Source: a virus
Virus record (IMG/VR): IMGVR_UViG_3300028388_002327
Span: 1-35,485 of that record
DNA length: 35,485 bases
Strand: one strand, 5' to 3'
In this document: one piece after another, positions 1 to 35,485 of the stretch
Numbering within the stretch: position 1 is the stretch's first letter
Layout: each line of letters begins with the position of its first letter
Program-made: the position numbers and the translations under genes
Notes under the pieces: generated by a model
What the model was told of the DNA's origin: nothing
What the model saw: the letters and a program-made list of their open reading frames with translations, nothing else
Databases searched by the model: none

Positions 1-1309
1 GTCTGGAAATCTCGACCAATTCGCAGACTCGGGGGGCGGTGGTGGTGCCAGCGCTGCCGGCTCTGGAACGGGCGGCGGTGACGGCGGCGAAAACGGCACC
101 GATGGGGTTGCGAACACTGGCGGCGGTGGCGGAGCCGGTCGCCGGAGCTTTAACGGCAACGCGGCCGGCTCCGGCGGCTCCGGCATCGTCATTATCCGCT
201 ACCCTACGGCTGGGGGCCCGTCGCCTGTCACGCTCGTGGTCGGCGATGCCCAGCACGGGCACACTGCTGACGATGTTGCGCTTATCCAGGCGTCGACCCT
301 CGCTGTAGGCGATGCCCAGCACGGGCACACTGCTGACGATGTTGCGCTTATCCAGGCGTCGACCCTCGCTGTAGGCGATGTCCAGCACGGACATACCGCC
401 GATAACCTTTCTCTCGTTCAGGCCGTGACGCTGACGGTCGAAGAGTCAGTTCACGGCCAAGTTGCAGATGAGGTTGCGCTGGTTCAGGCGTCCACGCTGG
501 CGGTCGGCGACTCGACGCACGCGCATACGGCTGACGTTGTTGACGTGACGCAAGCGATTGCGCTGGCTGTTGGTGCGGCAGAGCACGGACATACAGCGGA
601 CGGCGTGGCGCTTTCGCAATCAATCAGTCTCTCTCCCGGAGACTCCGAGCACGGACATACGGCGGACGAGCCGACGTTGACTGAGGCGGCGGTCGTGTCG
701 CCGGGCGATGCGCAGCACGGTCACGTCGCTGAAGGGGTGTCGCTTGTAGAGGCTGCCGCGCTCGCGGCGCAGGACGCTCAGCACGGCCACACTGCCGACA
801 ACACGGACCTAAGCACCGCTGATATTCTTGAGCCTGGTGACGCAGTACACGGGCACACGGCAGACGGACTCAATCTCGGGCAAGCGGCCGTGCTGACGGT
901 TGAGAGCGCGCTACACGCTCACACGGCAGACGAGCTTGCGCTGACTCAGGCGAGCGTGATCGTCGTAAACAGCGCGGTACACGACCACACTGCCGACAAC
1001 GTGACAATTTCGCAGTCGATCCTCCTCGCAGTCGGGTCGGCGCAGCACGCGCACACGGCGGACGGCGTAGAGCTTACGCAAGCGGCGCTGCTCGCTGTAC
1101 AGGACGCGCTGCACGAGCACTTCGCGGACGAGCCGGGCCTTTTGTTTGACGCCGTGCTAGTCGTCTCCGATGCTTTACATGCGCACCTCGCAGACAATAT
1201 CGTGTTACCGGGCACGGTCTTTGCGGCCGGCCGGCTTATGGTTGTCCGAGGAGTCGATCGCTTGATGATCGTGTCCCCGACGGACAGATTGCTAGTTGTC
1301 AGACACTGA
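1..1309 (+). CDS. Tail fibre / host-recognition protein, C-terminal part (glycine-rich, then HxH repeats)
   Basis: The frame is open from the first base of the window with no start codon, so this is the C-terminal part of a longer gene; it joins in frame to the gene starting at 35049. The first ~75 residues are glycine-rich and end in SGIVIIRYPT, a segment often seen at the end of glycine-rich phage fibre domains. Fifteen contiguous 22-residue repeats follow (239-1228), consensus roughly GDAxHxHTADxVxLxQA. The tail has three copies of a short RL(M/L)(V/I)V motif. Fourteen of fifteen repeats carry His-x-His. In T4 gp37, HxH motifs bind iron along a trimeric needle; a similar metal-braced fibre is inferred here, not shown. 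A later ATG-like start at 236 would remove the glycine domain and is unlikely. With the right-edge part the protein would be about 581 residues. Confidence 0.85.
   Translation, partial: SGNLDQFADSGGGGGASAAGSGTGGGDGGENGTDGVANTGGGGGAGRRSFNGNAAGSGGSGIVIIRYPTAGGPSPVTLVVGDAQHGHTADDVALIQASTLAVGDAQHGHTADDVALIQASTLAVGDVQHGHTADNLSLVQAVTLTVEESVHGQVADEVALVQASTLAVGDSTHAHTADVVDVTQAIALAVGAAEHGHTADGVALSQSISLSPGDSEHGHTADEPTLTEAAVVSPGDAQHGHVAEGVSLVEAAALAAQDAQHGHTADNTDLSTADILEPGDAVHGHTADGLNLGQAAVLTVESALHAHTADELALTQASVIVVNSAVHDHTADNVTISQSILLAVGSAQHAHTADGVELTQAALLAVQDALHEHFADEPGLLFDAVLVVSDALHAHLADNIVLPGTVFAAGRLMVVRGVDRLMIVSPTDRLLVVRH
239..1228 (+). repeat. Fifteen tandem 66-bp (22-codon) repeats in the fibre gene
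   Basis: The unit is exactly 66 bp throughout with no insertion or deletion, so the protein period is a strict 22 residues. Units 1 and 2 (239-304 and 305-370) differ at a single base (GTC versus GTA). The others have diverged strongly at DNA level while keeping the xHxHxAD core. Unit 4 has HGQ in place of HxH. The near identity of units 1 and 2 suggests recent duplication or gene conversion. Confidence 0.95.
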
Positions 1310-1319
1310 GGGCAGACCG

Positions 1320-1547
1320 ATGAGGTTCACGCCGAAAGAGGATATTAAGCACGGCCAGCTCGTGCTCGAAGAGGGCACCACCTACACCGCCGAGAAGCAG
1401 GGCATCGAGGAAGACGAGATTCGCGCCTACCACGCGCTCGGCGTCGTTGACATTGAGGGAGAGGAGACTCCTGCTCGCGTCACGACGGGCGGCGCAACCG
1501 TTCAGCCGAAGAAGAGCGTCATCGGCTCTTCGTCCACGGAGGCATGA
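1320..1547 (+). CDS. Small conserved phage protein in the fibre-terminase interval
   Basis: The product is 75 residues, starting MRFTPKEDIKHGQ. The ATG at 1320 is chosen because GAGGG lies about 7 bases upstream; an in-frame TTG at 1296 would overlap the fibre gene. The middle reads like small phage proteins with an 'HGQ...EEGTTYT...GVVDIEGE' pattern, a probable compact beta-fold. The C-terminus is Ser/Thr-rich. It lies between the fibre gene and two more small genes that lead into large terminase, so a virion-associated accessory role is plausible. No specific family is recognised. Confidence 0.7.
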   Translation: MRFTPKEDIKHGQLVLEEGTTYTAEKQGIEEDEIRAYHALGVVDIEGEETPARVTTGGATVQPKKSVIGSSSTEA

Positions 1548-1550
1548 TCC

Positions 1551-1922
1551 ATGGGACGCCTTGCAGACAACAGCGTGCTCGATGCGCTGCTCGACGAAGT
1601 CGCCACGGCGACCGAAATGTACGTTTGCACTGCCGAGCCGACCGACCGCGCTAACGCGGACTCGATCAGTCTCATTGCTGCGCACACCCTGACCGGCGCT
1701 GACTTTACGAACGCGGATGGCGACGTGAGCGGTCGGAAGGTGACTGTGGCGCAGCAGGCAACGCTAACCCTGGATGCGACAGGCACGGCGAACCATATCG
1801 CCCTGTGTGACGCCACGACCCTGCTCTATGTCACGACCTGCACCGCGCAGGCGTTGACTTCAGGCGGCACGGTGACGGTCCCGGCATGGGACATCGAGGT
1901 CGCTGACCCGGCTGCTCCGTGA
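1551..1922 (+). CDS. Conserved hypothetical structural-type protein
   Basis: The product is 123 residues (MGRLADNSVLDALLDEVA...). After a short N-terminal helix it is rich in Thr, Ala, Val and Asp with alternating hydrophobic residues, as expected of a beta-sandwich. There is no signal peptide or membrane segment. It starts 3 bases after the previous gene and its stop overlaps the next start (GTGA at 1919-1922), so it is cotranslated with its neighbours. Its place just upstream of terminase and downstream of the fibre suggests a fibre-attachment or decoration role; that is inference from position only. Confidence 0.72.
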   Translation: MGRLADNSVLDALLDEVATATEMYVCTAEPTDRANADSISLIAAHTLTGADFTNADGDVSGRKVTVAQQATLTLDATGTANHIALCDATTLLYVTTCTAQALTSGGTVTVPAWDIEVADPAAP

Positions 1923-2251
1923 CGATTGAGCACACAGGCACGGGTGTCCCGACTGACCCGATCCTGTTTGACCCGCAGAATACTGAGTGGGTCGAGCAGG
2001 CATGGGACGATGACGTCGACACCCACGGCGCTATTCAGACGAGCGCATGGGTCGTGCCGTCCGAGTGGACCGTCGAGACAAGCGAGGGTCCTGTCCCTGT
2101 TTCGGCCGGCGGCGTGACGTACACGAACGGCACACGGGCCCGTCTCACGACGACGGCGACGCGGGGCCTTCACATCATCACGAACCGCGTCACGTTCAAC
2201 GACGGAACTCAGCTGGACAGGAGCCGGCTGCTGCGCGTAGCGACAGCGTGA
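1919..2251 (+). CDS. Fibre-tail adaptor-like small protein
   Basis: The product is 110 residues with GTG start overlapping the previous stop. It shows 'EWVEQAW', 'ISSAW'-like (here IQTSAWVVP) and a closing 'ITNRVTFNDGTQLDRS' segment. This layout resembles short one-domain phage proteins often annotated as fibre-tail adaptors, which sit next to terminase in other siphophages. The last codons overlap the large terminase start (GTGA at 2248-2251). The family name is from memory of the pattern and should be treated as tentative. Confidence 0.72.
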   Translation: MTIEHTGTGVPTDPILFDPQNTEWVEQAWDDDVDTHGAIQTSAWVVPSEWTVETSEGPVPVSAGGVTYTNGTRARLTTTATRGLHIITNRVTFNDGTQLDRSRLLRVATA

Positions 2252-3489
2252 CGGCCCAGGTTGCGGACGAGGCGCAGGTACAGCTACCGCCCAAGCTGCT
2301 GCCGGTCTTCGCCCCGGCCCGCGGATCAGTCCGCTACCGGGGCGCTTACGGCGGGCGAGGTTCGGGCAAGTCTCAGAGCTTCGCTAAGATGGCCGCTGTG
2401 TTCGGCTACGTCGAGCCCCTGCGCATTCTCTGCACGCGCGAGTTCCAAGTCTCGATCAAAGAGTCAATGCACGCCGAGTTGCGTGCGGCCATCGAGTCTG
2501 AGCCTTGGCTGGCCGCGCACTACCAGGTCGGCGAGTCCTTCATCCGAGGCAACAACGGAACCGAGTTTTTGTTCCGTGGTCTACGGCACAACATCTCTTC
2601 TATCAAGTCCCTCGCGAAGATTGACATCTGTATCGTAGAGGAGGCCGAGGATGTGCCCGAGCATTCATGGGTCGACCTGATCCCGACTGTCCGATCCGAC
2701 CGCTCCGAAATCTGGGTGATCTGGAACCCGCGATCGGAGACGTCGCCGGCGCACGTTCGATTCCGCGAGAACTTCGACCGGGACGCCATGCGCATCGCGC
2801 AGATCAACTATCGCGACAACCCATGGTTCCCGAGGGTGCTCGACGAAGAGCGCGAGCGCGATCGGCGCAACATGGACCCTGGCATGTATGCGCACATATG
2901 GGAGGGCGACTTCCTCACCAATTCGGACGCCCAGGTGCTCGCCAACAAATGGGAAGTGCGCGAGTTTGACGACCCGACGTCATCGGACGACGGCCCGTAC
3001 TATGGCGCGGATTGGGGCTTCGCCACAGACCCGACCACACTGAATGCTGTATTTATCCGAGACGGAAAGCTGCATGTATGGCACGAGGCCCACGCGGTAG
3101 GCTGCGAGATCACCGACACGCCCGCGCTGTTCGATCAGGTGCCAGGGTCGAGAGATCACGCGATCAGGGCGGACAGTGCCCGCCCCGAGACGATCAGTCA
3201 CGTCGCGAAGTGCGGATTCAAGATCGTAGCCGCGCCGAAGTGGACAGGGACCGTCTTCGACGGTATCGCATGGCTGCGAAGCTTCGAATCCATCGTGATT
3301 CATCCTCGGTGCCGGAAGACGATTGAAGAGGCGCGCTTGTGGAGCTACAAGCGAGACAGGCTGTCTGGCGATGTTTTGCCGACCTTGCTCGACGGGCACG
3401 AGCATCACTGGGACGCGATCCGTTACGCTTGCGCCCCGATGATTCAGGCGAGCCGGAGGAAGGGCCGCCCGAGCATCCGGCAGCTGTGA
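2248..3489 (+). CDS. terL: Terminase large subunit
   Basis: This is the ATP-driven DNA packaging motor and headful or site nuclease. From the GTG at 2248 the protein is 413 residues, typical for the PBSX/Terminase_3 type. Walker A GGRGSGKS lies at residues 35-42. Walker B with catalytic acidic residues (IDICIVEEAE) lies at about 125-134, and the coupling motif VIWNP at about 157-161. The RNase H-like nuclease domain starts near GADWGFATDP (253-262), with further acidic positions in RADSA and HHWDAIRY near the C-terminus. An open frame extends upstream to 2047 but lies inside the preceding gene; the GTGA overlap matches the other junctions here. It acts with the portal at the procapsid vertex. 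A likely small subunit lies at 32445-32849. Confidence 0.95.
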   Translation: MTAQVADEAQVQLPPKLLPVFAPARGSVRYRGAYGGRGSGKSQSFAKMAAVFGYVEPLRILCTREFQVSIKESMHAELRAAIESEPWLAAHYQVGESFIRGNNGTEFLFRGLRHNISSIKSLAKIDICIVEEAEDVPEHSWVDLIPTVRSDRSEIWVIWNPRSETSPAHVRFRENFDRDAMRIAQINYRDNPWFPRVLDEERERDRRNMDPGMYAHIWEGDFLTNSDAQVLANKWEVREFDDPTSSDDGPYYGADWGFATDPTTLNAVFIRDGKLHVWHEAHAVGCEITDTPALFDQVPGSRDHAIRADSARPETISHVAKCGFKIVAAPKWTGTVFDGIAWLRSFESIVIHPRCRKTIEEARLWSYKRDRLSGDVLPTLLDGHEHHWDAIRYACAPMIQASRRKGRPSIRQL

Positions 3490-3833
3490 CTGCTGACCCG
3501 CTCGCAGTGCAGCTGATCGAGGAGACCTGGCGGACTGCAGACCTGCAGCCGGGATATCTGGGCCAGACTGCGAAGTGGAGCTTCCGGCCAGTCGCCAAGC
3601 GCCGCCCAGGCGATGACTTCCTGTCATGGGTCGACCTGTTCGTCAGCATTCGTACGCACGGCATCATTGACCCGCTGATCACCTATCGCGACCGGGTGCT
3701 ATGGGGAATGCGCAGGCACGAGATCGCCGGCATACTTGACATCCCGAGCGTTCGCGTTCTACGCATGGCCGACGACCCTGGCCGTTGGACGATAGGCGAC
3801 GTTCGTGCCTTTAAGTGGAGGCTAGGTCTATGA
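3486..3833 (+). CDS. ParB-N-like small protein between terminase and portal
   Basis: The product is 115 residues with GTG start overlapping the terL stop. The segment 'DDFLSWVDLFVSIRTHGIIDPLITYRDRVLWGMRRHEIAGIL' resembles the N-terminal ParB/Srx-type nucleotide-binding fold: a hydrophobic 'GIIDPLI' followed by 'GMRRHEIA' in place of the usual G.RR...A. It lacks a helix-turn-helix and so is unlikely to be a partition protein. Such genes recur beside terminase in phages, with unknown function. The stop overlaps the portal start (ATGA). Confidence 0.75.
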   Translation: MTADPLAVQLIEETWRTADLQPGYLGQTAKWSFRPVAKRRPGDDFLSWVDLFVSIRTHGIIDPLITYRDRVLWGMRRHEIAGILDIPSVRVLRMADDPGRWTIGDVRAFKWRLGL

Positions 3834-5089
3834 GCTGGCGCGACTGGTTTCGCGGCGCACCGCAGAAGAAAGAGTCAAAGGCCGGTCCGCTTGTGTCCGT
3901 CTTTCAGGTCGGCCGAGCGGCTCCGACGCCGCGCGATTATGAGACGATCAGTCGAGAGGCGTACTCGCGAAATATCATCGCTTATCGCTGCATTGCCCTT
4001 GTAGCAGAGTCTGCGGCCTCGATCCCGTGGAAGCTGTACCGGGGAGACACGCCTGTTGAGACCCACCCGATCCTGAATCTGTTCGAGAAACCGAACCCGA
4101 TTCAGACCGGGACGGCGTTTAAGACCTGGCTCTACTCCTACGATCTCTTGGCCGGCAATGCCTACGTAGAGCGCGCCCAGGCGGGCAGTACGGTCGAGCT
4201 ATACACGCACCGGCCAGACCGTATGCGCGTCGTCCCTGGCGCGCGCGGAGTGCCGGAAGCGTATGAGTACACGGTAGGCGGCAAGAAGGCGAGATGGGAT
4301 GTCGATCCATTTTCCGGCGCGTCCGAAATCCTGCACGAGAAGCACTTCAATCCGCTCGACGACTGGTACGGGCAGAGCCCGCTTGAAGCTGCGGCATGGG
4401 ATGTCGACATGCACAACGAGGGGCGGCGCTGGAATCTCTCGCTGTTGCGCAACGGCGCCCGCCCATCTGGCGCCCTGGTCTATCGTCCGGGCGAGGGCGA
4501 GAACGTCCTTCCCGAGGAAGAATACAACCGACTCCGCGCGCAGCTAGATGACATGGGGGCATCGAAGGCCGGAAAGCCTATGCTTCTTGATGGCGGCCTA
4601 GACTGGGTCTCTATGATGCTTTCTCAGTCCGACATGGATTGGCTGGGCGGTCTCGACAAGGCGGCGAGCTACATCGCCCAGGCGTACAACGTGCCGGAGC
4701 AGCTAGTCGGCGTGCCGGGACAGCAGACATACAACAACTATCGCGAAGCGCGTCAGGCCCTGTACGAAGACGCAGTGCTCCCCCTCTGCTACCGCTACGC
4801 CCATGCGTTTACCGAGTGGCTGATCGTTCCCGAGCTGGGCGACAGCTACTATCTCGGCGTCGACGAGGAGAGCATCTCCGCGCTTGCGGGCCGCAAGTTA
4901 CAGCAGATCGAGCGCCTGAAGGCGGCCGACTTCATGACCATCAACGAGAAGCGCGAAGTGGTCGGCCTGCCTGAGATCGAGGGCGGCGACACGCTGTTTG
5001 TCGGCGCGACGCAGCTGCCGCTTAGTTTCGCTGCAGACCCGCCCGAGATCGGTAATCTTGATGTCGCCGGGGAAGACCCCGAGCAGTGA
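3830..5089 (+). CDS. Portal protein (HK97 gp3 type)
   Basis: This is the dodecameric ring at one capsid vertex through which DNA enters and to which connectors attach. It has 419 residues from the ATG at 3830; the upstream in-frame ATG at 3815 lies inside the previous gene. Family-like segments are 'YSRNIIAYRCIALVAESAASIPWKLY' broken across residues 45-70, 'HPILNLFEKPN', 'LLAGNAYVER', 'YGQSPLEAAAWDVD' and 'QAYNVPEQLVGVPGQQTYNNYREAR'. The last is the typical portal C-terminal wing motif. Position between terminase and Mu F-like protein is standard. The stop overlaps the next ATG. Confidence 0.95.
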   Translation: MSWRDWFRGAPQKKESKAGPLVSVFQVGRAAPTPRDYETISREAYSRNIIAYRCIALVAESAASIPWKLYRGDTPVETHPILNLFEKPNPIQTGTAFKTWLYSYDLLAGNAYVERAQAGSTVELYTHRPDRMRVVPGARGVPEAYEYTVGGKKARWDVDPFSGASEILHEKHFNPLDDWYGQSPLEAAAWDVDMHNEGRRWNLSLLRNGARPSGALVYRPGEGENVLPEEEYNRLRAQLDDMGASKAGKPMLLDGGLDWVSMMLSQSDMDWLGGLDKAASYIAQAYNVPEQLVGVPGQQTYNNYREARQALYEDAVLPLCYRYAHAFTEWLIVPELGDSYYLGVDEESISALAGRKLQQIERLKAADFMTINEKREVVGLPEIEGGDTLFVGATQLPLSFAADPPEIGNLDVAGEDPEQ

Positions 5090-5868
5090 GTTACTTGACC
5101 GGCAACCGGCCCGAGCGCGAGCTGGCGATACAGCTGCGCATGACCAGTGCCTATGAGCGGTCGATGAGCGCAACTGTCGAGCGCGAGATCAGGCGGGCCC
5201 TGAACGCAGCAGCCGACGCTCTCGCGGCCGGTGGTGCGCCAGGGGCGGCGCTGTCCGAACACAGGTCGCGGATGGGCTCGATCTTTCGCGGCGCTTACTC
5301 CGAAGTGATGCCGGTATTCGGTGATCGCATCCTGAACGCGGCGGGCAAGCGCGCAGGCGTGCGCGTCCTTCGGCGCAAGAACGCGCGAGGGGAGTTCGAG
5401 GAGCGCGTACAGCAGTACCTGGCCACGGCGGGCGCGCGTGCGGTGGTCGCATCAAGAACGACGCAAGATCAGATCAGGGCGGCGATCGTCGCGGCAGAAG
5501 CTGCGGGCCTGTCTCAGGAAGAGCTAGCCTCGCAAATCCGGAGTGGCGTTCCTGATTTGCAAGGCACTGGGGTTGTCGACCCGCGCTCTCGGTCCCTGAT
5601 TATCGCCAGGACTGAAGTGCACACCGCCTCTGCTGCTGCGAACGAGGAGGCAGCCAAAGCCAGCGGGGTGGTCGAGTCTAAGGAATGGGTGAGCGCGGAG
5701 GACGACCGTACGCGACCCGATCACTCCGACGCAGACGGACAGACAGTCGGCCTCGAAGAAAGCTTCTCGGTGGGCCCTGTGTCGTTACAGTTCCCAGGAG
5801 CCCCAGGCGGCCCGCCTGATCAAGTGATCAACTGTCGGTGCGTCGTCGCATATGTCACGCCAGATTGA
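5086..5868 (+). CDS. Mu F / SPP1 gp7-like minor head protein
   Basis: The product is 260 residues, helical over the first ~170. The C-terminal Mu F signature runs from about residue 175: ARTEVHTASAAANEEAAK, EWVSAEDDRTRPDH, DGQ and INCRCVVAYV. The conserved His, Asp and Cys positions of the family are present. Such proteins bind the portal and are ejected or packaged with the head; in SPP1 gp7 affects DNA delivery. It is joined by an ATGA overlap to the portal gene, as expected for a protein that binds it. There is no toxin domain fused to it. Confidence 0.92.
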   Translation: MSYLTGNRPERELAIQLRMTSAYERSMSATVEREIRRALNAAADALAAGGAPGAALSEHRSRMGSIFRGAYSEVMPVFGDRILNAAGKRAGVRVLRRKNARGEFEERVQQYLATAGARAVVASRTTQDQIRAAIVAAEAAGLSQEELASQIRSGVPDLQGTGVVDPRSRSLIIARTEVHTASAAANEEAAKASGVVESKEWVSAEDDRTRPDHSDADGQTVGLEESFSVGPVSLQFPGAPGGPPDQVINCRCVVAYVTPD

Positions 5869-5909
5869 CTGTTTGCATCCTTCAAGGTATGGCCCGCATA
5901 ATTCGCGAA
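5865..5909 (+). promoter_or_regulatory. Possible promoter and palindrome before protease/capsid genes
   Basis: The 63-bp gap after the Mu F gene is unusual in this tightly packed region. It holds TTGACT (5865-5870) with a weak TATGGC 17 bases on, or TTGCAT (5873-5878) with CATAAT (5897-5902) 18 bases on. The perfect palindrome ATTCGCGAAT (5901-5910) lies at the second -10 element. A dedicated promoter for the abundant capsid protein would make sense, but neither box pair is strong. Confidence 0.35.
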
Positions 5910-5931
5910 TGATGACATGGAGGCATGAGTG

Positions 5932-6621
5932 ATGCCTGAGCCGGTAGCGTTGCGACTGAAGGAGATGTCGCTACCTTTCGAGATCAAGGCGGTCGACGAG
6001 GCCGGCATGATCGAAGGCTATGCGTCGGTTTTCGGCATCGTCGATTCCGATGGCGACGTGATCCATCAAGGCGCGTTCGCCGAGACGCTACGACAGCGCA
6101 CCAGCCCGCTCGCCATGCTCTGGCAGCACGACTCTCGCTCGCCAATTGGTGTTTGGAGCGATTGGGAGGAAGACCAGATCGGCCTCCGGCTGCGTGGGAA
6201 TCTCCTCGTTGATGAGGTGCAGCAGGCGCGGGAGGCGCGGGCACTGGCGAAGGCTGGAGCGCTGGGCGGCCTGTCTGTCGGTTTCATGATTCAGGAGTAC
6301 CGGATCAGCGACGAGGACGGTCGGCGCGGTCTGGACATCTTCAAAGCGGACCTTTGGGAGACGTCGCTCGTGACGTTCCCGGCGAACCAGGCCGCACAAA
6401 TCAGTTCGGTCAAAGCGGCGCTCGCAGCAGGCCGTCTGCCGACGAAGCGAGAAGTTGAGGCTTTACTCACGCGGGACGCTGGGTTTAGCCGCAGTCAGGC
6501 GCGCGCCATCCTGAAGGATGGGTTCGGCGCGCTGGAAGGTGCCACGCAGGACGCTGGCGAGGATCACGAGGAACTCATCTGCGCCATCAAGGCGGCAACC
6601 GACGCAATCCGAGGAGTCTAG
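5932..6621 (+). CDS. HK97-type prohead maturation protease (U35 family)
   Basis: This serine protease cleaves the capsid delta domain inside the prohead. It has 229 residues from the ATG at 5932, which has GGAGG (5919-5923) 8 bases upstream; a GTG three bases earlier is too close. The family pattern is clear: 'EGYASVFG..DSDGDVIHQGAF', His66 in LWQHD, Ser115 in GLSVGF, and Glu143 in LWETSLVTFPAN. The C-terminal ~75 residues are variable and helical, possibly scaffolding. It directly precedes the major capsid gene. Confidence 0.95.
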   Translation: MPEPVALRLKEMSLPFEIKAVDEAGMIEGYASVFGIVDSDGDVIHQGAFAETLRQRTSPLAMLWQHDSRSPIGVWSDWEEDQIGLRLRGNLLVDEVQQAREARALAKAGALGGLSVGFMIQEYRISDEDGRRGLDIFKADLWETSLVTFPANQAAQISSVKAALAAGRLPTKREVEALLTRDAGFSRSQARAILKDGFGALEGATQDAGEDHEELICAIKAATDAIRGV

Positions 6622-6623
6622 CG

Positions 6624-7907
6624 ATGGGCACCAGCAATGAAGACCTGATGAAGGTCATCCACGATTTCAAAGAGGCCAACACCCAGCGCCTCGAAGAGGT
6701 CGAGAAGAGCGCGACCGCAACGGCTGACGGCATCGTCACCGAGCGCGTCGAGAAGCTGAATGCTCGCATTGACGAGCTGGCAGACGGCATCAACGAGGCA
6801 GCCAAGCGCGCCGAGAAGGCCGAGCTTACCGCTCGCCGCACGGCGGTCGGTGGCGTCTCCGCATCCGGCGAGATCAGCGAGAAGCACTTGCGCGAGTTCT
6901 CCGTCCTGAACAAGGGCGGCGAGGTCTCCGAGCAGGACTATCGCGAGCGGTCTGCCGCGATGAACGCCTACCTGCGCAAGGGCCGCGAGGACGGCTTGCA
7001 GGCTAAGGGCATGAGCGTCGACAGCGACCCCGAGGGTGGTTACTACGTCATGCCCGACACGAGCGGCCGCACGGTGCAGTTCGTGTTCGAAACGTCCCCG
7101 ATGCGCCAGGTCGCCGCAGTGCAGACCATCACGACTGACGCGCTTGAGGGCTTCTATGACCTGAACGAGGCAGGCTCTGGCTGGGTTGGTGAGCGCGCAT
7201 CTCGCCCCGAGACGAGCACGCCCGACATTGGAAAGTACCGCATCCCGGTGCACGAGCTGTATGCCGAGCCCCGTGCGACGCAGAAGCTGCTTGATGATTC
7301 CTCGGTAGATATCGAGGCATGGCTTTCCGGCAAGGTTGCAGACAAGTTCGCCCGTGCCGAGAACGCCGCGTTCATCTCTGGCGACGGAATCGAGAAGCCT
7401 CGCGGCGTGATCGACTACGCAGCTGGCACGCCGACTTCCTCGGCCTTCGAGGTGATCCAGCGCATCCCGTCTGGCGCATCGGGCGCGTTCCCGGCTGCTC
7501 CGAACGCGGGCGATCCGCTGATCGACACGGTCTTTGCCCTCAAAGCGGCCTACCGAAACGGTGCAGTATGGATGATGAACCGGTCGGTCCTGGCCGACGT
7601 CCGCAAACTGACTGACAGCGACGGCCAGTACCTCTGGTCGATGTCGCTGCAGGACAGCGGGCTCGGGATGAACCTTCTCGGCTTCCCGGTCGTCGAGGCG
7701 GAAGACCTGCCGGATCGTGGCGCAAGCGCGAACTCGATCCTCTTCGGCAACTTCGCCCAGGGGTATCAGATCGTCGACCGTCTCGGCATCCGCGTTCTTC
7801 GCGATCCCTTCACCGCTAAGCCCTTCGTAAAGTTCTACAGCACGAAGCGCACCGGCGGCGCAGTGATCAACTTCGAGGCCATCAAGATCATGCAGTTCGG
7901 CGCGTAA
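6624..7907 (+). CDS. Major capsid protein (HK97 fold) with N-terminal delta domain
   Basis: The protein is 427 residues. Residues ~5-80 are charged and helical with heptad character (EDLMKVIHDFKEANTQRLEE), the delta or scaffolding domain. The mature region probably begins near residue 130, before SVDSDPEGGYYVMPD, where many HK97-family capsids are cut. Later segments such as 'SPMRQVA', 'TQKLLDDSSVDIEAWL', 'FISGDG..KPRG', 'WMMNRSV' and 'LLGFPVVEAEDLP' are classic for the family. It follows the protease by 2 bases. The exact cleavage site is inferred. Confidence 0.96.
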   Translation: MGTSNEDLMKVIHDFKEANTQRLEEVEKSATATADGIVTERVEKLNARIDELADGINEAAKRAEKAELTARRTAVGGVSASGEISEKHLREFSVLNKGGEVSEQDYRERSAAMNAYLRKGREDGLQAKGMSVDSDPEGGYYVMPDTSGRTVQFVFETSPMRQVAAVQTITTDALEGFYDLNEAGSGWVGERASRPETSTPDIGKYRIPVHELYAEPRATQKLLDDSSVDIEAWLSGKVADKFARAENAAFISGDGIEKPRGVIDYAAGTPTSSAFEVIQRIPSGASGAFPAAPNAGDPLIDTVFALKAAYRNGAVWMMNRSVLADVRKLTDSDGQYLWSMSLQDSGLGMNLLGFPVVEAEDLPDRGASANSILFGNFAQGYQIVDRLGIRVLRDPFTAKPFVKFYSTKRTGGAVINFEAIKIMQFGA

Positions 7908-7937
7908 GCGCCGGCCTGCACCTAGAGGAGAAACAAG

Positions 7938-8330
7938 ATGGGCGCATCGCGCGATCTTTCCAGCAACGTCCTGGCCGTCCAGAGCATTGCTCCGGCGGCG
8001 CAGGTGAGCGCAGACGTGACCGGAACCGGGGTCGACACTAAAGGCTATGGGTCGGTTACTGTCTGCGTGAACATGGGAACCGTCACGGGAACGTGGACGC
8101 CGCAGGTCGAGGAGTCGGACGACGACTCGACGTATACGGCGGTCGCTGCTGCAGACTTGATCGGGGCATTCGCCGCCGTCACGACTGCCAACGACAACGC
8201 AACGCAGCAGGTCGGCTATCGTGGGTCTGCGCGCTATGTGCGCGTCTTCCTCGACGAAACGGCGACCGGGACCGCGTTTGCTTCGGCGGACGTGGTGCTC
8301 GGCCACCCGAGCTTCGCGCCGGCCGCCTGA
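7938..8330 (+). CDS. Capsid decoration-like protein
   Basis: The product is 130 residues, starting MGASRDLSSNVLAVQS, with Shine-Dalgarno AGAGGAG about 7 bases upstream. It is Thr/Val/Ala-rich with alternating hydrophobics ('GYGSVTVCVNMGTVTGTWTPQVEESDDDSTYTAV', 'ARYVRVFLDETATG'), as in beta-sandwich proteins found just after capsid genes. Position between capsid and the connector block points to a head-surface protein. A terminator hairpin follows directly, so it may close a highly expressed protease-capsid-decoration transcript. Confidence 0.8.
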   Translation: MGASRDLSSNVLAVQSIAPAAQVSADVTGTGVDTKGYGSVTVCVNMGTVTGTWTPQVEESDDDSTYTAVAAADLIGAFAAVTTANDNATQQVGYRGSARYVRVFLDETATGTAFASADVVLGHPSFAPAA

Positions 8331-8345
8331 TTGACGGAGGACTAG

Positions 8346-8371
8346 AGGGGCGGCTCTTCGGGGCCGCCCCT
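8346..8371 (+). terminator. Rho-independent-like hairpin with UUCG tetraloop
   Basis: Arms AGGGGCGGC (8346-8354) and GCCGCCCCT (8363-8371) pair perfectly. The inner T-G and C-G pairs close a UUCG tetraloop (8357-8360), giving a very stable 11-pair hairpin. The downstream run is TTCTCCC, only weakly U-rich. It lies just after the decoration-like gene and 9 bases before the next start, so it may attenuate transcription into the connector genes rather than end it. Confidence 0.7.
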
Positions 8372-8379
8372 TCTCCCAT

Positions 8380-8556
8380 ATGATCAAGGTCACGCGACCG
8401 TTCAAGTACGTCAGCGCAACCGGACACCTTCACTACGTTGGCGAGGGGGATCACGAGTGGCTCCCTGAGCGCGCCATGAAAGAAGGCCGCGCTCAGAAGG
8501 TTATCCGAGAAAACACCGCTTCGAAGAGAGCGACGACCCGGCGAACCAAGGGGTAA
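8380..8556 (+). CDS. Small protein between decoration and connector genes
   Basis: A 58-residue frame from ATG 8380 to TAA 8556 (MIKVTRPFKYVSATGHLHY...). It contains 'LHYVGEGDHEWLPERAMKEGRAQKV' and a basic C-terminus (KRATTRRTKG). It fills the otherwise empty space between the hairpin and the connector and ends 3 bases before the next start. Small proteins in this slot are frequent in HK97-like phages and are probably head-tail accessory proteins; no function is known here. Confidence 0.75.
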   Translation: MIKVTRPFKYVSATGHLHYVGEGDHEWLPERAMKEGRAQKVIRENTASKRATTRRTKG

Positions 8557-8559
8557 GCG

Positions 8560-9225
8560 ATGGACAAGTGGCGAGGACTGAGCCGGACGGCGATTGAACC
8601 CGAGCCGCTCGCCATCGAGCTGTCCGATCTTCGTCTGCGCCTGGGCATCGAGTCTTCTGACACGACTGACGACACCCTGTTGTCCGGCCTCACCCTGGCC
8701 GCCCAGTCATACCTCCGTAACCTGCTCGGAATCGAGTTTTCCGATTCGACCTGGACAGTCAGCTATGACTGTCTCCCGATGCGTTCTGATCGGTGGTGGG
8801 ACGGTATACGCGAGGGCGCAGTTAGCGACCTGTACGGCGAGCAGCGATACCTAGAGTGCCCGGTCTCGCCCCTGCAGTCGGTCACTTCGATCACCTTTTA
8901 CGATACGGCGAATAACCCGAACGTGGTCGACTCGTCGATCTACTATGTCGACACGCTGAGCAATCCGGGGCGGGCTGTCCTGAACTTCGGGCAGACCTGG
9001 CCGAGCAATGTTCTCCGCCCGGCTGCGGGCATCGAGATCGTCTTTGTCGCTGGGTACGGCACAAGTGACCCGCTGGCAATTCCGGCCGATCTGCGCGAGG
9101 CGTTGCTCGCGATGGTGGCCTACCTGTTCGAGCATCGTGGTGCGTGCGACGCCGCCACGGCTTACACGAGGTCGGCCGCGAAAATGTTCACATCGGCCTA
9201 TCACCGCCGCCGGCCGACACTGTGA
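8560..9225 (+). CDS. Head-tail connector (HK97 gp6-like adaptor)
   Basis: The 221-residue protein opens with a short helix-rich section 'LSDLRLRLGIESSDTTDDTLLSGLTLAAQSYLRNLLG', typical of the gp6-like/QLRG adaptor family that binds below the portal. This is followed by a beta-rich region (WTVSYDCLP, CPVSPLQSVTSITFYD) and 'IPADLREALLAMVAYLFEHRG' as the final helix. That combination is the usual adaptor layout in this family. The stop overlaps the next GTG start. Confidence 0.9.
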   Translation: MDKWRGLSRTAIEPEPLAIELSDLRLRLGIESSDTTDDTLLSGLTLAAQSYLRNLLGIEFSDSTWTVSYDCLPMRSDRWWDGIREGAVSDLYGEQRYLECPVSPLQSVTSITFYDTANNPNVVDSSIYYVDTLSNPGRAVLNFGQTWPSNVLRPAAGIEIVFVAGYGTSDPLAIPADLREALLAMVAYLFEHRGACDAATAYTRSAAKMFTSAYHRRRPTL

Positions 9226-9560
9226 AGTGCTGCGACATCACACCGGGGATGCTGCGGACTACGGTCGTGCTGCAGCAGCAGACGCAAACGCAGGATGCGG
9301 GAGGCGGCTTCTCGGCCGTGTGGTCGACATACGCCACTGTCAAGGCGCATGTAAGGCGGCGCGGCGGCATTGAGTCGCTGGTGCAGGAGCGACTGTCCGA
9401 GCGCCCAAACCTTCGATGCGTGATGCGCTTCCGGTCGGACGTGGAGCCGCAACATCGCGCCTTGATCGACGGCAAGGCGTACAACGTGCGCGCTGTTGAT
9501 GATGTTGAGTTTCGACGGCGCTGGCTCGACCTAACCCTAGAAGGGGGAGTGCCCAGCTAG
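9222..9560 (+). CDS. Head-tail joining (stopper-type) protein
   Basis: The product is 112 residues from GTG 9222; the longer open frame from 9144 lies in the adaptor gene. The pattern 'RTTVVLQQQTQTQDAGGGFSAVWSTYATVKAHV' and 'MRFRSDVEPQHRALIDGKAYNVRAVDD' is that of Phage_H_T_join / SPP1 gp16-type stoppers, which close the head and attach the tail. Two adjacent Cys lie near the N-terminus. It overlaps the following gene by one base (TAGTG). Confidence 0.9.
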   Translation: MKCCDITPGMLRTTVVLQQQTQTQDAGGGFSAVWSTYATVKAHVRRRGGIESLVQERLSERPNLRCVMRFRSDVEPQHRALIDGKAYNVRAVDDVEFRRRWLDLTLEGGVPS

Positions 9561-10012
9561 TGGCCGGAGTCGAGGTCAAGATCGAGGGCATAGCCCCGAT
9601 GCTCTCCAAGCTGCGCGAGTACGGCCGCGACGGCGCGCGTGCGCTCGACCAGGGTCTCGCAGCGACCGCAGCTGACGCGCGCGCTGAGGCCGTGAAGAGC
9701 ATACAGCGGGGGCCGAAGACCGGGCGCACTTACCCGAGGGTTAGGGGGCGCCGCGGATCGCCGCACACCGCTTCCGCGCCTGGGCAGGCGCCGGCCACCG
9801 ACACCGGCCGGCTCGCGTCGAGCATTCGTGCTGCGCGCTCCCTCGCTGGCGATCACCTTGTTGGCACTGCCCTGGAGTACGGCCGCGCGCTTGAGTTCGG
9901 CACGTCGCGGATGCAGCCGCGCCCATGGCTCCTCCCGGCCGTGCAGAAGGCTGCGCCGCGCTTGGCCAAGCGCATCGAACAGGCCCTGGTGAGGTTGCGT
10001 CGTGGCGGCTGA
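9560..10012 (+). CDS. HK97 gp10-like tail completion protein
   Basis: The product is 150 residues with GTG start. Family hallmarks are visible: 'IEGIAPMLSKLREYG', a basic middle, 'SAPGQAPATDTGRLASSI' and 'ALEYGRALEFGTSRMQPRPWLLPA'. The protein acts at the head-tail interface during tail completion. Its end overlaps the next gene by 11 bases. Confidence 0.92.
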   Translation: MAGVEVKIEGIAPMLSKLREYGRDGARALDQGLAATAADARAEAVKSIQRGPKTGRTYPRVRGRRGSPHTASAPGQAPATDTGRLASSIRAARSLAGDHLVGTALEYGRALEFGTSRMQPRPWLLPAVQKAAPRLAKRIEQALVRLRRGG

Positions 10013-10433
10013 TTGGGAGATTCAGACTGCGCTATTCGCGCGCTTGACCGGCTTCTCGGGGCTGACTGCCCTGCTCGCGAACGGCGCGTCTTCGGTCTTC
10101 GACTTCGTACCACAGCAGCTGGCTGACACCGACTCCGAGTTCCCTTATCTGGTTATTGGGGAGTTCGAGGCGACGGAGTTCGATGCGGACGATCGGCTCG
10201 GGTTCGACACGACTGTCACTCTGCACACGTTCTCGCGCTATGAGGGCAAGCGGGAGTGCGCCGACATCATGGCGCGGGTTCACGACGCCCTACACAGGCA
10301 CGCTTTGCCTGTTGCCGGGCTTAATCTCGTCGATTGCCAGTGGGATGGGTTGTCGACGATCATACTTGACCCGGACGGACAAACGCGGCACGGGGTGCAG
10401 CGGTTCCGAATCCTCGTCACTACAGGAGCATGA
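10002..10433 (+). CDS. Tail terminator / tail completion protein (DUF3168 type)
   Basis: The product is 143 residues from GTG 10002. 'WEIQTALFARLTG', 'VFDFVPQQLADTDSEFPYLVIGEFEA' and 'HTFSRYEGKRECADIMARVHDALH' match the DUF3168 layout. This family caps the tail tube and sets its end. It is followed after 3 bases by the tube protein gene. Confidence 0.92.
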   Translation: MAADWEIQTALFARLTGFSGLTALLANGASSVFDFVPQQLADTDSEFPYLVIGEFEATEFDADDRLGFDTTVTLHTFSRYEGKRECADIMARVHDALHRHALPVAGLNLVDCQWDGLSTIILDPDGQTRHGVQRFRILVTTGA

Positions 10434-10436
10434 CAA

Positions 10437-10856
10437 ATGGCTGAGAGTATCGGTCGCGCAATGACACTTGCCATCGGGCCCGATGGCTCGGAAGTCACCA
10501 TCACCGGAGTGAAGGCGAAGAGTTTTACGATCAACAATGATCCCGTCGACATCACGAACGACGATGACGACGGATGGCGCGATCTGCTCTCGACTCCAGG
10601 GCAGAAGAGCATCGACTTTTCGTGCGAGGGGGTCGTTGTCGACGATACCGTGCGGGCGCTTGCGGCCGCTGCTGCTGACGTCTCGACGAACGCGGTTCTA
10701 ACGTTCCCGCTGCTCACCGGCGAGACAACGGCCGCGAATATCGAGTGTCAGGCAGTCATCACCAGCTACGGGGAAACCGGGGCGTCCAACGACGCGATCA
10801 CGTTCTCTCTGGAGTTGCAGAGTAAGGGTGCGGTGACGTACACGGCCGCAACCTAA
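10437..10856 (+). CDS. Major tail tube protein (TP901-1 type)
   Basis: The product is 139 residues: 'RAMTLAIGPDGSEVTITGVKAKSFTINNDPVDITNDDDDGWRDLL...' then 'SIDFSCEGVVVDD' and a C-terminal beta-rich section ending 'FSLELQSKGAVTYTAAT'. The 'NNDPVDITNDDDDGW' element is characteristic of the TP901-1/Phage_tail_2 tube family. These proteins stack as rings along the tape measure. Its stop overlaps the next ATG by one base (TAATG). Confidence 0.93.
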   Translation: MAESIGRAMTLAIGPDGSEVTITGVKAKSFTINNDPVDITNDDDDGWRDLLSTPGQKSIDFSCEGVVVDDTVRALAAAAADVSTNAVLTFPLLTGETTAANIECQAVITSYGETGASNDAITFSLELQSKGAVTYTAAT

Positions 10857-11209
10857 TGAAAGAGACGAACCGGCTCCGGCTGCGAATCTCTTACCAGGGC
10901 ACCGAGTACGAGTGCTGCCCAGACATGCGCTCGCTCATGATGATCGAAGAACGCGTGCTGTTGCATAAGCTCGCGTCATCAATCATCCGCGGCGTGGAAG
11001 AGATTCCGACGACGCACCTCATCTGGTGCATTTACTGCCTGCTATTTTGTGCGGGTGCTCGATGCACGGCAGATGATGTGCGGCAGTCGGTGATCTCTGG
11101 CGACCTCTCTCAGGAAACGATGTATGAGGTTGCCCGCTGGATCATCTCCGAGGTCTACGGCGTATCTCCGCGGGACGAGGACGAGGAGGAGGCCGACCCA
11201 AAGACTTGA
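10856..11209 (+). CDS. Tail assembly chaperone, upstream (G-like) product
   Basis: The product is 117 residues, starting MKETNRLRLRISYQGTEYECC. It resembles the GTA-type small tail assembly protein that precedes the tape measure gene, with a C-terminal acidic run DEDEEEADPKT. Its last codons carry C CCA AAG in the phase expected for -1 slippage, two codons before the stop. A -1 shift there would join it to the downstream frame (11206-11505), making a G-T-like fusion of about 217 residues. The role is to bind the tape measure during tail assembly. Confidence 0.85.
   Translation: MKETNRLRLRISYQGTEYECCPDMRSLMMIEERVLLHKLASSIIRGVEEIPTTHLIWCIYCLLFCAGARCTADDVRQSVISGDLSQETMYEVARWIISEVYGVSPRDEDEEEADPKT
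11197..11203 (+). promoter_or_regulatory. Candidate -1 ribosomal frameshift site (CCCAAAG)
   Basis: The heptamer has the X XXY YYZ form and sits in the right phase of the upstream gene (C, CCA, AAG). After a -1 slip the ribosome reads GAC TTG ACG in the frame of the downstream chaperone gene. Lambda uses GGGAAAG at the same kind of place between G and T. The downstream gene otherwise has only a TTG start. A 3' stimulatory structure was not identified. Confidence 0.6.
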
Positions 11210-11505
11210 CGCCGATCCTGGCTCGAATGGCGAGCGGTCAACCGTTCATGGCCGAAGTCGAGTTCGACGAGATGTACCGGGTCGCGGTCGGCGTTTGGGG
11301 CATAGGCCCGAGTGAGTTCTGGACGATGACGCCGCGCGAGTTCTGGTGGATGTTCGATGTCCGGAAACCGCCGCCGAAGAAGGTCGGGCGGTCCTCGTTC
11401 ACCGAGGCAGAAGTAGAACGGCTCGCAGCAATGCAGCGCGAGCTGAAAGAGGAGCGCCGCAGTCGTGACGGAAGTTCAAGCGATACACGCCCGGTTCACG
11501 GGTGA
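11206..11505 (+). CDS. Tail assembly chaperone, downstream (T-like) product
   Basis: The 99-residue frame (MTPILARMASGQPFMAEVEFDE...) contains 'YRVAVGVWGIGPSEFWTMTPREFWWMF', which resembles the small chaperone family of gene-transfer-agent and phage tails that sits before the tape measure. The only start is TTG at 11206, overlapping the previous stop. It could be made either alone or as a -1 fusion through CCCAAAG. The C-terminal 14 codons overlap the tape measure gene. Confidence 0.82.
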   Translation: MTPILARMASGQPFMAEVEFDEMYRVAVGVWGIGPSEFWTMTPREFWWMFDVRKPPPKKVGRSSFTEAEVERLAAMQRELKEERRSRDGSSSDTRPVHG

Positions 11506-12823
11506 CACTTCCAGCCTCGACGCCGCAGTTCGGAACGCGACGACGCGCATGGATCGGTTCAACGACCGAATGCGCAAGGCCGCGAAGCGAGCTGCTGATC
11601 TGGGCGCAGCGGCTGGCGTAGCGACGGGGGCTATCACCGCAGCTGGGTCGGCGATCCTCCGCACTGCCGACGAGATCGGCAAGGCCGCCCAGGCCGCTGG
11701 TGTCACGACAGACCAGCTGCAGGAGCTGCGCTTTGCGTTCGGCCAGGTAGCTGGTACGTCTGCCCGTCAAGTCGACCAGGCGCTGCAGCGGTTCTCCGTC
11801 GCGATCGGTGAGGCTCGCCAAGGGACGGGCGAGTACCTCGACACGATCAAACAGCTGAACGTCAACCTCTCGCAGGACACGCCTGCGGCTCTGGAAGAGA
11901 CGCTTACCGCTCTGTCGCAGATCGAGGACGACGCAGATCGCGCCGCAGCGGCCTCTGCGCTGTTCGGCACACGCGCGGGTCCTCGGCTGGCTGGTGCGTT
12001 GAAGGGCGGGACCGAGGCGGTGCAGGCCCTGCGTGACGCGATCCAGCGCGATGGCGGCGTGATCAGTGCCGAGAACATCGATAACGCCGAGGCGTTCAAC
12101 GACCAGATGGACCGGCTCTCCAAGGTCGTGACGGCCGATCTCGCGAACACGATGCTAGAGAACGCCGACGCGATGGAATCGCTCGCAGAGGGCATGGCAG
12201 GCGTCGCGAGCGCGGCGGTCAGCGGGATCGCCGGACTTGCTCGGTTCGGTTCTAGCATCGGGGCGTTCCTGGGCGAGAGAGCGGGAAAGTCGTACCGCGA
12301 AGAGCTGCAGGAGCAACTCGGCACCGGTTCCCAGCCGCAGCGGATGCGATCCTTTTTCCGTGATCGAGTCGCGTCTGGGCCGGCTGCTCCGGCGGCAGAG
12401 TCCGGCAGCGGGGCCTCCGCCGAAGACTTCTTCTCGGTCCCCCAGGGCATGGGCGGACAGCTGGGCATCGCGGCCTCCGCCGAAGACTTCTTCGCGGTCC
12501 CCCAGGGCATGGGCGGACAGCTGGGCATCGCGGCCTCCGCCGAAGACTTCTTCGCGGTCCCCCAGGGCATGGGCGGACAGCTGGGCATCCGAGGAAGAAG
12601 CGCGCGCGACGACGGAGCAGATCGAACAGGAGCACATGGACAAGCTTGCTCAGATTCGCGAGCGCGGCATGGATCATATCGACCGCATCACGCAGCAGAG
12701 CTTTGCGCGGCAAGCTGGCTTCGTCGCCGGACAGTTGGAGCAGATGACGCGTTCGACCGCGAACGAGAATCGCGCGATGTTCGAGCTGAACAAAGCCGCG
12801 GCTTTAGCGTCTGCGGCGCTTGA
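11465..12823 (+). CDS. Tape measure protein, N-terminal part (frame breaks near 12590)
   Basis: From GTG 11465 (GAGGAG lies upstream). The first ~375 residues look like a tape measure protein: 'FTGDTSSLDAAVRNATTRMDRFNDRMRKAAKRAADLGAAAG', an Ala/Gly-rich hydrophobic stretch, then long helical coiled-coil sequence. Three 20-residue repeats (SAEDFFxVPQGMGGQLGI) follow. After the third repeat (12589) this frame turns into Arg/Ser-rich sequence without family character and stops at 12823, while convincing helix sequence continues in the +1 frame. Removing one C at 12589-12590 would give a single 577-residue protein; at ~0.15 nm per residue that predicts a tail near 87 nm. Confidence 0.85.
   Translation: MTEVQAIHARFTGDTSSLDAAVRNATTRMDRFNDRMRKAAKRAADLGAAAGVATGAITAAGSAILRTADEIGKAAQAAGVTTDQLQELRFAFGQVAGTSARQVDQALQRFSVAIGEARQGTGEYLDTIKQLNVNLSQDTPAALEETLTALSQIEDDADRAAAASALFGTRAGPRLAGALKGGTEAVQALRDAIQRDGGVISAENIDNAEAFNDQMDRLSKVVTADLANTMLENADAMESLAEGMAGVASAAVSGIAGLARFGSSIGAFLGERAGKSYREELQEQLGTGSQPQRMRSFFRDRVASGPAAPAAESGSGASAEDFFSVPQGMGGQLGIAASAEDFFAVPQGMGGQLGIAASAEDFFAVPQGMGGQLGIRGRSARDDGADRTGAHGQACSDSRARHGSYRPHHAAELCAASWLRRRTVGADDAFDRERESRDVRAEQSRGFSVCGA
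12412..12589 (+). repeat. Three tandem 60-bp repeats inside the tape measure gene
   Basis: Units end-to-end at 12421-12480, 12481-12540 and 12541-12589 (last one incomplete), preceded by the repeat's leading GGCCTCCGC. Units 1 and 2 differ at one base (TCT versus TCG), units 2 and 3 are identical until the break. The frame of the N-terminal gene is kept through all three, and the frame change falls exactly at the right end of the array, where CATCG is replaced by CATCCG. Confidence 0.95.
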
Positions 12824-13199
12824 CGCGCGCGAAGCTGTCACTGGTTCCTACAAGGTCGGCGCGCGGATCGGCGGGCCGACGCTTGGCGCGGCCTTCGCTG
12901 CCGCCGCAGCCGCGGCCCAAGCGTCTAACATCGCCGCGATCGCCAGCACTTCCTTCGGTAGTGGCGTGGCCCCCGGAGTGGGCGCTACAGCTGCGCAGCC
13001 AGTGGTCGACGTAGGCTCGGGAGGCAATGCGAGCGAGCCGGGTGGCGGCGCACCGGCCGGCCCTGCCGCTAATCAGACGCTCACGGTCTCCGGCATTACC
13101 GCCGACGCGCTTTTCGATGGCGATTCGATTCGTGGCCTTGTGCAGCAGATCGTCGAGTTCCAGCGCGACGGCGGTAACGTGATCATCGGAGATCGTTGA
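12636..13199 (+). CDS. Tape measure protein, C-terminal part
   Basis: In the third frame, coding character resumes at 12591 (SEEEARATTEQIEQ...). The first in-frame ATG is at 12636 with CAGGAG a few bases upstream, so separate initiation is possible and would give 187 residues. Sequence is helical (EHMDKLAQIRERGMDHIDR), then an Ala-rich hydrophobic part (AAFAAAAAAAQASNIAAIAS) of the kind seen in tape measures, then a Gly/Pro-rich linker. The gene ends at 13199 overlapping the next ATG. Most simply this is the rest of the 11465 gene. Confidence 0.82.
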   Translation: MDKLAQIRERGMDHIDRITQQSFARQAGFVAGQLEQMTRSTANENRAMFELNKAAALASAALDAREAVTGSYKVGARIGGPTLGAAFAAAAAAAQASNIAAIASTSFGSGVAPGVGATAAQPVVDVGSGGNASEPGGGAPAGPAANQTLTVSGITADALFDGDSIRGLVQQIVEFQRDGGNVIIGDR

Positions 13200-13993
13200 T
13201 GGGACAACTTGTCGACCTTCGTTCGTCTCCGGACGCCGCGCCTGTCATCGCACAAGCGAATGCCGCCTTTACTGGCGCGTTCACTGCGACGGCGGCAGTG
13301 ACTGACTTCGGCCCGAATGCCGCACGGAGTTACGCGACGTTCGAAGGCTGGCGGCCGAATGCCGCTGACGCATCGCTAACGGTGAGTTTCACCTCGGCAC
13401 AATCGGTCGACTATATCGGCGTCGTCTGCATCGGAGCGGTCAGCACGACGACCGTGCGCGCATCGACCTCGACAAACGGCGTGACGTTCGTCGATCGCGG
13501 CGCAGCCCAGGACGCTAGGCAGGGCGCGATCCTGTGGCTTCTGGACTCGCTGTCCTCGATCACCGAGGTTCGGATGCGCGTGCAGAACGGAAACGTTTCC
13601 GGCTTCCGGCTCGCGGTTTTGATGGCCGGGCAGCGCACGACCATGCAGCGGAACATCTACGTCGGCCATACGCCGATCACATACGGCCGCACGACCGAGG
13701 TCACTTCGAACCGAAGCGAGAGCGGCCAGTTTCTCGGCCGCATTGTGCGCCGACGCTCGCTCGGCACGAGTATCGCAATGTCAAACATCACGCCGACTTT
13801 CTACCGAAACACGCTGGACCCAGTGTTGCGCGCGATGGAAGAGCAGCCCGCGTTCTGGAGCTGGCGGCCTGAAGCGGCCTTCAATAACGAAGTCGCCTAT
13901 GCTTGGGCATCGGGTGACGCGCAGGTTGTGAACCAGCGGCCAAACGGAATGATGCAAGTGTCGCTCGACCTCAGTTCCGGGCCCTTCGCATGA
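13199..13993 (+). CDS. Distal tail / tail-tip protein
   Basis: The product is 264 residues from ATG 13199, which overlaps the tape measure stop (TGATG). The first half has a jelly-roll-like pattern ('SYATFEGWRPNAADASLTVSFTSAQSVDYIGVVCIGAVSTTTVRAST'). The second half has 'YVGHTPITYGRTTEVTSNRSESGQFLGRIVRRR' and 'FWSWRPE'. A protein of this size directly after the tape measure is normally a distal-tail or baseplate ring component. The family is not recognised with certainty. ATGA overlap to the hub gene. Confidence 0.78.
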   Translation: MGQLVDLRSSPDAAPVIAQANAAFTGAFTATAAVTDFGPNAARSYATFEGWRPNAADASLTVSFTSAQSVDYIGVVCIGAVSTTTVRASTSTNGVTFVDRGAAQDARQGAILWLLDSLSSITEVRMRVQNGNVSGFRLAVLMAGQRTTMQRNIYVGHTPITYGRTTEVTSNRSESGQFLGRIVRRRSLGTSIAMSNITPTFYRNTLDPVLRAMEEQPAFWSWRPEAAFNNEVAYAWASGDAQVVNQRPNGMMQVSLDLSSGPFA

Positions 13994-16722
13994 GCGAAGC
14001 AATCACCCTTGTCGAGATTGACATCGACTTTTGTTCGCTGACGTATGGCGTTGGCCCCTGCACGGCTGCGGCATCGGTTGCGATCCTCGACGAAGACGGA
14101 TTCCCCTTGCTCGACGAGAGCGGCGACGAGATCGAGGCCGAGAGCACGTTGCAAGGGATACAGGACGAGAGCGGTCAGACGCTGCTCGACGAGTCGGGCG
14201 AAGACATCCTCGACGAGACCTCGGTGATCGTCGGCACGCGCTGTTACAACACATTTGCGACGTGCCAGGACCGGCCAAACTTCACAAACGAGCCGAAGAC
14301 GCTACGCTACTCCGTCGCGAGCGCGAACACCGACAAAGGCGACATTGACTCTATCCCGTCGCTGGTGAGCGTGCGCCACAAGCCCGGGCGCATTCGCATC
14401 GGCCAGGATTTGGGCGAGCGCGCGAGCGTAACTTGCACGTTCGAGGACCATCGCCATAGCGATATCGGCGTAGACCCATACGTCACCGATCGCACCTATG
14501 ATCCGCTCACGCAGGGGACGTATTGGGGGCGCTTCGTCGCCCGCAATCCGTTCATCATCGAGCGTCCGCTCCGCGTCTATCACGGCCGTGCTGGCGATAC
14601 GTTCCCGGCTGACTTCGAGCGGCGCGACTACTTGATCGAGTCGATGTCCGGCCCAGGTCTACAGGGGTCCGTGCAGATCGTCGCGAAAGACCCTCTCCGC
14701 CTTGCAGACGGAGACCAGGCGCAGGCCCCTGCAGCCTCTACGGGCCTTCTCGACGCGGGTATCAGCGACAGCGCCACGAGCCTGACTCTAGCGCCTGCCG
14801 GCATTGGGGCCGAGGAATATAGCGGCGTCACCTATGTCGCGATCAATCGTGAGATATGCGAGGTCACGAACCGCACGGGCGACGTGCTGACGATCGTCCG
14901 GGGCCAGCTCGGCACCGAGGCCCAGGCGCACGACGCAGACGACACCGTGCAAGTTGTCCTCGAATACACGCCGCAGCAGCCGAGCGACATTCTGGCTGAT
15001 CTTCTCCTGAACTATGCGAACGTCGATGCGTCCTGGGTCGACACCACTGAATGGAACGAAAGCGACACGCTGTTTGTCGGCCGGAACTTCACCGGATACG
15101 TCGCAGAGCCGACACCGGTCAAAGTGCTGATCTCCGAGATTCTGGAGCAGGCCGGCGCGAATATGTGGTGGTCCGAGACCGAGCAGCGCATCCGATACGA
15201 ACCGCTCCGCGTCGTGGTGGGCCCGCCGACCGTTGGCGCGGACCAGATGATCAGCGACAGTTTCAAGTCGCGCTCGCTTCCGGAAAAGCGGCTGTCTCAG
15301 GTCTGGACGTACTATGGCCAGATCAACCCGCTGGAGCCGGACGAGCCGAGGAACTATCGCGCGGTCGCGGTCGAGGTTGACGGGGATGCGGAGAGCGCCA
15401 ACGAATACGGCCGTCCCTCGATCCGAAAACTGTTCTCCCGTTGGGTCGCGGCCACTGGCCGAAGCGGCGCGCAGGAACTGAATGCGCGACTGCTCGCGCG
15501 CCGTCGCGATCCTCCGCGGCAGTTCGAGTTCTCACTCGCGCGCTATGCGTCCGACCCGCCAGAAATGGGCGACACGATTGCAGTGCAAGCGCAGCCGCTG
15601 CAGGACGCTCAGGGCCTGCCTAGCAGCGTCACTACTCAGGTGATCTCAGTCGGCGCGCGATTCGATGCGTTCGGCGTTGTGGCCGAAGAGTTCCGCTTCA
15701 CGACGACAGACGGCGGCGCAGCAGGCGCGGGGCTCAACCCCAGCCGCCCCATCGACATTGTGAACGACACGCCCAACGTCAATCTGTGGATCGAATATCT
15801 GAGCCTGTATCCGAACCCGACCGATCTGAACCAGGAGATCGGCAGCGTCGACGCGGGCACTGACACGATCACGATCAACGGTCACGGATACCAGAACGAC
15901 GCGCGGCTGATTTTCGTCGACGCCGCCGACCTTCCTGCGCCGTTCGTAGCTGGCACGACCTACTACGTCATCAATCAGACGGCCAACACATTCCAGCTCT
16001 CTGCGACCGAGGGCGGCGCAGCGATCAACATCACCGACGCGGGGACAGGCACGAACTTCGTGCGGCTAGAAGTCGATGTGCCGGTGACGATCGACCCGAA
16101 CATACAGGTCTATTCGACCAGCTCGGCCAATCCTGCGCTCACCGTCGGAAACTTCGTCGATGGGGTAAACATCACGCTTCGCGTGCGCGAGGGCGCATAC
16201 ATCATCGGCAAGGGCGGCGAGGGCGGCGATGCGACCTTCTTCAACGGCCTGAGCGGAGAAGACGGTGGCACCGCGCTGTTCACCCGTTATGACATCGACG
16301 TAGAGAACGACGGCACAATAGCCGGCGGCGGCGGTGGCGGCGGCGCAGGTGGCTCCGGCTCCGAGGGTGCATTCGCCATCATAGGGTGGGCAGGTGCCGG
16401 CGGCGGCGGCGCGGGCCGAAACGCTGGCGGCGGCGGCGCGTCCGGCGGTTCTCCCGCGCAGCAGGCGGCAAACGGCACGCTAACGACCGGCGGCCCTGGC
16501 GGTGATGGCGAAGATGCGCCTGCTGACCCGCGCGGCGGCGACGGCGGCGACGGCGGCGATCTCGGCCAGGCAGGCGGGAACGGGAGCCTCGGCTCTGCCT
16601 CTGGAATTGATAGCGATATCGGCGTTGGAGGTTCTGGCGGCGCGGCGGGCACTGCGATCGACGGCGACTCGCAAGTTACACTCACGGGTTCCGGTACTGT
16701 GACCGGGCCACAGGTCAACTGA
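13990..16722 (+). CDS. Central tail hub / tip attachment protein with polyglycine C-terminus
   Basis: The product is 910 residues. The N-terminus holds a Cys-bearing tail-tip pattern (CSLTYGVGPC ... RCYNTFATCQDRPNF) interrupted by an acidic insertion with repeated LLDESGD-type units. Residues ~95-590 are a hub-like region ('GDIDSIPSLVSVRHKPGRI', 'EVTNRTGDVLTIVRGQLGTEAQAH', 'MWWSETEQRIRYEP'). A beta domain near 620-690 has 'INGHGYQNDARL' and 'TYYVINQTANTFQLSATEGG'. The last ~180 residues are very glycine-rich, as in polyglycine-helix adhesins such as S16 gp38. A single protein thus joins hub and receptor-binding-type modules; the receptor role is inferred. Confidence 0.88.
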   Translation: MSEAITLVEIDIDFCSLTYGVGPCTAAASVAILDEDGFPLLDESGDEIEAESTLQGIQDESGQTLLDESGEDILDETSVIVGTRCYNTFATCQDRPNFTNEPKTLRYSVASANTDKGDIDSIPSLVSVRHKPGRIRIGQDLGERASVTCTFEDHRHSDIGVDPYVTDRTYDPLTQGTYWGRFVARNPFIIERPLRVYHGRAGDTFPADFERRDYLIESMSGPGLQGSVQIVAKDPLRLADGDQAQAPAASTGLLDAGISDSATSLTLAPAGIGAEEYSGVTYVAINREICEVTNRTGDVLTIVRGQLGTEAQAHDADDTVQVVLEYTPQQPSDILADLLLNYANVDASWVDTTEWNESDTLFVGRNFTGYVAEPTPVKVLISEILEQAGANMWWSETEQRIRYEPLRVVVGPPTVGADQMISDSFKSRSLPEKRLSQVWTYYGQINPLEPDEPRNYRAVAVEVDGDAESANEYGRPSIRKLFSRWVAATGRSGAQELNARLLARRRDPPRQFEFSLARYASDPPEMGDTIAVQAQPLQDAQGLPSSVTTQVISVGARFDAFGVVAEEFRFTTTDGGAAGAGLNPSRPIDIVNDTPNVNLWIEYLSLYPNPTDLNQEIGSVDAGTDTITINGHGYQNDARLIFVDAADLPAPFVAGTTYYVINQTANTFQLSATEGGAAINITDAGTGTNFVRLEVDVPVTIDPNIQVYSTSSANPALTVGNFVDGVNITLRVREGAYIIGKGGEGGDATFFNGLSGEDGGTALFTRYDIDVENDGTIAGGGGGGGAGGSGSEGAFAIIGWAGAGGGGAGRNAGGGGASGGSPAQQAANGTLTTGGPGGDGEDAPADPRGGDGGDGGDLGQAGGNGSLGSASGIDSDIGVGGSGGAAGTAIDGDSQVTLTGSGTVTGPQVN

Positions 16723-16734
16723 GGAGGCGTCCGC

Positions 16735-17175
16735 ATGGCGCGCATATCGACCTATTCAGACGGCGGCGCGATCCTGCCGACCGACGATCTCATCTGCGTT
16801 CGATCGGGCGGCAACGTGCGCGTGCGCGTGCTGACGTACGATGCGACGTTCTACTTCCCTGGCGTGCCGGCGGACGACGAGCTACTGACCCGCATTGTCC
16901 TGCCGCGTGCGTGCTACATCCCCGATACGGCGACCGACTCTCAGGCGAGCGCGGGCACGGCGGCGACGGGCGCGCTCACGGTCAACATCAACAAGAACGG
17001 GTCGAGCGTCGGGACCATCGCGTGGTCGGCCTCTGGCACGACCGGGACGTTCACGGTCTCGGGCGATCAGACCTTCGCGGCCGGCGATGTGCTCGACGTG
17101 CAGAACGCAGCGACTGCGGACGGAACGTTGGCCGACATCTCGATCACGATCGCCCTTCTGCTCGGCGCCCCATAA
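16735..17175 (+). CDS. Small fibre-associated protein
   Basis: The product is 146 residues with AGGAGG upstream. The start 'MARISTYSDGGAILPTDDLICVRSGGNVRVRV' is a common opening of phage fibre and tail-tip proteins. The rest is Thr/Ala-rich beta sequence ('TGTFTVSGDQTFAAGDVLDVQNAATADGTLADISITIALLL'), like a C1q/TNF-type or jelly-roll fibre head. It overlaps the next ATG by one base. Probably a virion tail-tip component. Confidence 0.78.
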   Translation: MARISTYSDGGAILPTDDLICVRSGGNVRVRVLTYDATFYFPGVPADDELLTRIVLPRACYIPDTATDSQASAGTAATGALTVNINKNGSSVGTIAWSASGTTGTFTVSGDQTFAAGDVLDVQNAATADGTLADISITIALLLGAP

Positions 17176-18905
17176 TGAGTCTGAAGGTCATCACGCCCGG
17201 CGGCAGTGGACTCGGCACTGCGCCAGCAGAAAACACTGCGGTCAGCGAGCTGAACGCGATCTCGGCGGAACACTATTGGGAACTGAGCGAAGTTTCGGGC
17301 ACCACATTCGCTGACAGCGGAACATCGGGCAACTGGCCGCTAAACTATCCAACGTCGGGCGGCTTTCGCGATCCCTGTATGCGCGGCGTTGTCGGAAAGA
17401 TTCGCGGCGAGCCGAAGGTCCGCGCCCTGGGCATTGATGCGCGCGCCCTTGTTGAAAGCAACGATGTCTTCAGCACTCGGCTGACCACGACGACAGGTGC
17501 TGTAGGCGCTTGGATGGGGTGGGCGAGCGGCCGCGACACAAACACCACGACGACGCAGGCCAATAAGCCTTTTATCGGGTGCCGATACCCGCTGAACAGC
17601 ATCAATCAATTGCTGTGGCGGTTCGGTCTTCTGAACAATGGAAGCGTCTACTACCGCATGTGGACAGCAGGCGGATGGGTCGCGCAGTGGATATGGGACG
17701 ACCCGACGACCGTCCAGAATATGCAGAAGGCGAACCCATCGGATACGGTCATCACCGGCGGGAAGATGCACCACTATGTTCTAGTTCAGCGCAACGACGG
17801 CAACGGCCCACAGCTTTACATCAATGGGTCGCTAATCACTGCGTCACCGACGACGAGCTTTAGCGGAACAGGCGCGAACGCGGACGCGTGGTGGACTGCA
17901 GCCGAGGCAGCGGCCAGCTTTAATCAAGTGTTCTTCCAGCTCGGTCAGAACTGCCGCATTCAACTCCCGTTCGTAAAAGGCGCCGACATCACCTCACAAG
18001 AAGTCAGCGACATCTACACGGCCGCCAGCCCGGCAGGGAATTGCGGGGATTTGCACGAGTGGATTCAGGCATGGGACCCTGACTTCTGGAAGCCTCCAAA
18101 CAACATGCGCGCTGCCATGGACCCGGTAGAGCAGCCGCGTTCGGTGTGGTGGGAGAAAAACATTGGCAACGCCAGCACTACAGAGTTTGTTGATCTTCTC
18201 TGGAGTTATCTTAGCAACTGGCAGTCGGTCGGCGAGGCGATCAACACGACCGACTGGCCCGGCATTGACTACAACGTGCAAGGCGTTGAAACGGGTGGCG
18301 CGATCACGCCCTCGCGCGGTAGCTTCTGGTCGGGCAACACTCTGTCGAGCCAGCCATGGTCCGCGAAGTGGACTGCGGCCAACGGCTTTGACACCGGGAC
18401 GCTGGGCATGGTTCTGCAGATTCCAACAAACGGGAACGAGCTGTTCCGCTGGGAGCACGACGCCGACAACTACTTCCGCATTCGCATGGTCGGAAGCTCG
18501 CCGCGCCAGTTTCAGATCACGCTACAGCTCGGCGCGGGCAATTTCTGGCAGGTGAACTGGGACTTTCCAGCCGCGACCGGTACAACCGGGTTCATGGTCA
18601 TCACGCAGAACGGCGTGCCGAGCGCCGGCGTCGACGTTTACTGGAATGGCGTACTCCAGGACGGAGCAAACATCGCCGGAACCTCGGGCGGCAGCCTTGA
18701 CGGGTCGGAGTGGTTTAGCGATCTGACGGCAGTCGGGGAATGGCGCATCAAGTTCCCGCCCGCGTCTTCCACCTTCGACGGCGACTGGTTCTCTGGCCAG
18801 CTCTATGATCTTTGGATCAAGGGCGGAACGCCGCTGACGGCGAGCCAGATATTCAACCTGTACTCGCTGGCTGTTGGCGACATCACTACGCTTGCGCCGC
18901 CTTGA
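17175..18905 (+). CDS. Tail protein with two LamG-like lectin domains
   Basis: The product is 576 residues from ATG 17175; the open frame extends upstream to 16911 but that part lies in the previous gene. Near the N-terminus 'HYWELSEVSGTTFADSG' is the typical entry of a concanavalin/LamG domain, and 'GKMHHYVLVQRNDGNGPQLYINGSLI' is its core. The C-terminal half has a second lectin-like domain ending 'GDWFSGQLYDLWIKGGTPLTASQIFNLYSLA'. Such domains bind surface glycans, so this is a second likely receptor-binding protein. Confidence 0.85.
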   Translation: MSLKVITPGGSGLGTAPAENTAVSELNAISAEHYWELSEVSGTTFADSGTSGNWPLNYPTSGGFRDPCMRGVVGKIRGEPKVRALGIDARALVESNDVFSTRLTTTTGAVGAWMGWASGRDTNTTTTQANKPFIGCRYPLNSINQLLWRFGLLNNGSVYYRMWTAGGWVAQWIWDDPTTVQNMQKANPSDTVITGGKMHHYVLVQRNDGNGPQLYINGSLITASPTTSFSGTGANADAWWTAAEAAASFNQVFFQLGQNCRIQLPFVKGADITSQEVSDIYTAASPAGNCGDLHEWIQAWDPDFWKPPNNMRAAMDPVEQPRSVWWEKNIGNASTTEFVDLLWSYLSNWQSVGEAINTTDWPGIDYNVQGVETGGAITPSRGSFWSGNTLSSQPWSAKWTAANGFDTGTLGMVLQIPTNGNELFRWEHDADNYFRIRMVGSSPRQFQITLQLGAGNFWQVNWDFPAATGTTGFMVITQNGVPSAGVDVYWNGVLQDGANIAGTSGGSLDGSEWFSDLTAVGEWRIKFPPASSTFDGDWFSGQLYDLWIKGGTPLTASQIFNLYSLAVGDITTLAPP

Positions 18906-18915
18906 GGGCCCATCA

Positions 18916-19395
18916 ATGAACGAGTCGCCATTCGACCACTACGCGCCAGCGTATTTCAAAGCAGAGGAGTTCCGCGAGTGGGCCGATCATATGTCCGTCG
19001 TGCTGCTCGCAAAACTTGACGTTTTCCGTGCGCATTGGGGCGCTCCCGTGAATGTCTCTAAGCACCCGCTTGCTATCGGCCGCGAGGACAGAAGCAAGAG
19101 TCAGCACAACGTTCGGCTATGGGGAGAGGTGCGCGGCATTGACTTACAACCGCGCGGAATGGTTTATCGAGAAGACATGGCACGCGCGATAGAATGCGCG
19201 AGACTGTCAGGGTTCACGGGAATCGGTATCTACCCGCACTGGCAACCGACTGCGGGGATTCACGTCGATGTCAGGGTGGGACGCAAGCCGCTGCATCCAG
19301 CTATGTGGGGCGCCATTCGTCCTGATCCAGCGAAGGGGCAGGATTATACAACTGTGGGGCGCGCGCTTGTGGAGGCGCCTTCTAGGGATGCCTGA
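18916..19395 (+). CDS. Endolysin, M15-type peptidase
   Basis: A 159-residue zinc peptidase that would cut peptidoglycan cross-bridges. From ATG 18916: 'YFKAEEFREWADH' at the start, then the metal-binding pattern of the M15_3 group, with His64 in SQHN, Asp76 in GIDLQP and His116 in GIHVDVR. No signal peptide, so export depends on a holin. It opens the lysis cassette and its stop overlaps the next gene by 8 bases. Confidence 0.9.
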   Translation: MNESPFDHYAPAYFKAEEFREWADHMSVVLLAKLDVFRAHWGAPVNVSKHPLAIGREDRSKSQHNVRLWGEVRGIDLQPRGMVYREDMARAIECARLSGFTGIGIYPHWQPTAGIHVDVRVGRKPLHPAMWGAIRPDPAKGQDYTTVGRALVEAPSRDA

Positions 19396-19669
19396 GGACA
19401 TGTCCGATGACAGCTACCGCATCGGCCTTTTAGAAGGCATAGCGGCGGGACAGGAAAAGCGCCTGCAGTGGCTGGAGGATCAACGCGTTCGCCAGGACGA
19501 GCGTCACCATCGGGACCTGATCATGCTTCGTGAGGAGATTTCGAAGGTGGCCGCAAGTCAGGACAAGCGCACCGGCGCAGAAGATTCCAGGAAGTTCGCT
19601 TTCACTGCAGCGATTGCGATCAGCGGCGCCATACTTGCGCTGATTGCGCAATTCTTTGTCGGAGAATGA
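19388..19669 (+). CDS. Coiled-coil membrane protein, XhlA-like lysis protein
   Basis: The product is 93 residues from ATG 19388 (another in-frame ATG at 19400). Residues ~15-65 are a charged helix with heptad pattern (EKRLQWLEDQRVRQDERHHR), followed by one C-terminal membrane segment 'FAFTAAIAISGAILALIAQFF'. This is the topology of XhlA-type holin partners. Its position between endolysin and holin supports a lysis role. Sequence identity to a known family is not claimed. Confidence 0.78.
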   Translation: MPEDMSDDSYRIGLLEGIAAGQEKRLQWLEDQRVRQDERHHRDLIMLREEISKVAASQDKRTGAEDSRKFAFTAAIAISGAILALIAQFFVGE

Positions 19670-19671
19670 AC

Positions 19672-19869
19672 ATGGCTACTCAGAACATGGCTACTCAGAA
19701 CAAGGCCACCGCTGTCGGTTTCGCTGGCGGCTTCGCAGTGCTCGTGCTCTGGCTGATCTCGTTCTACGCGCCGGAGCTAATGGAAGCGGCACCGGCTGGC
19801 GTCGAGGCCGCACTCACGACCGTGATCGCGTACATTGCGGCGCGGTTCCGCAAAGAGGATAAGGTGTAA
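19672..19869 (+). CDS. Holin (small membrane protein)
   Basis: A 65-residue protein with two hydrophobic segments (GFAGGFAVLVLWLISFYA and EAALTTVIAYIAARF) and a charged C-terminus (RKEDKV), as in small class II or related holins. ATG 19672 is preferred because GGAG lies 7 bases upstream; an earlier ATG at 19666 is too close. The first 15 bases are tandemly duplicated (19672-19686, 19687-19701), which repeats ATG and the MATQN pentapeptide, so a second start exists at 19687. Confidence 0.85.
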   Translation: MATQNMATQNKATAVGFAGGFAVLVLWLISFYAPELMEAAPAGVEAALTTVIAYIAARFRKEDKV

Positions 19870-19871
19870 CC

Positions 19872-20225
19872 ATGTACAGACTTACCCCTTACGGCCATCG
19901 CGGCCTGTTCGTGCTGGTCCTGCTGATCGGCGTCCTGGCGCTCTCCGGGTGCCAGACTAACCAGGTCGCTCCCACTCCGGGCCGGGCCATCGTGATGGCT
20001 GCTGTTGCGCTTGAGAGCGTCGCAGACCTTACGGTCACGCTGAATGAAAGCGGGGCCATCCCTGACAGCAAGCGCGCCGAGGTGCGCGTGAAGCTCGATC
20101 AGGCGTATGCGCTTCTAGAAACTGCCCGCGAGCAGGTCGGCACCGAGGAAGGTGTGAACGCACTCGATGCGGTAGACGCGCTGTTGCGGCAGGTTCGGTC
20201 CATGATCGCAGTCGAGGAGACCTGA
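19872..20225 (+). CDS. Lipoprotein, possible outer spanin component
   Basis: The product is 117 residues with an N-terminal signal and lipobox LALSGC, so it should be lipidated at the Cys near residue 27. The mature part is helical (DLTVTLNESG, LDQAYALLETAREQV). In a lysis cassette a small lipoprotein is often an outer-membrane spanin, which would fit a Gram-negative host. No separate inner spanin is clearly visible, so the assignment is inferred. Confidence 0.75.
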   Translation: MYRLTPYGHRGLFVLVLLIGVLALSGCQTNQVAPTPGRAIVMAAVALESVADLTVTLNESGAIPDSKRAEVRVKLDQAYALLETAREQVGTEEGVNALDAVDALLRQVRSMIAVEET

Positions 20226-20226
20226 A

Positions 20227-20409
20227 ATGGATGCGGGCATGATCCTCAAGGCCGCCATCTACATCATCGAGGCATATCGGCAGCTAGCCGGCAACACCTC
20301 GAAGCTCCGCGAGTTGATGGAACGCGCCGATGCAGAAGATCGGCCGATCTCTGACGAGGAGATAGACCAGGTGATGGCCGATACCCGAGATGCCATTGAC
20401 CGAGTCTGA
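20227..20409 (+). CDS. Small helical protein at the end of the lysis cassette
   Basis: A 60-residue protein (MDAGMILKAAIYIIEAYRQLAG...). GGAG lies upstream. The N-terminal 20 residues are fairly hydrophobic but short of a clear membrane helix; the rest is charged helix ending 'MADTRDAIDRV'. It is the last gene before a strong terminator-like hairpin. Function unknown. Confidence 0.7.
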   Translation: MDAGMILKAAIYIIEAYRQLAGNTSKLRELMERADAEDRPISDEEIDQVMADTRDAIDRV

Positions 20410-20435
20410 CCATGGCTGTCTAGGCAGCTAAGTCC

Positions 20436-20455
20436 AGGGCCCCTTCCGGGGCCCT
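20436..20455 (+). terminator. Hairpin ending the late operon
   Basis: AGGGCCCC (20436-20443) and GGGGCCCT (20448-20455) pair perfectly around a TTCC loop, followed by TTG. It lies between convergent genes (20409 plus, 20488 minus), the usual place for a bidirectional terminator. The U-run is short. Confidence 0.7.
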
Positions 20456-20487
20456 TTGCCTAAAGGGCTGTGGCCCAGTCTTACACT

Positions 20488-20990
20488 TCAATCTGCCGCG
20501 CCCTCCGCGTCGCTGCCGACGTTCCACCCGAGCAATCTAGCCTCGGACGCTAAGAACTGCACAATCCGAGTCATGCGTTCGCCGTAGGCGTCGGTCTGCT
20601 CGGTCCAGTTGGCACGGTTTGCCGGAGACCAGTGCTCTAGCGCCTGAGCAAGCGTCATCGAATTACAGTGCTCGTCCGTGATCCAAAAGCCTCCGCGGTC
20701 GATGTAGGCTAAGACGCTGTTATTACTTAGCGTCGCCGTCACAACAGAGGCGTTATGCTGTACGCGGGCACGCGCGAGGCTGGCACCCGAGAGGTCGGCA
20801 CTTGAGAGGTTAGCATTCGAGAGGTCGGCATCCGAGAGGTAAGCAACCGAGAGGTCGGCACCCGAGAGGTTGGCACCCGAGAGGTCGGCAGCCGAGAAGT
20901 CGGCATCCGAGAGGTCGGCACCAGAGAGGTCGGCACCAGAGAGGGGTGCAAATCCAGGATTTCGCTTAGCGCGTTTGGGTTCATTTCCAT
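20488..20990 (-). pseudogene. Pentapeptide-repeat protein gene with a frameshift
   Basis: From ATG 20990 the frame gives [15 protein letters not shown], a typical opening of phage pentapeptide-repeat proteins. A -1 shift at CACCCC (complement of 20943-20946) then gives about twelve A(D/N)LSx repeats, followed by a conserved-looking C-terminal part (LAYIDRGGFWITDEHC...) ending at 20488. Read without a shift, the repeats become PTSRx units and the frame stops at 20739, with a GTGA overlap to a GTG start at 20742 (84 residues). The repeat pattern, with D/N at position 2 and free choice at position 5, fits the pentapeptide frame. So the gene is either frameshifted, mis-sequenced at the C-run, or recoded. 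Confidence 0.75.
20763..20945 (-). repeat. Pentapeptide (15-bp) repeat tract
   Basis: About twelve 15-bp units, consensus GCC GAC CTC TCG GGT, coding A(D/N)LSx. Third-base changes (GCC/GCT, TCG/TCA) are silent in this frame, and the variable fifth residue is G, D, A, V, N or S. The unit 8 has Tyr in place of Asp/Asn. Confidence 0.9.
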
Positions 20991-21190
20991 TAGGCCATTT
21001 CCTCTAGTTCCTGAAGGTCCCTGTCCAGCTTTGCGAGCATCCGCTGGCACGCTTCGGCATCTTTCGATACCTGCTCCGACTCACTGACTTCTGCCGCTGC
21101 GCGCAAGTTGACTCGTGCGCGGGCGATGTGTGCGCGGGCGTCCAGCATGTAGCCCACTGCTTTTGGACTGTTCATAGCGAGCACGCTCAT
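20990..21190 (-). CDS. Small helical protein of unknown function
   Basis: The product is 66 residues (MSVLAMNSPKAVGYMLDARAHIARARVNL...). It is highly charged and helical, ending LDRDLQELEEMA, with likely coiled coil. ATG overlaps the upstream regulator's stop (ATGA) and its own stop overlaps the pentapeptide gene's ATG (TAATG), so the three genes form one operon. No family recognised. Confidence 0.7.
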   Translation of the reverse strand: MSVLAMNSPKAVGYMLDARAHIARARVNLRAAAEVSESEQVSKDAEACQRMLAKLDRDLQELEEMA

Positions 21191-21381
21191 GCTTCACCCT
21201 CCGTCCGAATGTCCTCGACGCTCACGATATCGCTGTAGTAGTGCGCGATCTGAAACGCCCTCGGCTCAGGCACGCGGTTTTCTTTCATCCACACGCGCAC
21301 GGCCTGGCCGGTAATCCCCAGCCGCTTTGCGACCGCCTGCGACCCTCCAAGGTCCCCGATAATCTGCCTGACGCTTTTCAT
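21187..21381 (-). CDS. Cro/YdaS-type helix-turn-helix regulator
   Basis: The product is 64 residues from ATG 21381; the open frame continues upstream but that part covers the operator. 'IIGDLGGSQAVAKRLGITGQAVRVWMKENRVPEPRAFQIA' is a clear Cro-like helix-turn-helix with recognition helix near TGQAVRVWMKE. It likely binds the tandem ACTC-N4-GAGT sites just upstream of its own start and controls divergent transcription with the plus-strand gene at 21543. Confidence 0.88.
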   Translation of the reverse strand: MKSVRQIIGDLGGSQAVAKRLGITGQAVRVWMKENRVPEPRAFQIAHYYSDIVSVEDIRTEGEA

Positions 21382-21383
21382 GC

Positions 21384-21416
21384 GATGACTCCTGTGAGTG
21401 ATGACTCCTGTGAGTG
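21384..21416. promoter_or_regulatory. Tandem palindromic operator
   Basis: Two 16-bp direct copies, each holding ACTC-CTGT-GAGT (a perfect 4-bp inverted repeat), lie directly before the minus-strand regulator. The GAGT-N4-ACTC between copies is itself an inverted repeat. Centres are 16 bp apart. This is typical of Cro/CI binding; which protein binds is inferred. Confidence 0.65.
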
Positions 21417-21446
21417 ATGGGGGGACTATGCCTGGGCAAAAAAAAA

Positions 21447-21488
21447 TGCGCAATAGCTCTTGCGCAAGATGTTTTGCTTTGGCATAGT
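21447..21488 (+). promoter_or_regulatory. Promoter with overlapping operator for the rightward early operon
   Basis: TTGCGC (21460-21465) and CATAGT (21483-21488) with a 17-bp spacer form a good sigma70-type promoter. TGCGCAA-N6-TTGCGCA (21447-21466) is a perfect inverted repeat covering the -35. It lies between the regulator operators and the plus-strand gene 21543. Confidence 0.6.
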
Positions 21489-21496
21489 GGGCTCAT

Positions 21497-21530
21497 CAAC
21501 ACAGCACACCAACACAGCACACCAACACAG
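21497..21530 (+). repeat. 13-bp tandem repeats in an mRNA leader
   Basis: CAACACAGCACAC occurs at 21497-21509 and 21510-21522, then a partial third copy CAACACAG (21523-21530). It lies between the promoter and the Shine-Dalgarno of the 21543 gene. A related stretch occurs downstream at 21711-21727. Confidence 0.8.
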
Positions 21531-21542
21531 AGGGACAAGCAA

Positions 21543-21710
21543 ATGAGCTACGCAGACATTCTCCACGCATTCCTCGCGGACACGGCCCGCCCGGATTTTT
21601 CGCAAGCAGGCGCATACCAAGCGGCTTGCCAGATTTTCGGAGACAGCAACGAGCGCCAAGCGGCGGCATGGACGCTAACGATTCTGAGCGAGAGCGACGC
21701 CACCGCCTGA
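21543..21710 (+). CDS. Small early protein of unknown function
   Basis: A 55-residue protein from ATG 21543 with GAGGG about 8 bases upstream; an open frame further upstream (from 21414) covers promoter sequence and is rejected. Sequence MSYADILHAFLADTARPDFSQ... is helical and mildly acidic. First gene of the rightward early operon. No family recognised. Confidence 0.7.
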   Translation: MSYADILHAFLADTARPDFSQAGAYQAACQIFGDSNERQAAAWTLTILSESDATA

Positions 21711-21745
21711 CAGCACACCATCACAGAGCATTGAGGGAGAAAGGC

Positions 21746-22081
21746 ATGACTCAGTTCACCAACAAGGGCGGCATCTTGGGCCGCTCCATCCACGACGCGC
21801 CGGAGCTTTTTGCGTCAGAGCGCGAATATCTGCGCGCCGAGCGAATCATGGAGCGGGTCACGAAGCGCGACCTAGAGCGCGCACTGGTTGCGCTGCTGGG
21901 TGCGGTGCGTGAGGCAGACGGTCAGGCAGCCTACTTGCAGACCAAGCTGTACCGTTTGCTTTCGCCGCCCCTGGAACGCGCTCTTAAGCAGATCGCTGAG
22001 TCGCTGATTGCTGACGGCATTGATGCAGTCGGCAGCATCTTGCCCGAAGGGGCGCTGGAGATTCTGGAGGCGCAGGCATGA
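21746..22081 (+). CDS. Unknown early protein
   Basis: The product is 111 residues from ATG 21746 (GGGAGA upstream); the open frame from 21626 is in the previous gene. The middle is rich in charged helix ('YLRAERIMERVTKRDLERALVALLGAVREADGQ'), followed by a hydrophobic helix and the acidic end 'ILPEGALEILEAQA'. It overlaps the next ATG. Function unknown. Confidence 0.7.
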   Translation: MTQFTNKGGILGRSIHDAPELFASEREYLRAERIMERVTKRDLERALVALLGAVREADGQAAYLQTKLYRLLSPPLERALKQIAESLIADGIDAVGSILPEGALEILEAQA

Positions 22082-22281
22082 GCGCAGAGGACGACAAGAA
22101 AATCCGCGAGGCGTTGACGGCCGTGTGCCAGCGCGTGCACGACGGCGGCGAGTTGCTGATCTGCGCAGAAGGCGGCGAGTGGATAGCCTTAACTAGATGC
22201 GAGGGCATAGATTGGCACTTGTGCGCGGCCGAGTCACCGGAGGGCGCTTTGCTCAAGCTCGCCAAGGCGGTGCAGGCATGA
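22078..22281 (+). CDS. Unknown early protein
   Basis: The product is 67 residues (MSAEDDKKIREALTAVCQRVHDGGELLICAEGG...). It reads as a small alpha/beta domain with three cysteines. ATGA overlap at both ends. No family recognised. Confidence 0.65.
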   Translation: MSAEDDKKIREALTAVCQRVHDGGELLICAEGGEWIALTRCEGIDWHLCAAESPEGALLKLAKAVQA

Positions 22282-22352
22282 AACAGCTCGCGAACCCAGA
22301 GGCATTTGACAAGGGCGCCCGCGCTCTGCCTCGCAGGGCGAGGCGGCGATAG
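22278..22352 (+). CDS. 24-residue ORF, possibly the remnant of a broken gene
   Basis: ATG overlaps the previous stop (ATGA), giving MKQLANPEAFDKGARALPRR and a short basic end. In another frame, open sequence continues past this stop with a coherent 'EAPVPMPNPKGHSHAQV' segment up to a stop near 22520. The arrangement suggests a frameshifted or truncated gene, but it is too short to be sure. Confidence 0.35.
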   Translation: MKQLANPEAFDKGARALPRRARRR

Positions 22353-22470
22353 AAGCTCCGGTGCCCATGCCGAATCCGAAAGGGCACTCGCACGCTCAAG
22401 TGCGCGGCGGGCCATCTGATCCAGGCACGGGCCTACAGCACGGAGCCGAGGCGACGGCGAAAGCGACGCA

Positions 22471-22662
22471 TCACAGCTTATCCATTGCATCTGCGAGCGC
22501 GGCTTCTTCGGTCTGTCCGTAGCCGCGTGCGACGATACGATTACCGCCGCCGCTCCACTCCAGGACAATCGATTTCCAGCCTTGCGCGCTTTCGATTGCG
22601 TGGACCCGCAGCGCCGAATGGCGGCAGGCGTTCAGTCGTTCGGCTCGTTCCCATGCGCCCAT
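22471..22662 (-). CDS. Small unknown protein
   Basis: The product is 63 residues from ATG 22662 with GGAGAA about 6 bases upstream; the upstream extension to 22761 is rejected. 'HSALRVHAIESAQGWKSIVLEWSGGGNRIVARGYGQTEEAALADAMDKL' is a compact alpha/beta domain with an N-terminal helix. Last gene of a minus-strand group of three. No family recognised. Confidence 0.68.
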   Translation of the reverse strand: MGAWERAERLNACRHSALRVHAIESAQGWKSIVLEWSGGGNRIVARGYGQTEEAALADAMDKL

Positions 22663-22748
22663 TATTCTTCTCCGTTCGTGCGTCGTGGCTTTTAAAGCGC
22701 GCCGTTCGTCAAGCTGACGGACGGCCTTGGACGTCTCGCGCCCTGTCT

Positions 22749-22895
22749 TCACACCGCCCACCGTTGCGCGGCCGTCCAGGCTTCGAGGTAGCGAGTGTGC
22801 TCGCTGATCTTTACTCCCCGGAAGTACAGCGCCCAGCCGCTCTCGGTCTGCTGAGCGTCGATGGGGGTTCCTGTAATGCGTCCGCTGAGTTTCAT
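22749..22895 (-). CDS. 48-residue protein
   Basis: ATG 22895 to TGA 22749 encodes MKLSGRITGTPIDAQQTESG and 28 further residues. AGGAG lies 8 bases upstream of the ATG. The gene fits neatly between its neighbours on the same strand, which would otherwise leave a 260-bp hole. Composition is ordinary for the genome. Function unknown. Confidence 0.65.
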   Translation of the reverse strand: MKLSGRITGTPIDAQQTESGWALYFRGVKISEHTRYLEAWTAAQRWAV

Positions 22896-22922
22896 TGTCG
22901 GTGCTCCTGTCCGTGCGCGGCC

Positions 22923-23156
22923 TCAGAGGCCGCGGGCTGCGAGTTCGGCTGCGACTTCGTCGTAGCGTCGGAGAGCGTCTTCGAGGGCCCGGCGAGCTGC
23001 CGCAAGACGCTCGACGCCGCGGCCGTTCTCGATCACCAGATCATCGAGGAGAGCAATCTCTCGACGATGGCGAGCGATCGTTTCCTCATGGCGCTTGCAG
23101 ATCAGTTCGAGGGTCGCCGTCTCGAAGGTGCGGAAGTAGCGGGTCGCTGCGGTCAT
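22923..23156 (-). CDS. Coiled-coil protein of unknown function
   Basis: The product is 77 residues. It is nearly all charged helix with heptad spacing (LICKRHEETIARHRREIALLDDLV, LAAARRALEDALRRYDEVAAELA). AGGA lies about 9 bases upstream. First gene of the minus-strand group behind the 23193-23232 control site. Confidence 0.72.
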   Translation of the reverse strand: MTAATRYFRTFETATLELICKRHEETIARHRREIALLDDLVIENGRGVERLAAARRALEDALRRYDEVAAELAARGL

Positions 23157-23192
23157 GGGTCTGTCCTCGTTTCGCCTGTGACGCCCCGTGCG

Positions 23193-23232
23193 TCGATGGG
23201 TGTATCAAGCCCCATCGAGCGCAGATGGTCAA
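23193..23232 (-). promoter_or_regulatory. Leftward promoter with palindromic operator
   Basis: On the minus strand TTGACC (23232-23227) is followed after 18 bases by TTGATA (23208-23203), a weak -10. The perfect inverted repeat TCGATGGG-N10-CCCATCGA (23193-23218) covers the spacer and -10. It would control the 23156-22471 genes. Confidence 0.5.
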
Positions 23233-23276
23233 GCCTTTTATGGCGACCGTTTGTCATGCTGACGAGCGGCCATGTG

Positions 23277-23315
23277 TTCCAATCGGTCGCGCCCTGCAGG
23301 TATAGTCGCGATACC
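23277..23315 (+). promoter_or_regulatory. Rightward promoter with operator over the -10
   Basis: TATAGT (23301-23306) is a good -10, with TTCCAA (23277-23282) 18 bases upstream as a weak -35. GGTAT-N7-ATACC (23299-23315) is an inverted repeat centred on the -10, fitting autoregulation by the helix-turn-helix gene at 23336. Confidence 0.5.
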
Positions 23316-23335
23316 ACAACGGAGGATCAGTGCAA

Positions 23336-23584
23336 ATGACAGAAGGCGAGAAGATGGTTGAGAGCTGGCACTACGTCCGAAAGCAGCTGGGGCTGCGTAA
23401 GGGCCAGTGGAACCAGATCAGTCGCGACACCGGCCTGTCCTTCAACTGGGTTCGCAAGGCCGGCCGAGGAGAGTTGCGGTCTCCTGGCGTTCATAATCTC
23501 GCGATCATGGTCGACTACCTGAGAGAGAAGGAAGAGAGAAACCCTGCCAAGTCGGTCAAAGTATGGGGGAGTTCGTCCGACTGA
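23336..23584 (+). CDS. Small helix-turn-helix regulator
   Basis: The product is 82 residues from ATG 23336, which has GGAGGA 9 bases upstream. 'WNQISRDTGLSFNWVRKAGRGEL' is a helix-turn-helix (recognition helix near SFNWVRKAG), a form seen in small phage regulators of the repressor type. A basic C-terminus follows. It stands alone between a promoter/operator and a bidirectional terminator. Confidence 0.8.
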   Translation: MTEGEKMVESWHYVRKQLGLRKGQWNQISRDTGLSFNWVRKAGRGELRSPGVHNLAIMVDYLREKEERNPAKSVKVWGSSSD

Positions 23585-23596
23585 CTACAGGAAGGA

Positions 23597-23618
23597 AGGG
23601 AGGGCAAAAGCCCTCCCT
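23597..23618. terminator. Bidirectional terminator hairpin
   Basis: AGGGAGGGC (23597-23605), loop AAAA, GCCCTCCCT (23610-23618): nine perfect pairs. It lies between convergent genes at 23584 (plus) and 23628 (minus). There is no clear U-run on the plus side; the minus side is followed by TTCCTTCC. Confidence 0.75.
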
Positions 23619-23627
23619 CCGACCAGC

Positions 23628-23822
23628 CTAGAACGGCGCTTCTCCGATGTTGCGCGGGGCGCAATACTCGCGCTCGTGCCAGTAGTGCAACTCAAGTTGC
23701 CGGGCCTCTGGGCGAAGGTATATCCATTCCGGTATGGGCTCGCCGCGCACTGCGGCATCCCTTACGCGCATTTCGTTCTCGCGCAACTGCATCACCTTCC
23801 TGTGTAATTCCTTCGGGTTCAT
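23628..23822 (-). CDS. Small unknown protein
   Basis: The product is 64 residues (MNPKELHRKVMQLRENEMRVRDAAVRG...). Charged helix at the start, then 'IPEWIYLRPEARQLELHYWHEREY'. ATG overlaps the upstream gene's stop. No family recognised. Confidence 0.68.
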   Translation of the reverse strand: MNPKELHRKVMQLRENEMRVRDAAVRGEPIPEWIYLRPEARQLELHYWHEREYCAPRNIGEAPF

Positions 23823-24043
23823 CGCCGCGCCTCCTCTGCCATGCGCTCATCAACTTCAATGCCGACGATCATCTCGACCAGCTTCGAGTCAGCTGCAATG
23901 GCCTTGTGCAGGCGCAAGATTCCCTCCTCCGTCAACTTCGGCAGGTGAATGTCTAGCAGATCGCACCAGGCCCGCCGGCCTTCCAACAGTGCATAAATGT
24001 AGCGGCGCGACTGCCGCTCGATTATCGCTTCCGTGTCCAGCAT
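23819..24043 (-). CDS. Unknown early protein
   Basis: The product is 74 residues from ATG 24043 with GAGAGGA about 8 bases upstream; the longer frame to 24115 would cross the promoter and is rejected. Helical, acidic and basic residues mixed ('MLDTEAIIERQSRRYIYALLEGRRAW'). First gene of a leftward pair behind the GACAA control region. Confidence 0.68.
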   Translation of the reverse strand: MLDTEAIIERQSRRYIYALLEGRRAWCDLLDIHLPKLTEEGILRLHKAIAADSKLVEMIVGIEVDERMAEEARR

Positions 24044-24078
24044 ACCTCGCGTCCTCTCGCGGGTTGAGTAGAGTGCCA

Positions 24079-24166
24079 ACAGTACCGACCGCGACCAGAC
24101 AATGACAACGGTCACTTACGACCGCCCGACAAGCGGTCGACAATTGTCGGCTCGGGCGGGTAGAGT
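24079..24166. promoter_or_regulatory. Divergent promoters with a GACAA half-site cluster
   Basis: Leftward: TTGTCA (24108-24103) and TACTGT (24084-24079), spacer 18. Rightward: TCGACA (24137-24142) and TAGAGT (24161-24166), spacer 18. GACAA occurs at 24098, 24104, 24128 and 24139 and its complement at 24144-24148; the last two form the perfect palindrome CGACAATTGTCG (24138-24149). Both -35 elements lie inside these sites, so one regulator could control both directions. Confidence 0.6.
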
Positions 24167-24197
24167 TCACCTCACCACTGCTGCGGGATCGGAAGCG

Positions 24198-24407
24198 ATG
24201 AGACCCAAACCATATGAAATCATTCGCCGACTGGGCGGGCCATCCAAGGTCGCGCGCGACCTGGACGTGAAGCGCAACAATATTTACAAGTGGATCGAGC
24301 GCGGCTCGATACCCGAGCGCGTGTTGTGGCGCATCCTGCATGTATACGGCGAGGACGTGCTCACGGCCCAAAAGCTCGGCCTGCCTGAGCTTGAGCGGGC
24401 GAAATGA
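24198..24407 (+). CDS. Cro/YdaS-like helix-turn-helix regulator
   Basis: The product is 69 residues from ATG 24198; the frame from 24102 covers the operator. 'IIRRLGGPSKVARDLDVKRNNIYKWIERGSIPERVLWRIL' is a Cro-type helix-turn-helix with the recognition helix near KRNNIYKWIERG. It is the best candidate to bind the GACAA cluster just upstream. An ATGA overlap leads to a 23-residue membrane peptide. Confidence 0.87.
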   Translation: MRPKPYEIIRRLGGPSKVARDLDVKRNNIYKWIERGSIPERVLWRILHVYGEDVLTAQKLGLPELERAK

Positions 24408-24475
24408 TCTGGTTCGCGATAGGCGCGGTCGTCTATTGCGCCATCTTGTATTCGGTGCCGCCAGAGGAGGATTAG
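24404..24475 (+). CDS. 23-residue single-span membrane peptide
   Basis: ATG overlaps the regulator's stop, and the frame encodes a hydrophobic stretch (MIWFAIGAVVYCAILYSV) followed by PPEED. It would be a single membrane helix with an acidic tail. AGGAGG at its 3' end is the ribosome site for the next gene. Its close coupling suggests real translation, but the length leaves doubt. Confidence 0.5.
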   Translation: MIWFAIGAVVYCAILYSVPPEED

Positions 24476-24479
24476 GGCC

Positions 24480-24752
24480 TTGGATAAGCACCTATCCAAT
24501 GCCGCGAAGAAGGCGAGGCTAAAGGGCGCGGCGTCTCGCAAGAAGCGTGACGAACGCATACGCGCCGCCCACTATGAAGGGATCACGGCCTCGGAGCTGG
24601 CCGAGTTGACTGGTTACGCTGTCGGGACAATCTACAACCTCGGGCGCGAGCTTGGGCTTAATCTGGCTCGAACAGAGCCGAAGGCGCCGCCGCCCGAAGA
24701 CACCGCGACAGCGATCGACCCTCAAGGCTGGGCGCGGAAACCTTGGCGATGA
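24480..24752 (+). CDS. Helix-turn-helix DNA-binding protein
   Basis: The product is 90 residues from TTG 24480, with AGGAGG (24465-24470) 9 bases upstream. Basic N-terminus (MDKHLSNAAKKARLKGAASRKKRDERIR), then 'HYEGITASELAELTGYAVGTIYNLGREL', a sigma-region-4 or resolvase-like helix-turn-helix. It may be a late or early gene activator. The end is Pro-rich. Confidence 0.75.
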   Translation: MDKHLSNAAKKARLKGAASRKKRDERIRAAHYEGITASELAELTGYAVGTIYNLGRELGLNLARTEPKAPPPEDTATAIDPQGWARKPWR

Positions 24753-24798
24753 TCAGGGCGGGGTATCATCGGGCCGCGCCATGCAGAGGAATAGACGC

Positions 24799-25008
24799 AT
24801 GATCTGGTTCGTCGATCTCACGCTACACCCGCTAGTTCCGATCCGGCGCCGAGTCGTGCCGTCTTCTGCGCGGGCGGTTCAAGGTATGGCCTGGAGCGGG
24901 ACTAAGGTGCTTTCCCGGTGCATTCCGGATAGCACGCCGTCTCGGTTCTGGGTTAACGCAACCTCGGCCCGAGAGGCCCTCCAGATCGCTCAAGAACTTG
25001 CGGGATGA
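24799..25008 (+). CDS. Small unknown protein
   Basis: The product is 69 residues from ATG 24799, with AGAGGA 8 bases upstream (a further ATG at 24781 is possible). 'MIWFVDLTLHPLVPIRRRVV' then 'FWVNATSAREALQIAQELAG' gives a beta-alpha pattern like small phage proteins of unknown function. Confidence 0.68.
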   Translation: MIWFVDLTLHPLVPIRRRVVPSSARAVQGMAWSGTKVLSRCIPDSTPSRFWVNATSAREALQIAQELAG

Positions 25009-25021
25009 TCGCGGTCAGGCA

Positions 25022-25216
25022 TTAAGAAATCTTATCCTCGGCGCTGACAACCCGCTCCCGCCCGACCGCCCGATCAAACCATCCGCAGTTCGGACAATAC
25101 CAGCCGACGCGGATGCAAGTCGTCGGCTCTTCCTCCCCACTTCGGTGAAACTTCAGAATCTGGCGGGCCGTTTCGCCACAAGGGCAAGGCTTCTCCAACA
25201 TGCTAGAGCGTGACAT
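25022..25216 (-). CDS. Zinc-ribbon protein
   Basis: The product is 64 residues. CPCG near the start and CPNCGWF about 30 residues later form a four-cysteine zinc-ribbon. ATG 25216 has AGGA upstream; an internal ATG at 25201 is possible. The 5' end overlaps the divergent nuclease gene by 17 bases. Zinc-ribbons of this kind may bind DNA or proteins; role unknown. Confidence 0.72.
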   Translation of the reverse strand: MSRSSMLEKPCPCGETARQILKFHRSGEEEPTTCIRVGWYCPNCGWFDRAVGRERVVSAEDKIS

Positions 25217-25484
25217 TCAGCGGAAAGTCCTAAACAGGCTCAGAGACGAGCCAGGGTGCTGGGCCGTCAAGGTTATCGCGGCAAACCGAAACGGGACACC
25301 AGACATTCTCGCTTGCGTCCGCGGTCGCTTTCTGGCCATAGAGGTGAAGGGCCCGAAGGGCAAAACCTCCGCCCTGCAGGACCACCAGATTAGAACGATC
25401 TCGCAGTGCGGAGGTGAGGCCGTCGTCGTCAGGTCCGTACAGGAGATCGAGTCGCTTCTGAGCGCCATTCCCGAAAAGCTCTAA
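25200..25484 (+). CDS. VRR-NUC-type nuclease
   Basis: The product is 94 residues. 'GTPDILACVRGRFLAIEVKGPKG' carries the PD-(D/E)xK core, with Asp35, Glu48 and Lys50, followed by Gln in 'LQDHQ'. Stand-alone VRR-NUC proteins are common in phages next to SF2 helicases and probably act on branched or replicating DNA. Its last 56 bases overlap the 3' end of the helicase gene on the other strand. Confidence 0.9.
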   Translation: MLERDIQRKVLNRLRDEPGCWAVKVIAANRNGTPDILACVRGRFLAIEVKGPKGKTSALQDHQIRTISQCGGEAVVVRSVQEIESLLSAIPEKL

Positions 25485-26634
25485 GGTTAAAGTCTCTTTT
25501 CCCTGAGACCGACTCATACACCGCCTGGCTGATCCCTCCGTCCGTCACGATATGGTGAACGGTTCGGCCTCCCTCCTGATCCATCCGCACGCTCCGTTCA
25601 CGCCTCTGCACGAACTTCGCGCCGCTGTAGTCAGTGTTGACGACAACGTGATACTCGAACCCGCTCAGGTCGACGCCTTCTGCGTGCGCGTTGGAGCTGA
25701 AGACGTGAGGATAGAGCGGCCCGAACTTCTCCCGAGTCGCCCGGTAGTGGCACATGATCGCCGTGCGATCCGGACTAAACCGCCCCAGGCAGTAGTCGAG
25801 CACCTCCCTGTTCGGCAGAATCTGGATGTGCCCGCACGGTTCTGCGATCGCGCCCGTCTCTATCTGGTGCAGCGCAGCGCGCACGGCCATGTCGGACTCT
25901 AGCGGCCATCCTGCGTCAACGCCCGGAAAGAAGCTCTCCCGAGCGATGTAGTTCAGGTTCTCAAGGGTCCAGGCATCCAGCTCGACAACGTGCACACGGT
26001 CCCGCGCGCCCTGCGTGATCCCGGCATCCGCCTGCGTCATCGTCACGGTGACATGGCCGATCTCTTCGAGCAGCCCGCTTTTAGCCTTGTCATATTGCTC
26101 GACCTGACGGGGCCCGACCCAGCGCTCACTCGGAATGCCCCACGCGCGCCAGAACTGATAGAAGTTCCTGAACTTCGAGAACGGACCGTGCTTACTTATC
26201 GCCGTCTGATGATAGATCGCGAGAGGTGTCTCGACCACCGGCGTCCCGCTCAGGCAAATCAACGGCTCGTGCCAAGCGATGGCCCTGATCGTCCGGAATC
26301 GCTGCGTCGGCCGCCCGCGGTTCCCGAGGTTGTGCGCTTCGTCGAGGATCACTAGATCGAAGTCGCCGGCCCGCAGTTTGCCGGCCTGCTCGTAGTTCGT
26401 CACGCAGACGTCGCCAACGTAGCCACTGTCCGCGATCTCGGAGTGCCACCCAGGGATGGCGTTCTTCTTCGTCAGGACGAGCAGGCAATGAACGCCCATC
26501 CGTTCTGCAACGTAAAGAGCCGTGCGAGTCTTACCTGAGCGAGGCTCGCCGGCCAGATAGGCGAAGCGGCGAAAGGAGACCAGGTCATAGACCCGGTCCC
26601 CCGCCGCCCGCTGGTGCGGCTTCACGTCGATCAA
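25429..26634 (-). CDS. SF2 (SNF2-like) phage helicase
   Basis: The product is 401 residues from TTG 26634, overlapping the previous stop (TTGA). Walker A GEPRSGKT at 29-36, DEAH at 98-101, SGTP at 129-132 and a motif VI-like 'QRRERSVRMDQ' near residue 350. ATP-driven DNA translocation or remodelling during replication or recombination is expected. It follows nuclease and ssDNA-binding candidates in one leftward operon. Confidence 0.92.
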   Translation of the reverse strand: MIDVKPHQRAAGDRVYDLVSFRRFAYLAGEPRSGKTRTALYVAERMGVHCLLVLTKKNAIPGWHSEIADSGYVGDVCVTNYEQAGKLRAGDFDLVILDEAHNLGNRGRPTQRFRTIRAIAWHEPLICLSGTPVVETPLAIYHQTAISKHGPFSKFRNFYQFWRAWGIPSERWVGPRQVEQYDKAKSGLLEEIGHVTVTMTQADAGITQGARDRVHVVELDAWTLENLNYIARESFFPGVDAGWPLESDMAVRAALHQIETGAIAEPCGHIQILPNREVLDYCLGRFSPDRTAIMCHYRATREKFGPLYPHVFSSNAHAEGVDLSGFEYHVVVNTDYSGAKFVQRRERSVRMDQEGGRTVHHIVTDGGISQAVYESVSGKRDFNLRAFREWRSEATRSPVRT

Positions 26635-27167
26635 AAGGGAACGCGCTCCGCGTCGCCCACGAGATTATCCCCGCTGTCGACCGCACCGAAGTCGTCGTCG
26701 GAGTATCCCTCGCCGCCACCAAAAGCATCACCGTCACGAGCGAACTGGATACCGTTTAGCTGGCAGCTGATAAAGTCCCCGTAGTCGTTCGTGTAAGCAC
26801 TAAGCGTCACGCTGGCGTTAACGTAGCAGCCCGCGTAAGGCCGGCCGTCCTGCTCCTGCAGCACCGATTTGTCGCGATCGAGGATAACCGGCCGCTTCTT
26901 TGTCGCGGCCTTCAGGGACCAGTGCCCGGCATACCCTTCATAGTCCTTCTTGTCGCCGTCGTGGAGAGGAAGCCCGGCCTGGGCCCACTTCTCCCCGAAC
27001 TTGGCTGCCCCGACCGACTTAACAGCGTCCTGCACGGCCTTCGCCTGCTCGGTTCCCTTCTCGACCAGGAAGGTTGCCTCGAAGCGATCTTGCGACTTCC
27101 CCTTGTACTGCGCGAACTCCCAAATGCTGGGAAACGAAAGGCGAACGTTCGTGAGTATCAGTTTCAT
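26631..27167 (-). CDS. DUF2815-type single-stranded DNA-binding protein
   Basis: The product is 178 residues from ATG 27167, with GAAGGA about 8 bases upstream; the upstream extension to 27242 is rejected. 'KLILTNVRLSFPSIWEF', 'RFEATFLVEKGTEQAKAV', 'YEGYAGHWSLKAATKKRPVILD' and 'GCYVNASVTLSAYTN' match the DUF2815 pattern, considered OB-fold ssDNA-binding proteins of phages. The acidic C-terminal tail (GYSDDDFGAVDSGDN) is typical of such proteins. It sits between a nuclease and a helicase. Confidence 0.88.
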   Translation of the reverse strand: MKLILTNVRLSFPSIWEFAQYKGKSQDRFEATFLVEKGTEQAKAVQDAVKSVGAAKFGEKWAQAGLPLHDGDKKDYEGYAGHWSLKAATKKRPVILDRDKSVLQEQDGRPYAGCYVNASVTLSAYTNDYGDFISCQLNGIQFARDGDAFGGGEGYSDDDFGAVDSGDNLVGDAERVPF

Positions 27168-27171
27168 GCTT

Positions 27172-28299
27172 TCAGTCCTTCTCAGTTGTGATGGCAGCGA
27201 AGTCCTCCGCCGCCGGTTCAATGGCGGGCCGCTTGTCATCAAGCCCGACCAGTTTCGGTGCGAACTGCACCGTGCTCGTGTAGCGCGAGGTCATCTTCTT
27301 GCCAATCACCTTTTCGGCCTCAGTGATCGAAATCAGCTGCTCGCGTACCACCTCGCTCCCGTAGATGCTGCGCAATTGCTCTAGCGCGTCGTCGTTCCAG
27401 CGTCGACGTGCTGCGCCCTCGACCAGCTTCGTCCCTGCGATAGGGGTGCCGGCCTGAACCCGCTGCACGGCGTACTCACACAAACGCTTCATCCACCGCT
27501 CGACCTCGGCCCGACGAAGCACGACGGTCGCCAGGGCCTCGTCAGTCATCGCGTCCGGGTCTGGCAGATCATCAAAGTCACCACCAATGGTCGCGACCAT
27601 TTGACGATGCAGGGCCGAACAGGTCGGCGCTGCGCGGCACCATCGACAGTTCGACTCGCTGGGCCGGAAGACGGGGCTCGGCCCTAGCGCCTCCGCAGCA
27701 GCGCGGGCCAGCTCATCGCCAAAAGCGTAGAGTTCTGTCGGCTCAATGGCGCACTCGCTGGACTCCGCGAGCGATGGCTGGCAGATGTGCAGAAGGACCC
27801 ATTCGGGGCGGAATTTGCGCCGAGCGACCAGTGTTCCACGCCCGGCCTCGCACATCGCGCCGAGGGCATACGCCATAAGCTGCGGGTTTGCCTCTGCCCG
27901 CACGGGGTGTCGGCCCGTCTTCAGGTCAACAACGTGAAGCTCATAGGCGCCCGACTGCCGGCCCAGTCCGAAAACGATCGCATCCGCCGTGCCGAACATG
28001 CCCGGAACCCATCTCTCCAGGCTGACGCGCTGCTCGACGAGCAGCGTCGGGTCTCGAAGCGACGCGCAAACTTCGGAGATGTAGTCGAGGTATGGCTGTA
28101 GCATGGGCGCGTCGTCTTCGTCGGGCTCGAAGCCCGTACGCAAGCACGACTCGGCCGCCCGGTGGTAGGCGTCGCCCTGCATGGCCGCGGGGTTTGCCGG
28201 CCCCTCCTCAATGCCCCGACTGGCCTGGACGGACGCAGTGCAGGCGTCCTCGCCCATGATGCGGTGAAGCATAGATGGGCTGATTTCCGAATGTTCCAT
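27172..28299 (-). CDS. DUF2800-type RecB/Cas4-like nuclease
   Basis: The product is 375 residues from ATG 28299 (GGAGAGGG upstream); the longer frame crosses the divergent promoter region. His near 46, Asp106 in GTADAIVF, Asp125 and Lys127 in VVDLKTG and Gln140 form the PD-(D/E)xK active site. Cys20 with Cys218, Cys221 and Cys227 match the four-cysteine layout of Fe-S nucleases such as Cas4 and AddB; a cluster is inferred. Probably a recombination exonuclease paired with the DUF2815 protein. Confidence 0.9.
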   Translation of the reverse strand: MEHSEISPSMLHRIMGEDACTASVQASRGIEEGPANPAAMQGDAYHRAAESCLRTGFEPDEDDAPMLQPYLDYISEVCASLRDPTLLVEQRVSLERWVPGMFGTADAIVFGLGRQSGAYELHVVDLKTGRHPVRAEANPQLMAYALGAMCEAGRGTLVARRKFRPEWVLLHICQPSLAESSECAIEPTELYAFGDELARAAAEALGPSPVFRPSESNCRWCRAAPTCSALHRQMVATIGGDFDDLPDPDAMTDEALATVVLRRAEVERWMKRLCEYAVQRVQAGTPIAGTKLVEGAARRRWNDDALEQLRSIYGSEVVREQLISITEAEKVIGKKMTSRYTSTVQFAPKLVGLDDKRPAIEPAAEDFAAITTEKD

Positions 28300-28416
28300 C
28301 TGCCCTCTCCAGTGACAAATGACTGAACGGAGGCCCACCATACACGACCTGAAGCGGGCAAACACACCGGCCGACAAACGGTAGAGCGGCCGCCTGTCGG
28401 CTCGATCTGTAACCAA

Positions 28417-28487
28417 TTGACCTTTCGAAACGGGCGCGCGTAGGGTTCCCGTCCCGCCCCGCAAATCCCTAACGGGACGTGCGGGAC
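28417..28487 (+). promoter_or_regulatory. Rightward promoter with GTCCCG/CGGGAC sites before the primase
   Basis: TTGACC (28417-28422) and TAGGGT (28441-28446) with an 18-bp spacer form a plausible promoter. GTCCCG (28451-28456) and two direct CGGGAC copies 9 bp apart (28473-28478, 28482-28487) form inverted and direct repeats. CGGGAC recurs twice at 30695-30705. The sites could be operators or iterons. The divergent leftward promoter was not resolved. Confidence 0.5.
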
Positions 28488-28525
28488 ACTTGTACCCCAA
28501 CGGAGAGAAGACGAGGAGGACCCGC

Positions 28526-30535
28526 ATGGCACCCGTCATCACAGCATTTCGCGTCGAGCTGAAAAGGGACGAAGAGCGCAACCGCTGGCACAAGAAGCCC
28601 TCGGTGGTCGATTGGCCCAACGCGACCACGACCTTCGCAGAGATCGCGCGACGAGAGCCGGCCCATATAGGCGCCAACGTTCCTCCCGGCCTGGTAGTGA
28701 TCGACCTTGATCTCTACAAGGCGGAAGGGGCCGACCTGCGCGAGGTCATCGAGGAGCGATTCGGACTCAAGCTCGACGGCCGCTCACTCCTTCAGACGAC
28801 GATCAGCGGAGGCGAGCACCATGTCTTCGCAGTGGACCCGAAGGTGAAGTGGCGCCAGCTGGTAGACGGGGGCGGCATCAAGGGGCTCGACACGCGATGC
28901 GCTGGGCGCGGCTGGATATGCACCGGTCGCGAATATATCGTCGTGGGCGGCGACTTCGAGGCGCGGATGCTGGGCCCGCTTACCGACCCGGACTGGCCGA
29001 AGCTCCCGCAGCCATTTCTCGACTTGATGAATCCGCGCAATCCGGAACCCGAAAAAGAAAGGGCCCCGGTCGCGGGAGAGGAGCGCGACCGGGGCCCAGA
29101 GGTCATCGAGGGCGCCGGGAGGGGGACGGCGGGGAGCCTCGATGAGCTGCGTTCTGCGTTGATGAGCATCGCGGACGACAGCTACGAAACATGGTATCGG
29201 GTTGCGGCCGCGCTGCATAGTCTTCCGGAGGGATTTTCGCTCTTCGACGAATGGTCGCAAAAGAGCAGCCCCGAGAAATACACGCCAGCCGCCACGCGCC
29301 GGAAGTGGCAGCAGACCGCCAGCATCACGAACATCACGCTACTTACTGTGTGGTGGCTGGCCCGCGAAAGCGGGTGGAAGCCGGAGCGTGGCTGGGAGTC
29401 TCTGGGCTATTCCGAGGGAGACTTCTCGGCTATCGGTCAGGAAGTCGCGCGGGAGGCTCTGAAGACGTTTGACATTAGGCAGCGCCGGCGGGATCAGGGG
29501 ATGGTCCGGATGCCTTCGTTTTGCCTAGAAGGCTTTATCCAGCGAGGCGCGGTCTCGTTCGCAGGGCAGCCCGGCGTCGGGAAGACTACGACGCTTGTGC
29601 CGCTTGCGGCGGCCTGCACTGGCGGGGTGGCAGAGGGGGGCGCCCCGGCGCAGCCACTTCTGCCGATGACGGTCCACTATTTCGCAGAGGATACGCTACA
29701 AGCCGAGCGGTGCATCCTGGCAATGCTGGACGCCGGCCTGATCCCCGACGAGGACGCCTTCTTCGACCGGTTCAACTTGTACGAGTCGAGCCGGAGGAGC
29801 CCGAAGGAATGGGTTCTATTGGGCGAGAACGATTGGGGCGAAAGACCGCTGATCGTCCTCGATACGGTTTCCGCGAACATCGACCTAGATAACGAAAACG
29901 ACGCTTCAGAAGTCGGGCGAGCCCTCTTCGCGATCCGCCAGAACGTCGATGCGAGCGTTTGGTTTGTAGGGCACATCGCCAAGTCGCAGAACAACACGGG
30001 CGCCGTGTCTATGCGAGGGTCTGGCGCCTTCGCCGGGGACGTTCAGCAGGTCGTGACGCTGACCATAGATGAAGACGGAGACCGGCTCCTACAGATTGCG
30101 AAGCACCGTTTCGAGTTCGAAGATTACGGCGCGTCGGCGGATTACGTCATCGCAACGAAGACCGTTGACGGGGTCGGCGTCGACGACCTTGAAGACACCC
30201 ACGACCCGATCACGATGCGCTACAACGTGCTGATTCCAGACGACCCCGCGGCCCGGATGGCCCGGAAAGATTTAGCGAAGGAGGGCCGGAAAGAAGAGGA
30301 CAGGAAGGCTCGGGAGCAGGCAATGCGGGCCGAGATTTACAGCTACCTAAAGGCCAACGGGCCGACGAAATATGGGACGCTTGAGGGGGCCGTCGGGGGC
30401 TCCAATAACACGAAGAAAAACGCCATCGAGGCGATGGTCGCAGAGGGTGTCCTGGTCGAGGAGGCCGGTCCACGAGGCTCTCGACTCTTCAAAGCGGGCG
30501 AAATCCAGCCGATTTATACCATGGACAAAGTCTGA
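28526..30535 (+). CDS. Primase-polymerase / RepA-like helicase fusion
   Basis: The product is 669 residues from ATG 28526 with AGGAGGA 6 bases upstream. An archaeo-eukaryotic-type prim-pol domain comes first: Asp60/Asp62 in VVIDLDLY, SGGEHH at about 94-99 and KGLDTR at 119-124. A PriCT-like region follows (about 205-290, ETWYRVAAAL...). A RecA-fold helicase domain has Walker A GQPGVGKTT near 348-356, LIVLDTVS as Walker B and GHIAKS. The C-terminus has a winged-helix-like part. It could prime and unwind in one chain. No DNA polymerase gene accompanies it. Confidence 0.92.
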   Translation: MAPVITAFRVELKRDEERNRWHKKPSVVDWPNATTTFAEIARREPAHIGANVPPGLVVIDLDLYKAEGADLREVIEERFGLKLDGRSLLQTTISGGEHHVFAVDPKVKWRQLVDGGGIKGLDTRCAGRGWICTGREYIVVGGDFEARMLGPLTDPDWPKLPQPFLDLMNPRNPEPEKERAPVAGEERDRGPEVIEGAGRGTAGSLDELRSALMSIADDSYETWYRVAAALHSLPEGFSLFDEWSQKSSPEKYTPAATRRKWQQTASITNITLLTVWWLARESGWKPERGWESLGYSEGDFSAIGQEVAREALKTFDIRQRRRDQGMVRMPSFCLEGFIQRGAVSFAGQPGVGKTTTLVPLAAACTGGVAEGGAPAQPLLPMTVHYFAEDTLQAERCILAMLDAGLIPDEDAFFDRFNLYESSRRSPKEWVLLGENDWGERPLIVLDTVSANIDLDNENDASEVGRALFAIRQNVDASVWFVGHIAKSQNNTGAVSMRGSGAFAGDVQQVVTLTIDEDGDRLLQIAKHRFEFEDYGASADYVIATKTVDGVGVDDLEDTHDPITMRYNVLIPDDPAARMARKDLAKEGRKEEDRKAREQAMRAEIYSYLKANGPTKYGTLEGAVGGSNNTKKNAIEAMVAEGVLVEEAGPRGSRLFKAGEIQPIYTMDKV

Positions 30536-30585
30536 ACAATTGACGGCCTTTTGATCAGATGGTGGGTGGACAAAACCTGAACAAT
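30522..30585 (+). repeat. 19-bp direct repeat around the primase stop codon
   Basis: TGGACAAAGTCTGAACAAT (30522-30540, covering the last codons and stop) and TGGACAAAACCTGAACAAT (30567-30585) differ at two bases and are 45 bp apart. Function unknown; they could be protein-binding sites or the mark of a duplication or recombination. Confidence 0.85.
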
Positions 30586-30674
30586 GAGACCGGCGAACGG
30601 CGGGAAAACCGCCTTCCGGTGCGCCTTTTTACTGTACAAATAAACACACTTTGTGTCCCAGTTCTTTCCCTCCC

Positions 30675-30705
30675 CCCCTATAGGGGAAAACCCGCGGGAC
30701 GGGAC
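30675..30705. promoter_or_regulatory. Cluster of palindromes in the primase-downstream gap
   Basis: In the 288-bp gap 30536-30823 there is CCCCTATAGGGG (30675-30686), AAAA, then CCCGCGGG (30691-30698), followed by overlapping CGGGAC sites (30695-30705) as seen before the primase gene. A short GGCGG/CCGCC hairpin lies at 30599-30613. No ORF of note fits the gap. A replication or control site is possible. Confidence 0.45.
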
Positions 30706-30823
30706 AGACCTGGCCGGCTGCGTTTCACTACGCGGCCCGGTCATTCCAGAGTCTGCGCGAGCCCAAGGGAGGAAAGGGTTTGTACAGGGTCGACGGGACG
30801 GTTGACGGATGTAGGAGGACAAG

Positions 30824-31057
30824 ATGCCATCGCCTGGACACCTACACGATCCTGCGATGATCAAGGTCGCGACGAAGCTGAAGGGGAAGGGGCCCTATCA
30901 CCTCGCCTTTGTGCGGGACGAATACGAACACTTCGGGGGGCGGCACTTCGCCGTGTGCCTGCAACAGTGGGCCGCCCAGTGGCCAGAGCGCGTGCTGATC
31001 AGGTTCCCCCGATACAACCTCTCGGAGGCTGCGACGGTCGAGTTCACTTGCGAATGA
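30824..31057 (+). CDS. Small unknown protein
   Basis: The product is 77 residues from ATG 30824, with AGGAGG about 5 bases upstream. 'GPYHLAFVRDEYEHFGGRHFAVCLQQWAAQWPERVLIRF' suggests a small alpha/beta fold rich in aromatic residues. First gene after the palindrome gap. No family recognised. Confidence 0.7.
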   Translation: MPSPGHLHDPAMIKVATKLKGKGPYHLAFVRDEYEHFGGRHFAVCLQQWAAQWPERVLIRFPRYNLSEAATVEFTCE

Positions 31058-31098
31058 GAGCTTGATACGTTAGCAGGTTCTGGCTATAAGCCTTCGGC

Positions 31099-32187
31099 GT
31101 GTTAAGCACTGGGGGGGTTCAGTTGGCCGCCAACGAACTGAGCGACGAGCAGTACCTAGAAGCCTTGCGGATCGTTCATGAGGCCGGGGGCGCCGTCTCG
31201 ACTGCGGCTAGAATCCATGGAATCTCCCGCTCAACACTCGCCAATCGGGTGAAGGGTGCGGAAAGGCGGGGGCTGGTTTACACACCAGACCCGGCCACCG
31301 AGCCGGTGGGCTTCGAAGTTCCCGCCCGGCCCGACGACGATCTAAGCCCACGCGAGATCGCCGAGTTCCAGGCGGCCCGCTTTCGCAAGCGGCGCGAAAG
31401 GGTGAAGGCGTCCAAGTGGATGCAGATCAAGGTCCACGAACCGGGCCCGGTGGGCCTGCTTTGGCTCGGTGATCCGCACGTCGACGACAACGGGTGCGAC
31501 TGGCCGACTCTCCTGCGCCATATCGACATCATTCAGGGCAGCAGGGCGATCAAGGGCTGCTCCCTGGGCGACATGCAGAACGCATGGGTCGGGAGCCTGC
31601 AGCGCCTATGGGCGCACCAGGACACCAGCGCCGATACCGCGCACAAGCTCGTCAAGTGGATCATTTCGGAAATGGACCCGCTGATCCTGATACGCGGTAA
31701 TCACGACGCCTGGCTCGGCTCAGGCGACCCGCTGCTCTATGTCACCGAGCCCGCTGTCGTCGAGAACTGGCGCGCAGACATCGAGCTAGGCTTCAGCAAC
31801 GGCCGCACATGCCGCGTTGTGGCCGCCCACGACCTCCCTGGCTTTTCGATGTGGAACGAGCTACACGGGCAGCTACGGGCCGCTAAGATGGGTGTCCGCG
31901 CTGACGTTTACCTTTCAGGCCATCGGCACACATGGGGCCTCGCCCAAATGGAACTCGCCGACCGAGATGACCGACAGGTGTGCTGGATCGGCCGGGCCCG
32001 CGGATACAAGTTTCACGATTCGCACGCCCAGCGGCTGGGGTATCCTGAGCAGGAGCACGGCCAGGCGATCCTGCAAGTGATCGACCCAGAGGCCAGCCCG
32101 ACCGGCTTCGTGCAGTGCTTCGCAGACGTCGAGGAAGGGGCCGAGTTTCTGGCCTGGAAGCGCAAGAAGCGCGGATATAAAGACTGA
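31099..32187 (+). CDS. Metallophosphoesterase with N-terminal helix-turn-helix
   Basis: The product is 362 residues from GTG 31099; TTG 31123 with a G-run upstream is an alternative. The N-terminus has 'GGAVSTAARIHGISRSTLANRVKGA', a helix-turn-helix. The calcineurin-type core follows: GDPHVDDNG (Asp125, His127), GDMQNAW (Asp158), GNHDAW (Asn201, His202), AAHD (His244) and GHRH (275-277). All metal ligands are present. Substrate unknown; DNA or nucleotide phosphodiester hydrolysis is likely. The helix-turn-helix fusion is distinctive. Confidence 0.9.
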   Translation: MLSTGGVQLAANELSDEQYLEALRIVHEAGGAVSTAARIHGISRSTLANRVKGAERRGLVYTPDPATEPVGFEVPARPDDDLSPREIAEFQAARFRKRRERVKASKWMQIKVHEPGPVGLLWLGDPHVDDNGCDWPTLLRHIDIIQGSRAIKGCSLGDMQNAWVGSLQRLWAHQDTSADTAHKLVKWIISEMDPLILIRGNHDAWLGSGDPLLYVTEPAVVENWRADIELGFSNGRTCRVVAAHDLPGFSMWNELHGQLRAAKMGVRADVYLSGHRHTWGLAQMELADRDDRQVCWIGRARGYKFHDSHAQRLGYPEQEHGQAILQVIDPEASPTGFVQCFADVEEGAEFLAWKRKKRGYKD

Positions 32188-32198
32188 GGCACCGCCCC

Positions 32199-32390
32199 AT
32201 GATCGAGAAGGTCGAGCTAGTCGAGGTTGAGTCGGACGAGTCGCCCTTCTACCGGGTGAACCTCTTCGTCGGCACCGATGATTACCGGATGGTTCTCGCG
32301 CTCAAGCGGCTGCACGTCCAGTTGATGGAACAGGCGAACGACCGGTTCGGAGACCCCGACAAACCCGACGAGGAGGAGGCCATCCATTGA
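32199..32390 (+). CDS. Small unknown protein
   Basis: The product is 63 residues (MIEKVELVEVESDESPFYRVNLFVGTDDYRMVLAL...). An acidic beta-alpha protein ending DKPDEEEAIH. Lies between the phosphoesterase and small terminase. No family recognised. Confidence 0.7.
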   Translation: MIEKVELVEVESDESPFYRVNLFVGTDDYRMVLALKRLHVQLMEQANDRFGDPDKPDEEEAIH

Positions 32391-32444
32391 CCGGAGGGCA
32401 AGGGCGGGCGAAGATGGGCTAAAGCCCGCTATCAGGTCTAAGCC

Positions 32445-32849
32445 ATGAGCGACGAGAAGCGGCCGCCCTGGCGGCCTACGAAGTACCGCCCCGAGTTCTG
32501 CGAGATGGTCGTCGAGGCCGGACGTCAGGGTAAGTCCCTGACTGCTTTCGCGGGATCAATCGAGGTTGCCCGTCAAACTGTTAGCCGATGGATGGATCAG
32601 CACGAGGACTTTCGTGCAGCCGCTTTGACGGCCAAAGCCCTGGCGGGCGCGTGGTGGGAGGAGCGGTTACAGGAAGTGGGCCGGAACGGCGGGGGTAACG
32701 GTCAGTCCACCGTGGCCGTTTTCGGCGTCAAGAACTTTTGCCGCGACGACTACCGCGACGAACAGAAGGTTGATCACACGTCAAGCGACGGCAGCATGAC
32801 GCCCCGAAAGGTCGTGATTGTTGCCGGAGAGGAGGGGGAGGAAAAATGA
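32445..32849 (+). CDS. Terminase small subunit (probable)
   Basis: The product is 134 residues. 'YRPEFCEMVVEAGRQGKSLTAFAGSIEVARQTVSRWMDQHEDFRAA' is the helix-turn-helix opening usual for small terminases, followed by 'AWWEERLQEVG' and 'VFGVKNFCRDDYRDEQKVDH', the common small-terminase middle. It would recognise phage DNA for packaging with the large subunit at 2248. On the circular map the two are about 4.9 kb apart, with fibre genes between. ATGA overlap to the next gene. Confidence 0.85.
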   Translation: MSDEKRPPWRPTKYRPEFCEMVVEAGRQGKSLTAFAGSIEVARQTVSRWMDQHEDFRAAALTAKALAGAWWEERLQEVGRNGGGNGQSTVAVFGVKNFCRDDYRDEQKVDHTSSDGSMTPRKVVIVAGEEGEEK

Positions 32850-33040
32850 CAGGCATTGAGCTGGTTCATCCGTTCGAAGATCGTCGCCGCCGAGAAGAAC
32901 GGCGAGAGTCCGTGCGACTGAAGGCCGAGGCCGAGCGGGCCCGGCAGAATGCCGAAGATATGCGGCGAATTACGCGCGAGGTCGTCGCCTTCCTGTTCGG
33001 GATTGTGTTCTGCGCCCTCTTCTCTGGCCTTTTCTCGTAA
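32846..33040 (+). CDS. Charged-helix membrane protein
   Basis: The product is 64 residues. Residues 10-45 are a highly charged helix (RRRREERRESVRLKAEAERA), then a single membrane segment (EVVAFLFGIVFCALFSGLF). Coiled-coil plus C-terminal membrane helix resembles small lysis or spanin-type partners, but the gene is far from the lysis cassette. Function unknown. Confidence 0.7.
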   Translation: MTGIELVHPFEDRRRREERRESVRLKAEAERARQNAEDMRRITREVVAFLFGIVFCALFSGLFS

Positions 33041-33044
33041 ACCG

Positions 33045-33290
33045 ATGAAAACGCTGAACGACCTCTGTCGGTGGGGAAGGCATATGCCTTTTCCGCCAGA
33101 GGACATCCCAGACGCACGAAATCAGTTCGAGTTAGAGGGCCTGGAGGCAAAAGATGGAACCGAACGACGACCCGCCGAAGTTCCCTGTTCGCGTCGGCCT
33201 GCTCGCCGCGCTCGCTATTCTGGTGGCTGTGATGCTGAGCCAGACGGTGAGTGCCCAGCAGTCCACATCGACTTTCGACGAGCTTGGTAA
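33045..33290 (+). CDS. Small unknown protein overlapping the next gene
   Basis: The product is 81 residues from ATG 33045 (MKTLNDLCRWGRHMPFPPED...). The first 36 codons fill the gap before 33154; the rest overlaps the next gene in another frame. No good Shine-Dalgarno is visible. The N-terminus looks protein-like, the C-terminus is Arg-rich shadow-like sequence. Uncertain. Confidence 0.4.
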   Translation: MKTLNDLCRWGRHMPFPPEDIPDARNQFELEGLEAKDGTERRPAEVPCSRRPARRARYSGGCDAEPDGECPAVHIDFRRAW

Positions 33291-33456
33291 CAAGGTCGAC
33301 TGTCACTACTGCGCCGTTTACCAGCCAGTCGGGGACGCCGCTGTTCTGACCATCGAGCAGGCGCGGAATGAGGCGGCCTTCTACGCCCGCTGCAGGCGCA
33401 ACCTGTACCCGAAATGGCTCTTTCACCGAATCCGAGAACTGGAGGCCAAGCAATGA
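33154..33456 (+). CDS. Exported or membrane-anchored small protein
   Basis: The product is 100 residues with GGAGG about 7 bases upstream of ATG 33154. Basic N-terminus then a hydrophobic segment (VGLLAALAILVAVMLSQTVSA) as signal or anchor, then a mature part with four Cys (DCHYCAVY, YARCRR). Possibly a periplasmic disulfide-bearing protein. Function unknown. Confidence 0.7.
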   Translation: MEPNDDPPKFPVRVGLLAALAILVAVMLSQTVSAQQSTSTFDELGNKVDCHYCAVYQPVGDAAVLTIEQARNEAAFYARCRRNLYPKWLFHRIRELEAKQ

Positions 33457-34061
33457 GGCTGGCAGCAGGACGGTCGCGGAGCTTTGGCCAGCTGCGCAAG
33501 GCATGGGAAGTCGCGCTGTTTCTGGCGTTCTTCTGGTTCTTGTTCCTCGCCATCGTCAGCACGGCGCAGGCATTCGAGGCGCCGCAGTTCCTCGTGATCC
33601 CCGCGCCCCAGGACATCGGCCGCATCGGCGTGATCCGCATTTCATGCTTCGATGAGCAGGGCGACGAGGGCATCCGGTATATGCAGATCGACCCGCCTTA
33701 CACCCAGCTCCCCGACGGACGCATGGCGCACATCCCCGCGCCCGGAAGCTGGGAAGCCTGGGTCGACGGAACGTGGAGCTGCAGCGCCAGCGTCGGAAAG
33801 GACGAGCAGGACACGCCGGTCCCGAGCGCCCCGGTAGAAGTCATCATCGACATTCCGCTGAGCCCGCCGACCCTTGAGGTAGGCGACTCTGGGCAAGGCT
33901 CTGCGCAGTTTCTTGCTGCGTGCTCCCGCACCATTGCGCCGCATTCAAGCCTGTTTGAGCATGACCAGATGCTGTGCTGGGATCGCGGCGAAGGGATGCA
34001 AGGGAACCCTGCGCCGGGGCCGTATTCAGACCGACTGGCACTGGTGAGGATTGTCATATGA
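33453..34061 (+). CDS. Secreted or membrane-anchored protein before fibre genes
   Basis: The product is 202 residues from ATG 33453 (ATGA overlap). N-terminal signal or anchor (VALFLAFFWFLFLAIVSTAQA) is followed by a beta-rich part ('VIRISCFDEQGDEGIRYMQIDPP', 'GSWEAWVDGTWSCSASVGK'). Ends with a Cys-containing region. Could be a host-surface or superinfection-type protein; no family recognised. Confidence 0.7.
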   Translation: MRLAAGRSRSFGQLRKAWEVALFLAFFWFLFLAIVSTAQAFEAPQFLVIPAPQDIGRIGVIRISCFDEQGDEGIRYMQIDPPYTQLPDGRMAHIPAPGSWEAWVDGTWSCSASVGKDEQDTPVPSAPVEVIIDIPLSPPTLEVGDSGQGSAQFLAACSRTIAPHSSLFEHDQMLCWDRGEGMQGNPAPGPYSDRLALVRIVI

Positions 34062-34471
34062 GAGAGGTGGTTTGCCGCGTCGTGTTCGATTCTGGCGATG
34101 AGGCCACGGACGCCAGCAGGGCAAACGACCTGAAGGCTCAGATCGACGCGCGCATTGTGAATGGCACTGCGCGCGGGTTTGGGGGCACGCCGAGCACCAG
34201 TTATGTCGTCATCGAGGACGAAAACGACGCGGTTTTCGCCACCTCTTATGTCGACGTTTTCGGGATTCTTCGACAGCTAGGCGAGGGCGAGCCTGTCCCC
34301 ACCGATAACCCGCCACTGTTTGTCCAGCCGACGGGCGCACAAGATGCGTATCCGCCGACCCGCCTCGACGGCGAGCCGACCCGTGTAACCTTTGAGGGCG
34401 CGGTATGGGAAAACACCAGCGGGATCGTTAACTCATTCGCTCCGGGGGTGTTCGGGTGGACGCAAGTCTGA
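34058..34471 (+). CDS. Protein with C-terminal carbohydrate-binding-module-like domain
   Basis: The product is 137 residues. 'EPTRVTFEGAVWENTSGIVNSFAPGVFGWTQV' at the C-terminus has the look of a chitin-binding type-3/CBM5-12 domain (aromatic W...W pattern). The N-terminal ~85 residues are an alpha/beta domain. It overlaps the next GTG gene and lies just upstream of the fibre, suggesting a host-surface-binding role. Confidence 0.75.
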   Translation: MREVVCRVVFDSGDEATDASRANDLKAQIDARIVNGTARGFGGTPSTSYVVIEDENDAVFATSYVDVFGILRQLGEGEPVPTDNPPLFVQPTGAQDAYPPTRLDGEPTRVTFEGAVWENTSGIVNSFAPGVFGWTQV

Positions 34472-35052
34472 TCCGAGCGGTTCCCGAGCTGGGGCCTAGA
34501 GGCTTCGAGCAAGTTTGCAAGGCTGCTCCGGGCGCGCCTGCTGAGTTGCGGCTGGATGTGCGCAATGCCCGGAATATTCCCGCGCGCACGGACTGCCTGA
34601 CGACTGTAGTCGGCGAGGTAGTCAGCGCTCTTCTCGACGTTCGCCCTCGGCATGTCGGCATCCGTGTCGGGTTCAACCCCGCTTCGTCTGGTATCGAGTT
34701 TTCCGGGCTGTCGTTTGGTTTTCGCTGCCGCGATGCGCAGGGCGTGATCGTGGCGGAGGAGAGCTGGCCGAAAGGAGATGTTGTCTATGTCCGCAGCGCC
34801 TTTGATCAGGACTGGATTCACGGCAGCGCGGTTAGGGGCCTGGTAACTGACGGCCGATACAGCATTGAGGTCTGGTCTGTTAATGCGGGCGAGACCTTCA
34901 GCACGTCCGTTGAGTTCACGGCGCCTCGCCCTCCTCGGCCGTTTCAGTCGTGGACGTGGGGGCCGGGCTGGACGCCGCCTGTCCCGTATCCCGAAGACGG
35001 GAACGATTACAGGTGGGATGAACCGACGCTTAGCTGGGTGCTGGTCCCGTGA
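34456..35052 (+). CDS. Fibre-associated protein
   Basis: The product is 198 residues from GTG 34456. The middle has beta-sandwich character ('HVGIRVGFNPASSGIEFSGLSFGFRCRDAQGVIV'). The C-terminus 'PVPYPEDGNDYRWDEPTLSWVLVP' resembles the short 'YxWDExxxxW' tails of fibre assembly proteins. It ends with a GTGA overlap to the glycine-rich fibre gene. Probably a fibre adaptor or chaperone. Confidence 0.75.
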   Translation: MDASLIRAVPELGPRGFEQVCKAAPGAPAELRLDVRNARNIPARTDCLTTVVGEVVSALLDVRPRHVGIRVGFNPASSGIEFSGLSFGFRCRDAQGVIVAEESWPKGDVVYVRSAFDQDWIHGSAVRGLVTDGRYSIEVWSVNAGETFSTSVEFTAPRPPRPFQSWTWGPGWTPPVPYPEDGNDYRWDEPTLSWVLVP

Positions 35053-35485
35053 CGGCAGCTAGCGGCGGAACAGAAACAACGTCCGGCGGGAACACGATCC
35101 ACACGTTTACGTCTCCGGGCACGCTTACGTTCTCTGAGGGCGGGAGTGATGTTGAAGCCCTAATAGTGGCCGGTGGCGGCGGCGGCGGCATTTCTTCTTT
35201 TGAACCCGGTGGTGGCGGCGGTGCGGGGGGCGTCATCGAGCGTGATTCAGGCTCCCCGATCACGGTTACTGCATCGGCCTACACCATTACCGTTGGCGCG
35301 GGAGGCGCTGGCGGCGCCCCCGCTGTCGCCGGCATCGATTCTGTGTTTTCTGGCGCCGGCGTATCTCTTACAGCAATTGGTGGCGGGCAAGGAGGGGCCG
35401 ATAGGGGCAGTGATCCTCCGGGCGTCGGCGGTAGTGGCGGCGGCGACGAGGCGCGGAATACGTCGGGCGGGGCGGCAGGTACGGC
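35049..35485 (+). CDS. Tail fibre, N-terminal part (continues at the left edge)
   Basis: From GTG 35049, 145 full codons plus two bases reach the window edge without a stop. The sequence starts with a short N-terminal part (HTFTSPGTLTFSEGGSDVEALIVAGGGGGG) and becomes a glycine-rich domain. Adding the first base of the window completes the codon GCG, and the same frame continues into the 1-1309 gene, whose first part is also glycine-rich. This is therefore one gene split by the window cut. Confidence 0.9.
   Translation, partial: MTAASGGTETTSGGNTIHTFTSPGTLTFSEGGSDVEALIVAGGGGGGISSFEPGGGGGAGGVIERDSGSPITVTASAYTITVGAGGAGGAPAVAGIDSVFSGAGVSLTAIGGGQGGADRGSDPPGVGGSGGGDEARNTSGGAAGT

Follow-up and report, generated by a model that had tools for sequence, protein, structure and literature searches.

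Is the run of histidine-bearing repeats encoded at the start of this viral record a metal-braced fibre needle of the kind known from T4 gp37, as a first-pass annotation of its letters proposed, or a stalk of another build? The DNA analysed, here called the window, is the whole IMG/VR record IMGVR_UViG_3300028388_002327 (35,485 nucleotides), which is circularly permuted so that its ends cut within the fibre gene: the gene starts at 35049, and ORF 35049-35483 shares its reading frame with ORF 2-1309 across the join, for a product of 581 aa. The join is supported by a single match to the Gly_rich_2 profile (PF21722) that spans both ORFs, covering profile positions 2-225 of 226 and residues 22-213 of the joined protein (E 2.5e-19; 70.6 bits against a cut-off of 24.3 bits). 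The fibre protein is ordered as a glycine-rich head, a 15-repeat stalk and a 29-residue C-terminal tail, and the gene is followed by a cassette of small genes:

35049..35485, + strand: 5' part of the fibre gene, which begins with GTG and here comprises codons 1-145 plus two bases of codon 146
within 35049..35485, + strand: first half of the glycine-rich head domain (PF21722, E 1.1e-13 on the 5' part)
1..229, + strand: remaining half of the Gly_rich_2 head, then a short linker (profile match on the joined protein)
230..1219, + strand: candidate stalk, 15 contiguous 22-residue repeats with the consensus xLAVGDAxHGHTADxVxLxQAx (translation; TRF on the first units)
428..493, + strand: repeat 4, the sole unit without HxH (HGQVAD)
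1220..1306, + strand: C-terminal tail FAAGRLMVVRGVDRLMIVSPTDRLLVVRH, in which an R-x-h-x-h unit occurs three times at a spacing of about 10 residues
1320..1547, + strand: small gene (ORF 1296-1547) in the slot of an 88-aa gene of Microcystis phage Mae-JY22
1551..1922, + strand: companion gene s123, with the predicted fold of phage neck and tail-fibre-complex chains (AF2 model, structure matches)
1919..2251, + strand: 110-aa gene in the slot of a GP4-type fibre-tail adaptor (Gp77), placed by slot and alignment only
2248..3489, + strand: terminase large subunit, start of the late gene block (phrog_3717, E 1e-62)

Translation of 230-1219 bore out the fifteen 22-residue repeats and their constant period, with no insertion between units; the range first given for them, 239-1228, has the same 990 bases in a register shifted by three codons, and the start of the gene had been missed. 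HxH is indeed found in 14 of the 15 repeats, the exception being HGQ in repeat 4, whereas the claim that Ala-Asp always follows is true of 14 repeats: position 13 is Ala in all fifteen, and position 14 is Asp everywhere except in repeat 8, where it is Glu. The 14 HxH motifs share one 22-residue phase of the window ORF, while 20,000 shuffles of that ORF gave a mean of 2.0 HxH in total and never more than 3 in one phase, which rules out a chance origin of the periodicity. Recent DNA duplication as the cause of the pattern is ruled out by the divergence of the units (mean pairwise identity 55% for DNA and 48% for protein, with synonymous sites near saturation for most pairs), except for units 1 and 2, the only near copies (62 of 66 bases). 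Given a mean DNA difference of 45% and this near-saturation, the pattern has therefore been kept by protein-level selection and not by recent copying.

Homologous repeats, which the first-pass annotation had suggested seeking in other phages, proved to be abundant. Peptide patterns taken from the single window sequence found no close relatives, but a degenerate DNA pattern for HxHTADN succeeded, with 65 stretches in viral contigs, and a tandem DNA pattern gave more than 119 such stretches. Collected with a position-specific matrix (about 1,570 repeats in the first pass), the HxH-repeat family comprises 1,638 repeats in 141 non-redundant arrays, mostly from uncultured phages, in which it is a large and hitherto unannotated family. 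Microcystis phage Mae-JY22 alone carries the repeat among 50,697 named phage records; a pattern scan of bacterial genome contigs gave 118 stretches, of which nine are true arrays (in assemblies that include Sphingomonadales, Anaerolineae, Zixibacteria and Planctomycetota) and the others chance matches, and none was found in the plasmids searched. Neither the single sequence nor a profile matched any solved structure by sequence. PHROGs gave scattered weak matches on the repeats, the commonest being an 'HNH endonuclease' family (8 of 56 members), which we took as His-repeat noise, and Pfam matches to NosD, LPD18 and UPF0688 were taken as compositional. Neighbouring repeats lie 22 residues apart in 1398 of 1572 pairs, and arrays range from 4 to 32 repeats with the unit kept; variable length with a constant unit is as expected of a spacer. 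In relatives, the repeats are preceded by heads such as Laminin_G_3 (8 of 77), Pentaxin, CBM96, TIG and Gly_rich_2, which suggests that the stalk carries exchangeable binding heads. Since structural proteins of uncultured viruses are mostly unannotated, a common repeat with a short motif and a conserved small-gene cassette can help to pick out fibre genes, and the heads they encode, across many genomes.

The gene neighbourhood supports the earlier assignment to a fibre-type structural protein. A homologue of s123 adjoins the repeat gene on the same strand in 96 of 138 repeat loci, as against 0 of 109 control loci (in an earlier search with single sequences); 36 of the 138 have neither companion, many of these being cut at contig or locus ends. 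The AF2 model of s123 (pLDDT 95.3) matches the Sf14 neck (9c39_K, Z 10.5), the Bas63 connector (9mt4, Z 10.6), the tail fibres of phage 7-7-1 (9rkv_A, Z 8.0) and chain a of the GP4 fibre I-adaptor complex (8jou_a, Z 6.5), a likeness given at the level of PDB entry and chain. The Sf14 neck bears two sets of whiskers (PMC11821841) and the 7-7-1 entry comprises fibres together with homodimeric garland proteins (PMC12796354); the likeness to Sf14, Bas63 and 7-7-1 belongs to this neighbour and not to the repeat protein itself. While the match to 8jou_a alone is not decisive, independent evidence comes from the next gene of the cassette, since its relatives belong to the adaptor family of podophage GP4 (PDB 8JOU, PF23148): PF23148 is found in 16 of 17 aligned members, a profile of these relatives matches 8jou_D (E 2e-14), and the 27-bit cut-off is passed in 9 of 12 records searched, all of them relatives. 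The window's own 110-aa copy scores 12.3 bits against PF23148, below that cut-off for the GP4 adaptor gp77 family, and gave no match in a second search; it appears to have diverged too far for the profile and is a putative adaptor by slot and alignment. Mae-JY22 has a repeat gene, an 88-aa gene, an s123-like gene (42% identity) and an adaptor gene in the same order as the window. Its repeat gene XAI95683 (L002:3-1421) is probably annotated with too late a start: its frame stays open directly upstream and there encodes a part that resembles Laminin_G_3 (below cut-off). Because a companion with such a fold adjoins it and, in relatives, a GP4-type adaptor follows, the repeat gene very probably encodes the stalk of a fibre or whisker on the virion.

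Among relatives whose small-gene module lies downstream, 26 of 43 have at least two R-x-h-x-h units in the C-terminal tail; where the module lies upstream, 4 of 52 do (p 3e-8, uncorrected for relatedness among the relatives). In phage DSL-LC06 (L271:3652-4998), the gene in the fibre-gene slot, just before adaptor and terminase, encodes Ser/Thr-rich repeats unrelated to the HxH unit and ends in an Arg-repeat tail of the kind seen in the window's fibre protein. With other repeats joined to a like tail in a like slot, the stalk appears to be an exchangeable module, and the tail, we infer, is what stays constant.

The substitution pattern of the family bears on where the histidines point. Position 9 is His in 98% of the 1,638 repeats; position 11 has 82% His and 12% Gln, the rest being mostly Leu, Val, Ser or Thr. 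These shares depend on retrieval, most loci having come via an HxH pattern and twenty stretches via an HxQ pattern. Gln is thus the commonest non-His exception across the family as it is in repeat 4 of the window, whereas Asp, Glu, Lys, Arg and Tyr never occur at position 11. As His to Asp, Arg or Tyr are also one-base changes, their absence argues for a buried site, and the paired histidines probably face the core rather than solvent. The conserved positions of the repeat alternate; the residue between the two histidines is Ala, Gly, Ser or Thr in 83% (55% at other variable positions), and the residue after the second is Ser, Thr or Ala in 75%.

From the repeats, the gene context and the substitution pattern that we observed, we infer a fibre with core-facing histidines and short strands, and the explanation that as a whole we consider likely is that the 15-repeat region forms a stiff stalk in a fibre or whisker of the virion. 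In this scheme, the N-terminal glycine-rich head, presumably a binding domain, would be kept at a distance from the particle by the stalk, and the fibre would be attached at neck or tail by its C-terminal Arg-repeat tail together with the neighbouring small proteins. Each 22-residue unit would fold into short beta strands with positions 2, 4, 9, 11, 13, 16 and 18 facing the core, where the His pairs would make up a buried polar column. Several chains, probably three, would contribute to the stalk; fibres of this sort are usually trimers, and for this one we somewhat favour a trimer. As in T4 gp37, a metal ion could sit in most of the HxH layers, and HxQ layers would be held by hydrogen bonds in its place.

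A stricter version builds on the metal-braced needle of the first-pass annotation: a trimer whose HxH layers would each bind iron (or zinc) through six histidines in octahedral arrangement, making 14 metals per fibre. Motif and spacing speak for it. T4 gp37 and pyocin fibres are trimers (PMC6957217; PMC6116203); gp37 has seven coordinated iron atoms (PMC6957217), while the R1 and R2 pyocin fibres have one HxH iron site and the spikes of P2, phi92 and R2-pyocin one each (PMC6116203; PMC6957217). The HxH motifs of the gp37 tip (HSHS, HTHS, HSHY, HSHT, HSHS, HTHT, HGHT) compare well with the window-type H-small-H-[S/T/A], the small middle residue being present in 14 of 15 window repeats; small middle residue and gp37-like motifs fit metal coordination. 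The fibre proteins R22Y gp12 and V19 gp4 of Alteromonas phages, also with HxH at 22-residue spacing, have been proposed to bind iron, for R22Y from prediction and docking (PMC11705849). The geometry differs: gp37 has its motifs at irregular positions (883, 915, 929, 966, 980, 989, 998) and the pyocin site is single, whereas HxH in the window recurs strictly every 22 residues; and metal and trimer are proven in gp37 and the R1/R2 pyocin fibres, while the window stalk is known from its sequence. Against an iron site in every layer, Gln has taken the place of the second His in 12% of repeats, among them whole arrays, so that the two histidines are not kept family-wide: one array (L278) has HxQ in 9 of 10 units, and another (L279) lacks HxH in 10 of 10, five of these being QxQ and the remainder HxQ. 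The acid at position 14 is moreover independent of the second His (86% without it versus 84% with it, p 0.47), so the two do not form a co-varying unit. We regard the needle with metal in all layers as possible, on balance doubtful; that the His pairs of the stalk bind metal at all comes closer to an even call, falling just short of it. Because arrays wholly or nearly HxQ exist, metal does not seem obligatory for the stalk; what stands of the gp37-type column first proposed is the motif likeness and the probable core-facing histidines. Such natural HxQ arrays are a built-in comparator without HxH for the metal question, and should the His column bind iron, the notion of iron-bearing phage fibres would gain many sites per virion.

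An architecture without metal, a single-chain beta-solenoid with one repeat per turn and an inward stacked His/Gln ladder, is somewhat unlikely in our judgement. It draws on AF2, whose model of the single chain (56 rows; pLDDT 77.9) is a right-handed beta-helix in which each repeat contributes three strands, and the His/Gln exchange would suit a hydrogen-bonded ladder. Also in its favour, repeats without the second His cluster, adjoining each other more often than expected (62 versus 48.3 +- 4.5, p 0.003). This clustering is, however, no stronger than that of other columns such as 5 and 16; the five stalk models ranged from 59 to 78 in pLDDT, and Foldseek gave no close match to the model (best E 1.9e-3, TM 0.40). 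AF2 is known to yield confident false beta-solenoids for repeat sequences (PMC11795689), on account of which we rejected the helix at face value and used the strand pattern alone, weakly.

A further argument against one repeat per turn is a beat of two to three repeats in the connector (positions 19-22), which reads TQx[HN] in about half of repeats in arrays of at least 8. Repeats without Gln at position 20 avoid adjacency (55 pairs observed against 94 expected, z -5.8), whereas spacings of two and three repeats are enriched among them (z 4.0 and 5.2). The signal survives clustering of the arrays at 60% and at 50% similarity; with the 12 arrays left at 45%, it fades. All 128 length changes came after repeats without Gln20, as against 0 of the 728 repeats with Gln20. 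There is no such beat in the HxH part of the repeat, and it is not clearly seen in the window array. Neither structural model explains it. It is conceivable, and in our view unlikely, that these proteins form a distinct, hitherto undescribed stalk family, widespread among uncultured phages, in which metal-loaded HxH and hydrogen-bonded HxQ layers are interchangeable, with up to about 30 metal sites per stalk whose number would be tuned by repeat gain and His to Gln change, the beat then reflecting a new solenoid/trimer geometry.

We also considered whether the repeats are simply diverged units of a known family, the phage tail repeat PTR (PF12789), which has the 22-residue period, HxH at the window's phase followed by an acid, and a place in fibre proteins; PTR-type matches occur in 173 of the 50,697 phage records. 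Profile positions 4-57 align in register to residues 6-59, and BLASTP of the window against R22Y gave an in-register alignment (E 2e-4 for that single comparison). The profile score, in contrast, is 14.5 bits (E 0.038), under the curated cut-off of 27, and none of 12 related records passes that cut-off. The PTR spacer reads like TIADVTGLQAALDGKA, the window-type spacer ADNVxLTQxxxLxVxDA, and the hydrophobics at positions 2/4 and 16/18 of the window-type repeat lie elsewhere in PTR-type repeats. Membership in PF12789 is thus quite improbable, and a distant common origin with PTR is possible. A solvent-facing, His-rich chelator or adhesive surface would account for the His-rich composition and is highly improbable, given a near-invariant position 9 and a position 11 free of Asp, Glu, Lys and Arg in all 1,638 repeats.

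Three other parts of the window are repetitive or glycine-rich. A tape-measure-like gene at 11465-13199 contains 3.1 copies of a 60-bp repeat (12404-12589), and the C-terminal part of its product seems to be encoded in a different frame (ORF 12237-13199), pointing to a frameshift around 12590 that is either natural or due to misassembly. On the minus strand, a 103-aa ORF at 20739-21050 is built from about twelve 15-bp repeats coding for PTSR(V/L/M) pentapeptides. Finally, the tail protein encoded at 13990-16722 ends in a second glycine-rich region, for which the match is to the Gp38 family of adhesins (PF05268, E 2.5e-10).
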